Positions 1 to 37,240 of a stretch of 37,240 nucleotides of DNA are shown here, piece by piece. The stretch lies in NCBI GenBank assembly GCA_028278105.1, contig JANQEX010000006.1, positions 1 through 37,240 on the forward strand. The letters run 5' to 3'. Source of the stretch: Alphaproteobacteria bacterium (GTDB lineage Bacteria > Pseudomonadota > Alphaproteobacteria > UBA9219 > RGZA01). A program made the translations under genes and the position numbers. The notes below the pieces were generated by a model. It saw only the letters and a list, made by a program, of their open reading frames with translations. It was not told the origin of the DNA and ran no database searches. Every line of letters starts with the position of its first letter. Position 1 is the first letter of the stretch.

Positions 1-115
1 GCGGAGAAGCCGGAATCCAGCAACCGCCGAAGGCGGTTGCATGAAGCCTCCGGCTTCATGCTGGACCCTCGGCTGGAGCCTGCCCCCGCGAAAGCGGGGG
101 CCGGGGTGAGAAGTT
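1..115. repeat. Palindromic intergenic repeat, left copy
   Basis: Several nested hairpins follow one another: GCAACCGCC/GGCGGTTGC, ATGAAGCC/GGCTTCAT and CCCCCGC/GCGGGGG, then a T-rich tract. A segment of about 60 bases is repeated almost exactly at 37155-37217. It is a dispersed palindromic element; no coding function is seen. Confidence 0.85.
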
Positions 116-140
116 GTTTTTTTGAGTGAAAAGCTTGTTT

Positions 141-159
141 AATTGAGTCCAGACCCTAA
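141..159. repeat. Short S repeat downstream of the palindrome
   Basis: The word AATTGAGTCCAGACCCTAA recurs, inverted and with small changes, at 37100-37119, and a related inverted pair lies at 9990-10016. Here it contains the stop codon (TAG, minus strand) of the tail-fibre-like gene, so the repeat forms the 3' end of that gene. Confidence 0.55.
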
Positions 160-857
160 TCATGGACGCAGAAGATGTGATAGAAGTACCCGGAATAAGA
201 AGTCACTTTCGCATATGATCCCGTGTAACCACTTGGGCAGCCTGAAACGGTCGAGACCTGTAGCCCCCCGGCGGTCCCACAGACGGCGGTCAAAGTGTTT
301 CCTTTGCATTTCGTGATGGGGGAGTTCATGTCATAAAAGGGGCTGCCGTAATTGCACCACACCTCCCGAAGACCGCATAAAGTGCCGGCGTCCGCAGAGG
401 CCGCGGCGGCCCAGGTCTGGTCGCCGCGCAGATAGGTGGAACTGTCCGCCGCGCCGCTGCCGAGCCGCTCCGCCGGCACCGTGCCGCTGGAAAGGTTCGA
501 GGCGTTCAGCGTGGTAAGGTTCGCGCCGGAGACCGCGGGCAACGTGGCCGGGAACTGTGCCGCCTGTAGCGTGCCGCTGACTTGTGAGGTAAGGCTGATG
601 GCCGCGGTGGTGCAGTTGATCACCGAGCCGTCGGTGGTGCAGAAACTGCCATTCGTCAGCGTACCGACGTTTATGGCCCCGCTGGAGCCGGCATTGACCC
701 AGTCCGTGCCGTTGCAGAACTGCACGACCTTGTAGGTGCTGTTATAGATGACATCGCCTTCATTGCCCGGCGGGGTCGAGCAGTCCGCCGCACGCGCATC
801 TCCTATCCAAAGCGCGAGCGCCAGCACCGCCAGGACAAGGCCAATCCGCCGGCCCAT
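156..857 (-). CDS. Secreted tail-fibre-like protein
   Basis: A protein of about 233 residues with an N-terminal signal peptide (GLVLAVLALALWIGDARA). The middle is Gly/Ser/Thr/Asn-rich and resembles phage tail-fibre and bacterial adhesin stalks (segments such as SGANLTTLNASNLSSGTVP and STYLRGDQTWA). The C-terminal part carries many cysteines (CGLREVWC, CKGNTLTAVC, SGCPSGY, FCVHD), consistent with a disulfide-bonded head outside the cytoplasm. The ATG at 857 overlaps the stop of the upstream gene (TGATG); a GTG one codon earlier is possible. It is probably cotranslated with the 95-residue protein upstream, under the leader at 1151-1328. No phage structural or packaging genes are nearby, so it is likely a host surface protein or a relic. 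The exact function is unknown. Confidence 0.7.
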   Translation of the reverse strand: MGRRIGLVLAVLALALWIGDARAADCSTPPGNEGDVIYNSTYKVVQFCNGTDWVNAGSSGAINVGTLTNGSFCTTDGSVINCTTAAISLTSQVSGTLQAAQFPATLPAVSGANLTTLNASNLSSGTVPAERLGSGAADSSTYLRGDQTWAAAASADAGTLCGLREVWCNYGSPFYDMNSPITKCKGNTLTAVCGTAGGLQVSTVSGCPSGYTGSYAKVTSYSGYFYHIFCVHD

Positions 858-1144
858 CACTCGCCGCCCCGTGCGCCGCCATGGACGGGCAGATGCAAAA
901 CCGCGTCGCCCTGGCGATCCTTGACCGCTTGCCCTGCTTCAAGCCGCTTCACGGCCTGCACGAGACAGATTAGCGCTGCTGTCCCGTCTTTTCCGGCCAA
1001 GGCTTTCTCGGCGGCAGCGATGGCCTCATGCGCCGTGACGCCACAATGCTTTGGCTCCACATCCCGCAGGCCGCCTTGCACGGGCGGCGCGAAAAGGAAT
1101 AGTCCCGCCATTCCCGCAATGATGAGTGACCGGCGAGCGCCCAT
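857..1144 (-). CDS. Small secreted protein of unknown function
   Basis: A 95-residue protein with a positively charged start (MGARRS), a hydrophobic stretch (LIIAGMAGLFLFAPPVQG) that looks like a signal peptide, and then an alpha-helical Ala-rich domain with two cysteines (KHCGVTAHEAIAAAEKAL, ALICLVQAVKRL). The ATG at 1144 was chosen because a strong GGGGGAG ribosome binding site lies 7 bases upstream; a TTG two codons earlier is less likely. Its stop overlaps the start of the tail-fibre-like gene, so the two form an operon. The ribosome binding site lies inside a hairpin of the structured leader, which suggests translational control. No family was recognised. Confidence 0.65.
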   Translation of the reverse strand: MGARRSLIIAGMAGLFLFAPPVQGGLRDVEPKHCGVTAHEAIAAAEKALAGKDGTAALICLVQAVKRLEAGQAVKDRQGDAVLHLPVHGGARGGE

Positions 1145-1150
1145 GCCCAA

Positions 1151-1328
1151 ACTCCCCCTGGTGGCTGGGAGTTAGAAAATCGCTATTAGACGACTGCAGG
1201 GGCCTTTGGCCGTGAGGCTTGGACATACGCCACTGCCTCCCAGCCCGACGGGCCGGAGGCAGCGTTCATCTCGGCAACGCTCGTTTCCGCTAATAGCGAG
1301 GTTTCTACACCCCGGAAACGGCAAAGGC
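1151..1328 (-). ncRNA. Structured leader RNA element, copy 1
   Basis: Read on the minus strand, the element starts with a CGGC-CTTT-GCCG hairpin, then GGGGTGTAGAAA, TCGCTATTAG-type sequence, internal hairpins, and the complementary arm CTAATAGCGA-TTTTCTAACTCCC. The arms at 1290-1313 and 1168-1189 pair over about 20 bases. The last arm (AACTCCC) can instead pair with GGGGAGTT at 1150-1157, the ribosome binding site of the gene at 1144. The internal hairpin CTCC-GGCCC/GGGCT-GGGAG and the GCAG/CTGC stem match copies 2 and 3 in position but not in sequence. The conserved unpaired words are CGTATGTCCA and AAAGG. The element is inferred to be a cis-regulatory RNA. Confidence 0.6.
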
Positions 1329-1329
1329 C

Positions 1330-1388
1330 GTCTCCACAAAAATACTGCGGAATTCATGGGTGCAGGTCAACTCGTATTTTGCGGAGAC
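1330..1388. other. Imperfect inverted repeat (1330-1345 with 1374-1388)
   Basis: GTCTCCACAAAAATAC pairs with GTATTTTGCGGAGAC, giving a stem of about 15 bp with one mismatch and one bulge. It lies between the exporter gene end and leader copy 1, so it could be a terminator or part of the upstream leader. Confidence 0.5.
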
Positions 1389-1420
1389 CGGGATCGATAA
1401 ACGACGCCGGATTTTGTCCG

Positions 1421-1469
1421 GGAGTTCAGGCCCGGACCGGCCCCCGGTTACAGGGCATGTCCTGACTCC
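1421..1469. terminator. Inverted repeat downstream of the exporter genes
   Basis: GGAGTTCAGG (1421-1430) pairs with CCTGACTCC (1461-1469), with a second GC-rich helix inside. It lies just past the stop of the yjjB-like gene and may terminate that minus-strand operon. There is no clear T-run, so the call is tentative. Confidence 0.35.
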
Positions 1470-1485
1470 GCCCTTCAGGCCGCCC

Positions 1486-1953
1486 CTACAAACTGCGCCC
1501 TTTTGAAATATGCATGGGCAGAACCAGCCCGGTGCCGATGGCGCAAAGGGTGAAGAAGACCCGCAATATGTCCTGCATGGCGGCCAGGACGGCGCCGTCG
1601 GCGTCGGAAACATGCGGCGCGGTCAGCGCGAAAAGTCCCAGAATGGCTTTCGACATGAACGCGCCCGGCACCATCGGGATGCAGCCGCAAAGCGCGATCT
1701 CGTGCCCCGACGAGCCCAGTCTTTGCTTCAGCATCCCGGCCGCGAGCGACACCGACAGGGCGGCGGCGAAGGACGCGCCCTCAAGGCTCCATCCGCCTTC
1801 AAGCCCCAGCGTGCGGACGTAAAGCGCGAACGCGCCCGCGGCCGCGCACCACAACAGGTCCCGCCGCCGGAAATTGAACAGATAGCCGAACCCGGCGGCG
1901 GCGAGTCCGCCGAAAAACGCCGGCGCGAAAAGGTCCAACAGCGCCGCGGTCAT
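1486..1953 (-). CDS. yjjB: Threonine/serine exporter family, small subunit (YjjB-like)
   Basis: A 155-residue, strongly hydrophobic protein with about four or five membrane segments (for example LLWCAAAGAFALYV, SFAAALSVSLAAG and the C-terminal VFFTLCAIGTGLVLPMH). It matches the second half of ThrE exporters (DUF3815 type), which in E. coli is the separate protein YjjB of about 157 residues. YjjP and YjjB act together; the E. coli pair has been linked to succinate export and the actinobacterial fusion ThrE to threonine/serine export. The substrate here is unknown. The ATG at 1953 overlaps the stop of the yjjP-like gene (ATGA), indicating translational coupling. Confidence 0.85.
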   Translation of the reverse strand: MTAALLDLFAPAFFGGLAAAGFGYLFNFRRRDLLWCAAAGAFALYVRTLGLEGGWSLEGASFAAALSVSLAAGMLKQRLGSSGHEIALCGCIPMVPGAFMSKAILGLFALTAPHVSDADGAVLAAMQDILRVFFTLCAIGTGLVLPMHISKGRSL

Positions 1954-2750
1954 CGGGTGAGCCCCAGCATGAAGCTCGCCACCCAGATGCCGGTGGTGGC
2001 GAAAACCATCACCATCAGCACCGCCACCGCCCGCGCGCTGCCAAGGGTGGGATAGCCGTCGATGATGTCCGTCTGCGCGTTGGTGGCGGGCACGCCCGGC
2101 ACCAGCAGGAGGGTGGGCGCGATCAGGGCCATGTCCACCGTGGCGCTGCCGGCTTCCTGGGCGAAAAACCCGCCCAGAAAGCTGCCCGCCAGCGCCACCA
2201 GCGCCGTGATGACGTACAGGTTCATGCCGTGCCTGCGCAGGACATGGCGCAGATGCTGGGCGAGCGTGGCGGCGGCGAAGACGGCGGCGAAGGTCACCGC
2301 GTCGCCCTGCAAAAGCATGGCGAAGGCCGCGCAGGCCAGTCCCACCGCCAGCGCCACGCACAGGGGCGGATGGCGGCCGGTTTCCTTTTTGATGCGGTCG
2401 AGCCCGGAAGAAAAGGCCACGGCGTCCATGCCGTTTTTTTCGGCCGCGAGCGCGAGGGCCTTCACGGCTTCGCTCATGCGGTGGTTGACGCCCGGCGCGT
2501 GGAAATTGGCCATGGACGAGACAAGCTGTCCCTCCCGGCCCACCGTGATGTTCATCGAGGCGTAACCGAGCCGGAAGCCGCCAAACGTCCCGCCCATCGC
2601 GCGCACCGCGATTTCGGCGAATTCGTACACCACCCGCGCGCGCGCGCCGCTTTCCATCAGCATCGCGGCGCCCCGCATGGCGGCGAGGGCGATTGTCTCG
2701 GCCTCGGCTTTCCGGGCGGCGGGGACCGAATCGGACGGGGAATCCTGCAT
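1950..2750 (-). CDS. yjjP: Threonine/serine exporter family, large subunit (YjjP-like)
   Basis: A 266-residue protein. The N-terminal half is soluble and ThrE-like (AMRGAAMLMESGARARVVYEF) and the C-terminal half has about five membrane segments (PLCVALAVGLACAAFAMLL, YVITALVALAGSFLGGFF, VAVLMVMVFATTGIWVASF). The motif LLLVPGVPATNAQTDIIDGY matches the conserved PG-P-N-D loop of DUF1212/ThrE proteins. Its length matches E. coli YjjP (about 256). It forms a two-gene inner-membrane exporter operon with the overlapping yjjB-like gene. No clear ribosome binding site precedes the ATG at 2750. Confidence 0.87.
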   Translation of the reverse strand: MQDSPSDSVPAARKAEAETIALAAMRGAAMLMESGARARVVYEFAEIAVRAMGGTFGGFRLGYASMNITVGREGQLVSSMANFHAPGVNHRMSEAVKALALAAEKNGMDAVAFSSGLDRIKKETGRHPPLCVALAVGLACAAFAMLLQGDAVTFAAVFAAATLAQHLRHVLRRHGMNLYVITALVALAGSFLGGFFAQEAGSATVDMALIAPTLLLVPGVPATNAQTDIIDGYPTLGSARAVAVLMVMVFATTGIWVASFMLGLTR

Positions 2751-2819
2751 GGGAATCTTTTAGGTGGTTTGGCTCCGGCGCGGAAGAGGCCGCGTGAATC
2801 CTGGTTTGGGCCGGGATTC

Positions 2820-2880
2820 TCTTGAAGGGTCATAAGGGGCGAAAGGGTCAAGGACCCTCTTGACCCTTTCATAAAACCCC
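2820..2880. repeat. GGGTC-type degenerate hairpin (family A)
   Basis: A purine-rich arm with repeated GGGTC words is followed by a pyrimidine arm with GACCC words. GAAAGGGTCAA (2841-2851) pairs perfectly with TTGACCCTTTC (2860-2870). The same family recurs near 4663, 10838, 24011, 25852 and 36120. It lies upstream of yjjP; its role is unknown. Confidence 0.8.
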
Positions 2881-3265
2881 ACCCCTTAATCCCCTCCCTT
2901 CCGCCTCCGCTCTTCAAGCTTCGGCGGACGGGCTTGCTCCAAGGACCTCGGCGTAGCCGAAGGCGAAGACGGGCAAGGGGAGGGGAAATTCTTCCTCTCC
3001 CCTTGGGGGAGAGGTTGCAAGAACTTGGGTTTAGACGCGAAGCGGCTAAACCCTTAGTTCTTGCTGGTGAGGGGTTCCCTTCCCTACCCCTCTCCGCCTT
3101 TGCTCTACGCGCTTCAGCGGACGAGCTTCCTTCAAGGACCTCGCCGTAGCTTTAGCGAAGGCGGGCCAAAGGGAGGGGGCATGTGACTTTCATCCCCCTC
3201 TTGTGTGTTTGCCTCCGCAAGCTTCGGCGCGACGAATAGCCAAGACCCCGGCATAGCCGGGCGCG
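2881..3265. repeat. Dispersed TTCGGCG/GGACCTCGGCG repeats and GC-rich stretches
   Basis: There are three partial copies of one dispersed element (words AAGCTTCGGCG, CGGACGAGCTTC, AAGGACCTCGGCGTAGC) separated by C-rich and G-rich tracts. Related copies lie at 10560-10660, 10780-10825 and 19270-19345. Apart from the weak peptide at 3190-3303 I see no gene here. Confidence 0.65.
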
Positions 3266-3303
3266 GTCTGCCTGACTTTGCCTTTGCAGGTACACGGCAT
3301 CAT
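3190..3303 (-). CDS. Possible small cysteine-containing peptide
   Basis: A 37-residue reading frame beginning MMPCTCKGKVRQTAPG. An AAGGA ribosome binding site lies about 9 bases upstream of the first ATG. The first 16 residues and the preceding 100 bases are almost identical in the second copy at 10477. After residue 16 the two copies diverge because a dispersed repeat is joined on. The peptide is divergent from the membrane protein at 3569, with the structured element between them. It could be real, but conservation may instead reflect the nucleic acid. Function unknown. Confidence 0.3.
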   Translation of the reverse strand: MMPCTCKGKVRQTAPGYAGVLAIRRAEACGGKHTRGG

Positions 3304-3347
3304 TTTTCTGTTTCCTTCCCGCGCCGGTTTGCCTAATCTGTGCGGCG

Positions 3348-3563
3348 AGGCGGTTAGTCCCGCCTTGGGGCATTAGAACCCTTGCTGTAACCGGTTGTGT
3401 GACCGTTCTCGCACTCCTCGGCCTTCGGGTCGGGGAGGCACAGGCGCATGTACAGGGCGAAAGCCTAAAGGCCTGCGCGGCCTCTCTCTGAGTAGGTTTG
3501 TAAACTCCCCGGCCACCAGAGGGGTTGGCTCTCTGGTCGGCCATTTTCCTTAAACCGGGGAGT
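3348..3563 (+). ncRNA. Structured leader RNA element, copy 2
   Basis: It opens with hairpin AGGCGG/CCGCCTT (3348-3366), then GGGGCATTAGAACC. Internal hairpins follow: CTCCTCGGCC-TTCG-GGTCGGGGAG (UUCG-type loop) and GGGC-GAAA-GCCT (GNRA loop) inside a CAGG/CCTG stem. The far arm GGTTTGTAAACTCCCC closes the element. ACTCCCCGG (3504-3512) is perfectly complementary to CCGGGGAGT (3555-3563), which holds the ribosome binding site of the membrane protein at 3569. A CCAGAG/CTCTGG hairpin sits between them. Both stable tetraloops appear on this strand, which favours it as the transcribed one. The outer long-range helix is weaker here than in copies 1 and 3. Confidence 0.65.
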
Positions 3564-3568
3564 ACATC

Positions 3569-3757
3569 ATGATGACCTACCTTTCCGCACTTCTGACCGA
3601 GTCGGTCCTTTACCCGTTCATGTTTATGTGTTTCGTCGCGGCGGCGACGCTCATGGCTGTCGGCTATCACCAGCGCATGCAGGTGCTGGAAAAGCAGAAC
3701 AACGAAATCCTTGCCCTGCTCCGGCGCATGGCCGGCGTCCCGCAGGAAAAAGACTGA
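3569..3757 (+). CDS. Small single-span membrane protein, paralogue A
   Basis: A 62-residue protein. One membrane helix covers about residues 14-33 (FMFMCFVAAATLMAVGY) and a heptad-like helix follows (RMQVLEKQNNEILALLRRM), so it may oligomerise at the inner membrane. Residues 18-53 are identical to paralogue B at 10021-10209, while both ends differ. The GGGGAG ribosome binding site lies 6 bases before the ATG at 3569 and is sequestered by the leader element; a second ATG follows directly. No known family was recognised. Small hydrophobic proteins under RNA control include type I toxins and stress peptides, but nothing here proves that role. Confidence 0.7.
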   Translation: MMTYLSALLTESVLYPFMFMCFVAAATLMAVGYHQRMQVLEKQNNEILALLRRMAGVPQEKD

Positions 3758-3765
3758 CGCGGCAG

Positions 3766-3779
3766 GGTTTGCGCAAACC
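3766..3779. terminator. Perfect 14-bp palindrome between convergent genes
   Basis: GGTTTGCGCAAACC lies between the ends of the small membrane protein gene and the convergent Crp/Fnr gene. The position suits a bidirectional terminator, but there is no T-run. Confidence 0.35.
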
Positions 3780-3849
3780 GCATTCTCGCAACGATGAGTC
3801 GACTGCCTTTGCCCGTCCGCGCAAGTCCTGCATGGAATAGAGCTTCAGG

Positions 3850-4596
3850 TCACGCTTTCCCGGCAACGGCCTTCTTGACCGCCTCGTGCTCGGCGCAGGC
3901 GCCGGCGATGGAGCAATGGGCGCAGGTGAAGCGCTCCAGGCGCGGCAGGTCCACGAACGCCACCCGCGCGCCCTTGACGTCCAGTCCGTGCGGCCGCAGG
4001 CGGGCCAGCGCCCGCGAGAAGGTTTCCAGCTCGATGCCAAGGCGCGAGGCGATCAGGGTTTTGCTGTAGGGCAGGGTGAAGCCGTTGGGATCAAAGCCGT
4101 AAAGCGCGCAAAGCCGCTCGAAGAAGCAGGCCACCTGCTGCGGCGCGGTCATGGTGGCCTTGTGCTCCACCTCCAGCGCCCGGATATGCGCCCGCCGGGA
4201 CAGCAGCGCCAGAAGATTCAGGGCGAAACCGGGATTCCGCCGCGCCGCGTCCACCAGCCAGCCCGCGGAGAATTCCAGAAGCCGCGCCTCCTTCACCGCC
4301 AGCGCGTTGAAAAGACGGGCCGCCGCCGGACGCAGCACGTCGGTTTCGCCCAGCATGTCGCCCGCGATCAGCACCTCGGCCGTCACCTCGCGGCCCTCGG
4401 CGCTTTCCCGGAAAAGCTGCACCGCCCCGTCGGTGACGATATAGACATGTTCAACCGGGTCGCCGTAACGGAATACGTGATGGCCCGCCGGCAGGGTCCG
4501 CGGCTTTCCTTCCGCGAGAAGCGCGGCGCAGGTCTCGGCGGCGAGCCCCTCGAAAAGAGGCTTCCGGCAAAGCGCGGCGGAAAGGGATTGAGCCAT
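3850..4596 (-). CDS. Crp/Fnr-family regulator with C-terminal cysteine cluster
   Basis: A 248-residue protein. A cyclic-nucleotide-binding-type beta-roll covers about residues 12-120 (AGHHVFRYGDPVEHVYIVTDGAVQLF), then a dimer helix and a winged helix-turn-helix at about 175-203 (LPYSKTLIASRLGI, ETFSRALARL). Cysteines 225, 228 and 234 (CAHCSIAGAC) form a C-x2-C-x5-C motif like the iron-sulfur motif of E. coli FNR, but at the C-terminus, where Bacillus Fnr carries its cluster ligands. A redox or oxygen sensor is therefore inferred. The ATG at 4596 is preceded by GGGGGA at good spacing; a GTG at 4629 is less likely. The target genes are unknown; the regulator is divergent from metXW. Confidence 0.85.
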   Translation of the reverse strand: MAQSLSAALCRKPLFEGLAAETCAALLAEGKPRTLPAGHHVFRYGDPVEHVYIVTDGAVQLFRESAEGREVTAEVLIAGDMLGETDVLRPAAARLFNALAVKEARLLEFSAGWLVDAARRNPGFALNLLALLSRRAHIRALEVEHKATMTAPQQVACFFERLCALYGFDPNGFTLPYSKTLIASRLGIELETFSRALARLRPHGLDVKGARVAFVDLPRLERFTCAHCSIAGACAEHEAVKKAVAGKA

Positions 4597-4662
4597 GATG
4601 TCCCCCGGCGCAAAAGGCGCTTTTTTCACTATAGGGGAGATGAAAGCCCCACGCCAGTAAAA

Positions 4663-4767
4663 GGGGCGGAAGGGTCTTGAGGGCCGAAAGGGTCAACAAG
4701 GCATGGCGGACCCTCTTGCCCCTTCCGACCCTTTTGACCCTGCTTATGACCCTTTCGCCCCTCTTCC
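4663..4767. repeat. GGGTC-type degenerate hairpin (family A)
   Basis: The left arm AAGGGGCGGAAGGGTC... pairs in several registers with a right arm rich in TTGACCC and GACCC words. It lies between the divergent Crp/Fnr and metXW genes, so any metXW promoter and leader must pass through or around it. Confidence 0.75.
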
Positions 4768-4811
4768 TCATGCCGGTTGCCCCGGCGCGCGCAACAGGGC
4801 AGATTCGCACC

Positions 4812-6725
4812 ATGACCTTTCCATTCTCGTCCTTGCCTTCTCCCTCCCACGGGGATTTCGACCCCGCCGCTTTGCCCGGCCGGCGCGTGCGCATTCCGGG
4901 CCCGCTGAAGCTGGATTGCGGCGGGCATTTGCGCGATTACTGGATCGCCTGGCAGACCTACGGGCAACTGAACGCGGACAAAAGCAACGCCGTCTTCATC
5001 TGCCACGCGCTGACCGGCGACCAGTTCGTGGCCGAGAACCACCCCGTCACCGGCAAGCCCGGCTGGTGGGAGACGGTGGTGGGGGACGGCAAGGTGATCG
5101 ACACGCGCCGTTTCTTCGTGATCTGCGCCAACGTGCTGGGCGGCTGCATGGGCAGCGCGGGGCCGCGCACCATCAATCCCGCGACCGGCAAGCCTTACGC
5201 GCTGGATTTTCCGGTCATCACCATCAACGACATGGCCCGCGCGCACAAGGCGCTGATCGACCATCTGGGCATCCCGAAGATATTCCTCATCATCGGCGGA
5301 TCGATGGGCGGCATGCAGGCCCTGGCCTTCGCCGCCCTGTTCCCGCGGGCCACCGGAGCCTGCGCCGCCATCGCCACCGCCGCCCGCCATTCGGCCCAGA
5401 ATATCGCCTTCGGCGAGGTGGGGCGGCAGGCCATCCTGGCCGATCCCGCCTGGAGCGGCGGCGGCTATATCGTCCAAAAAACCCTGCCGTCGGCGGGGCT
5501 TTCCGTGGCGCGCATGGCCGCCCATATCACCTATCTGTCGGAAGCCGCCTTGCAGCGCAAGTTCGGCCGCAAGCTGCAGGACCGCCCGGCCGTCTCCTTC
5601 GGCTTCGACGCCGATTTTCAGGTGGAATCCTATCTGCGCCATCAGGGTCACAGCTTCGTGGCGCGCTTCGATCCCAATTCCTATCTCTACATCACCCGCG
5701 CGATTGATTACTTCGACCTTGCCGCCGATCTGGGCGGCGGCCGGCTGGCCGATGCCTTCGGCGGCACGCCGACGCGTTTTTTCGCGTGCAGCTTCACCAG
5801 CGACTGGCTCTACCCCACCTCCGAGTCCCGCCATCTGGTGCGGGCGCTGGCCGCGGCGGGCGCGCCGGTTTCCTTCGTGGAGATCGAAAGCGACAAGGGC
5901 CACGACGCCTTTTTGCTGGACGAGCCGGAATTTCACCGGCAACTGGCGGGGTTTATTCGGGGGTGCGAGGAGATGCAGGTTCGAAGGGACGAAGGTGCGA
6001 AGGTTCGAGGGTGCGAGGGTTCGGGGGGTCGCGGGTTCGGGGACACGAGGGTGCGTGGGCGTGAAAGTTCGCGGGGATTTTTGTTTCCTCGAACCTCCGA
6101 ACCCCCGAACCCGCGAACCCCCGAACCCCTCGCCCCCGAATTGCAACTCATCGCCAACATCATTCCCGCGAACGCCCGCGTGCTGGACGTGGGCTGCGGC
6201 GACGGCGTGCTGCTGGACTGGCTGCGCGTCCACAAGGACGTGACCGGCTGCGGGCTGGAGATCGACCGCAAGCGGGTGGAGGACGCCATCGCCCGCGGCC
6301 TTCCGGTCATTCAGGGCGACGCCGACACCGACCTTTCCACCTATCCCGACGACGCCTTCGATGTCGCGGTCCTGAACCGCACGCTGACCGAGTTGCGCGA
6401 GCCGCTGGAGGTGGTCCGGGCGCTGCGCCGCCTGGCTTTCCGCGTGATCGTGGCGGTGCCGAATTTCGCCCATTGGCGGGCGCGCCTCAGCCTTGGGGTC
6501 CGGGGCCGCGCGCCGGTGACGCCGGCCCTGCCCCATGAATGGTATAATTCCCCCAATATCCGCTTCTGCGCGCTGGACGATTTTGCCGGTTTCGCCGAAG
6601 AGGCGGGGATGCGCGTGGAGCAGGCGCTGTTTCTGGACGCCGCGGACCGTCCCCTGCCGCCGCTCCTGCGCCCGGCCGCCAATCTGCTGGCGGCGTCGGG
6701 GTTATACGTGCTGGAGAGGGTGTAG
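4812..6725 (+). CDS. metXW: MetX-MetW fusion (homoserine O-acyltransferase plus MetW)
   Basis: A 637-residue protein. Residues 1-383 form an alpha/beta-hydrolase of the MetX type, which acylates L-homoserine from an acyl-CoA in methionine synthesis. The nucleophile is Ser164 (GGSMGGMQ), with the Asp of SDWLYP and the His of GHDAFLL. Residues about 441-637 are MetW, with SAM-binding-type motif VLDVGCGDG and family motifs [10 protein letters not shown] and [12 protein letters not shown]. metX and metW are normally separate adjacent genes. Here residues about 384-440 are encoded by a GGTTCG-type repeat, giving an Arg/Gly- then Pro-rich linker with no stop. The ATG at 4812 fits the start of MetX proteins; upstream in-frame sequence is only repeat. 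An ATG at the linker (5973) could allow separate MetW translation, but its ribosome site is too close. Confidence 0.88.
5980..6135. repeat. GGTTCG-type degenerate hairpin inside metXW (family B)
   Basis: The purine arm is an imperfect tandem array of about 9-nt words (AAGGTTCGAGGGTGCGA and similar). The complementary pyrimidine arm has CGAACC words (CCTCGAACCTCCGAACCC). Both arms are translated in frame as the linker between MetX and MetW. A second copy of this family lies just after the gene at 6726-6972. Confidence 0.85.
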
Positions 6726-6972
6726 GGTTGGAGGTTCGGAGGTGCGGAGGTTCGGAGGTGCGAAGGTTCAGAGGTTCATGGGTTCAAAGGTTCAGGGATT
6801 TGGAGGTCAACGGTGCAGGGGGCCGAAGGTTCGGAGGTGCGAAGGTACGAGGGTACGTGGGTGCGAAGGGTCGGAGGTTCATAGGGACAAAGGTTCAAAG
6901 GAAAGGGTTTTTCACTCTGAACCCCTGAACCTTTGAACCTTCGCACCTCCGACCCTCCGAACCTTCGAACCT
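6726..6972. repeat. GGTTCG-type degenerate hairpin between convergent metXW and ackA
   Basis: About 170 bases of degenerate GGTTCGGAGGTGCGAA words are followed by the complementary CCTTTGAACC/CCTCCGAACC arm. It fills the whole gap between two convergent stop codons, so it probably works as a bidirectional terminator. It is the same family as the in-frame linker of metXW. Confidence 0.85.
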
Positions 6973-6975
6973 TTT

Positions 6976-8199
6976 TTACGCGCCATTAAACAGCGAACTG
7001 GACGGGGCCGGTTTCTGCGACGCGGCGATCACCGAAGCGTCCATCTCCGGCGCCGTATCGCCCGCGCCGCCGCCGGGGGCATCGCCCGCGCGCGCGGCGA
7101 TGTCCTGCACATGCTGGGCGATCACGCGCTCCTCGTTCGTGGGGATGACCAGCACCGGGAAGTCGCCCAGGAATTTCAGGCGGTCCAGAACCTTTTCGCG
7201 CACGGGCGCGGCGTGCTCGCCGATGCCGGCGGTGAACACGAAGGCGTCGAGGCCGCCCAGGGACACGGCCAGCGCCGCCGCGTGCTGCGCCACCTTGAAG
7301 CAGTAATGCTCAATGGCGAATTTGGCCCGCGGATCGCCGCTTTCCAGAAGCGTTTTCACGTCGTTGCTGATGCCCGACATGCCCTTCAGGCCGGATTCGC
7401 TGACCAGCAGCTTCTCCGCGGCGTTGATGGTCATGCCCAGCTCGCGCACGCAATAGATCACCACGGCGGGATCGATGAGGCCGCTGCGGGTGCCCATGGG
7501 GGGGCCTTCCAGGGCGGTGAAGCCCATGGAGCTGTCCACGCTCTTGCCGTCTTGCATGCCGCACAGGCTGGAGCCGTTGCCGAGATGCGCGGCGATCACG
7601 CGGCCCCTGGCGAGGTCGGGATGGTCCTGGCGCAGGCGGGCGGAAATCCACTCATAGGAAAGGCCGTGGAAGCCGTAACGGCGCACGCCTTTCTCGCGCA
7701 GGGACGCCGGCAGCGCGTAGCTGGTGTAGAGCGGCTCGCAGGCGGCGTGGAAGCCGGTGTCGAAGCAGGCCACCTGGAGAATGCCGGGCTTCAGCCTGGC
7801 GATCACCTCGATCGCGCCGAGATTATGCGGCTGGTGCAGCGGCGCGAGATGCGTGAAGCTTTTCAGGCGGGCGATCACGGCGGGATCCACCCGGACCGGG
7901 GCGGCGAATTCGCCGCCGCCATGGACCACGCGATGGCCCACCGCCACCAGTTCCGAACCGCCGGGGCGGCCCGCGATCCAGCGCAAAAGCATGGCCAGCG
8001 CCTCTTCATGGGTGCTGCCGTCGGCCATTTTGTTTTCGGATTTCGAGCCGGAGCGCTCGTCGACGGCCTTGAACACGGGCGTCGTGCCGATGCCGGAAAC
8101 GCTGCCACGGGCCAGCAGGGGCATGGCGTCGCCGGCGCCGAACAGGCTGAATTTGAGGCTGGATGAACCGGAATTCAGGACGAGGACGACATCGCTCAT
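6976..8199 (-). CDS. ackA: Acetate kinase
   Basis: A 407-residue cytoplasmic kinase that interconverts acetate plus ATP with acetyl phosphate plus ADP. Family motifs are all present: the N-terminal phosphate-binding NSGSSSLKFSLF, VVHGGGEF, the adenosine loop HLGNGSSL, GTRSG and FTAGIGEHA near the C-terminus. The length fits the family (about 400). An extra C-terminal tail rich in Ala/Pro/Ser (about 30 residues) follows the last conserved region. The ATG at 8199 has a GGGAG ribosome site and overlaps the stop of the phosphotransacylase gene (ATGA), so the two enzymes form an acyl-CoA to acyl phosphate to acid plus ATP module. Confidence 0.95.
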   Translation of the reverse strand: MSDVVLVLNSGSSSLKFSLFGAGDAMPLLARGSVSGIGTTPVFKAVDERSGSKSENKMADGSTHEEALAMLLRWIAGRPGGSELVAVGHRVVHGGGEFAAPVRVDPAVIARLKSFTHLAPLHQPHNLGAIEVIARLKPGILQVACFDTGFHAACEPLYTSYALPASLREKGVRRYGFHGLSYEWISARLRQDHPDLARGRVIAAHLGNGSSLCGMQDGKSVDSSMGFTALEGPPMGTRSGLIDPAVVIYCVRELGMTINAAEKLLVSESGLKGMSGISNDVKTLLESGDPRAKFAIEHYCFKVAQHAAALAVSLGGLDAFVFTAGIGEHAAPVREKVLDRLKFLGDFPVLVIPTNEERVIAQHVQDIAARAGDAPGGGAGDTAPEMDASVIAASQKPAPSSSLFNGA

Positions 8200-9149
8200 T
8201 TTATTCTCCCTTCTCTGCGCGCCCTGGCCAGCTTGGCCGCCACGGCGCATGACAATAAACGGGTGTGCGGGGAATCCGCACGGCTGGTCAAAATAATGGG
8301 AACGCGCGCGCCCAGCACGATGCCGGCGGCGCGGGCGTGGCCGAGGAAGGTCAGCTCCTTGGCGAGAATGTTTCCGGCCTCAAGATCGGGCACCATGAGA
8401 ATGTCGGCGTCGCCCGCCACCGGCGAGACGATGCCCTTTTCCTTGGCGGCGGCCGGGGAGATGGCGTTGTCGAAGGCCAGCGGGCCGTCCAGGATGCCGT
8501 CGGCGATCTGGCCGCGGTCCGACATCTTGCACAGGGCGGCGGCGTCCAGCGTGGCCTGCATCTTGGAGTTGATGGTTTCCACTGCGGCCAGGATCGCGCA
8601 TTTCGGCTTCTTGTCCAAGCCAAAGACCACCCGCCACAGGATGATGGCGTTCTGGAGAATATCGGCCTTCTCCTCCAGCGCGGGATTGATGTTGATCGCG
8701 GCGTCGGTGACGATGAAGGGCTTGGGATAGCTTCCCACTTCCATGATATAGGCGTGGCTGATGCGGCGCTCGGTGCGCAGGCCCGAATGGCGCGACACCA
8801 CCGCGCTCATGATCTCGTCGGTGTGGCCGGCGCCTTTCATCAGCGCGTCGGCCTCGCCCTTGGCGCACATCTCGGCGGATTTCTCGGCGGCGGCATGGCT
8901 GTGCTCCACATCCACGATCTGCCAGTTGCCGATATCGATGCCGGCGCCCTCGGCGGCCTGGCGGATGCGGTCTTTCGGCCCGACCAGAACGGGCGTCAGA
9001 AGCTTTTCGCGCACGGCGTCGGAGATGGCCTCAATCGCCGCCGGCTTCACGGGATGCACCAGCGCCGTGCGGATGGGCTGGTTCTCGCGCGCGACTTCGG
9101 CGATGGTGCGGGCGGGATCGACATTGGCGGGGAGCGGCGCGGATGACAC
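8196..9149 (-). CDS. pta: Phosphate acetyl/butyryltransferase
   Basis: A 317-residue enzyme of the PTA_PTB family, converting acyl-CoA plus phosphate to acyl phosphate plus CoA. Recognisable segments are LTPVLVGP near residue 55, ADALMKGAGHTDEIM, GSYPKPFIVTDAAININP and the C-terminal VPIILTSRADSPHTRLLSCAVA. The protein is the short, single-domain form and lacks the extra N-terminal domains of long Pta and the MaoC-like domain of the bifunctional form. The start is GTG at 9149 with AAGGAG 7 bases upstream. Coupling to ackA favours acetyl-CoA as substrate, but butyryl-CoA cannot be excluded. Confidence 0.9.
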   Translation of the reverse strand: MSSAPLPANVDPARTIAEVARENQPIRTALVHPVKPAAIEAISDAVREKLLTPVLVGPKDRIRQAAEGAGIDIGNWQIVDVEHSHAAAEKSAEMCAKGEADALMKGAGHTDEIMSAVVSRHSGLRTERRISHAYIMEVGSYPKPFIVTDAAININPALEEKADILQNAIILWRVVFGLDKKPKCAILAAVETINSKMQATLDAAALCKMSDRGQIADGILDGPLAFDNAISPAAAKEKGIVSPVAGDADILMVPDLEAGNILAKELTFLGHARAAGIVLGARVPIILTSRADSPHTRLLSCAVAAKLARARREGRIK

Positions 9150-9584
9150 GGGATCGACTCCTTAAAGTAAGCGATTGGCAGGGGAAGAGAGTTCCGGGCG
9201 GGGCCGCCCGTTCGCGGTTGCGAAAGACAAGTAACATGACAGGTTTAAGGGCGGGTTAATTGCCCGTCCCATGACCGGCGGAAATTTTTCAACAACCGGA
9301 AACGCAAGCAATAAAAAGGCGCATACCGCATGCGGAACATTGAAAATGTTCGGACATATTTCTTACCCAGGTATGTTTTGTCGTTTCTGACACCAGCGAA
9401 TTCATGAACAGACGCACACAAAAAAGTAATCTGTCGGTCCATCTCCCGTAGCTATAATGCAAAAACCCAAAACTTATCCACAGGAAATAAATTCATTTCG
9501 CCCATGTCTTGGCAAATCGGGACGCCTGTTTAATAATCCCCGTATCCACGCTACCGGAACGGTCCCAATCATGGAGATGTCCAG
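9150..9584. promoter_or_regulatory. AT-richer divergent intergenic region with TATAAT box
   Basis: This 435-base gap separates divergent pta and the lipoprotein gene. It holds a perfect TATAAT at 9453-9458 on the plus strand, with a weak -35 (CTGTCG) 17 bases upstream, suited to the lipoprotein gene. TTATCCACA at 9474-9482 equals the DnaA-box consensus but stands alone. GGGCGGGTTAATTGCCCG (9251-9268) can form a hairpin upstream of pta. No reading frame here looks coding. Confidence 0.45.
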
Positions 9585-9989
9585 ATGAAAAAATTGCATT
9601 CCCTGCTGTTTTCCGCGGCCGCCCTTTTGCTTGCCGCCGCCTGCACCACCACCACGTCCGGCGCGCCGCCGCCCGAAAGCATGAGCGGCCGCGCCCATTA
9701 CGACTCGCCCGGTCCACGGAACCTGGGCACGGCCACCTGGTCGCGGGCGGACTCGCCCGGCGGCGCTCCCATTCCCGGCGTGATGAAAAGGGCGGAAGAA
9801 AAGAAAACACCGTGCGCCCGCGTGATGAAGGAGACGAAGGCGAAGAAGGCGTACAGGAAAAAGCGCTATCGCCGCAAGCCGGTATCCATGAAGAAAGCGA
9901 AGCCCGCGGTCGAGACGCCGAAAAAAGCTCCACCCGACAGGAACGCGCCTCCCGCGAACGGCGGTAAAAAAGGCTGGTGGTTCAATTAG
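9585..9989 (+). CDS. Small basic lipoprotein
   Basis: A 134-residue protein. The signal peptide ends in a lipobox (LLLAAAC, cysteine about residue 20), so it should be lipid-anchored in the envelope. The mature part has a Ser/Gly/Pro-rich stretch (GAPPPESMSGRAHYDSPGP) and then a strongly basic Lys/Arg tail (KAKKAYRKKRYRRKP), ending in GGKKGWWFN. Basic tails on lipoproteins can bind peptidoglycan, LPS or nucleic acid; which applies here is unknown. GGAG lies 8 bases before the ATG, and a TATAAT box lies about 130 bases upstream. No family was recognised. Confidence 0.75.
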   Translation: MKKLHSLLFSAAALLLAAACTTTTSGAPPPESMSGRAHYDSPGPRNLGTATWSRADSPGGAPIPGVMKRAEEKKTPCARVMKETKAKKAYRKKRYRRKPVSMKKAKPAVETPKKAPPDRNAPPANGGKKGWWFN

Positions 9990-10016
9990 GGTCCAGACCC
10001 GATTGATTCTGGACTC
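9990..10016. terminator. GTCCAGA/TCTGGAC hairpin between convergent genes
   Basis: GTCCAGA pairs with TCTGGAC across a short loop, between the lipoprotein stop and the stop of the membrane protein at 10021. The words match the S repeat at 141-159 and 37100-37119, so this is both a likely terminator and a member of that repeat family. Confidence 0.45.
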
Positions 10017-10020
10017 CCGC

Positions 10021-10209
10021 TCAATCTTTTCCCGGCCCGTCTTCGGTAATGCGCCGGAGCAGGGCAAGGATTTCGTTGTTCTGCTTTTCCAGAACCTGCA
10101 TGCGCTGGTGATAGCCGACAGCCATGAGCGTCGCCGCCGCGACGAAACACATGAACATGAATATGTAAACGGTCGGCTCGTAAAGAAGTGAGGAAAGGTA
10201 AGTTATCAT
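10021..10209 (-). CDS. Small single-span membrane protein, paralogue B
   Basis: A 62-residue protein, paralogue of the one at 3569-3757. The membrane helix and following coiled-coil-like helix (VLEKQNNEILALLRR) are identical between the two, while the first 17 and last 9 residues differ. The ATG at 10209 has the ribosome site GGGGAG, which is complementary to CTCCCCGG further upstream in the structured leader (10265-10272). Preservation of the core against divergent ends and leader suggests selection on the protein. No known family. Confidence 0.7.
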   Translation of the reverse strand: MITYLSSLLYEPTVYIFMFMCFVAAATLMAVGYHQRMQVLEKQNNEILALLRRITEDGPGKD

Positions 10210-10214
10210 GATGT

Positions 10215-10432
10215 GCTCCCCGGTTTAAGGAAATGGCCGACCAGAGAGCCAACCCCTCTGGTGGCCGGGGAGTTAGAAAACCTAACCATAGGAAAGGTCG
10301 CGCAAACCTTTGGACTTTCGTCCTGAACATGCGCTTGCGCCTCCCCGACCCGAAGGTCGAGGAGTGCGTTAACGGCACACAAGCCGCCTATGGTTTTAGG
10401 GTTTCTACGCCCCAAGGCGGGACTGACCGCCT
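10215..10432 (-). ncRNA. Structured leader RNA element, copy 3
   Basis: On the minus strand it opens with hairpin AGGCGG/CCGCCTT, then GGGGCGTAGAAACC and AACCATAGG (complement of 10387-10395). The matching far arm is CCTATGGTT-AGG-TTTTCTAACTCCCC (complement of 10267-10292). Internal hairpins are CTCCTCGACC-TTCG-GGTCGGGGAG and GGAC-GAAA-GTCC inside a GCGCAA/TTGCGC stem. Against copy 2 the GNRA-capped stem changes from GGGC/GCCT to GGAC/GTCC, keeping the pairs. CTCCCCGG can alternatively pair with CCGGGGAG at the ribosome site of the gene at 10209. Confidence 0.65.
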
Positions 10433-10476
10433 CGCCGCACAGATTAGGCAAACCGGCGCGGGAAGGAAACAAAAAA

Positions 10477-10695
10477 ATGATGCCGTGTACCTGCAAAGGC
10501 AAAGTCAGGCAGACCGCGCCCGGTTTCGCCAAAGCTACGGCGGGGTCCTTGATGGACAAGTTTCCCCTCCCCTTGCCCGGCTTCGCCTTCGGCTACGCCG
10601 AGGTCCTTGAAGAAAGCTCGTCCGCCGAAGCTCGCGGAGCGGAGGCGGAAGGGAGGGGATCAAGGGGTGGGGTCCGCCGGTTTTCCATAGCGTAA
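10477..10695 (+). CDS. Possible small peptide, second copy, extended by repeats
   Basis: A reading frame of 72 codons starting MMPCTCKGKVRQTAPG, the same start as at 3303-3190, with AAGGA about 9 bases upstream. After residue 16 the frame runs through dispersed repeats (TTCGGCTACGCCGAGGTCCTTGA), so the long C-terminal part is probably not meaningful. It is divergent from membrane protein B across the structured element. Low confidence that it is translated. Confidence 0.25.
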   Translation: MMPCTCKGKVRQTAPGFAKATAGSLMDKFPLPLPGFAFGYAEVLEESSSAEARGAEAEGRGSRGGVRRFSIA

Positions 10696-10930
10696 ATGCC
10701 GGGACCTTGAAAAGACCAGCACTTCACCCCACCCCTAACCCCTCCCTCAAGGGGAGGGGAATATAAAGTCACCCCCCTCCCTTCCGCATCTCCGCCGAAG
10801 CTCGCAGAGCGAAGGCGGAGAGGGGGAAGGGGGAGGGATTATGGAGGGTCATAAAAAGGCGAAAGGGGCAAAAGGGTCCTTGACCCTCATGACCCTTGTG
10901 ACCCCCTCGACCCTTTTCGCGCAAGCCCTG
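10540..10930. repeat. Dispersed repeats plus GGGTC-type hairpin
   Basis: Two copies of the TTCGCC/GCCGAGGTCCTTGAAGAAAGCTCGTC-type element and C-rich/G-rich tracts lie at 10560-10830. A family A hairpin follows at about 10838-10925 (GGGTC words, then TTGACCC/GACCCTT words). The hairpin directly follows the end of the polysaccharide operon at 10931 and may terminate it. Confidence 0.7.
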
Positions 10931-11932
10931 TCACATCAGGCCGATTTGGTTCCGGCCTGAAAAGCGCGGATGCGGCGGGCAGAGGCTCTCCACCCAGTCC
11001 AGCACGGCTTGCGCCGCGCCGGGCTCGATCTTGCGCGCGAAAAAGGAAGGGTCGGCCTGCAATTCCGCAAGAAAGGCGTCGGTGACGGTTTCGGGATGGC
11101 CCTTGTGGAAGCGCAGATTGTTGTTGTTGATGTGTTCCGCCTTGTCCGGCATGGCGTAGAGCAGGGTGTGGAAATACATTTCCTCGGCCGAGAAGAAGGT
11201 CTGCATCACGGCATAGGCCTCTTTGGCTTCCGGCGCGGCCAGCAGCCATTCGCAGGTCGCGCGGCTCAGGATCACCCAGCCGCGCCCGCACCGGCACGGA
11301 AAGCGCCGGAAGAAGGCCTTGCGCATCTCCAGCTCGAACCCGTAAAGCGGACGGGCGTAATGGGCGTCGTGGCCGGCCAGCTCGACGCAATGCAGGCCCG
11401 CGCGCAGTTCCGGGTGGATGATGGGGCTGACGGCGGTTTCGGCGAAATGGGCGGCGGCGTCCGCATGCACGATGAAGCGGCAGTCGCGCCGCACCGCCAG
11501 CATCTCCGCCGCGCCGCGGGTGGGGTTGGCGCTGAAGGTCACGTAACGCGGCGTCACGTCGAACGCGGAAACATGATCGTGCAGCCCGTTGCTTGCGAAG
11601 CCGTGCAGGGCGTCCGCCATGTATTCCGGCGTTTTCAGCGGAATGTCGGCGCCGGTGATGTTCACGAACCAGCTCCAGCCGCGCCCGTTGCGCAGCAGCG
11701 CGCGCATGGCGCCGAGCCAGGCGGCGATGGAGCTGACGCCGCTCCACACCACCGGCACGTCATGGGTGAGGATGACGTTCTCAAGATGGCGCAGGCTTTC
11801 CACAAAGGCGGGAGGAATTTCCACGTCGCGGTTGACGCCGATCACGTAACTGTGCCGCGGCCGCCAGATCCAGCCCAGGAGGCGCGCCGCGTAATCGAAG
11901 TTGCCGTGAATCTGGATCAGGAAGGCGATCAT
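10931..11932 (-). CDS. Core-2/I-branching-type glycosyltransferase (GT14)
   Basis: A 333-residue cytoplasmic protein of the Branch family, related to beta-1,6-N-acetylglucosaminyl- and xylosyltransferases. Family-like segments are IAFLIQIHGNFDYAARLL at the start, WFVNITGADIPLKT (the SGxDxPL-type motif), GWVILSRATCEWLL and FFSAEEMYFHTLL, with the acidic catalytic region in the last. It is the last gene of the sugar operon, 12 bases after the aminotransferase-like gene. It probably adds a branch sugar to a surface glycan; the donor is unknown. Confidence 0.8.
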   Translation of the reverse strand: MIAFLIQIHGNFDYAARLLGWIWRPRHSYVIGVNRDVEIPPAFVESLRHLENVILTHDVPVVWSGVSSIAAWLGAMRALLRNGRGWSWFVNITGADIPLKTPEYMADALHGFASNGLHDHVSAFDVTPRYVTFSANPTRGAAEMLAVRRDCRFIVHADAAAHFAETAVSPIIHPELRAGLHCVELAGHDAHYARPLYGFELEMRKAFFRRFPCRCGRGWVILSRATCEWLLAAPEAKEAYAVMQTFFSAEEMYFHTLLYAMPDKAEHINNNNLRFHKGHPETVTDAFLAELQADPSFFARKIEPGAAQAVLDWVESLCPPHPRFSGRNQIGLM

Positions 11933-11944
11933 GCGCGCGGGCCG

Positions 11945-13171
11945 TCAGGCATGACTCTTGATGAAGGCCTCGGCGGTGGCGTGAACATGCGCCATCTGTT
12001 CGGGGCCGAGGCCCTGGTGGCAGCCCAGCACGATGCCGTTGCGGGTGACGGCGTCGGCCACGGGATAGCCCGCCGGAGTTTCGCGCCTTGCGATGGCCTT
12101 GTAGCCCGGCTGGCGCAGGATGTTGCCGGCGAAGACGGGCCGGGTCTGGATGCCGGCTTCTTCGAGGGCGATCTGCATCCCGGTGCGCGAGAAGGGCGCT
12201 TTGGCGCGCAGCGTGAGCGGAAAGGCGTACCACGCGAAGAACGTGTCCGGCAGGCTTTGCGGAAGAATGAAATACTCCTCGAATTTCCTGAAAAAGGCGC
12301 GATGCGCGTCGAAATTCCTGTTCCGCCGTTCGATGAAGGCCGGCAGCTTTTTCACCTGCTCCAGCCCGTAGGCCGCGCCCGCTTCGGACGGCTCGAAATT
12401 GTAGCCCACCGCCTCGAACACGAATTTGGCGTCGTAGGGAATTTCGCCGTCCAGCAGACAGCCGAAACGCGCCGCGATGTCTTCCGACGAGTCCTTGAAA
12501 ACCGAGGAGCGGCGGCCCCAGCCGCGCAGCACGCGCGCGATGCGCTCATGTTCTTCGTCGTCCATGCAGACCATGCCGCCATTGCCCGCGCCGTTGATGA
12601 CATGCGCGCCGTAGAAACTGGTGATGGACAGATGCGCCCGCTCCCCGGTGGGGCGGCCGCGCAGGCGCACGTCCACGCTGTCGGCGCAATCCTCGATCAG
12701 CATCAGCCCGCGCCGCGCGGCGATGTCCTTCAGCGCGTCCCAGTCGGGCGGGTTGCCCAGAAGATTGGGAATGACCATGGCCCGTGTCTTGGGGGTTATC
12801 AGCGCTTCGATCTTTTCCACGTCAACCGCATAGGTGCCGGGGGTGGAATCCACGAAGGCGGGCACCAGCCGGTTATGCAGAATCGCCGCCACGGTGGAGG
12901 CGAAGGTGAGGGCGGGCGTAATCACCTCGCTGCCTTCGGGCAGTTGCAACGCCGCCACCGCCAGCATCAGCGCCGAGGTGCCGGAATTGACCATCACCCC
13001 CCTTTTCTTGCCCAGCAGGCGGCTGACCGCCTCCTCGAACCGGCGGACATGCTCGCCCGGCAGGGTCGAGCCGCGCAGCACGCGCACAACGGCTTCGATT
13101 TCCCTTTCGTCATGCACGCTCAAGGCATAGGGAACGCGCAGCGCAGGGGGGCGGGCCGGGGAGGCAGTCAT
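11945..13171 (-). CDS. ColD/E1-type PMP-dependent sugar 3-dehydratase
   Basis: A 408-residue member of the DegT/DnrJ/EryC1/StrS fold. The lysine that normally holds PLP is replaced by His190 (SFYGAHVINGAG), as in ColD (GDP-4-keto-6-deoxymannose 3-dehydratase) and E1/RfbH. Other ColD-like segments are IPNLLGNPPDWDAL, GYNFEPSEAGAAYGLEQVKKLP, GIQTRPVFAGNILR and NGIVLGCHQG. The cysteine cluster that binds [2Fe-2S] in E1 is not seen, so a ColD-like, glutamate-coupled 3-deoxygenation is the better guess. The adjacent glucose-1-phosphate cytidylyltransferase suggests a CDP-sugar substrate. No strong ribosome site precedes the ATG at 13171. Confidence 0.8.
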   Translation of the reverse strand: MTASPARPPALRVPYALSVHDEREIEAVVRVLRGSTLPGEHVRRFEEAVSRLLGKKRGVMVNSGTSALMLAVAALQLPEGSEVITPALTFASTVAAILHNRLVPAFVDSTPGTYAVDVEKIEALITPKTRAMVIPNLLGNPPDWDALKDIAARRGLMLIEDCADSVDVRLRGRPTGERAHLSITSFYGAHVINGAGNGGMVCMDDEEHERIARVLRGWGRRSSVFKDSSEDIAARFGCLLDGEIPYDAKFVFEAVGYNFEPSEAGAAYGLEQVKKLPAFIERRNRNFDAHRAFFRKFEEYFILPQSLPDTFFAWYAFPLTLRAKAPFSRTGMQIALEEAGIQTRPVFAGNILRQPGYKAIARRETPAGYPVADAVTRNGIVLGCHQGLGPEQMAHVHATAEAFIKSHA

Positions 13172-13261
13172 CGAACGGTTCGGATCCGGGAAGGAACGGG
13201 AAGGCCACTATGCAAAAAGCCGCCGGGACTGACAACCGAATCGGCCTCCGGTGCGTGGAGA

Positions 13262-14320
13262 TTACCATCCCTCTCTCTGCGCGGCGCGGGCCAGCGGCGC
13301 GGCTTCCTGCGGAAAACGCGCCAGCATCTGGGCGCAAAGACGCAGGGCATGCTCCGGCTTCCGGCGGCAGGCGGCGAGGATGGCGTCCAGATGGGCGGCG
13401 ACATAAGCGCGCAGGGCCGGGCTGTTGCGCGGATAACGCGACAGGACCAGCCACAGGTCAAATTCGTCATCCAGCACCGAGCGCAGGGCGGGAACATCAT
13501 GCATCAGCTTGTAGCGCTCCAGCGCCGTGAAAATGGCGGCGATGGTCATGGGCGGAAGGTTGCGGGCAAAAAGCGCCGGCGCCGCGCCGGTTTCCATTTC
13601 CTCCCAGAAGGCGTCCACGTCGCGGAACAGCGCGCGCTGCTCGTAATTCGCCCAGCTGTTGCCGGGATGCGTGCGGTAGTAGAATTGCGTCTGCGGATCG
13701 AGGGCCACGCCGCCTTGCGCCCATAGGGAAAGACCCAGCGCCAGGTCGGCGTAATGGGTGAAGGAACACAGCCCCCCGGCCTTGCGGGCGAAGGCGGTGC
13801 GCATCAACTGCGAATAGGCCGTGGGCGTCAGGGGCGCGGTCCCCGGCGCGTCGCCCGCCGCGAGATAGGTCAGGGCGAATTCGCCCTTTTGATGGAAACG
13901 GGCGGCGTCCCGGCTGCCGCTGGCGGCGGGCGTCCCGTTCCAGTCCGGGCCGATGGTCACCTGCGCGCCGAAATAACCGGCAAGGTCCGGCCGGCTTTCG
14001 AAGCAGTCCATGCCGCGGGCGATGTAGTTGGGGGAAAGGGCGTCGTCATCCGAAAGCCACATGAAAAATTCCCCGCGCGCCGCCTGCAGCACGCGGTTGC
14101 TGTTTTGGGTGACCGTGAGCGGCCGGGACGGCGGGGGAAGCCGGACAAGGCGCGGATCTTTCCGCTCCGCCAGATACGCCGCCGTGCCGTCGGTGGAGCC
14201 GTTGTCGGAGACGAGGATTTCAAGCGCGGGCCAGCCTTGCGCGAGGCAGGACTCAAGGGCCGCGGGCAGGTAATGCGCGCGGTTCCGCGTGGGAATGCCG
14301 ATGGTGACAAGCGGCGGCAT
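13262..14320 (-). CDS. Family 2 glycosyltransferase
   Basis: A 352-residue GT-A enzyme. The N-terminal domain has VTIGIPTRNRAHYLPAALESCL and LEILVSDNGSTDGT (nucleotide binding), then MWLSDDDALSPNYIARG with the DDD metal-binding motif. The C-terminal half is helical and cytosolic, with no membrane segments. The ATG at 14320 has GGGAG at 5 bases and overlaps the rfbF stop (TGATG), excluding the longer upstream start. It likely transfers the sugar made by the neighbouring enzymes to a lipid- or glycan-linked acceptor. Confidence 0.87.
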   Translation of the reverse strand: MPPLVTIGIPTRNRAHYLPAALESCLAQGWPALEILVSDNGSTDGTAAYLAERKDPRLVRLPPPSRPLTVTQNSNRVLQAARGEFFMWLSDDDALSPNYIARGMDCFESRPDLAGYFGAQVTIGPDWNGTPAASGSRDAARFHQKGEFALTYLAAGDAPGTAPLTPTAYSQLMRTAFARKAGGLCSFTHYADLALGLSLWAQGGVALDPQTQFYYRTHPGNSWANYEQRALFRDVDAFWEEMETGAAPALFARNLPPMTIAAIFTALERYKLMHDVPALRSVLDDEFDLWLVLSRYPRNSPALRAYVAAHLDAILAACRRKPEHALRLCAQMLARFPQEAAPLARAAQREGW

Positions 14321-15114
14321 CAGGCTCCCTTCCGGGCGGGGCGTTTCCACACTTCCCAGGGCGCGCGGCCGCTGGCGTGAAGCTCTTCCAGCCGGCGCTT
14401 GTCGCGCAGCGTGTCCATGGGCTGCCAGAAGCCGGCATGACGGTAGGCGGTGACCTGCCCGCCGGTGGTCAGTTGCCGCAAGGGGGCCTGCTCCCAGAGG
14501 GAGTGATCGCCTTCCACCGCGTCGATGGCCTTTGGCTCCAGAACGAAGAAGCCGCCGTTGATCCAGCCCATTTCGTCGTCCGGCTTTTCGCGGAAATCGG
14601 TGACGGCGCCGTCCGCGTCCAGCTTCAGCACGCCGAAGCGGCCGGGCGGCCGCACCGCCGTTATGGTAACCTGTTTCCCGCTGGCGCGGTGATGGGCCAG
14701 CAGCGCGTTCAGGTCGATGTCGGCCACGCCGTCGCCATAGGTCAGCATGAAGGTTTCATCATCCAGAAAAGGGCGCGCGCGCTTCAGGCGTCCGCCGGTC
14801 ATGGTGTCCGCGCCGGTATCCACCAGCGTCACGCGCCAGGGCTCGGCGTCACTGGAGAGATAGGTGGTTGTCCCCTTCGCAAAATCGAAGCATACATTCG
14901 AGGTGTGCAGGTGGTAGTTGGCGAAAAACTCCTTGATCATGTGCCCCAGATGGCCAAGGCAGATCACGAAATCATGGATCCCGTAATGGCCGTAGATCTT
15001 CATGATATGCCACAGGATGGGCCGCCCGCCGATCTCCACCATCGGCTTCGGCCTTGCTTGCGTTTCCTCGGAAAGGCGGGTGCCAAGCCCGCCCGCGAAT
15101 ATCACGGCCTTCAT
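14320..15114 (-). CDS. rfbF: Glucose-1-phosphate cytidylyltransferase
   Basis: A 264-residue nucleotidyltransferase making CDP-glucose from CTP and glucose-1-phosphate, first step to CDP-linked 3,6-dideoxyhexoses. Motifs: MKAVIFAGGLGTRLSEET, RPKPMVEIGGRPILWHIMK, YGHYGIHDFVICLGH, LTYGDGVADID (metal site) and GWINGGFFVLEP; these match RfbF rather than the dTTP-specific RmlA. Length fits (RfbF 257). The start ATG 15114 overlaps the upstream SDR stop (ATGA), so it is tightly coupled. CDP-glucose 4,6-dehydratase, the usual next enzyme, is not seen in the window. Confidence 0.93.
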   Translation of the reverse strand: MKAVIFAGGLGTRLSEETQARPKPMVEIGGRPILWHIMKIYGHYGIHDFVICLGHLGHMIKEFFANYHLHTSNVCFDFAKGTTTYLSSDAEPWRVTLVDTGADTMTGGRLKRARPFLDDETFMLTYGDGVADIDLNALLAHHRASGKQVTITAVRPPGRFGVLKLDADGAVTDFREKPDDEMGWINGGFFVLEPKAIDAVEGDHSLWEQAPLRQLTTGGQVTAYRHAGFWQPMDTLRDKRRLEELHASGRAPWEVWKRPARKGA

Positions 15115-15998
15115 GCCTGTTGCTCCTTGGGCGCAAGCTCGCGCAAGCCCCGGTCCAGGGTTATGCGGGGTTCCCAGCCCGGCAGGGGTTCGCCGCGCCA
15201 CGGGCGCAGAATCTGGGAGGGACGGTAGGGAAGCGCGCCCCAGTTGATGGAAACATTCCGGCCGGTGGACCTGCTCCACGCGGCGGCGAATTCCCGCAAG
15301 GTCAGGCCTTCGCCGGCGACGGCATAGGCGCGGTGCGGCCCCGGCGGCGCCGATTCCAGAATCCCGGCCGCGCGCAGGCAGGCCTGCACCACATCATCGA
15401 CATGGACGGGGCACATCTCCTGCCGGCCGGGAGTCATGTCGAGCGTAACGCCTTTTCGCGCGGCGTCTTGCAGCAGGGAAAGGATTTTCCCGCGCGGATC
15501 CTCCGGCCCGTAGATGTCGTACATGACGAGGGTCAGGGCTTTCACGCCGCGGTCAAGCGCGTACCAGGCCAGAATATCCTCGAAAGCCTGCTTGGTGGCG
15601 GCGTAGAAATTCATGGGCCGCGCCGCGCCGGCCGCGTCGCGCTGCCAGAAGGTGCCGGCGTTGATGAAGGTGCCGCACCCGGCGGCGAGCATCGCCTCCA
15701 GCAGATGGACGCCGAGGCGGATATTGGCCTCCAGCATCGCGTCGGCCTCTTCCGAAGGGGCGAGCCGCGCCGCCAGATGATAAACCGCGTCCACCTTGCC
15801 GCCGGAAAAGGCGGCGGCGAGGCCGGCGGCGGTTCCGTCATATTCATGCGCGCGGATGCCGGAAAACCGGGCCAGCGCGGGCGGCAGCGCGCGCCCCTTG
15901 CGGACAATGCCGCGCACCTCCGCGCCGTCCCGCGCCAGACGCGCCGCCAGCCTGCCGCCGGTATAGCCGGTGATGCCGCTGATGACGGCGAGGGTCAT
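15111..15998 (-). CDS. NAD(P)-dependent sugar epimerase/reductase (SDR)
   Basis: A 295-residue extended SDR. The Rossmann motif is GITGYTGG (8-15) and the catalytic pair is Tyr132/Lys136 (YAATK), with Thr116 of NAGTFW near the usual Ser/Thr position. The layout, including FINAGTF...MNFYAATKQAFEDI, resembles CDP-paratose/abequose synthases (RfbS/RfbJ), which reduce C4 of a 3,6-dideoxy-4-keto sugar. With rfbF and the ColD-like gene beside it, a role as the final 4-ketoreductase is the best inference, although an epimerase is possible. It overlaps both neighbours by ATGA. Confidence 0.8.
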   Translation of the reverse strand: MTLAVISGITGYTGGRLAARLARDGAEVRGIVRKGRALPPALARFSGIRAHEYDGTAAGLAAAFSGGKVDAVYHLAARLAPSEEADAMLEANIRLGVHLLEAMLAAGCGTFINAGTFWQRDAAGAARPMNFYAATKQAFEDILAWYALDRGVKALTLVMYDIYGPEDPRGKILSLLQDAARKGVTLDMTPGRQEMCPVHVDDVVQACLRAAGILESAPPGPHRAYAVAGEGLTLREFAAAWSRSTGRNVSINWGALPYRPSQILRPWRGEPLPGWEPRITLDRGLRELAPKEQQA

Positions 15999-17266
15999 GC
16001 CGCCGCTCCGTCGCCGAGAAAATAACGGAAATCAAGCAGCTTCCGCCGCGCGTCCCGCGGCAGATCGCGGAATTCGGGCCAGGCGGTCAGCAGGACCAGA
16101 AGATCGCTTTCGGCGCAAAGCCTGTCCAGACCGCCGGCGTCGCGCAGGCGCAAATCCGGGTAGGCTTTCCTGAAGGACGCCGTGGCCATGGGATCGTAGG
16201 CGGCGATATTGCCGAAACCGCGTTCCCGCAGGCCGGCGATCACGGCGGCGGCGGGGGAGTCGCGCACGTCGTCCGATCCGGGCTTGAAGGAAAGGCCAAG
16301 AATGCCGATGCGCATCGCCTTGTTTTGCGCGGCCGCCGCCACGCGCCCGGCCACATGCCGCTTGATGGCGGCGTTGACGGACAGCACGGCGTCCAGCAGG
16401 GGCGCTTCTGCTCCCAGTTCGCGGGCGCGGGCGCGCAGCGCCGCCACGTCCTTGGGCAGGCAATAGCCGCCAAAGCCCGCGCCCGGCCAGGCATAGCCGG
16501 TCATGGCGGCGGGCCGGCCGCTCCAGCGCCGGTCTTCATGCAGAATGCGAAAGGCCCGCGCGATGTCGATTCCGCCCGCGGCCCCGGCGATCATCGCCAT
16601 TTCGTTGGAAAAGCTGATGAGCGTGGCCAGCAGCGCGTTGGAAAGATATTTCACGAACTCGGCCGTGTTTGGCGACAGCACATGCACCGGCGCGCCGAAA
16701 GGCGCATAGATTTTTTTCAGAAGTTCCGCGCTTTTTTCATCGTCCACGCCCAGCACGACGCGGTCGGCCCGCAGGAAATCGTCCCAAGCAAGGCCCTCGC
16801 GCAGGAATTCGGGATTGCTGGCAAGTCCAAGATCGACGCCGCATTTCCGGCCCGCCTGTTCCAGATGCGCGCGCAACTCGTGGTGGGTCGTGCCGGGCGG
16901 CACGGTGGACTTGACGATCACCGCGCGAAAGCGCCCCTTGGGCGTATGCGCGATGACGGCGTCAAGCGCCGCGCGCAGATCGCGCAGGTCGGCCCGGCCG
17001 TCCGCGTCCTGGGGCGTGCCGACGCACAGGAATACCGCCTCGGCCGCGCGCAGCGCCTCTTCCGCCGTGGCGCAGAGGAAAAAATTCACGCCCGCGTGCT
17101 GGCGCAGTTTTTCCTCCAGCATGGGCTCGTAAAAGGGAACCGCGCCCGCGGCGAGGCTTTGGGCGCGCGCCGCGTCCGCCTCGAAGCCATGAACGCGGAA
17201 TCCCTTCTCGGCAAAGCCGAGCGCGGTGGTCAGGCCGACAAAGCCAAGGCCAAAAACGGCGATCAT
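15995..17266 (-). CDS. ugd: UDP-glucose 6-dehydrogenase family
   Basis: A 423-residue NAD-dependent nucleotide-sugar dehydrogenase, oxidising C6 twice to the uronate. The N-terminal Rossmann motif is FGLGFVGL (5-12), followed by VGTPQ and KSTVPPGTT; substrate contacts are NPEFLREG and the FVKYLSNALLA helix. The catalytic Cys269 lies in GAGFGGYCLPKD. A C-terminal domain has LGLSFKPGSDDVRDSP. UDP-glucose is the most common substrate, but the sequence does not exclude another NDP-hexose. It is coupled to the decarboxylase-like SDR upstream, consistent with an NDP-glucose to NDP-uronate to NDP-pentose route. Confidence 0.9.
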   Translation of the reverse strand: MIAVFGLGFVGLTTALGFAEKGFRVHGFEADAARAQSLAAGAVPFYEPMLEEKLRQHAGVNFFLCATAEEALRAAEAVFLCVGTPQDADGRADLRDLRAALDAVIAHTPKGRFRAVIVKSTVPPGTTHHELRAHLEQAGRKCGVDLGLASNPEFLREGLAWDDFLRADRVVLGVDDEKSAELLKKIYAPFGAPVHVLSPNTAEFVKYLSNALLATLISFSNEMAMIAGAAGGIDIARAFRILHEDRRWSGRPAAMTGYAWPGAGFGGYCLPKDVAALRARARELGAEAPLLDAVLSVNAAIKRHVAGRVAAAAQNKAMRIGILGLSFKPGSDDVRDSPAAAVIAGLRERGFGNIAAYDPMATASFRKAYPDLRLRDAGGLDRLCAESDLLVLLTAWPEFRDLPRDARRKLLDFRYFLGDGAAA

Positions 17267-18342
17267 CTTGCGTCTCCGTTTTCCAGAAGAAAGCGCAGGT
17301 AGCGGCCCACGCCTTCCTCCACCGGCACGCGCGGGCGGTAGTCCAGAAGACGTTCGGCCTTGGCGATGACGGGGCAGCGGCGGTTGGGATTGTCCCGCAA
17401 ATAGTCGGCGTCGCCCGAACGGGCGAAACGCACGCCCTCCGCGGTGTAGCCGGCATGGGCCCTGCCCGCCTCCACGAACAATCCGGCCAGCCGCGCCACC
17501 GTGATTTCGGGCCCGGCGATGCCGATATTGAACGCCTCGCCCTGCCCGCGGGTCAGGATTTTCAGATAGCCGGTCAGGGCGTCGCTGACATAGCAGAACG
17601 TGCGGGTGGGCGTGCCGTCGGAGAAAAGCTCAATCGCCCGGTTCTCCAGAATGGCCCGGACGAAGTCGGCCGGCGCGCGCCGGTCACCGAGGCGCAGGCC
17701 CGGCCCGTAATTGTTGAAGGGACGGGCGATCCCCACCGGCAGCCCGTATTTCCCGTGAAAGACATGGCACAGGGTTTCGCCAAAGCGCTTGGCCTCGTCG
17801 TAACAGGCGCGGGGGCCCGTGCAGGCCACGTGGCCGCGGTAATCCTCCGGCGTGGGAATGGCATCATGCGGCGGGTCGCCATAAATCTCGCTGGAGGAGA
17901 AGAACAGCATTCCCGTCAGGTTTTTATGCCTGTAGAAATCCAGCAGCCGCCGCAGGCCCCAGACATTCGCGTCCAGCGTTTCCAGCGGGTATTGGCGGTA
18001 GAACGGGGGCGAGGCGATGGACGCCATGTGCAGGACAAAGCGGCAGTCCGCGGCGCCCGGAACCTCTTCCAGCGAATCCCAGGCTATGTCGAAAGGGCGC
18101 ACCTCCAGCGCGGAACAATCGCGCACCAGATTGTCCAGCCAGGCCGGACGGCCCAGCAGGAAACGGTCGAGCGCCAGAATGCGCCGGACGCCCAGCGCCT
18201 TTTGATGGCGCGCCAGGTATTGCAGGAGCATGTAGCCCAAAAAGCCCGCCGCACCCGTGACCAGCACTAAAGAATCCCGCAGCCGGTCCTTTTCGGCAAA
18301 GCCGGCATGGATGGCCTCCAGGTCTTCGTCGAGAACGGGCAC
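17263..18342 (-). CDS. UDP-glucuronate decarboxylase-like SDR
   Basis: A 359-residue extended SDR. It has TGAAGFLG (29-36), SSSEIYGDP with the catalytic Ser, and Tyr181/Lys185 in GPRACYDEAKRFGET. This last segment and GLPVGIARPFNNYGPGLR are typical of UXS enzymes, which decarboxylate UDP-glucuronate to UDP-xylose. Here HASIASPPFYRQ-type sequence (ASIASPPFY) also matches. The start is GTG at 18342, with AAGGAG 9 bases upstream; a longer frame would overlap the methyltransferase gene. Adjacent Ugd supplies a uronate, supporting decarboxylation, but a 4,6-dehydratase-like role is an alternative. Confidence 0.8.
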   Translation of the reverse strand: MPVLDEDLEAIHAGFAEKDRLRDSLVLVTGAAGFLGYMLLQYLARHQKALGVRRILALDRFLLGRPAWLDNLVRDCSALEVRPFDIAWDSLEEVPGAADCRFVLHMASIASPPFYRQYPLETLDANVWGLRRLLDFYRHKNLTGMLFFSSSEIYGDPPHDAIPTPEDYRGHVACTGPRACYDEAKRFGETLCHVFHGKYGLPVGIARPFNNYGPGLRLGDRRAPADFVRAILENRAIELFSDGTPTRTFCYVSDALTGYLKILTRGQGEAFNIGIAGPEITVARLAGLFVEAGRAHAGYTAEGVRFARSGDADYLRDNPNRRCPVIAKAERLLDYRPRVPVEEGVGRYLRFLLENGDAR

Positions 18343-18431
18343 GGAAAGTTTCTCCTTCGGCGGGCGGATGCGGCGCTCCAGCCTAACAGGCCGATTCGGC
18401 GGGTCAAAGGCGCAAGCCCGAATCTCCTGCC

Positions 18432-19223
18432 CTAGCCTCCCGCCACGTCGGTAGGAAAAAGACCCTGCGCCCAGGCGGGCCACTGGCGGAAAACGATATG
18501 CACGTTCCCGGCGGCATGGAAGAAGCGCAGGTCCCGGCCCGCGAACAGGCGCTCGAAGCTGCTGGCCGTGAACAGCGACACATGCCCGACGCGCGGCGTC
18601 ACATACCACCAGCCCAGTTTCTGCTCCGCCATGTCGGGCGGCTGGAACTCGGTTCCCACAAACAGGAAGCCGTTATCCCAATCGACAAGGTCCAGCAGGT
18701 CGGCGGCAAGGGCCCTGGGATCGGTGGCGTGCTCCAGAACCTCCAGGCAGGTCACGACGTTGAACCGGCCCTGCGGCCTTTGCGCGTCGGAGGCATAGGG
18801 GTCGTAATTATGCGCATCCGGCGCGCCGAAGGCCCGCATCAGCGCCGGCGTGATGCCGGGACCGCCGCCGTAATCCAGAAAGCGCAGCCTGTCCAGCATG
18901 CCGTCGAAGGCCAGCGTCAGGATATTGGCCAGCTTGCCCGCCCGCGCGCCGTTATAGGAGCCGTCGAGCCGCGCGTAATCCCTGGTGTAGACAAGCTGCG
19001 CGAATTGCCGCGGCGTCCAGTGATCCATGAAAGGCGTGAAGACAAAGCCGCATTGCGGACAGGCATGGTAATCAACCATCACGCCGCTTTTGTTGATCGC
19101 GCGGCTGTAGAAGCCAAAATTCAGCCGCGCATTGTCGTGAAAATCGCAGCGCCCGAAATGCGGCGCGTCATGGCCGCAGATCTTGCAGGGACGGACAGGG
19201 GCGGGCGGGGGCGAATCGGGCAT
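18432..19223 (-). CDS. SAM-dependent methyltransferase with N-terminal zinc-type motif
   Basis: A 263-residue protein. Two CxxC pairs at the N-terminus (CKICG, CPQCG) form a zinc-ribbon-like domain. A class I methyltransferase domain follows, with LDYGGGPG as the SAM loop and NVVTCLEVLEHATDPRA. The layout is that of Methyltransf_23 proteins found in sugar and glycan clusters. It is the first gene of the operon. There is no ribosome site, but a TATAGT box lies only about 8 bases before the ATG at 19223, so a leaderless transcript is possible. It may methylate a sugar or the glycan. Confidence 0.8.
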   Translation of the reverse strand: MPDSPPPAPVRPCKICGHDAPHFGRCDFHDNARLNFGFYSRAINKSGVMVDYHACPQCGFVFTPFMDHWTPRQFAQLVYTRDYARLDGSYNGARAGKLANILTLAFDGMLDRLRFLDYGGGPGITPALMRAFGAPDAHNYDPYASDAQRPQGRFNVVTCLEVLEHATDPRALAADLLDLVDWDNGFLFVGTEFQPPDMAEQKLGWWYVTPRVGHVSLFTASSFERLFAGRDLRFFHAAGNVHIVFRQWPAWAQGLFPTDVAGG

Positions 19224-19254
19224 TTGAAAAGACTATAGAGTCGCTCCACGCAGA

Positions 19255-19345
19255 ACACATGCACATTCCCGCGCCCGGCTTCGCCTGCGGCACCGCCGAG
19301 GTCCTGGCGCACCCGTCGCGCCGAAGCTTTGCGGAGGCGGAAAAG
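19255..19345. repeat. Dispersed TTCGCC/GCCGAGGTCC repeat
   Basis: The words GGCTTCGCC, GCCGAGGTCCT and CGCCGAAGCTTTGCGGAGGCGG match copies at 2905-3260 and 10560-10825. It lies between the polysaccharide operon and rsmD. Confidence 0.6.
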
Positions 19346-19435
19346 CGGGAATCCCGTTTTATTTGGACAAAGAACAAATGGGATTCCGTGTCACGGTTGC
19401 TGCGCAACCTTGCCCGGAATGTTCGCTGAATCGTT

Positions 19436-19999
19436 TCATGATGCTTCGCGCCGCAGGAAAAAAGCCGCCGTGCCGCCCCAGGCGCGGCGCGATTCCAGCT
19501 TCCATCCGGGAAGGGGCGGAAGGTCTTCGTCGCGGGCCGTTTCCGCGACCGCCACCGCGCCCGGCGCGATAAAGCCGCCCTCCTCCAGGCATGCGAGGGT
19601 CCGCGGCACCCGCGCCTCGCGGTAGGGCGGATCAAGGAAGATCAGGTTGAAAGCCGCGCCGCGCCAGTTTTGCTTTTGGGAAAGATCGCGTAATTCAAAA
19701 CCGCACCGGGCGGCGGCGCCCAGTTTCAGGGCGTTGCTTTTGGCAACCGCAAGCGCGTCCGCGCGGGAATCCAAAAACAAGGCGTAGGCCGCGCCGCGCG
19801 ACAAGGCCTCCAGCCCCAAGGCGCCTGATCCGCAAAAACAGTCCAGCACGCGGGTGTCCTCGCCCGGCAGGGGGCCGAAAGAACCGTGCGCGAGGATGTT
19901 GAACAGCGCGCCCCGCACCTTGCCGGAGGTGGGGCGGGTTGAGTCGTCCCGCGGCGCGTTCAGCGCCCGTCCTTTCAACGAACCCGCGATAATGTGCAT
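19436..19999 (-). CDS. rsmD: 16S rRNA (guanine966-N2)-methyltransferase
   Basis: A 187-residue SAM enzyme that methylates G966 of 16S rRNA. The start is MHIIAGSLKGRAL, followed by RPTSGKVRGALFNIL and the SAM motif VLDCFCGSGALGLEALSRG; the catalytic motif is LDPPY (the N/DPPY motif of amino-methyltransferases). Length matches the family. The ATG at 19999 shares one base with the rluB stop (TAATG), so it is translationally coupled to it. rluB-rsmD is a common alphaproteobacterial pair. Confidence 0.93.
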   Translation of the reverse strand: MHIIAGSLKGRALNAPRDDSTRPTSGKVRGALFNILAHGSFGPLPGEDTRVLDCFCGSGALGLEALSRGAAYALFLDSRADALAVAKSNALKLGAAARCGFELRDLSQKQNWRGAAFNLIFLDPPYREARVPRTLACLEEGGFIAPGAVAVAETARDEDLPPLPGWKLESRRAWGGTAAFFLRREAS

Positions 20000-20757
20000 T
20001 AGTCTTTCCCTGCAAAATAATCCGGCAGCAGCTTGCGCAAAAGCCCTTGCGGGATTTCCTCGACCGCGCCCAAAGGCAGGCGCGCCAGGCGAAAGGGGCC
20101 AAAGCTTAAGCGCCGCAAGCGGTTCACCCGCGCGCCCAGATGCGCCATGAGCTTGCGGATTTCGCGGTTCCTGCCCTCCCGCAAGGTGATGGAAAGCCAA
20201 AGATTGCCGCCCGTGCCGCGCGTGATCCCGGCCTTGACGGGCTTATAGCGAATACCTTCGATGGTTGCGCCCTTTTCAAGCTGTTTCAGCTTTTCGGCGG
20301 AAAGCGCGCCATCGTGCTGCACGCGCACGCGGTAGCACCGCGGCAGGTCCGATTTTTCCAGATGGCGCGACAGCGCCCCGTCATTGGTCAAAAGCAGCAG
20401 CCCTTCCGAATTCAGGTCCAGCCGCCCCACGCTGATGACGCGCGGCAGGGTTTTGGGCAGGGCCGCGAACACCGTCGGCCGGCCCCGCGGGTCATGCGCC
20501 GCCACGATCCGCCCGGCGGGCTTGTGGTAACGCCAAAGCCTTGCCCGCTCCGGCGGTTTCACGGGCTTGCCGTCGACCGTCACTCGATTTTCGCCCGTGA
20601 CCGAAAAGGCGGGATGATCCAGCGTTTTGCCGTCCACCTTGATGCGGCGCGCGGCGATCAGCCGCTCCGCCTCGCGGCGCGAGGCCACGCCCGCGCGCGC
20701 CAGGTATTTGGCGATCCTTTCGCCCGTTTTCTTGCCACCGGATGTCATGAAAGGCAT
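19999..20757 (-). CDS. rluB: 23S rRNA pseudouridine synthase, RluB/RsuA family
   Basis: A protein of about 252 residues. An S4 RNA-binding domain comes first (ERIAKYLARAGVASRREAERLIAARR). The catalytic domain has VGRLDLNSEGLLLLTNDG, with the catalytic Asp in GRLD, and the C-terminal GRNREIRKLMAHLG. It should pseudouridylate a helix of 23S rRNA (position 2605 in E. coli RluB); RluE/F-type specificity cannot be excluded. Possible starts are 20757 (MPFMTSGG) and 20748. Only about 27 bases separate it from divergent tadA, so the promoters must be very compact or lie inside the genes. Confidence 0.92.
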   Translation of the reverse strand: MPFMTSGGKKTGERIAKYLARAGVASRREAERLIAARRIKVDGKTLDHPAFSVTGENRVTVDGKPVKPPERARLWRYHKPAGRIVAAHDPRGRPTVFAALPKTLPRVISVGRLDLNSEGLLLLTNDGALSRHLEKSDLPRCYRVRVQHDGALSAEKLKQLEKGATIEGIRYKPVKAGITRGTGGNLWLSITLREGRNREIRKLMAHLGARVNRLRRLSFGPFRLARLPLGAVEEIPQGLLRKLLPDYFAGKD

Positions 20758-20784
20758 GATAGGCCTGAAAACGCGGATGTGAAA

Positions 20785-21234
20785 ATGCCGGAAAACGATT
20801 TCATGGCGCTGGCCCTTTTGCAGGCGGAGGAGGCCGGACAGCGCGGCGAGGTGCCCGTGGGGGCGGTGCTGGCCACGGCGGACGGCAAGGTGCTGGCGCG
20901 CGCCGGCAACCGCACCGTCGCCGGCCGCGATCCCACCGCCCATGCCGAAATGCTGGCGCTGCGCGAGGGGGCGGCGGTCCTGGGGGCGGCCCGTCTGGAA
21001 GGATGCGATCTTTACGTCACCCTGGAGCCCTGCGCCATGTGCGCGGCGGCGATCTCCCTGGCCCGCATAAGGCGGCTTTATTTCGGCGCCTTCGATCCCA
21101 AGGGCGGAGCGGTGGATCACGGACCGCGCCTTTTCGGCCAACCCACCTGCCATCACCGGCCCGAAGTCTATGGCGGCATCCGCGCGCCGGAGGCCGAGAG
21201 GATTCTCAAAGGCTTTTTCAGGGAAAGGCGGTAA
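20785..21234 (+). CDS. tadA: tRNA adenosine(34) deaminase
   Basis: A 149-residue zinc deaminase converting A34 to inosine in tRNA-Arg(ACG). The HAEML motif holds the zinc His and catalytic Glu; PCAMC holds the two zinc cysteines. EEAGQRGEVPVGAVL is typical of TadA, as is FDPKGGAVDHG. The ATG at 20785 gives a short extra N-terminus; ATG at 20803 is an alternative. Divergent from rluB, as often seen in alphaproteobacteria. Confidence 0.93.
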   Translation: MPENDFMALALLQAEEAGQRGEVPVGAVLATADGKVLARAGNRTVAGRDPTAHAEMLALREGAAVLGAARLEGCDLYVTLEPCAMCAAAISLARIRRLYFGAFDPKGGAVDHGPRLFGQPTCHHRPEVYGGIRAPEAERILKGFFRERR

Positions 21235-21270
21235 ACATTTTTCGATGCTCAATTGCCAGCGTATGATAAC

Positions 21271-21380
21271 GTCATCCTGAAAACCGCGAGGGCTGAAAAG
21301 CCCGAAGCGGTTATTCAGGATCTCTTGAACAGGAGAGAGATCCTGAATAAAGCTCGCGCCGCTCGCTTTTTCAGGATGAC
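21271..21380. repeat. Palindromic element with GTCATCCTGA ends (family F)
   Basis: A 110-base element with perfect 10-bp terminal inverted repeats GTCATCCTGA/TCAGGATGAC. It contains ATCCTGAATAAAGCTCGC and GCCGCTCGCTTTT, shared with longer copies at 28079-28240 and 29074-29233. It lies between tadA and ccmD, with no coding capacity. Confidence 0.85.
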
Positions 21381-21427
21381 GCCGAACGGAGTGACGCCTG
21401 ACTGAGTACTGAAAACCGGGCACTGAA

Positions 21428-21556
21428 ATGGATTTCTCCAGCCCCTACCTGTTTTACGTTCTGGCGTCCTATGGGACGGCGGCGGTGCTGTTGGGCGGGC
21501 TTGCGCTTTTCTCCTTCACGGCCTGGCGGCGCGCCCGGAAAGGGGATCGCCGGTGA
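21428..21556 (+). CDS. ccmD: Cytochrome c maturation protein CcmD
   Basis: A 42-residue protein (MDFSSPYLFYVLASYG start, one membrane helix VLLGGLALFSFTAW, basic end RRARKGDRR). CcmD holds holo-CcmE and CcmC together in the heme-handling complex of System I. The length and the Y-x3-Y-type N-terminus fit. Its stop overlaps the GTG of ccmE (GTGA). ccmC, normally just upstream, is absent; a repeat lies there instead. Confidence 0.85.
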   Translation: MDFSSPYLFYVLASYGTAAVLLGGLALFSFTAWRRARKGDRR

Positions 21557-21990
21557 CCCCGCGCCCGGCGCGGCGGCTTCGGATCGGCTTGGCCGGGCTT
21601 TGCCTTGCGGTGGCGCTGGTCCTGGCCCTGCTCGCCCTGCGTGAGAAGGCGGCTTTCTACTTCACCCCGTCCGAGGTGCTGGAAAGGCAGGACGCGCTTT
21701 TGGCGGAAGGCCGGCCTTTTCGGCTTGGCGGCGTGGTGGTGGAAGGCTCGTTGAAAAAAAACGGACCGCAAATCCGCTTTGCCGTGACCGACCTCAAGGC
21801 GGAGCTTTGGGTGCGCTTTCACGGCATCCCGCCCGACCTGTTCCGTGAAGGGCAAGGGGTGGTGGCCGAGGGTCGTCTTGTGGCGAAAGAGCAGTTCGAG
21901 GCCGAAACGCTCCTCGCCAAGCATGACGAGAATTACATGCCCCCTTCCATGGAAGGCGTTTTGGACACAAGCGCGCCGGAAAAAAAATAG
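21553..21990 (+). CDS. ccmE: Cytochrome c heme chaperone CcmE
   Basis: A 145-residue periplasmic protein anchored by one N-terminal helix (IGLAGLCLAVALVLALLAL). It has the family segment FYFTPSEV and the heme-binding motif LAKHDENYMPP, where His124 binds heme covalently and Tyr128 is the axial ligand. CcmE carries heme from CcmC/CcmD to the CcmF/CcmH ligase. It begins with GTG overlapping the ccmD stop. ccmF and ccmH do not follow; they must be elsewhere. Confidence 0.93.
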   Translation: MTPRPARRLRIGLAGLCLAVALVLALLALREKAAFYFTPSEVLERQDALLAEGRPFRLGGVVVEGSLKKNGPQIRFAVTDLKAELWVRFHGIPPDLFREGQGVVAEGRLVAKEQFEAETLLAKHDENYMPPSMEGVLDTSAPEKK

Positions 21991-22455
21991 GATGATCCCG
22001 CATCCCCGGCTGTTGGGCTTTTTGACGGAATCTGTTGTAATGGCTCCGTAAAATGGCTCTTTTTCACGCCAACCAGCGTTAATTTTGGCGGAATTGATGG
22101 TAAAACGCATATTTTGGCAGGAAACTCACAAAATATGGCCTGAAAAACGCAAGGAAAGGCGCAAAACACCGGTCATATACCAGGATTAACCCTTTGTAAC
22201 TGAAAATACCGGCGGCGTTGTTCCAGATTTCGACCATCGAACGGCAAAAATCGCTGCTCGATCTTCTTTTCTCCGCTCCTGTTTGCTTTTTTCACGGTTA
22301 ACCCATTAGAACTTGCGTTTGCGCGATTTTTGGCTAAGGTAATGCCGCCCGGTGGGCATGATTTATCCTTTAAAAACAGGGTTTTCTGGCGTCCGCATGG
22401 CGGAGGGGCCTTGGCAACTCCCTGGACTTCAAGGCATTTTCGTTCGGAACAGGCC
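21991..22455. other. AT-richer intergenic region, no gene recognised
   Basis: 465 bases of lower GC than the neighbours. There is no convincing reading frame, RNA gene or repeat family. Short TATA-like words (CATATACC near 22175) and T-tracts suggest a promoter region for the gene at 22456, but no clear -35/-10 pair stands out. Confidence 0.4.
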
Positions 22456-23463
22456 ATGGCGGTAAAGAAGAAAAAGCCGAAGCCAGCGGCAAGGGCGGCA
22501 AAGCCGGTTAAAAAAACGGTCCCCGCTTCCCCCCAAAAAGCGGTCGGGAAACCGCAGGCCGCTGGAAAGCAAGCTGCGACAAAGCCCGTGGCGGCGAAAG
22601 TCAAATCCGCGCCGGTTAAAGCCAGTCCCGCGCCGGTGGCGCGTCCGTCCGCGCCCGCCAGCCGGGAAGAAGCCATGCGCAGCGCCGCCAAGGTGGCCCA
22701 GGCCCTGGCCGGGAAGAAAGCGTCCATCACCGAGCAGCCGAAAAAAGACTTGAAGCCGGTTGATCCCAAGGACGCCGCCCGCGCCATCCGCCAGATCAAG
22801 GCGTCGGTTTTTTCAACCCTTGCCACCTCCTCCGCGCCCTCCGCCGTGACCAGCTCCACCGCCTCGTCCCTCCCGCCCCGCGTGCAGGCCCTTCTGGATC
22901 GCAGCGAGATCGAGGAGCTGATGATCGCCTATGCGCGCGGGATCGACCGGGCCGAGGAAAATCTGGTGCGCTCGGTGTTTCACCCCGACGCCACGGTGGA
23001 TTTCGGCCCCGGCATCTTCCAGGGCGCCGTGATCGATTTCATCACCTGGGCCATGGATGTACGGGCGGGCATGAAGGCCGCGCAGCATTACATCACCAAT
23101 ATCCGCGTCGACCTGCGCGGCGACGCCGCCTTCGCCGAAAGCTATTTTCTGGCCTGGCACCGCCTCGACAAGCCCACGGGGAAGGAGGATTTCTTCCTGG
23201 GCGGGCGCTATCTCGACCGGCTGGAGCGCCGCCCGGCGGGCGCCGCTGGCGTGTGGAAAATCGCCCACCGCAAGCAGGTGAAGGACTGGACGCGCACCAC
23301 GCCGGTGGCCGAGCTGTTCTACCACCTGAATCCCGACGCGCTCTGGGCGCCTGCCGGCAAGCAGGACCCGTCCTACCACATGGACGCCTTTCCTTCCGGC
23401 AAAAGCGGCCGCGCGCCCGCCTATCTCGGCCGCCGCTACGACGCCAAGAGCATGAAGGTCTGA
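22456..23463 (+). CDS. SnoaL/NTF2-like protein with histone H1-like tail
   Basis: A 335-residue protein in two parts. Residues 1-140 are Lys/Ala/Pro-rich and disordered (VKKKKPKPAARAAKPVKK), like bacterial histone H1-like tails. Residues about 150-335 form a SnoaL-like NTF2 fold (RSEIEELMIAYARGIDRAEENLVRSVFHPDATVDFG), with AWHRLD and a WKIAHRKQVKDWTR strand; these resemble SnoaL_4 ring-cleavage or dehydratase-like proteins. The role is unknown. The ATG at 22456 begins the basic tail; the upstream in-frame sequence looks non-coding. Its stop overlaps the dsbB start (TGATG). Confidence 0.75.
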   Translation: MAVKKKKPKPAARAAKPVKKTVPASPQKAVGKPQAAGKQAATKPVAAKVKSAPVKASPAPVARPSAPASREEAMRSAAKVAQALAGKKASITEQPKKDLKPVDPKDAARAIRQIKASVFSTLATSSAPSAVTSSTASSLPPRVQALLDRSEIEELMIAYARGIDRAEENLVRSVFHPDATVDFGPGIFQGAVIDFITWAMDVRAGMKAAQHYITNIRVDLRGDAAFAESYFLAWHRLDKPTGKEDFFLGGRYLDRLERRPAGAAGVWKIAHRKQVKDWTRTTPVAELFYHLNPDALWAPAGKQDPSYHMDAFPSGKSGRAPAYLGRRYDAKSMKV

Positions 23464-23972
23464 TGCCCGTTTTTCAGCCCCGCGCCGCGCTGGCTCTGGC
23501 TTTGGTGTTTCTTGCGTCCGTGGCTGCCCTGGCTTCGGCCCTTGCCGCGCAGTTCGTGTTCGGCATTCCGCCTTGCGTATTGTGCATCTGGCAGCGCGTT
23601 CCCTATGCGCTGGCGGGCCTCGTGGCGCTGGTGGGACTCGTGGCCGCCGCAAGGCGGCCTAATCTTGCGCCCCTTTTTCTTGGATTCTGCCTGGTGCTGT
23701 TTGTGGCGGAATTCGGCCTTGCCTTTTTTCATTTCGGCGTGGAGCAGCACTGGTGGGCGTTTGCCGAAGGCTGCACGGTGGCGCCGCTGACAGCCGCCAC
23801 GCCGGAGGAGGTCCTGGCGCAAATCCTTGCGACGCCACAGGTGCCGTGCGACGTGCCGGGCTGGATGCTGCTGGGGCTTTCCGTCACTTTCTGGAACGCC
23901 TTGTTCGCGGCGGGACTGTCCCTTTTGACCGGCTTTTTCCTGCTGGGAAGCCGCTTCGGAAAACGGCCATAA
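23463..23972 (+). CDS. dsbB: Disulfide bond formation protein DsbB family
   Basis: A 169-residue inner-membrane protein with four membrane helices. It has the first periplasmic Cys pair C38/C41 (PPCVLCIWQRVPY) and a second pair C104 and C129 (EGCTVAP, PQVPCDVPGW). DsbB reoxidises DsbA and passes electrons to quinone; Arg45 in the WQR motif fits the quinone site. The start ATG overlaps the stop of the SnoaL-like gene. DsbB near ccmDE fits a shared envelope-oxidation role. Confidence 0.9.
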   Translation: MPVFQPRAALALALVFLASVAALASALAAQFVFGIPPCVLCIWQRVPYALAGLVALVGLVAAARRPNLAPLFLGFCLVLFVAEFGLAFFHFGVEQHWWAFAEGCTVAPLTAATPEEVLAQILATPQVPCDVPGWMLLGLSVTFWNALFAAGLSLLTGFFLLGSRFGKRP

Positions 23973-24150
23973 AAAACCCCTTCCTTACGGGAAGGGAAAG
24001 GAGGAGGGATCGTCGGGGGTCAACAGGGTCTCAAGGGTCATAAGGGGCGCAAGGGTCATGAGGGTTTTTTTATTGACCCCATTGACCCTGTTGACCCTTC
24101 CGACCCTTTCGCAGAACCCCTCCCCTAACCCCTCCCAAAGGGAGGGGGAG
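23973..24150. repeat. Terminator-like hairpin and GGGTC-type hairpin (family A)
   Basis: CCTTCC/GGAAGG (23981-23997) directly follows the dsbB stop. A family A hairpin follows (24011-24112), with GGGTC words, a T7 tract at 24064-24070, then GACCC words. C-rich and G-rich tracts close the region. It ends before the gene at 24302. Confidence 0.7.
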
Positions 24151-24301
24151 TTTAAGATTGCTTCCTGCCTGAATTGCGCGTTAACCGTGTTGCGCGGAAC
24201 ACGCCGTTTGTTATTCACGGAAGCAATTATTTTAACCATGGAACCGGCCCGGCCCGGCGGGTAAAAATATCCCGTGTTCACCCCCCCCCTAAGGAGCCCC
24301 G

Positions 24302-25201
24302 ATGCCGCCCCAGGATTTGTGTCAGCCCGAAACCGCAAGCACCCTTCCCAAGGAGACCGTCGGCCAGTATCTCCGCACCGCCTCCCAGCTTGAAGACGAT
24401 CCCGCCATCCACCGCCTGATGCTGGGCATCATCCAGCAACGCATCGGCCATGCGCCCTGCGCCGCCTGCGCCGACCCCATCGGCCGCGACATCATGACCG
24501 GCAAGATCAAGGTGGGGCTGATGCGCATCACCCGCTGCGTCGACCCGCGTTGCGTGACGGCCGACAAGTTCCGCCTCGGCGTGCGCGACGCGCTGGTGGA
24601 CGGCATTCCGGGCCTTTTGTTCAAGGCCTACCGCCCCGGCAGCACCTTCACCATCTACACCACCGACGATCTTTACCTCGGCTGGATGCGCGATGCGCGG
24701 AAAGTCGCGCATTATGGCGAATTCGGCTCCGGCCACGCGGATATCGTCGGCCGCCCGACCTTCATCCTGCTCAGCCACAGCGATTGCGGCGCCGCCGCCA
24801 TGCTCTCCGGCGATCCCGCAAGCTGGCCCGACCGGCCGCTTGGAAACCTGATGTGCGATCACTGGGCGTTGCGCGAAGCGTCGCTCGAAAATTACGGCAA
24901 GATGAAAGAGTCGGGTGAACTGAAGGACGTGTCCTTCGCCGATTTTCTCGCCGTGCAGGCGGCGCGCCAGGCCACTTTCCGCAAGATCGAGGCCGTGCAT
25001 GCCCTGAAATATCCCGGCGAGAATCCGGTGGTCATTCCCCTGCATTACGACATGGGCAACAATTATTACCTGGTCGATCCCTGGCAGCCCTATGGCCTGA
25101 CCCTGCTGATCGGCGAGGAACAACTCATGGCCGCCGGGCTGGACTGTACGCACCGGCCCGAAGACGAACTGGTTCCGCTGCGCGCCGTGGGCGCACGGTG
25201 A
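24302..25201 (+). CDS. Divergent beta-carbonic anhydrase-like protein
   Basis: A 299-residue protein carrying the zinc signature of beta-class carbonic anhydrases: C79-x-D81-x-R83 (CVDPR) and H159-x-x-C162 (ILLSHSDCGAA). In typical enzymes these lie about 55 residues apart; here 80, with an insertion (TIYTTDDLYLGWMRDARK). An extra CAAC motif lies at about residue 53-56 and the C-terminus is long. A zinc hydratase or a related metalloprotein is inferred. TAAGGAG precedes the ATG at 24302 at good spacing. It stands alone between hairpin repeats. Confidence 0.65.
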   Translation: MPPQDLCQPETASTLPKETVGQYLRTASQLEDDPAIHRLMLGIIQQRIGHAPCAACADPIGRDIMTGKIKVGLMRITRCVDPRCVTADKFRLGVRDALVDGIPGLLFKAYRPGSTFTIYTTDDLYLGWMRDARKVAHYGEFGSGHADIVGRPTFILLSHSDCGAAAMLSGDPASWPDRPLGNLMCDHWALREASLENYGKMKESGELKDVSFADFLAVQAARQATFRKIEAVHALKYPGENPVVIPLHYDMGNNYYLVDPWQPYGLTLLIGEEQLMAAGLDCTHRPEDELVPLRAVGAR

Positions 25202-25204
25202 GGA

Positions 25205-25276
25205 AAGAGGGACTAGGAGCTAGGATCTAGGGACTAGGGAGGCTATAACTAGCCCCTAGATCCTAGCCCCTAGACC
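25205..25276. repeat. CTAGG-type degenerate hairpin (family C)
   Basis: The left arm carries CTAGG words (GACTAGGAGCTAGGATC) and the right arm has CCCCTAGATCCTAG. It is the same architecture as families A and B with another word. It sits between two codirectional genes. Confidence 0.75.
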
Positions 25277-25284
25277 CTTGTCTT

Positions 25285-25851
25285 ATGCCTGTCAGGAAAA
25301 AATCACCCAAACCCGTCCCCCTTACGCCGCGCGAGCGCAAGGCGCTGGACCGCATCCTGCGCGTGGACCAGGCGGGGGAATATGGCGCAAGGCGCATCTA
25401 TGCGGGCCAGCTTGCGGTGCTGAAGCGCCGGAGGCTTCCGGCCGCGGCCCTGAAAAAGATCGAACACATGGCGGATCAGGAAGCGGCGCATCTGGCCGCT
25501 TTCGACAGGCTGATCGCGGAGAATCAGACGCGCCCCAGCCTGTTGCAACCGCTTTGGCATGTGATGGGCTTTGCCCTTGGCGCGGGATCGGCCCTTTTGG
25601 GCGAGAAGGCGGCGCATGCCTGCACCGTGGCGGTGGAAGAGGTGATCGACCGCCATTACGCAAGGCAGGAGAAGGGGCTTGCGCATCATCCCGCCCTGCA
25701 AAAGCTGGTGCGCCGGTTCCGCGAGGAAGAGAACGGGCACAAGGACGCGGCATTGCAAGCGGGGGCCGCGGACGCGCCCGCCTATCCCTTGCTCAAAAAG
25801 CTGATCGCCACGGGTTCCCGCGCCGCCATCTGGGTCGCGGAGAGGGTTTAA
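25285..25851 (+). CDS. coq7: Demethoxyubiquinone hydroxylase Coq7
   Basis: A 188-residue di-iron enzyme that hydroxylates demethoxyubiquinone in ubiquinone synthesis. Iron-ligand motifs are the Glu of QAGEYGARRIY, E-x2-H in EHMADQEAAH (helix 2), the Glu of AVEEVIDRHY and E-x2-H in EEENGHKD. Hydrophobic helices near LLQPLWHVMGFALGAG and the C-terminus fit membrane association. The length is normal. The N-terminus is basic. No operon partner is seen; degenerate hairpins lie on both sides. Confidence 0.93.
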   Translation: MPVRKKSPKPVPLTPRERKALDRILRVDQAGEYGARRIYAGQLAVLKRRRLPAAALKKIEHMADQEAAHLAAFDRLIAENQTRPSLLQPLWHVMGFALGAGSALLGEKAAHACTVAVEEVIDRHYARQEKGLAHHPALQKLVRRFREEENGHKDAALQAGAADAPAYPLLKKLIATGSRAAIWVAERV

Positions 25852-25953
25852 AAAAAGGGTCTAGGGGTCGAAAGGGGCATAAGGGTCATGAAGAGTCTTT
25901 ATCATCGACCCTCTCCGACCCTCTCCGACCCTTTCGACCCTACATGTTTGACC
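25852..25953. repeat. GGGTC-type degenerate hairpin (family A)
   Basis: GGGTC words (AGGGTCTAGGGGTCGAAAGG) are followed by repeated CGACCCTCTC and GACCCTACATGT words. It fills the space between coq7 and the convergent gene at 25954 and probably terminates both. The last words touch the stop codon of that gene. Confidence 0.75.
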
Positions 25954-26298
25954 CTACATGTAGTCGTTCCGCCGGCCCGCGGGCGCGGACGGCATGCGCA
26001 GGGGATCGACCCCTTCCTGTGGGATTTGTTCCCGGATAGGCGGAACGGGCCGCGTTTCGACCGGGACGCCCTCCGTGTCCGGCGCCGGCGAAGCCCCGTC
26101 ATCCTGCGCCGCGCCGCCTTCTTCCCGCGCCCGCTGCAAATTCTGGTTCCACATCTGCGAGGGGCTTACCGGGTTGTAAAGATTGGATGGGCAGGGCGCG
26201 TAGGGATTGGAGCAGGGGTCCATCTGCGCCCGCGCGGGAAAAAAGGGACCCATGACCATAATCAGGATCAGCGCGGCGGCAAGGACGGGGGACCGCAT
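25954..26298 (-). CDS. Small secreted proline-rich protein
   Basis: A 114-residue protein with a signal peptide (VLAAALILIMVMGPFFPARA) and a mature part rich in Pro, Gln, Asn and Glu, including CSNPYAPCPSNLYNPVSPSQ and QNLQRAREE. No family was recognised. It lies 2 bases after the DUF2892 gene, so both are probably cotranscribed. Its stop lies at the edge of a family A repeat and the final residues (RRNDYM) may derive from it. Confidence 0.65.
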   Translation of the reverse strand: MRSPVLAAALILIMVMGPFFPARAQMDPCSNPYAPCPSNLYNPVSPSQMWNQNLQRAREEGGAAQDDGASPAPDTEGVPVETRPVPPIREQIPQEGVDPLRMPSAPAGRRNDYM

Positions 26299-26300
26299 GG

Positions 26301-26495
26301 CTATTCGGCGGTGGATTTTTTCATCAACGCATAGGCCGGGCAGAAACGCATGATTCCGGTGGCCACCAGCGCCACGCCCGCCAGCATGATGATCAGTTGC
26401 AGCACGCCGCCGCCCAGCAGCGACAGCGCGATCAGCACGGCCCCCGCGATCAGGCGCAGGAGGGACTCCTTTTCGCTGACATTGGCCTTGAACAT
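26301..26495 (-). CDS. DUF2892 (YgaP-like) inner-membrane protein
   Basis: A 64-residue protein with two membrane helices (LLRLIAGAVLIALSLLGGG, LQLIIMLAGVALVATGI) and the C-terminal FCPAYALMKKSTAE. The N-terminus FKANVSEKESLLRLIAG and the FCP-Y motif match DUF2892, the membrane part of YgaP rhodaneses, here without a rhodanese domain. GGAGG lies 8 bases upstream of the ATG. The function is unknown. Confidence 0.85.
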   Translation of the reverse strand: MFKANVSEKESLLRLIAGAVLIALSLLGGGVLQLIIMLAGVALVATGIMRFCPAYALMKKSTAE

Positions 26496-26561
26496 GGTCC
26501 GAGCCTCCGAAGAGTAGAAAAAGACCTCCCATTATGCGGGAATCGTGGCGGAAGGAAAGGG

Positions 26562-26640
26562 GAATCAGAAGCCAGAGATCAGAGGTCAGAAATCAGAAAA
26601 AGAGCGTAAAACGTCGAACCTTTGAACCTCCGAACCTTGC
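26562..26640. repeat. TCAGA- and GAACC-type degenerate words (families D and B)
   Basis: Words AATCAGAAGCCAGAGATCAG and TCAGAAATCAGAAA are followed by CGAACCTTTGAACCTCCGAACC. They lie between the DUF2892 gene and the HNH gene. These are single arms of repeat families whose full hairpins occur elsewhere. Confidence 0.65.
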
Positions 26641-27222
26641 CTACTGCTCCAGCTCGCTGTCCCAGTACAGGAAGTCGCGCCAGGAATGATGCAGGTAGCC
26701 GGGCGGAAAGTTGCGCCCCCGTTCCTGTAATTCAAAGGCGTTCGGCGCATAGGGCGGGATGCGCGGGAACATGCCCGCCTCGGCCGGCGCATGGCAGCCC
26801 TTGCGCAGGTTGCAGGCCGAACAGGCGGTCACCACATTCGTCCATGTCGTGCGGCCGCCGCGCGCGCGGGGGATCAGGTGGTCGAAGGTCAGTTCGGTCG
26901 TGGTCTTGCGCTTGCCGCAATACTGGCAGGTGAACCCGTCGCGCAGGAACACGTTGAAGCGGGTAAAGGCCGGACGGCGGTTGGACGGCACATAATCCTT
27001 CAGCGCGATGACGCTGGGCAGCCGCATGCTTTGCGAGGGCGAGCGCACCACGCGCTCGTAAAGGGCGATGATGTTGACGCGCTCCTGGAACACCGCCTTT
27101 ATAGCGTCCTGCCAGGACCAGAGCGAAAGGGGATAATAGCTCAACGGGCGGAAATCCGCGTTCAGGACAAGGGCGGGACAGGATTCCAGCGAGACCATGC
27201 CGATGATTCTTCCCCCGTCCAT
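26641..27222 (-). CDS. HNH endonuclease-family protein
   Basis: A protein of about 193 residues. The N-terminal part (ALVLNADFRPLSYYPLSLWSWQDAIKAVF) is typical of a conserved bacterial HNH family. The nuclease motif is CQYCG (99-102), FDHLIPRARGG (His115), N129 and CSACN (134-137), a treble-clef zinc HNH fold. Its cellular role is not established. The start could be 27222 (GAGG nearby) or 27198 (GGGGGAAG at 10 bases). Confidence 0.85.
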   Translation of the reverse strand: MDGGRIIGMVSLESCPALVLNADFRPLSYYPLSLWSWQDAIKAVFQERVNIIALYERVVRSPSQSMRLPSVIALKDYVPSNRRPAFTRFNVFLRDGFTCQYCGKRKTTTELTFDHLIPRARGGRTTWTNVVTACSACNLRKGCHAPAEAGMFPRIPPYAPNAFELQERGRNFPPGYLHHSWRDFLYWDSELEQ

Positions 27223-27324
27223 CAATCCTCGCCACGAAGGGTAAAGAAAAGGTTTCCAAATGAGAAGATGGCAGAACAACCCCTCAAGCGTCTCTGTGCA
27301 GAGAAAGTCGAAATTTGTTTGACA

Positions 27325-27353
27325 AAACTGGATTCCCGCTTTCGCGGGAATGC
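27325..27353. repeat. Short CATTCCCGC-type palindromic repeat
   Basis: CTGGATTCCCGCTTTCGCGG continues to GGAATG and forms a perfect hairpin. It is like the core of the palindromes at the window ends. Confidence 0.55.
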
Positions 27354-27390
27354 CTCGTTCTTTTTTCTGTTGCTTTTTCGGCCAAAACCA

Positions 27391-28029
27391 TCAGGCATGC
27401 AGGAGAGGCTGAAGGAATTTCGCGGCAAGATCAAGGCCCCTGTCGTCGATGCCGTGGCCGAGCCCGTCCAGCAGGGCGCATTGCGCCGGCACACCCGCCG
27501 CCTTCAGCGTCTCATGGGCGGCGCGGGTGGCATCCACCGGAACCACCTCGTCCTGAAGCCCATGGACAAGCTGCACCGGCGGCTTGCTGGCGATGCGCGC
27601 CGCCTTGTCCGCGGCCGGGCCGAAGCCGAACAGCCCGCCGGAAAAGGCCAGAATCCCGGCCAGCGGCTTTTCGCGCTGCAAGCCGGCATAAAGCGCCAGC
27701 ATCGCGCCTTGCGAAAACCCGCCGAGGACGAATTTTTCCGGCGGCAGGGAAAGTTCGGACAGGATTTTGTCGATCATCGCGTCCAGGCCGGGACGCGCGC
27801 CGGCCAGGCCCTGAACGACGGACGCCATCGACCGGTCGCGCAAGGAAAACCACTGGAAGCCAAACGGCGCCATGTCGCATGGCTGCGGCGCGTCGGGCGC
27901 GAAGAAGGCGGTCTTCGGCAGGACGCGCCGCAGCGCGCCGCCCAGGCTGATGAGATCCGCGCCGTCCGCGCCAAGCCCGTGCAGCAGCAGGACGGCGGAA
28001 CGGGCATCGGGGGGGACGAGTTGATGCAT
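27391..28029 (-). CDS. Phospholipase/carboxylesterase family hydrolase
   Basis: A 212-residue alpha/beta-hydrolase. The oxyanion start is LLLHGLGADGADL; the nucleophile is the Ser of GFSQGA; the Asp lies in HGLQDEVVPVD and the His in GLGHGIDD. This is the Abhydrolase_2 family of small bacterial carboxylesterases; the substrate is unknown. No signal peptide, so cytoplasmic. The ATG at 28029 has no ribosome site, because an AGTGAA-type repeat lies directly upstream. Confidence 0.9.
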   Translation of the reverse strand: MHQLVPPDARSAVLLLHGLGADGADLISLGGALRRVLPKTAFFAPDAPQPCDMAPFGFQWFSLRDRSMASVVQGLAGARPGLDAMIDKILSELSLPPEKFVLGGFSQGAMLALYAGLQREKPLAGILAFSGGLFGFGPAADKAARIASKPPVQLVHGLQDEVVPVDATRAAHETLKAAGVPAQCALLDGLGHGIDDRGLDLAAKFLQPLLHA

Positions 28030-28294
28030 GGCAGTAGAGAAGTGAAGCGTGAGAAGTGAAGAATGAAAAACAAACCGCGTCATCCTGGAAAACGCGCGAA
28101 GCGCGTTTATCCAGGACCTCTCCCCCATAAGGGCACAAGATTCCGGGTCAGGACTCGCTTGTGCTCGCCATGCCCGGAATGACGGCTTTGGGGGAAGAGA
28201 TCCTGAATAAAGCTCGCGCCGCTCGCTTTTTCAGGATGACGCTATTTTTTTCTTTTCACTCTTCACTTCTCACGCTTCACTCCATCACTCCTCA
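28030..28294. repeat. AGTGAA-type hairpin arms enclosing a family F palindrome
   Basis: The left arm (28031-28065, words AGAAGTGAAGCGTGAGAAG) and right arm (28253-28294, words CTTCACTTCTCACGCTTCAC) are complementary. Between them is a 162-base element with GTCATCCTG/CAGGATGAC ends (28079-28240), itself holding a third hairpin ATTCCGGG/CCCGGAAT. The right arm contains the SIMPL gene stop codon. Confidence 0.85.
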
Positions 28295-29017
28295 CTCTTT
28301 CACATTCTCCGGCGGCAGCGCGGCAAAGGTCACCTGCGCGGAGAGGGTGATTTTCCGCGCCGTTTGCAGATCGCCGCCCCTGGACATGGGCATGGGTACG
28401 GGAGCCGCGGCGGCATAATCCATGGCGGCTTCCGCCTTCATCATGGCCGTGCGCGGGTTTCCGGGACGGATTTTCGCGCCGCCGAAGGCAATCTGCATCA
28501 CCCGGAAATGACGGCCGGGAAAGGCCTCGTTCACCGCTTTCAGTTCGCTTGTCGCCTGCCGCATGATGTTCTGGCGCAAGGCGGCCCGCGCCGCCTCGGT
28601 TTCGGCCAAAGTGGGGGTGAAATCCACGGTCGAGACCGAGAGCTTCATCCCGGCGCGGCTGGCCTTTTGCGTCCGCTCGCCCAGCCCGCCCAGCGCCTTT
28701 TCGGGCAGCCGCGCCTCGAACCGCGTCCTCCAGTTTTCCAGCCCTGATTTGTCCTGCGAGCGGTGGAACGAAATCAGCCGCCATTCGGCGTCCGGCGCGA
28801 GTTTCCGCACGGCTTTGAGCATGGCCGCGCGGGTCTTGCCGGCGGTTTCGGAGGAGACGGCGGCGTTCACCATAATCACCGTGCGCGCGGTGCGGGTGGT
28901 GACCCAGCCTTCGGCCGAAAGCGAAAGGCTGACCGCGTCGTCGGGCCTGGGCATGACCTGCGCGCTGGCCGAAGCGGGCAGGGCGGCAAGCAGAAGGACA
29001 AGAAAAACGTGGCGCAT
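28292..29017 (-). CDS. SIMPL-domain-like secreted protein
   Basis: A 241-residue protein with a signal peptide (VFLVLLLAALPASASA). The mature part has alternating strands and helices like SIMPL/DUF541 proteins (VSLSLSAEGWVTTRTARTV near the start, KITLSAQVTFAAL at the end). SIMPL proteins are periplasmic or outer-membrane-associated and of poorly defined function. AGGAG lies 6 bases before the ATG. Its last codons and stop are formed by the AGTGAA-type repeat. Confidence 0.65.
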   Translation of the reverse strand: MRHVFLVLLLAALPASASAQVMPRPDDAVSLSLSAEGWVTTRTARTVIMVNAAVSSETAGKTRAAMLKAVRKLAPDAEWRLISFHRSQDKSGLENWRTRFEARLPEKALGGLGERTQKASRAGMKLSVSTVDFTPTLAETEAARAALRQNIMRQATSELKAVNEAFPGRHFRVMQIAFGGAKIRPGNPRTAMMKAEAAMDYAAAAPVPMPMSRGGDLQTARKITLSAQVTFAALPPENVKE

Positions 29018-29029
29018 GGAAAACTCCTG

Positions 29030-29284
29030 AAAGTAGCGAAGAGCGAGAAGTGAAGAGTGAAAAGAAAAACCGTGTCATCCCGGAAACCGCCGCAGGCGGT
29101 TATCCGGGACCTCTTCCCCATAATGGCACAAGATTCCGGATCATGGCTCGCTTCCGCTCGCCATGCCCGGAATGACGGCTTTTGGGGAAGAGATCCTGAA
29201 TAAAGCTCGCGCCGCTCGCTTTTTCAGGATGACGCGGCTTGTTTTCCACTCTTCACTCTTCACTTTTCACCCTCCACCTGTCAC
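29030..29284. repeat. Second AGTGAA-type hairpin enclosing a family F palindrome
   Basis: The left arm (29036-29064, GAGAAGTGAAGAGTGAAAAG) and right arm (29246-29284, CACTCTTCACTCTTCAC) flank a family F copy (29074-29233). The nested layout is the same as at 28030-28294, on the other side of the SIMPL gene. Confidence 0.85.
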
Positions 29285-29953
29285 TCAGAAATCCAGATTG
29301 GCATAATGCGGGGCGGGAGGAAACCCAAGGATATGATCCGCCAGAAGAGGGCGAAATGATGGCCGCGATTTCATGCGCTGGTACCAGGCGCGCGCTTCGG
29401 GATGGCGGTCCCAGCCGATATCGCCCAGATAGTCCACCACCGACAGATGCGCGGCTGCGGCCAGATCGGTCAGGGTCAAGGTGTCGTGGGAGAGGCCCTT
29501 GTGCTGCTCGGCCAGCCAGTTGATGTATTTCAAATGCTCTTCCAGCGCGGCATAACCGCGACGGATGGCGTTGCCGTCGGGTTCGCCCGATCCCTGCAGG
29601 CGCTTGAGGGCCTTTTCGCGGACCAGCGTGTCCACCACGTCGCGGAACAGAACGCGGTCGAAAAAGCCGGTGGCGGCGCGGATGCGGGCGCGCTCTTTCG
29701 CATCGCGGCCCAGAAGGGCGGGGGCGGGGTGCTGCTCCTCCACATATTCGACGATTGCCGCTTCGTCGTTCACCGAAAATCCGTCTTCCTCCACCAGAAC
29801 CGGCAGCATCAGCCCCGGCGAGAGGGCCAGGAATTCGGGCCTCCGGTCCCAGGGCTTTTCCACCACCGAGGTGAAGGGCAGGTCCTTTTCCGCCAGCAGC
29901 AGCCGCACCTTGCGCGAGGGCGACGACAGGGGATGATGAAAAAGGGTGCGCAT
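29285..29953 (-). CDS. fzlA: Glutathione S-transferase-like protein, probably FzlA
   Basis: A 222-residue protein with a thioredoxin-type N-terminal domain (MRTLFHHPLSSPSRKVRLLLAEKDL) and an all-alpha C-terminal domain. The WDRRPEFLAL segment and the C-terminal tail ADHILGFPPAPHYANLDF resemble FzlA, an alphaproteobacterial GST-like protein that binds FtsZ and promotes constriction in Caulobacter. A plain GST is possible. It lies downstream of a TCAGG-type repeat and reads minus. Confidence 0.7.
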   Translation of the reverse strand: MRTLFHHPLSSPSRKVRLLLAEKDLPFTSVVEKPWDRRPEFLALSPGLMLPVLVEEDGFSVNDEAAIVEYVEEQHPAPALLGRDAKERARIRAATGFFDRVLFRDVVDTLVREKALKRLQGSGEPDGNAIRRGYAALEEHLKYINWLAEQHKGLSHDTLTLTDLAAAAHLSVVDYLGDIGWDRHPEARAWYQRMKSRPSFRPLLADHILGFPPAPHYANLDF

Positions 29954-30129
29954 ATCAGGAATCAGGGGTCGGAAACCGGAGGTCGGAACGGCGCGCGAGT
30001 CCCGCGAATCGCGCCAGTCTTCTTTCTAGACTCCCGGCCGGAATCCGTCACCTGATTTGCGGTTATGCCAAAAACGTAGCGGGGACGCGGGGGCGGGCAT
30101 GATGCTTTTCAAACCGGGACACTCCCGCG
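29954..30129. repeat. TCAGG/GGTCGGA words in a short intergenic region
   Basis: A short degenerate TCAGGAATCAGGGGTCGGAA arm (family D, 29955-29990) occupies the start. The remainder is ordinary sequence with no hairpin, promoter or gene that I can support. Confidence 0.45.
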
Positions 30130-31524
30130 CTATTCCCCCGTCTGGATCCGCTCCACAAGCTGGCGCACGGTGGGAATGAAGCCGTTCGCGTAGAACGGGT
30201 CCTGCGCGAAACGCCAGCCATTATGGCCGGAAAACATCAGGTTGTTCTCGACATCAACGCCGTGGGCGATGTTTTGCAGCGTTTTCTGGATGCAGAACGA
30301 GCGGGGGTCGGGCTTGCGGCCGGTGCTGCCCGCCTCGTTGCAGGCCCAGTTGGAAAACGTGCAGGCCGACAGGCAGCCCATGCAGCCGATCTGGGCGTCC
30401 AGAATTTTGCGCTTTTTTTCAGGGGTGACGAAAATCAGCGTGCTGTCGGGGGTGCGCATGGCCTCGGTGAAGCCAAGCCCGCGCCAGGCTTCGGCCCGTT
30501 CCCGGTCGGCGGGGGCGACAAACACGCCATGCCCGCGCGGGCCGACGGGCAGGGGAACCGTATGCGCGCCCGCCGCCTCCGCCGAATAGGGAATCTGCCG
30601 CGCGCTGCGCTCCATCAGCTCCTGCATGAAGCCGTTCCTGACGGCGGAGGAGTAAAAGCCGGTCGGCGAGAAGCGGTTGAGGAAAATAGCGCCCTCTTGC
30701 AGGGTGAGGAGCTTTTTCTTCCACGCCGCCGGGATGGGGCTTTCCTGGGTGAGCAGCGGGCGCGTGCCGAACTGGAAGGCCAGCGGGCCCAGTTCGGGAT
30801 TGCCGATCCAGTCCTGCCACTCCTTCAGCCACCACACCCCGCCCGCCATCACGATGGGCGTGGCGTGAAGGCCGAAGCCGTTCATCGCCGCGCGCAAGGC
30901 CTTCACGCGCGGAAAGGGATTTTCGGGCTTTTCCGGGTCTTCCGAATTGGAAAGCCCGTTATGCCCGCCGGCCCGCCACGGGTCTTCATAGACGACCGCG
31001 CCCAGCCATTCGGGATATTTGCCGTAGGCGCGTTTCCACAGCGCGTTGAAGGCGCGCGCGGACGAGATGATGGGGTAGTAATAGACCCCGTGCCTTGCGC
31101 TGATCTCGGCTAGGCGGTAGGGCATGCCGGCGCCGCAGGTAATGCCGTGCACCAAGCCTTGGGCTCCGTCCAGCACGCCTTCCAGCACACGCACGGCGCC
31201 GCCCATTTCCCACAGCACGTTCATGTGAAGGCGGCCCCGGCCGCCCGCGATCTCATGCGCGATCCGGGCCTGGGCGATGCCGCCCGCGATGGCCCAGGCG
31301 ACAAGCTCTTCATGCCGCGCGGCGCGCGTGCGGCCCGTGTAGGTTTGCGGAATGCGCGCGCCCGCCTCGTTGAACGAGGCGGCGTTCACGCCCGAAAAAG
31401 TTCCCACCCCGCCGGCCGCGGCCCAGGCGCCCGCACTTTCGCCATTCGAGACGGAGATGCCCTTCCCGCCCTCGATCAGGGGCAGGACTTCCTTGCCGGA
31501 CATGCGCAGCGGCTGCAAATTCAT
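30130..31524 (-). CDS. Nitronate monooxygenase-family flavoprotein with C-terminal cysteine cluster
   Basis: A 464-residue FMN TIM-barrel protein. Barrel segments include GITCGAGMPYRLAEI, ATPIVMAGGVWWLKE and LAFQFGTRPLLTQES. C381, C384, C388, C395 and C411 (CMGCLSAC, NWAC, SFC) suggest an iron-sulfur cluster like that of 2,4-dienoyl-CoA reductase-type enzymes, which simple nitronate monooxygenases lack. The true substrate is unknown. The gene lies 7 bases after the MAPEG gene, so both are probably one transcript. Confidence 0.75.
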   Translation of the reverse strand: MNLQPLRMSGKEVLPLIEGGKGISVSNGESAGAWAAAGGVGTFSGVNAASFNEAGARIPQTYTGRTRAARHEELVAWAIAGGIAQARIAHEIAGGRGRLHMNVLWEMGGAVRVLEGVLDGAQGLVHGITCGAGMPYRLAEISARHGVYYYPIISSARAFNALWKRAYGKYPEWLGAVVYEDPWRAGGHNGLSNSEDPEKPENPFPRVKALRAAMNGFGLHATPIVMAGGVWWLKEWQDWIGNPELGPLAFQFGTRPLLTQESPIPAAWKKKLLTLQEGAIFLNRFSPTGFYSSAVRNGFMQELMERSARQIPYSAEAAGAHTVPLPVGPRGHGVFVAPADRERAEAWRGLGFTEAMRTPDSTLIFVTPEKKRKILDAQIGCMGCLSACTFSNWACNEAGSTGRKPDPRSFCIQKTLQNIAHGVDVENNLMFSGHNGWRFAQDPFYANGFIPTVRQLVERIQTGE

Positions 31525-31531
31525 GAGGGGA

Positions 31532-31978
31532 TTATTGCCAGATCAGGGCGCTGCGCACCAGTTGCGCGCCCGCAACCAGGAACAGCGCCGCCAGCGCCAG
31601 CATGGCAATCATGAAACCGGGGTAGCGTTTTTCCGGTTGCTTGCCGTAGCCAAGGACGAAAAGCAGGCGGCCGAAAACCCATACCCCGCCAAGAACGGCG
31701 GCGGTCACGTCGCCGGAAGACAGCGCAACAATCCACAGCAGCGGCAGAAAGGCCAGAAGCTGCTCGCCGGTGTTCAGATGCGCGCGGTGGATGCGCCAGA
31801 ATTCCGGCGGGCCGTCGGTGGCGGGCGGCGCCACCTTGTATTTGGCGCGCGCGCGGCCCACCAGCCGGGCCAGGACGATATAGAGGGCAATCGCCGCCAG
31901 GGTGACAAGACCGGTCCAGGGCCAGCCGAAAACATTAAAATCGGGCAGGCCGGCGGCTTCCGCCGATATCTCTTCCAT
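31532..31978 (-). CDS. MAPEG-family membrane protein
   Basis: A 148-residue integral membrane protein with four helices. It has the MAPEG signature RIHRAHLNTGEQLLAFLPLLWI and FGRLLFVLGYGK after it. MAPEG proteins bind glutathione and eicosanoid-type lipids, or are of unknown role in bacteria. It is followed closely by the flavoprotein gene. Confidence 0.87.
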   Translation of the reverse strand: MEEISAEAAGLPDFNVFGWPWTGLVTLAAIALYIVLARLVGRARAKYKVAPPATDGPPEFWRIHRAHLNTGEQLLAFLPLLWIVALSSGDVTAAVLGGVWVFGRLLFVLGYGKQPEKRYPGFMIAMLALAALFLVAGAQLVRSALIWQ

Positions 31979-32082
31979 GATGCGCCTTTTTTCGGATTTC
32001 AGGAAATGGCGGGAGACATTCTAGGCCATGTCGGCCAGACGCGAAACGGGTTTTTTCCACGAAAAACAGGGCCCGCCGGTGT

Positions 32083-32388
32083 TCAGGCTTTCCAGCGTAT
32101 CACGGGGGGCGCGTCGCGCGGCGAGCGGAATCCGTCCTGTACCCGCTCATAAAGGCGAAACGGTTCCGGCAGGGCGGCGGTTTCGTCCTGCCCGCCATTT
32201 TCCGCCTTGCGGACCAGGTCGCCAAGATTATGGCGCAGGCCAAGCTCCAGAAGCGACGCCGCGAAATTGCGCCCGGCGGTCCGGTCCGGGTTCGGGACCG
32301 GCGCGCCGGCGCGCAGGCGGCTGGGGCGCGCAAAATCCCCAGGCGGGCGGGGAACGCATGGCGGCGCGGGGCGGATGAAAACAGGCAT
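32083..32388 (-). CDS. Small hypothetical protein
   Basis: A 101-residue reading frame. Codon use matches the neighbouring genes (GC-rich third positions) and the C-terminal half is helical and charged (ASLLELGLRHNLGDLVRKAENG, EPFRLYERVQDGF). The first 35 residues are Pro/Arg-rich. No ribosome site precedes the ATG at 32388. No family was recognised; likely real but unassigned. Confidence 0.55.
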   Translation of the reverse strand: MPVFIRPAPPCVPRPPGDFARPSRLRAGAPVPNPDRTAGRNFAASLLELGLRHNLGDLVRKAENGGQDETAALPEPFRLYERVQDGFRSPRDAPPVIRWKA

Positions 32389-32634
32389 GGTTTGCGAAAG
32401 GAAAGTCCCTGCAGTTCTTTCCGGCAAGCAAAATCGGGTTTTGGGGATAATCGTGATTCGGCAAGGCCGCCGCGCGTTGTGAACGGAGCACAGCCGCAAA
32501 AAGGGCCGCGCCACCGTCACAAGCGCGCCGGCAAGGATGGCAGGCGGCGGTTTATGGCCGGGGATGCGTCCGGCCCACCTCAAGGGGCGCTTGCATCGCT
32601 CTTGCCCGCTCGCTTAGACTCAAATCCCCGGTTT

Positions 32635-32652
32635 TCAAGGGTTTGCCCTTGA
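32635..32652. promoter_or_regulatory. Hairpin upstream of the lysine-rich protein gene
   Basis: TCAAGGG pairs with CCCTTGA around a TTTG loop, ending about 22 bases before the ATG at 32674. It could be an operator or a leader hairpin; there is no T-run. Confidence 0.35.
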
Positions 32653-32673
32653 GTGTTTCGAGATTCCGCCCGT

Positions 32674-34320
32674 ATGAGAACGGCCCCTTTCCTCTACATC
32701 ATCTTTTTGGGCATCGTCCTTTTGGCGGCGTTGATTCCGGGCGGCCTGCCCGGACGCGCCCTTGCGCAAACGGCGTCTTTTGTCGAGCCGTCTTCCGCCC
32801 TCCATGACGCGGCCGCCGGGGAACCCGCGGCCAAAAAAACCGGAAAAAGAAAGAAATCGAAAAAACGCTCTTCCGATTTCAGGGAACGCATCAAGACCGG
32901 ACCCGCGCCGCGCGAATTCGCCGGCCTGCCGCCTCCGCCCGAAGGGAAAGGCGGCTATGATCCCTCGGTCACCGAGCCCGGCGAGGCAATCACGGCCATC
33001 AAGAACCGCGCCGCGACGTCTTTCTGGCGGGGGCGCGCGAAGCCCATGCGAATCGCGCCGCGCTCCGATTCCGCCCCCCCACCCCTTGCGCCGCAGGGGC
33101 TTGCATCGCTGGAGCGCACCAGCGCCAGCCTTGTCTGCGGCGTGACGTTCGACGACCAGCCGTTGCGCATGGCGGAATCCGACACGTTCCGCCGCGCCAT
33201 CGACACCGTGGCGTTCGAGCTGAAGCGTCCCTGCCGCGCGCATGAATATCTGGGCTGGCCCCTTGCCCAGTCCGAACAGGACCGGGTGGACCGCATTTTC
33301 GGCGACACCATCGCCAAGCTGCGGCTGCGCGGCTTTTCCATCCAGCCGCAAAGCCCGGCTGCGGCCGGGACGGATGTGTCGGTCTTCACCGCGGACCGGA
33401 TGGACGGAATTTACAACCGCCACGTGCTGGGCCTGTGGTCGGCGGGCGATGCCGGCCTTTTGCTGTTGATGTGCGAAACCGACGTCCCGGCGGCGGCGGC
33501 GCAGCATGCCGGCAAGGAGAAGGCGCAGAAAAAGAAAGAAAAGAAAAAGAAGGTCAAAAAGAAAAAAAGAAAACGCAAAAAGAAAAAAATTGCTCCCAAA
33601 CCACGCGCCGGAACATCCGCGCCCGGAGTGGACGTGAAAAGGGAAGTAAAAAAGGAAGCGGGAAAGCAGATTGACGCGCCGGCTCCCGCCGCGCCGGAGG
33701 TCTTGAAAGCGCAGGAAGGCAAGCCGCGCGTGATGCCGGGCGTGGCGCCCGCCGAAGAGCCGGTTGCACCCGCATCCACCGCGCCGGAGGCAAAGGCAAA
33801 AGAGGGCGTGGAAATCGACAAGGCCATGCCGGCTGCCTTGCCGCCCGCCGGGACGCCGGTTCCGACACCACCCGCCGCCGCGCCTGCCCTGCCGGAGCAA
33901 TCCGGAACTTTTGTGCCCGTGCCGCCCGCGCCTCCGCCCATTCCGGCCGGCGCGGCGGGAGCCGGCATGCTGGCCGCGCCGCCGGCCACGCTCACGCCGT
34001 CCGCGCCCGTATCCGCGCCGGAAGAGAAGAAAGCCGGGGACGAAAAAACCGGGGAGAAGAAGCCGGACGAAAAGGATGCCCACGCGGCGGACGCGGATGA
34101 GTCCGAATCGCCGTCTTCATCCCATAGCGGGGTGCAGACGATTTCCTATGACGATCCGCCGCCGCCCGCCGCTGCGGAGGGCGGCAAATCGGCGTTGGCG
34201 CCGGGAAGCGGCGGCAAGGTCAAGCGCAGCTTTTCCGGCGAAGCCCCCGCGCCGGATGAAAAAAGCGCGGCCGGCGCGGAGGGTGATTCCAGAAAGGACG
34301 AATCCCAAAATGCCGAATAA
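32674..34320 (+). CDS. Large secreted protein with a poly-lysine tract
   Basis: A 548-residue protein with a signal peptide (LYIIFLGIVLLAALIPGG...RALA). Residues about 35-270 include a basic patch (KKTGKRKKSKKRSS) and a mixed globular region (SLVCGVTFDDQPLRM, CRAHEYLGWPLAQSEQDRVDRIFG, VLGLWSAGDAGLLLLM). A block of about 25 residues made almost only of Lys and Arg follows (KKKEKKKKVKKKKRKRKKKK within it), then an Ala/Pro/Glu-rich disordered tail. No known domain was recognised. It should lie in the periplasm or outside. ATG 32674 fits the signal peptide; an in-frame GTG upstream would add seven residues. Confidence 0.65.
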   Translation: MRTAPFLYIIFLGIVLLAALIPGGLPGRALAQTASFVEPSSALHDAAAGEPAAKKTGKRKKSKKRSSDFRERIKTGPAPREFAGLPPPPEGKGGYDPSVTEPGEAITAIKNRAATSFWRGRAKPMRIAPRSDSAPPPLAPQGLASLERTSASLVCGVTFDDQPLRMAESDTFRRAIDTVAFELKRPCRAHEYLGWPLAQSEQDRVDRIFGDTIAKLRLRGFSIQPQSPAAAGTDVSVFTADRMDGIYNRHVLGLWSAGDAGLLLLMCETDVPAAAAQHAGKEKAQKKKEKKKKVKKKKRKRKKKKIAPKPRAGTSAPGVDVKREVKKEAGKQIDAPAPAAPEVLKAQEGKPRVMPGVAPAEEPVAPASTAPEAKAKEGVEIDKAMPAALPPAGTPVPTPPAAAPALPEQSGTFVPVPPAPPPIPAGAAGAGMLAAPPATLTPSAPVSAPEEKKAGDEKTGEKKPDEKDAHAADADESESPSSSHSGVQTISYDDPPPPAAAEGGKSALAPGSGGKVKRSFSGEAPAPDEKSAAGAEGDSRKDESQNAE

Positions 34321-34337
34321 GCGCAAGCTCCGAACCC

Positions 34338-34379
34338 CGGCGCTTTCTGATAACTGATTTCTGACTTCTGACCTCTGAA
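34338..34379. repeat. TCTGA-type degenerate words (family D)
   Basis: GATAACTGATTTCTGACTTC continues to TGACCTCTGAATC, between two convergent genes. It is the complement-type arm of the TCAGA words at 26562-26606. Confidence 0.6.
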
Positions 34380-35144
34380 TCACGGCATCGCCCCCACCAG
34401 GCTGTCGGCATAGGGGCTGGCGTAAAGATGCCGGACCAGAATGTCCTCCGGCGTGGCGCGGGGTCCGTACAGCGCCCTGTTCCACGAAGGATCGGGCGCC
34501 ACCGCCGTTCCGTCCAGCGACACGCCCACGTAAAGCCCGGCCGAGCGCGCGAAGGCGTAAATATCGGCATCCGCGCCGAGGCCGGTGGCGGCCCGCACGC
34601 CGCGGCCGATATTGCCGAGGCTGGCGCCCGCGTCGGCCCCCAGCGTCAGTTCATGGTCCAGCAGGGTTTTCAGGCCCTCTTCGCTCATGATGGTCAGGAT
34701 CAGTTCGGATGTCTGCGCGCCAAGCTGCAGCCCGTAATTGATGCCGCCCAGGGTGTAGAAAGCGGGGTAGCTCCATTTGCCGGTTGCGTCGCGCGCCAGC
34801 AGAACGCCCGATCCGCCATGGCCGCCCAGAAAGATGCTGACCTTCACCAGCCGCGGCACGATCAGCACCGCCTTGGCGCGCGTGACCAGTTCCAGCAGCG
34901 AAGGATAATCGGGGTCCGACAACAGCGATTCAAGCGTGGCCTGCGCCTTCAACAGAAGGTCTTTTTGCGGCGTGAGGTCCGGCGGGCGGCGCTCGGCCGG
35001 GTCGGGTTCCATGCGAATCTGGCGCGAGGGCCCGTAATCCTTCGGCGAGGATTCGGTTGTGTTGTGCCGGTTCATCACCGTCGCGGCGAAGGCGGGCGCG
35101 GCCAGCGCGAGGCCGCAGACGGCCAGGATCAGAATGCGGAGCAT
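34380..35144 (-). CDS. SYLF-domain (YSC84-like) lipid-binding protein
   Basis: A 254-residue protein with a signal peptide (ILILAVCGLALAAPAFA). The SYLF domain covers about residues 85-250: AKAVLIVPRLVKVSIFLGGHGGSGVLLAR, PAFYTLGGINYGLQLGAQTSELILTIMSEEGL, and AFARSAGLYVGVSLDG. SYLF proteins bind phosphoinositides in eukaryotes; bacterial ones are envelope proteins of unclear role. GGGAG lies 9 bases before the ATG. Confidence 0.9.
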   Translation of the reverse strand: MLRILILAVCGLALAAPAFAATVMNRHNTTESSPKDYGPSRQIRMEPDPAERRPPDLTPQKDLLLKAQATLESLLSDPDYPSLLELVTRAKAVLIVPRLVKVSIFLGGHGGSGVLLARDATGKWSYPAFYTLGGINYGLQLGAQTSELILTIMSEEGLKTLLDHELTLGADAGASLGNIGRGVRAATGLGADADIYAFARSAGLYVGVSLDGTAVAPDPSWNRALYGPRATPEDILVRHLYASPYADSLVGAMP

Positions 35145-35246
35145 CACGGGCGGACTCCCGAAGGCTTGAGGCAATAGGCTAGAACAGATCAGGCTGAATC
35201 GCAATCGCGGCGGAAAAAAGGCCGGCCGGTCATGCCGGTAACCGAA

Positions 35247-36059
35247 TTATAATACTTCATGCAGGTGCAGCAGGTTGCCCCGCTTGCGGGCCCCGCGCAC
35301 CGTCAGGAAAATGGTGGCCACCGACGCCGCCAGCCAGACCAGGTTCAGGGCCGAGGCGGTCAGCATCAGGGACCCGATTCCCCCCGTGCCCGCCGCCAGG
35401 GCCCGGAAGGCCTCGAACACATGGGACGGCGGCAGAATCAGCCCCAGCACGTGCATCCAGCCCGGCAGAATGTCCAGCGGGTAGTAAACGCCCATGAAGG
35501 GAATAAAGAACCAGCCCAGCATCCAGCCGAACCATTCGGCGCTCTGGCCGAAACGGATCAGAAGCGCGATCAGGAAAAAGCCGCAGACCGCGCCGCTGAC
35601 GATCAGGTTGAGAAGAAGCGGCAGCATGCCCCAGCCATGGGCGAGCAGGTTGTAATGAAACAGAAAGCCGCAGACCGCCACGGCCGGAATCATGCCCACC
35701 GCTAGGCGCAGCAGCATCACCGCCGTATAGGCCAGAAGCTGCTCGAACCCGCGCAGGGGGCTGGTGTAAAGCGGGACGATGTTGCGGGCGTAGATTTCCT
35801 CCACGAAAGCCAGCAGCAGGCTGATATTGGGACGCAGGTAAAACTCAAGCAGGATCGAGGCGCCCAGCACCAGCGTGTAATCCGCCTTCGCCCCCAGCCT
35901 TTGCAGAAGATACATGTTGAAAAAGCCCAGAAACAATATGTTCAGCGTGGGCCAGTAGACGGCCTCGAACAGCCGCGGCGGCGAGCCGCGCAGCAGGAGG
36001 GCATAGCGCAGCACGACGGCGTAGATGCGGCGGAGAGAGGCTTTCATGACGCGGTCCAT
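35247..36059 (-). CDS. ABC-2-type transporter permease
   Basis: A 270-residue inner-membrane protein with about six helices (PTLNILFLGFFNMYLL, LLAYTAVMLLRLAVGMIPAVAVCGFLF, GFFLIALLIRF, GWFFIPFMGVYYPLDILPGWM). The conserved ABC-2 segment FIPFMGVYYPLDILPGWMHVLGLILPPSHVFE-type loop is present as PFMGVYYPLDILP and ILPPSHVFEAFR. It pairs with the ATPase at 36244 but is separated by a repeat of about 180 bases. The start is 36059 or 36047; neither has a clear ribosome site. Confidence 0.88.
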   Translation of the reverse strand: MDRVMKASLRRIYAVVLRYALLLRGSPPRLFEAVYWPTLNILFLGFFNMYLLQRLGAKADYTLVLGASILLEFYLRPNISLLLAFVEEIYARNIVPLYTSPLRGFEQLLAYTAVMLLRLAVGMIPAVAVCGFLFHYNLLAHGWGMLPLLLNLIVSGAVCGFFLIALLIRFGQSAEWFGWMLGWFFIPFMGVYYPLDILPGWMHVLGLILPPSHVFEAFRALAAGTGGIGSLMLTASALNLVWLAASVATIFLTVRGARKRGNLLHLHEVL

Positions 36060-36079
36060 TTATGGAGAAATGTTACAAA

Positions 36080-36243
36080 ACAGGAAACCCGAATTCCCCT
36101 CTCCTGGAGGAAGGGGTTTTGTGAAAGGGTCGTGAGGGCCGGAAGGGTCCATGGGGTCAACAAAAAAGACCCTCATGACCCTTGTGCCCCTTGAGACCCT
36201 GTTTCTGAGGCTCCGTCCCACCCCTTAATTCCCTCCCTTCCGC
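36080..36243. repeat. GGGTC-type degenerate hairpin inside the ABC operon (family A)
   Basis: GTGAAAGGGTCGTGAGGG and GGGTCCATGGGGTCAAC words pair with GACCCTCATGACCC and GAGACCC words. A C-rich tract (CCCACCCCTTAATTCCC) follows. It separates the ATPase and permease genes. Confidence 0.75.
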
Positions 36244-37002
36244 TCATGGCGCTTCCGCGTCTTCCGCGATATCGACCTCCACCTCGCCGCGCACCACGCG
36301 CAAAAAGGTCTCCTCCAGCGTCACGGTGGAAAAGCGGCGCAGAAGCTCGCGCGGCGCGCCTTCGGCGGCGATGCGCCCGCGGCTCATGATGAGGGCGCGG
36401 TCGGCCATGCGCTCCACCTCCGACAGGTTGTGCGAGGCCATCAGCATCGCCATGCCGGTGGCGTCGCGCGTTTGCAGGAGATAGCGCCGCACCCAGTCGG
36501 CGGTGTCGGGGTCGAGCGAGGCGGTGGGCTCGTCCAGCAGAAGCGCGCGCGGGCGGTTCAAGAGCGCCTTGGCCAGGGTCACCCGCGTTTTCTGGCCGGA
36601 GGACAGCGTGCCGTATTTGCGGTCCAGCACGGCGTCCAGTTGCAAGTCGGCGGCCAGCTCGCGGATGCGGGCCGAAAGATGGGGCACGCCGTACAGATGC
36701 CCGTAGATCCTCAGGACATGCTTGCAGGTCAGGCTGCCCGGCAGATCGACATAGGGCGAGGAAAAATTCATGAACGGCAGGGCGCGGTGGCGTTCTTCGG
36801 CCATGTCGTGGCCCAGCACGCGGGCCTGGCCGCCGTCCGGCAGGGTCAGGCCCAGGAGCATGCAAAGCGTGGTGGTCTTGCCGGCACCGTTGCTGCCCAG
36901 AAGCGCCACGATCTGCCCGGCTTCCACATGGAAGCTCACGGCGTCCACGGCTTTCACCGCGCCGAACCGCTTGCAAAGATTTTGGGCGATGATGACGGAC
37001 AT
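36244..37002 (-). CDS. ABC transporter ATP-binding protein
   Basis: A 252-residue ATPase: Walker A GSNGAGKTTT (about 37-46), signature LSSGQKTRVTLAKALL, Walker B ALLLDEP, D-loop TASLDPDT and H-loop ASHNLSEVE. The C-terminus is acidic (EVEVDIAEDAEAP). It resembles ABC-2 export ATPases (drug, polysaccharide or lipid). ATG at 37002 was chosen from the alignment of MSVIIAQNLCKRFG with the family; an upstream start would add a basic extension. The substrate is unknown. Confidence 0.92.
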   Translation of the reverse strand: MSVIIAQNLCKRFGAVKAVDAVSFHVEAGQIVALLGSNGAGKTTTLCMLLGLTLPDGGQARVLGHDMAEERHRALPFMNFSSPYVDLPGSLTCKHVLRIYGHLYGVPHLSARIRELAADLQLDAVLDRKYGTLSSGQKTRVTLAKALLNRPRALLLDEPTASLDPDTADWVRRYLLQTRDATGMAMLMASHNLSEVERMADRALIMSRGRIAAEGAPRELLRRFSTVTLEETFLRVVRGEVEVDIAEDAEAP

Positions 37003-37099
37003 GAGAGGGTGTCGGGGTTTTCGGGTCATGTGCCGCGCCGGCATTTTCCCCGACATCCTAGGTTCAATGGACAATTAAACTCAAGTCATTGAAAAGACT

Positions 37100-37240
37100 A
37101 GGGTCTGAACTCAATTAGAAACGAATCAAACCAAACAGATAACTGCTCATTCCGGCGGAAGCCGGAATCCAGCAACCGCCGAAGGCGGTTGCATGAAGCC
37201 TCCGGCTTCATGCTGGACCCCGGCTTTCGCCGGGGTGAGA
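37100..37240. repeat. S repeat and palindromic repeat, right copy
   Basis: TAGGGTCTGAACTCAATTAG (37104-37119) is the inverted S word; after about 30 bases comes the palindrome (37150-37240), with GCAACCGCC/GGCGGTTGC and ATGAAGCC/GGCTTCAT stems as in the left copy. About 60 bases match 7-67 almost exactly. Confidence 0.8.

Follow-up and report, generated by a model that had tools for sequence, protein, structure and literature searches.

The leader in front of a 62-residue protein gene in the window (the whole stretch of DNA analysed, 37,240 nucleotides) is one copy of a covarying RNA of about 153 nt. The element is probably a C4-type antisense-RNA cassette of phage antirepressor-silencing descent, which would act as a two-state leader with copy-specific keys before genes of small secreted and membrane proteins. 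Its helices, the exclusive partners of its anti-ribosome-site arm, the complementarity of its keys and the association of its relatives with antirepressor genes were computed directly, and from these we infer an action in trans, the direction of the switch and its trigger.

The conserved RNA and its copies in the window

In an alignment of 25 copies, the nested fold of helices P1 to P5 comprised 42 pairs, 26 of which had changed on both sides; 94% of the cells were paired, none of 500 shuffles was as good, and the signal collapsed when the partners were slid. The pseudoknotted combination P1+Pd+P5 was paired in 96.3% of the cells (0/500 shuffles). By DNA search, 17 of 59 related genomes had the element, and by the covariance model 24 of the 33 genomes of the order and 27 of 190 across the class. 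The window's own genome of about 2 Mb holds 24 copies by the covariance model (25 matches on the fetched loci, one of them counted twice). The P5 motif alone was present in more than 100 genome contigs (Microvirga, Rhizobium, Caulobacter, Phenylobacterium, Magnetococcales and others) and in 73 phage contigs. When the window and 16 relatives were searched against Rfam at threshold, no family was assigned to the element, and no Rfam riboswitch matched it.

Three copies are located in the window. Copy 2, on the plus strand, extends over 3367..3517 (covariance model R1, 134 bits) and is abutted by a variable 5′ hairpin, P0 (3348..3365), identified by sequence reading, with differing hairpins at the same place in many relatives. 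The element opens with a 5′ hairpin, GGGG-CATTAGAA-CCCT (3367..3382), whose stem covaries in relatives and which carries the target-like site a1 TTAGAACC, followed by the b1 key GCTGTAAC (3383..3392). The central hairpin P4 (5′ arm CTCCTCGGCC, 3414..3423) has as its 3′ arm GGTCGGGGAG (3428..3437), which is at the same time the 5′ arm of the closing stem Pd. Hairpin P5 (3438..3478) holds the conserved internal loop AUGUNCAR...YAAAG, the motif that served to find the more than 100 relatives, and its helix was 97% paired with two-sided changes at six pairs. Alignment and swap tests define the antisense strand (3482..3505), made of b′ in the P6 loop and a′ (GGTTTGTAAA). Next come the anti-ribosome-site arm ACTCCCCGGCC (3504..3514), which is the 3′ arm of Pd as judged from duplex energies and covariation, the Pbeta hairpin GGCCACCAGAG...CTCTGGTCGGCC (3511..3542) and the ribosome site CCGGGGAGT (3555..3563) of the gene for a small membrane-type protein of 62 residues (3569..3757). 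A simple scan found no sigma-70-like promoter around copy 2.

Copy 3 (minus strand, 10260..10413; R1, 145.6 bits) has every helix intact, with the anti-ribosome-site arm ACTCCCCGG at 10265..10273 and the ribosome site CCGGGGAG at 10216..10223, and precedes a paralogous 62-residue protein (10021..10209) that is 84% identical to that of copy 2. Copy 1 (minus strand, 1160..1313; R1, 101.8 bits) belongs to a paralogous subgroup of 15 copies and carries the key CGCTATTAG/CTAATAGCG, the arm AACTCCC (1167..1173) and the ribosome site GGGGGAGTT (1150..1158), in front of a secreted-type protein of 95 residues (857..1144), one of many paralogues that this leader precedes in the genome. Copies 2 and 3, about 6.5 kb from each other, are an inverted duplication (3300-3757 plus, 10021-10480 minus), which includes the leader, about 70 nt upstream of it and the gene. 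Dispersed palindromic repeats of the type TCCGCC...CTTCGGCGGA flank them at 2900-2985, 3093-3178, 10621-10656 and 10791-10826.

The 62-residue protein had no match in Pfam, the window proteins had none in NCBIfam, and a search for related loci with the 62-residue protein returned no match. That the small membrane proteins have a toxin-like or immunity-like role is only our guess. In Microvirga, several leaders per genome stand before small-protein paralogues (loci L043, L051, L064, L079, L082 and others) of a family with the pattern SxxADxLxKFHTxPExIQALWL... and one probable membrane helix. A C-terminal E-I/V-x-ALL motif is common to small membrane proteins behind different leader subtypes (L250, L255 and window 3569-3757). 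Elsewhere in the window, repeats with an 8-nt period of the type GAGGTTCG/GAAGGTGC occupy 5977-6060 and 6724-6960. The first of these arrays lies within a long ORF (4677-6725) whose start appears homoserine acetyltransferase-like and whose end methyltransferase-like by eye, and on this sequence pattern the repeat seems to be the linker of a MetX-MetW-like fusion.

The anti-ribosome-site arm and its competing partners

The sequence-only reading had proposed that a C-rich arm of each copy pairs with the downstream gene's ribosome site, and its letters and coordinates proved correct for all three: ACTCCCCGG (3504-3512) with CCGGGGAGT (3555-3563) in copy 2, AACTCCC (minus, 1173-1167) with GGGAGTT in copy 1, and CTCCCCGG (minus, 10272-10265) with CCGGGGAG (minus, 10223-10216) in copy 3. 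The arm, ACTCCCC or AACTCCC, is thus complementary to the downstream ribosome site in three of three window copies. Beyond the window, the arm:SD duplexes of class A (window-type) had a median ΔG of −13.95 kcal/mol in the 24 copies of this order and −13.85 kcal/mol in 52 further copies, against a background of −9.1 kcal/mol for 432 SD-bearing genes (Mann-Whitney p 5.6e-9 and 1.3e-12, respectively), so that the pairing is not a matter of chance. This comparison with background genes was used instead of a cross-locus swap of arms and SDs, which gave z 0.3 and had no power because both partners are nearly invariant. Five variant copies carried an adjusted ribosome site together with their variant arm, namely L032 (CACCCCCA/TGGGGGT), L195 (CATTCCCCG/CGGGGAATG), L024 and L036 (AACUCCC/GGGGGUU in both) and L029 (CACTCCCC/GGGGAGTG); covariation of this kind was thus limited to a few variant copies, and in several others, e.g. 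L025, L085 and L089, preference for the own SD was absent.

The conserved switch is between P4 and Pd. In Pd, GGTCGGGGAG pairs with CTCCCCGRYC (96.7% of cells paired in the 25 aligned copies, compensatory two-sided changes at two pairs), and the same strand is used by P4 (93% paired, two-sided changes at four pairs). Since P4 and Pd are mutually exclusive, the two-state logic is real, and in this respect the earlier idea of a two-state anti-ribosome-site leader is upheld. Its other half, in which ACTCCC would alternatively close an outer helix with the 5′ GGGG, does not hold as a conserved feature. That helix was seen in the minimum free energy (MFE) fold of copy 3, yet its pairs never covary, and it was dropped as the conserved alternative, although it may form transiently. 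Instead, the 5′ GGGG and the neighbouring CCCC make up the stem of a small hairpin, and this stem reads GGAG/CTCC, CGGG/CCCG, GGTG/CACC or AAGG/CCTT in relatives.

Many window-type copies have the Pbeta hairpin behind the closing stem (swap test z 9.9, 0/2000). This hairpin incorporates GRYCACCAG, and CUCCCC stays opposite the ribosome site. All own-genome copies but the last few were evaluated; in most of them, the MFE fold placed the arm on the SD, and folds containing Pd were usually 3 to 20 kcal/mol worse, with equality in L235. From these predicted folds, the full-length leader would most simply be OFF by default. GATCACC as a mimic of the 16S 3′-end was considered and dropped, because its letters change together with the closing stem.

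Phage-type leaders and copy-specific keys

A second class of 69 loci, here called phage-type, has the layout a1-b1-antisense RNA-a2-b2-gene, with b2 at the ribosome site. Its antisense strands matched the ribosome site of their own downstream gene with z 9.1 (0/2000 swaps), the last 45 nt before the start with z 11.1 and the 5′ part with z 7.0, and the closing stem was strongly locus-specific (z 16.3). About half of the genes behind these leaders (53 scanned) were antirepressors: 12 Rha, 9 Bro-N, 4 P22_AR_N, 3 ORF6N and 1 AntA. The 'anti-repressor' families also top the PHROGs list for phage-type genes. Window-type copies keep a1, b1, the GCGG hairpin, the antisense domain and P5 (P1/P2, i.e. 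a1b1, z 17), have lost a2/b2 (z 0.9) and have gained P4. One phage contig bearing a phage-type leader also holds a Type II hammerhead ribozyme (L207:238-318, 55 bits).

Among the 24 copies of the own genome, the duplex of a1b1 with the own a′b′ averaged −21.5 kcal/mol versus −10.8 kcal/mol with foreign strands (z −15.6, 0/5000). For 19 of the 24 no foreign strand bound better, and four of the other five were beaten by a single foreign strand. The 15 paralogous copies, about 90% identical outside the key, differ mostly at the key helix. Five key positions show 24-36% identity (25% at random), all 15 keys of 9 bp are different, and each matches its own partner at eight or nine of nine bases. A second genome, G024, shows the pattern too (z −7.7, 0/5000), although the model placed some of its 5′ ends poorly. 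A mere scaffold helix need not differ between paralogues and should drift more slowly than unpaired bases. The keys suggest, from their sequences, antisense RNAs that act in trans and are mutually insulated, as would be expected if cross-talk were harmful.

The same observations bear on a purely cis-acting structured leader, i.e. a riboswitch for a metabolite, ion or protein, in which the P5 internal loop would be the pocket and P1/P2 the scaffold. The P5 motif AUGUYCARGNCGNAAGNCYAAAG is kept from phages to many alphaproteobacteria, and the exclusive P4/Pd pairing with its SD platform does resemble a riboswitch. We nevertheless consider it unlikely: the downstream genes share no pathway, the phage-type members hold antisense copies of the ribosome site, and a P2 helix with 15 different sequences in 15 near-identical paralogues is not needed for a scaffold. 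The sequence-only reading had left riboswitch, thermosensor and antisense control side by side; the antisense-controlled leader is retained, and the first two are disfavoured, since the architecture and the copy-specific keys, like the antirepressor genes found behind phage-type leaders, indicate a C4-type antisense RNA.

Copy 2, the copy featured in that reading, is an exception to the key pattern and the one whose 5′ arms mismatch their own antisense strand: for its a1b1, nine foreign strands are better partners than its own. The mismatches are between a1 TTAGAACC and a′ GGTTTGTAA, and between b1 GCTGTAAC (3383-3392) and b′ TCTGAGTA (within 3482-3505), and in sequence its halves look as if recombined from different copies. 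This mismatch, together with the missing a2/b2 of the window-type copies, is what would be seen if the elements were decaying descendants of phage cassettes that had lost their regulation. Such C4-type remnants are improbable, considering that decay would strike the pairing first, while the backbone positions are about 90% identical and it is the pairing with the own partner that most copies preserve.

The roughly 24 dispersed copies, often with paralogous ORFs, and the inverted duplication of copies 2 and 3 could also be taken for a mobile repeat, attC-like as in integrons or of another insertion element, with DNA recombination hairpins for pairings. This is very unlikely in view of the position of the element upstream of ORFs, whose SD and start follow closely, and of the G.U pairs in several helices, which are expected for RNA. 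An attC site proper (RYYYAAC/GTTRRRY ends) was rejected: the three bases before AAC are free (TCT, TCG, CTG, ACT, ATC), and the GTTRRRY consensus is therefore absent. An RNA thermometer, in which heat would melt the arm:ribosome-site helix found in most of the MFE folds, can practically be dismissed, as these GC-rich helices of −10 to −20 kcal/mol are far too stable for ordinary RNA thermometers and as the keys, Pd and the antirepressors would stay unexplained.

For the favoured C4-type cassette, the following mechanism is proposed. The module would have originated in the antirepressor silencing of temperate phages and would since have spread before genes of small secreted and membrane proteins. 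Its RNA consists of a 5′ part, in which a hairpin with a1 precedes b1, and of an antisense domain with Pd as its closing stem, inside which lie P5 and P6; the P6 loop presents b′, and a′ lies next to it as a single strand. In the phage-type class, the antisense RNA would block translation at the second sites a2 and b2, the latter being the ribosome site before the gene. In the window variant, after loss of a2/b2, the 3′ arm of the closing stem is itself the anti-ribosome-site arm. In the OFF state a1b1 would pair with a′b′, P4 would form and the freed CUCCCC would cover the ribosome site, and in the ON state Pd would form, consume CUCCCC and leave the site open. The pair a1/b1 and a′/b′ would be the copy-specific key, probably read in trans by an RNA from the same locus.

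A wider reading, which we regard as possible rather than probable, is that this genome holds about two dozen phage-derived antisense switches whose 9-bp keys are under diversifying selection that blocks cross-talk. The switches would control small paralogous proteins of the secreted and membrane types and together would amount to a chromosomal array of units, immunity-like or toxin-antitoxin-like, that are insulated from one another. The C4-type reading itself would connect an alphaproteobacterial RNA that lacks annotation with the immunity RNAs of phages, supply a natural set of orthogonal antisense switches within one genome, and make it testable why copy-specific silencing is needed for small secreted and membrane proteins.

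Comparison with C4 and other small RNAs

By family model the element is not C4, and by layout, targets and gene it is C4-like. The Rfam C4 model (RF01695) gave no match in the window and 16 relatives at the gathering threshold, nor in seven loci at E≤1, when as a control the P1 c4 scored 68.8 bits; it thus misses an unannotated alphaproteobacterial group with putative C4-type control. The element's P5, in addition, has a conserved internal loop of its own. The P1 record AF234172 is annotated in the order a1, b1, c4 RNA, a2, b2, icd, ant1, and phages P1 and P7 share with the phage-type class both this order and the antirepressor genes. C4 RNA has three stems and is cut by RNase P from a longer transcript, its b′ loop covers the ribosome site and a′ confers specificity (PMC5320573). 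Correspondingly, the antisense domains of copies 1, 2 and 3 folded alone into a closing stem and two hairpins with b′ in a loop and a′ alongside (Pd, P5 and P6, with covariation in Pd and P5). The two target pairs of C4 were found in full in the phage-type class; window-type copies have the first only, are not followed by antirepressor operons, and differ further in the added P4 and in a closing stem that doubles as the anti-SD arm.

The P1 b1 region GCGGACAACCGC...GCGGTATTTTTGTG is similar to that of phage-type locus L093, GGCGGACAACCGCC...GGCGTTTTTTTGTG, and P1's GCGG hairpin with the U-tract behind b1 recurs in phage-type relatives. In L066, L088, L093 and other phage-type loci, the GCGG hairpin beside b1 shares bases with a U-tract hairpin, CCGCC...GGCGGTTTTTTT, and P1 shows a similar feature. 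Binding of the antisense strand at b1 could convert this U-tract hairpin to a terminator, which would be attenuation under antisense control. The CCA that follows the closing stem is nearly invariant in window-type copies only, and occurred in 12 of 67 phage-type loci against 12.2 expected; a tRNA-like CCA as the mark of an RNase P site is therefore unsupported in the phage-type class, where it is not enriched, and in window-type copies it hints at such processing indirectly at most.

In Acinetobacter baumannii, multi-copy phage-derived sRNAs have been described that derive from C4 (PMC5320573). They are alike in the many C4-like RNAs per genome and in their varying specificity region, and differ in that they match C4 proper and were reported as free sRNAs (PMC5320573), whereas here every copy precedes the gene of a small protein and has retained a matching a1/b1 of its own. 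The only Rfam matches of the element, weak though full-length in four members, were to sRNA-Xcc1 (RF02221), at 24.9-32.3 bits and thus below the 53-bit cut-off. sRNA-Xcc1 likewise stands directly upstream of a gene, being found before symE in integron cassettes (PMC12444791). A plasmid search with sRNA-Xcc1 gave one partial match and no symE locus for comparison. The weak full-length matches suggest that sRNA-Xcc1 may share a wider group with the element, and control of the C4 type may then explain its place in front of symE.

Follow-up and report, generated by a model that had tools for sequence, protein, structure and literature searches.

An FNR-type cysteine motif at the C-terminus of an alphaproteobacterial Crp/Fnr regulator: a probable oxygen-labile stand-in for FNR

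P0002, a Crp/Fnr-family regulator encoded in the analysed DNA (the window, 37,240 nucleotides of contig JANQEX010000006.1; the genome is G000 below), is probably an oxygen-labile [4Fe-4S] protein that reads FNR boxes in place of canonical FNR; its cysteines are the basis on which the cluster is predicted. The gene occupies positions 3850–4596 on the minus strand, with an ATG at 4596–4594 and an unbroken frame of 248 amino acids plus stop; the coordinates in the earlier note were correct and the strand was left unstated there. A cNMP_binding-type sensory beta-roll (residues 33–114, positions 4255–4500, minus strand; PF00027, E 1.5e-16) and an HTH_Crp_2 DNA-binding domain (residues 160–223, positions 3928–4119, minus strand; PF13545, E 4.5e-9) both scored above the Pfam cut-off, which places the protein in the Crp/Fnr superfamily. 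The chain beyond the HTH domain is FTCAHCSIAGACAEHE. Directly after the HTH match comes CAHCSIAGAC (C225-x2-C228-x5-C234; residues 225–234, positions 3895–3924, minus strand), so that the FNR-like C-x2-C-x5-C motif described earlier at the C-terminus was borne out; the remaining cysteines are C10, C23, C157 and C163. Structure prediction of P0002 alone gave a pLDDT of 48.7 and was unusable, and for this reason no geometry and no fold search were drawn from the model.

The homologue searches covered 59 relatives, the order's 33 genomes and a draw of 385 genomes from the class; C-termini were read in the homologues fetched as loci, a part of the class-wide matches. No relatives were found in viral contigs, and the named genomes that were searched gave one weak match only. 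In the tree, P0002 belonged to a clade of 13 proteins from nine genomes (G000, G014, G032, G334, G150, G142 and G175 with one each, G108 with two and G260 with four) with an SH-aLRT support of 100. Shuffling the residues of P0002 100,000 times produced C-x2-C-x5-C anywhere in 0.30% of the shuffles and, within the final 38 residues, in 0.029%; conservation across the clade is the stronger test of the motif. Its loss from orthologues had been named in the earlier note as the observation that would count against the motif, and the comparison showed the opposite: the three tail cysteines were intact in 12 of the 13 proteins, with the x5 spacing in all 12, and Ser followed the second cysteine in ten of the 12, as in CQDCSISQLC of E. 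coli FNR, which is also present in the solved FNR 5cvr, the structure against which the E. coli FNR sequence used here was matched. The sole exception was L066 (G142:C2:77976-78623), in which the tail was kept and all three cysteines were gone. Similar tails were found in the more distant proteins L069, L071, L090, L099 and L191, and among 20 loci fetched from 398 genomes drawn from the phylum, cysteine tails were restricted to members of the class. That the tail cysteines are functionally irrelevant and kept by descent only is highly improbable: L066 and a tail-less sister clade show that tail or cysteines may be missing, but fixed spacing in all clade members except one, despite an identity of 28–54% to P0002, argues against it.

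With E. coli FNR, P0002 shares the C-x2-C-x5-C spacing, the C-S-I core and the E-x2-S-R recognition helix. The E. coli motif is N-terminal, whereas in P0002 the stretch ahead of residue 33 has just two cysteines, C10 and C23, and Leu stands at the place aligned with C122 of E. coli FNR. P0002 scored 44.3 bits with the NCBIfam Fnr model (cut-off 228), 78 with FtrB (cut-off 211) and 39.7 with FixK (cut-off 300). For the comparison with Bacillus Fnr, a B. subtilis sequence was used whose D141, C227, C230 and C235 fit the numbering in PMC3520743. Fnr of B. subtilis and B. cereus has a C-terminal [4Fe-4S] cluster held by three cysteines and Asp141 (PMC3520743), and the parallel with Bacillus Fnr drawn earlier was supported in that the tail cysteines aligned one to one (C227, C230 and C235 with C225, C228 and C234 of P0002), after the HTH domain in both. 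The spacing is C-x2-C-x4-C in Bacillus Fnr and C-x2-C-x5-C in P0002, the place of Asp141 is taken by His145, and the B. subtilis recognition helix E-S-V-N-R differs from E-T-F-S-R of P0002. L187, a homologue from Bacillota, had Asp in the D141 column and no tail. The topology, which had been called unusual, is so relative to E. coli FNR, but C-terminal clusters are known in Gram-positive Fnr (PMC12937710); outside Gram-positive bacteria, no Fnr with a C-terminal cluster was recognised in the titles and abstract beginnings of open-licence papers. Judged by sequence, P0002 is like Bacillus Fnr in the position of the motif, like E. coli FNR in the motif itself and the predicted DNA site, and a member of neither.

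Candidates for a fourth ligand were compared over 65 homologues of at least 200 amino acids among the loci fetched by then that matched model A1 with an E-value of 1e-15 or lower, shorter sequences being left out: 16 with C-x2-C-x5-C, two with a partial motif (L068 and L112, a separate group in these counts and assigned to the 3-Cys type in the tree test), 12 with a 4-Cys tail and 35 without such a tail; L191 was found later and stands outside the 65. The earlier note had pointed to cysteines in the 156/157 region and at 163, and P0002 does have C157 and C163. C157 (positions 4126–4128, minus strand) occurred in all 16 C-x2-C-x5-C proteins, both partial ones, none of the 12 with a 4-Cys tail and seven of the 35 tail-less ones, and by eye also in L191; six of these seven fell within one clade of eleven whose other five lacked it. 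His at 145 (positions 4162–4164, minus strand), aligned with D141 of B. subtilis Fnr, was found in 12/16, 2/2, 1/12 and 0/35, respectively. H237 (positions 3886–3888, minus strand), three residues past C234, is a third candidate, with His at this place in ten of the 16 tail-bearing proteins. On these data C157 is the first choice as putative fourth ligand and H145 the second, because C157 was present in every 3-Cys-tail homologue read and absent from all 4-Cys-tail sister proteins; the main ground is that a 4-Cys tail would need no body cysteine and has none at 157. The association of both residues, C157 and H145, with the tail rested on three independent pairs and was not significant on the tree, a number of pairs that cannot reach significance. 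H145 as an obligatory ligand was weakened by Gln in 4/16 tail-bearing proteins and Ser in L191 (by eye), and it was kept as second. C163 was rejected, being not tail-specific (present in 25/35 tail-less homologues and missing from 3/16 tail-bearing ones), so that, of the cysteines proposed earlier as fourth ligand, C157 was supported as a possible one and C163 was not.

The recognition helix E191-T-F-S194-R195 (positions 4012–4026, minus strand) is of the FNR type E-x2-S-R, the residues with which FNR reads the FNR box, and E191, S194 and R195 were invariant in the 13 clade proteins and in all 16 C-x2-C-x5-C homologues. A search for TTGAY-N4-RTCAA in 12 clade-member loci (104,371 bases) found 14 sites; TTGAY ranked first among all 60 orders of its half-site letters, for which the mean was 1.05 sites with TTGAY itself included, and two near variants, able to overlap TTGAY sites, scored 10 and 9. 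Genes for Hsp20, Usp and host attachment recurred near clade members other than that of G150, and 12 of the 14 boxes preceded these genes or the regulator gene or lay at their starts. Positions were judged from the longest ORFs given by a simple caller; L100:4656, L102:4902 and L103:7252 fell within the first codons of such an ORF and are upstream boxes only on the condition that translation begins at a later codon. Boxes preceded the regulator itself in L094, L102, L103 and L106, Hsp20 in L094, L100 and L103, Usp in L094, L097 and L103, and a host-attachment gene in L096 and L100; the remaining two were L094:5068 and L104:5714, and L093, L095, L101 and L105 contained none. At the L066 locus boxes remained upstream of the regulator gene, of Hsp20 and of Usp, so boxes can persist without tail cysteines; this protein is the strongest counter-case to the cluster reading.

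In G000, ten TTGAY-N4-RTCAA sites were found, five of them inside coding ORFs, one upstream of nrdD (upstream piece TTGACTTGGATCAA) and one upstream of a malic enzyme-like gene (by eye). Only one of the ten stood before a classic FNR target, and the only perfect TTGAT-N4-ATCAA lay within a coding ORF. The 97 places in G000 that fit the box with at most one mismatch were discarded as evidence because, among the matches listed, TTGTTTTTAATCAA recurs like a dispersed repeat. This sequence was seen in many copies over many G000 contigs and is probably part of such a repeat. An FNR box upstream of nrdD was shared by G000, G014 and G032. Nineteen of the 33 order genomes carry nrdD; the upstream regions of 18 (the piece from G023 had no start) and of G150 were scanned, and 17 of the 19 contained a perfect TTGAY-N4-RTCAA, as against 0.15% of shuffled upstreams, with no box in G009 and G011. 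Sites of the TTGAT-N4-ATCAA type at likely targets, nrdD and the genes of the clade loci, are a further likeness to E. coli-type FNR. Since nrdD boxes also occurred in order genomes whose homologues have a 4-Cys tail or none, they support an anaerobic role and the specificity for this DNA site, but say nothing for the tail cluster.

The reading of P0002 as a stand-in for FNR is supported by the lack of any other Crp/Fnr protein found in G000, where PF13545 had one match, P0002, and PF00325 had none. Among the 21 HTH_Crp_2 proteins above cut-off in the nine clade genomes, all of which were read (L132 with its front in another frame), none had an N-terminal C-x2-C-x5-C. L066 was the only HTH_Crp_2 match of G142. 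Further Crp-type proteins of G108, G175 and G260 had the recognition helix R-S-Y-I-A-R or E-T-V-A-R, which leaves the clade members as the sole E-x2-S-R proteins among the HTH_Crp_2 matches of these three genomes; additional E-x2-S-R or A-x2-S-R proteins were present in G150, G334, G014 and G032, those of G150 and G032 including 4-Cys-tail ones. G001–G004, of the same family as G000, had neither an A1 match nor nrdD, and G000 has both. In G001 a PF00325 match was seen in an 87-aa frame. G260 held the clade regulator in four copies within one genome.

C-x2-C motifs are often zinc-binding, and the tail could be a zinc structural knuckle or a thiol/disulfide redox switch, with the beta-roll sensing something else. 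This is rather unlikely: it fits the boxes retained by the cysteine-less L066 and the 35 of 65 homologues without such a tail, but the spacing and the Ser after the second cysteine are those of FNR, the position is that of Bacillus Fnr, the box-bearing target nrdD encodes an anaerobic enzyme, and the searches of G000 gave no second Crp/Fnr protein.

FNR clusters also react with NO, and P0002 might be a Dnr/Nnr-like NO sensor that uses either haem bound in the beta-roll or a cluster that becomes nitrosylated, with nrdD induced under nitrosative or denitrifying conditions; we consider this unlikely. The best solved relatives by sequence include 3fx3/3h3z and DNR (3dkw, E 2e-20), near over the protein body, and in P. 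aeruginosa Dnr drives nrdD from a box of this kind (PMC5645315). However, the 227-residue chain of 3dkw stops one residue past the place aligned with P0002 residue 223, so 3dkw has no counterpart of the conserved C-terminal cysteine tail, and no NO-reductase or denitrification gene was recognised by eye among the ORFs of the clade loci.

As an oxygen-labile [4Fe-4S] regulator, P0002 would act as the usual Crp/Fnr dimer, and its E-x2-S-R helix, from the conserved residues and the boxes, would read TTGAY-N4-RTCAA. Without oxygen, C225, C228 and C234, together with C157 in the first helix of the DNA-binding domain or H145 in the hinge, would hold the [4Fe-4S] cluster, which would fasten the tail onto the DNA-binding domain, setting this domain for binding; oxygen would destroy the cluster and release the domain. 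Such a switch would be nearer to that of Bacillus Fnr, which has no monomer–dimer switch, than to that of E. coli FNR. A likely target in G000 is nrdD, for the oxygen-sensitive ribonucleotide reductase, which would be switched on when oxygen is absent; in relatives, likely targets would also be the genes for Hsp20, Usp and host attachment and that of the regulator itself. If this is true, one scaffold with a single DNA code would carry the FNR cysteine motif at the N-terminus in some proteins and at the C-terminus in others, a natural contrast for studying how a cluster can switch a Crp/Fnr protein. The Cys-less L066 and the sister clade with the 4-Cys tail are natural variants at hand. P0002 would then be a candidate oxygen regulator for genomes without a recognisable FNR, and annotation by N-terminal cysteines alone would overlook such sensors.

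The 4-Cys-tail sister clade consisted of 12 proteins with LCxFCD-x6-C(C)...C, i.e. C-x2-C-x7-C and a later Cys. Six (L010, L011, L015, L016, L018 and L019) were of a long form with open frames of 511–549 aa, the N-terminal extension of which weakly resembled the NIT nitrate-sensing domain in two of the four scanned, with sub-threshold E-values of 2e-4 and 3e-3; L012–L014, L017, L020 and L022 were without it. A gene of this clade lay on one contig with nrdD in G015, G020, G022, G024 and G026. It is possible, though we put this forward tentatively, that the FNR switch was reinvented at the C-terminus in this class, perhaps twice (a 3-Cys tail with C157, and a 4-Cys tail, C-x2-C-x7-C...C, without it), both replacing canonical FNR at nrdD boxes. 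In G150, L132 (G150:C7:55828-55986) encodes a Crp/Fnr protein with a 4-Cys tail, close to nrdD (G150:C7:57800), and has its front in another frame, either a broken gene or an assembly error. A tail-less clade of the same order (L005–L009, L035 and L057–L060) ended in a conserved FVYGPLxxKY-like peptide, and in nine of its ten members A-x2-S-R replaced E-x2-S-R.

The clade member of G150 lies downstream of genes for a cbb3 subunit III, a FixG-type ferredoxin and an HMA-domain P-type ATPase, a neighbourhood that resembles that of FnrL/FixK; alphaproteobacterial regulators of the FixK/FnrL type are likewise found beside cco genes. A Rhizobium Crp/Fnr homologue between ccoS and ccmE had no C-x2-C-x5-C tail. 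In Rhodobacter, FnrL recognises (T/C/A)TGA-N6-TCAA, and the genes under its control include ccoN and uspA (PMC4634722).

In the window, P0002 is next to thrE and a metX-metW ORF, and 2.4 kb off are genes for acetate kinase (positions 6976–8250, minus strand; PF00871), a gene found also in L097, and a phosphate acetyl/butyryltransferase (phosphotransacetylase; positions 8196–9149, minus strand; PF01515), given here as context only. The window contained no perfect FNR box, none with up to two mismatches at the P0002 promoter or ahead of the phosphotransacetylase gene, and none with up to one mismatch at thrE, the metX-metW ORF or the acetate kinase/phosphotransacetylase genes. Degenerate repeats with a period of eight bases were seen at 5953–6135 and 6716–6971, AGGTTCGG-like and then CGAACCTC-like, respectively; the first array lies inside the ORF 4677–6725, where it joins a metX-like abhydrolase part in frame to MetW.
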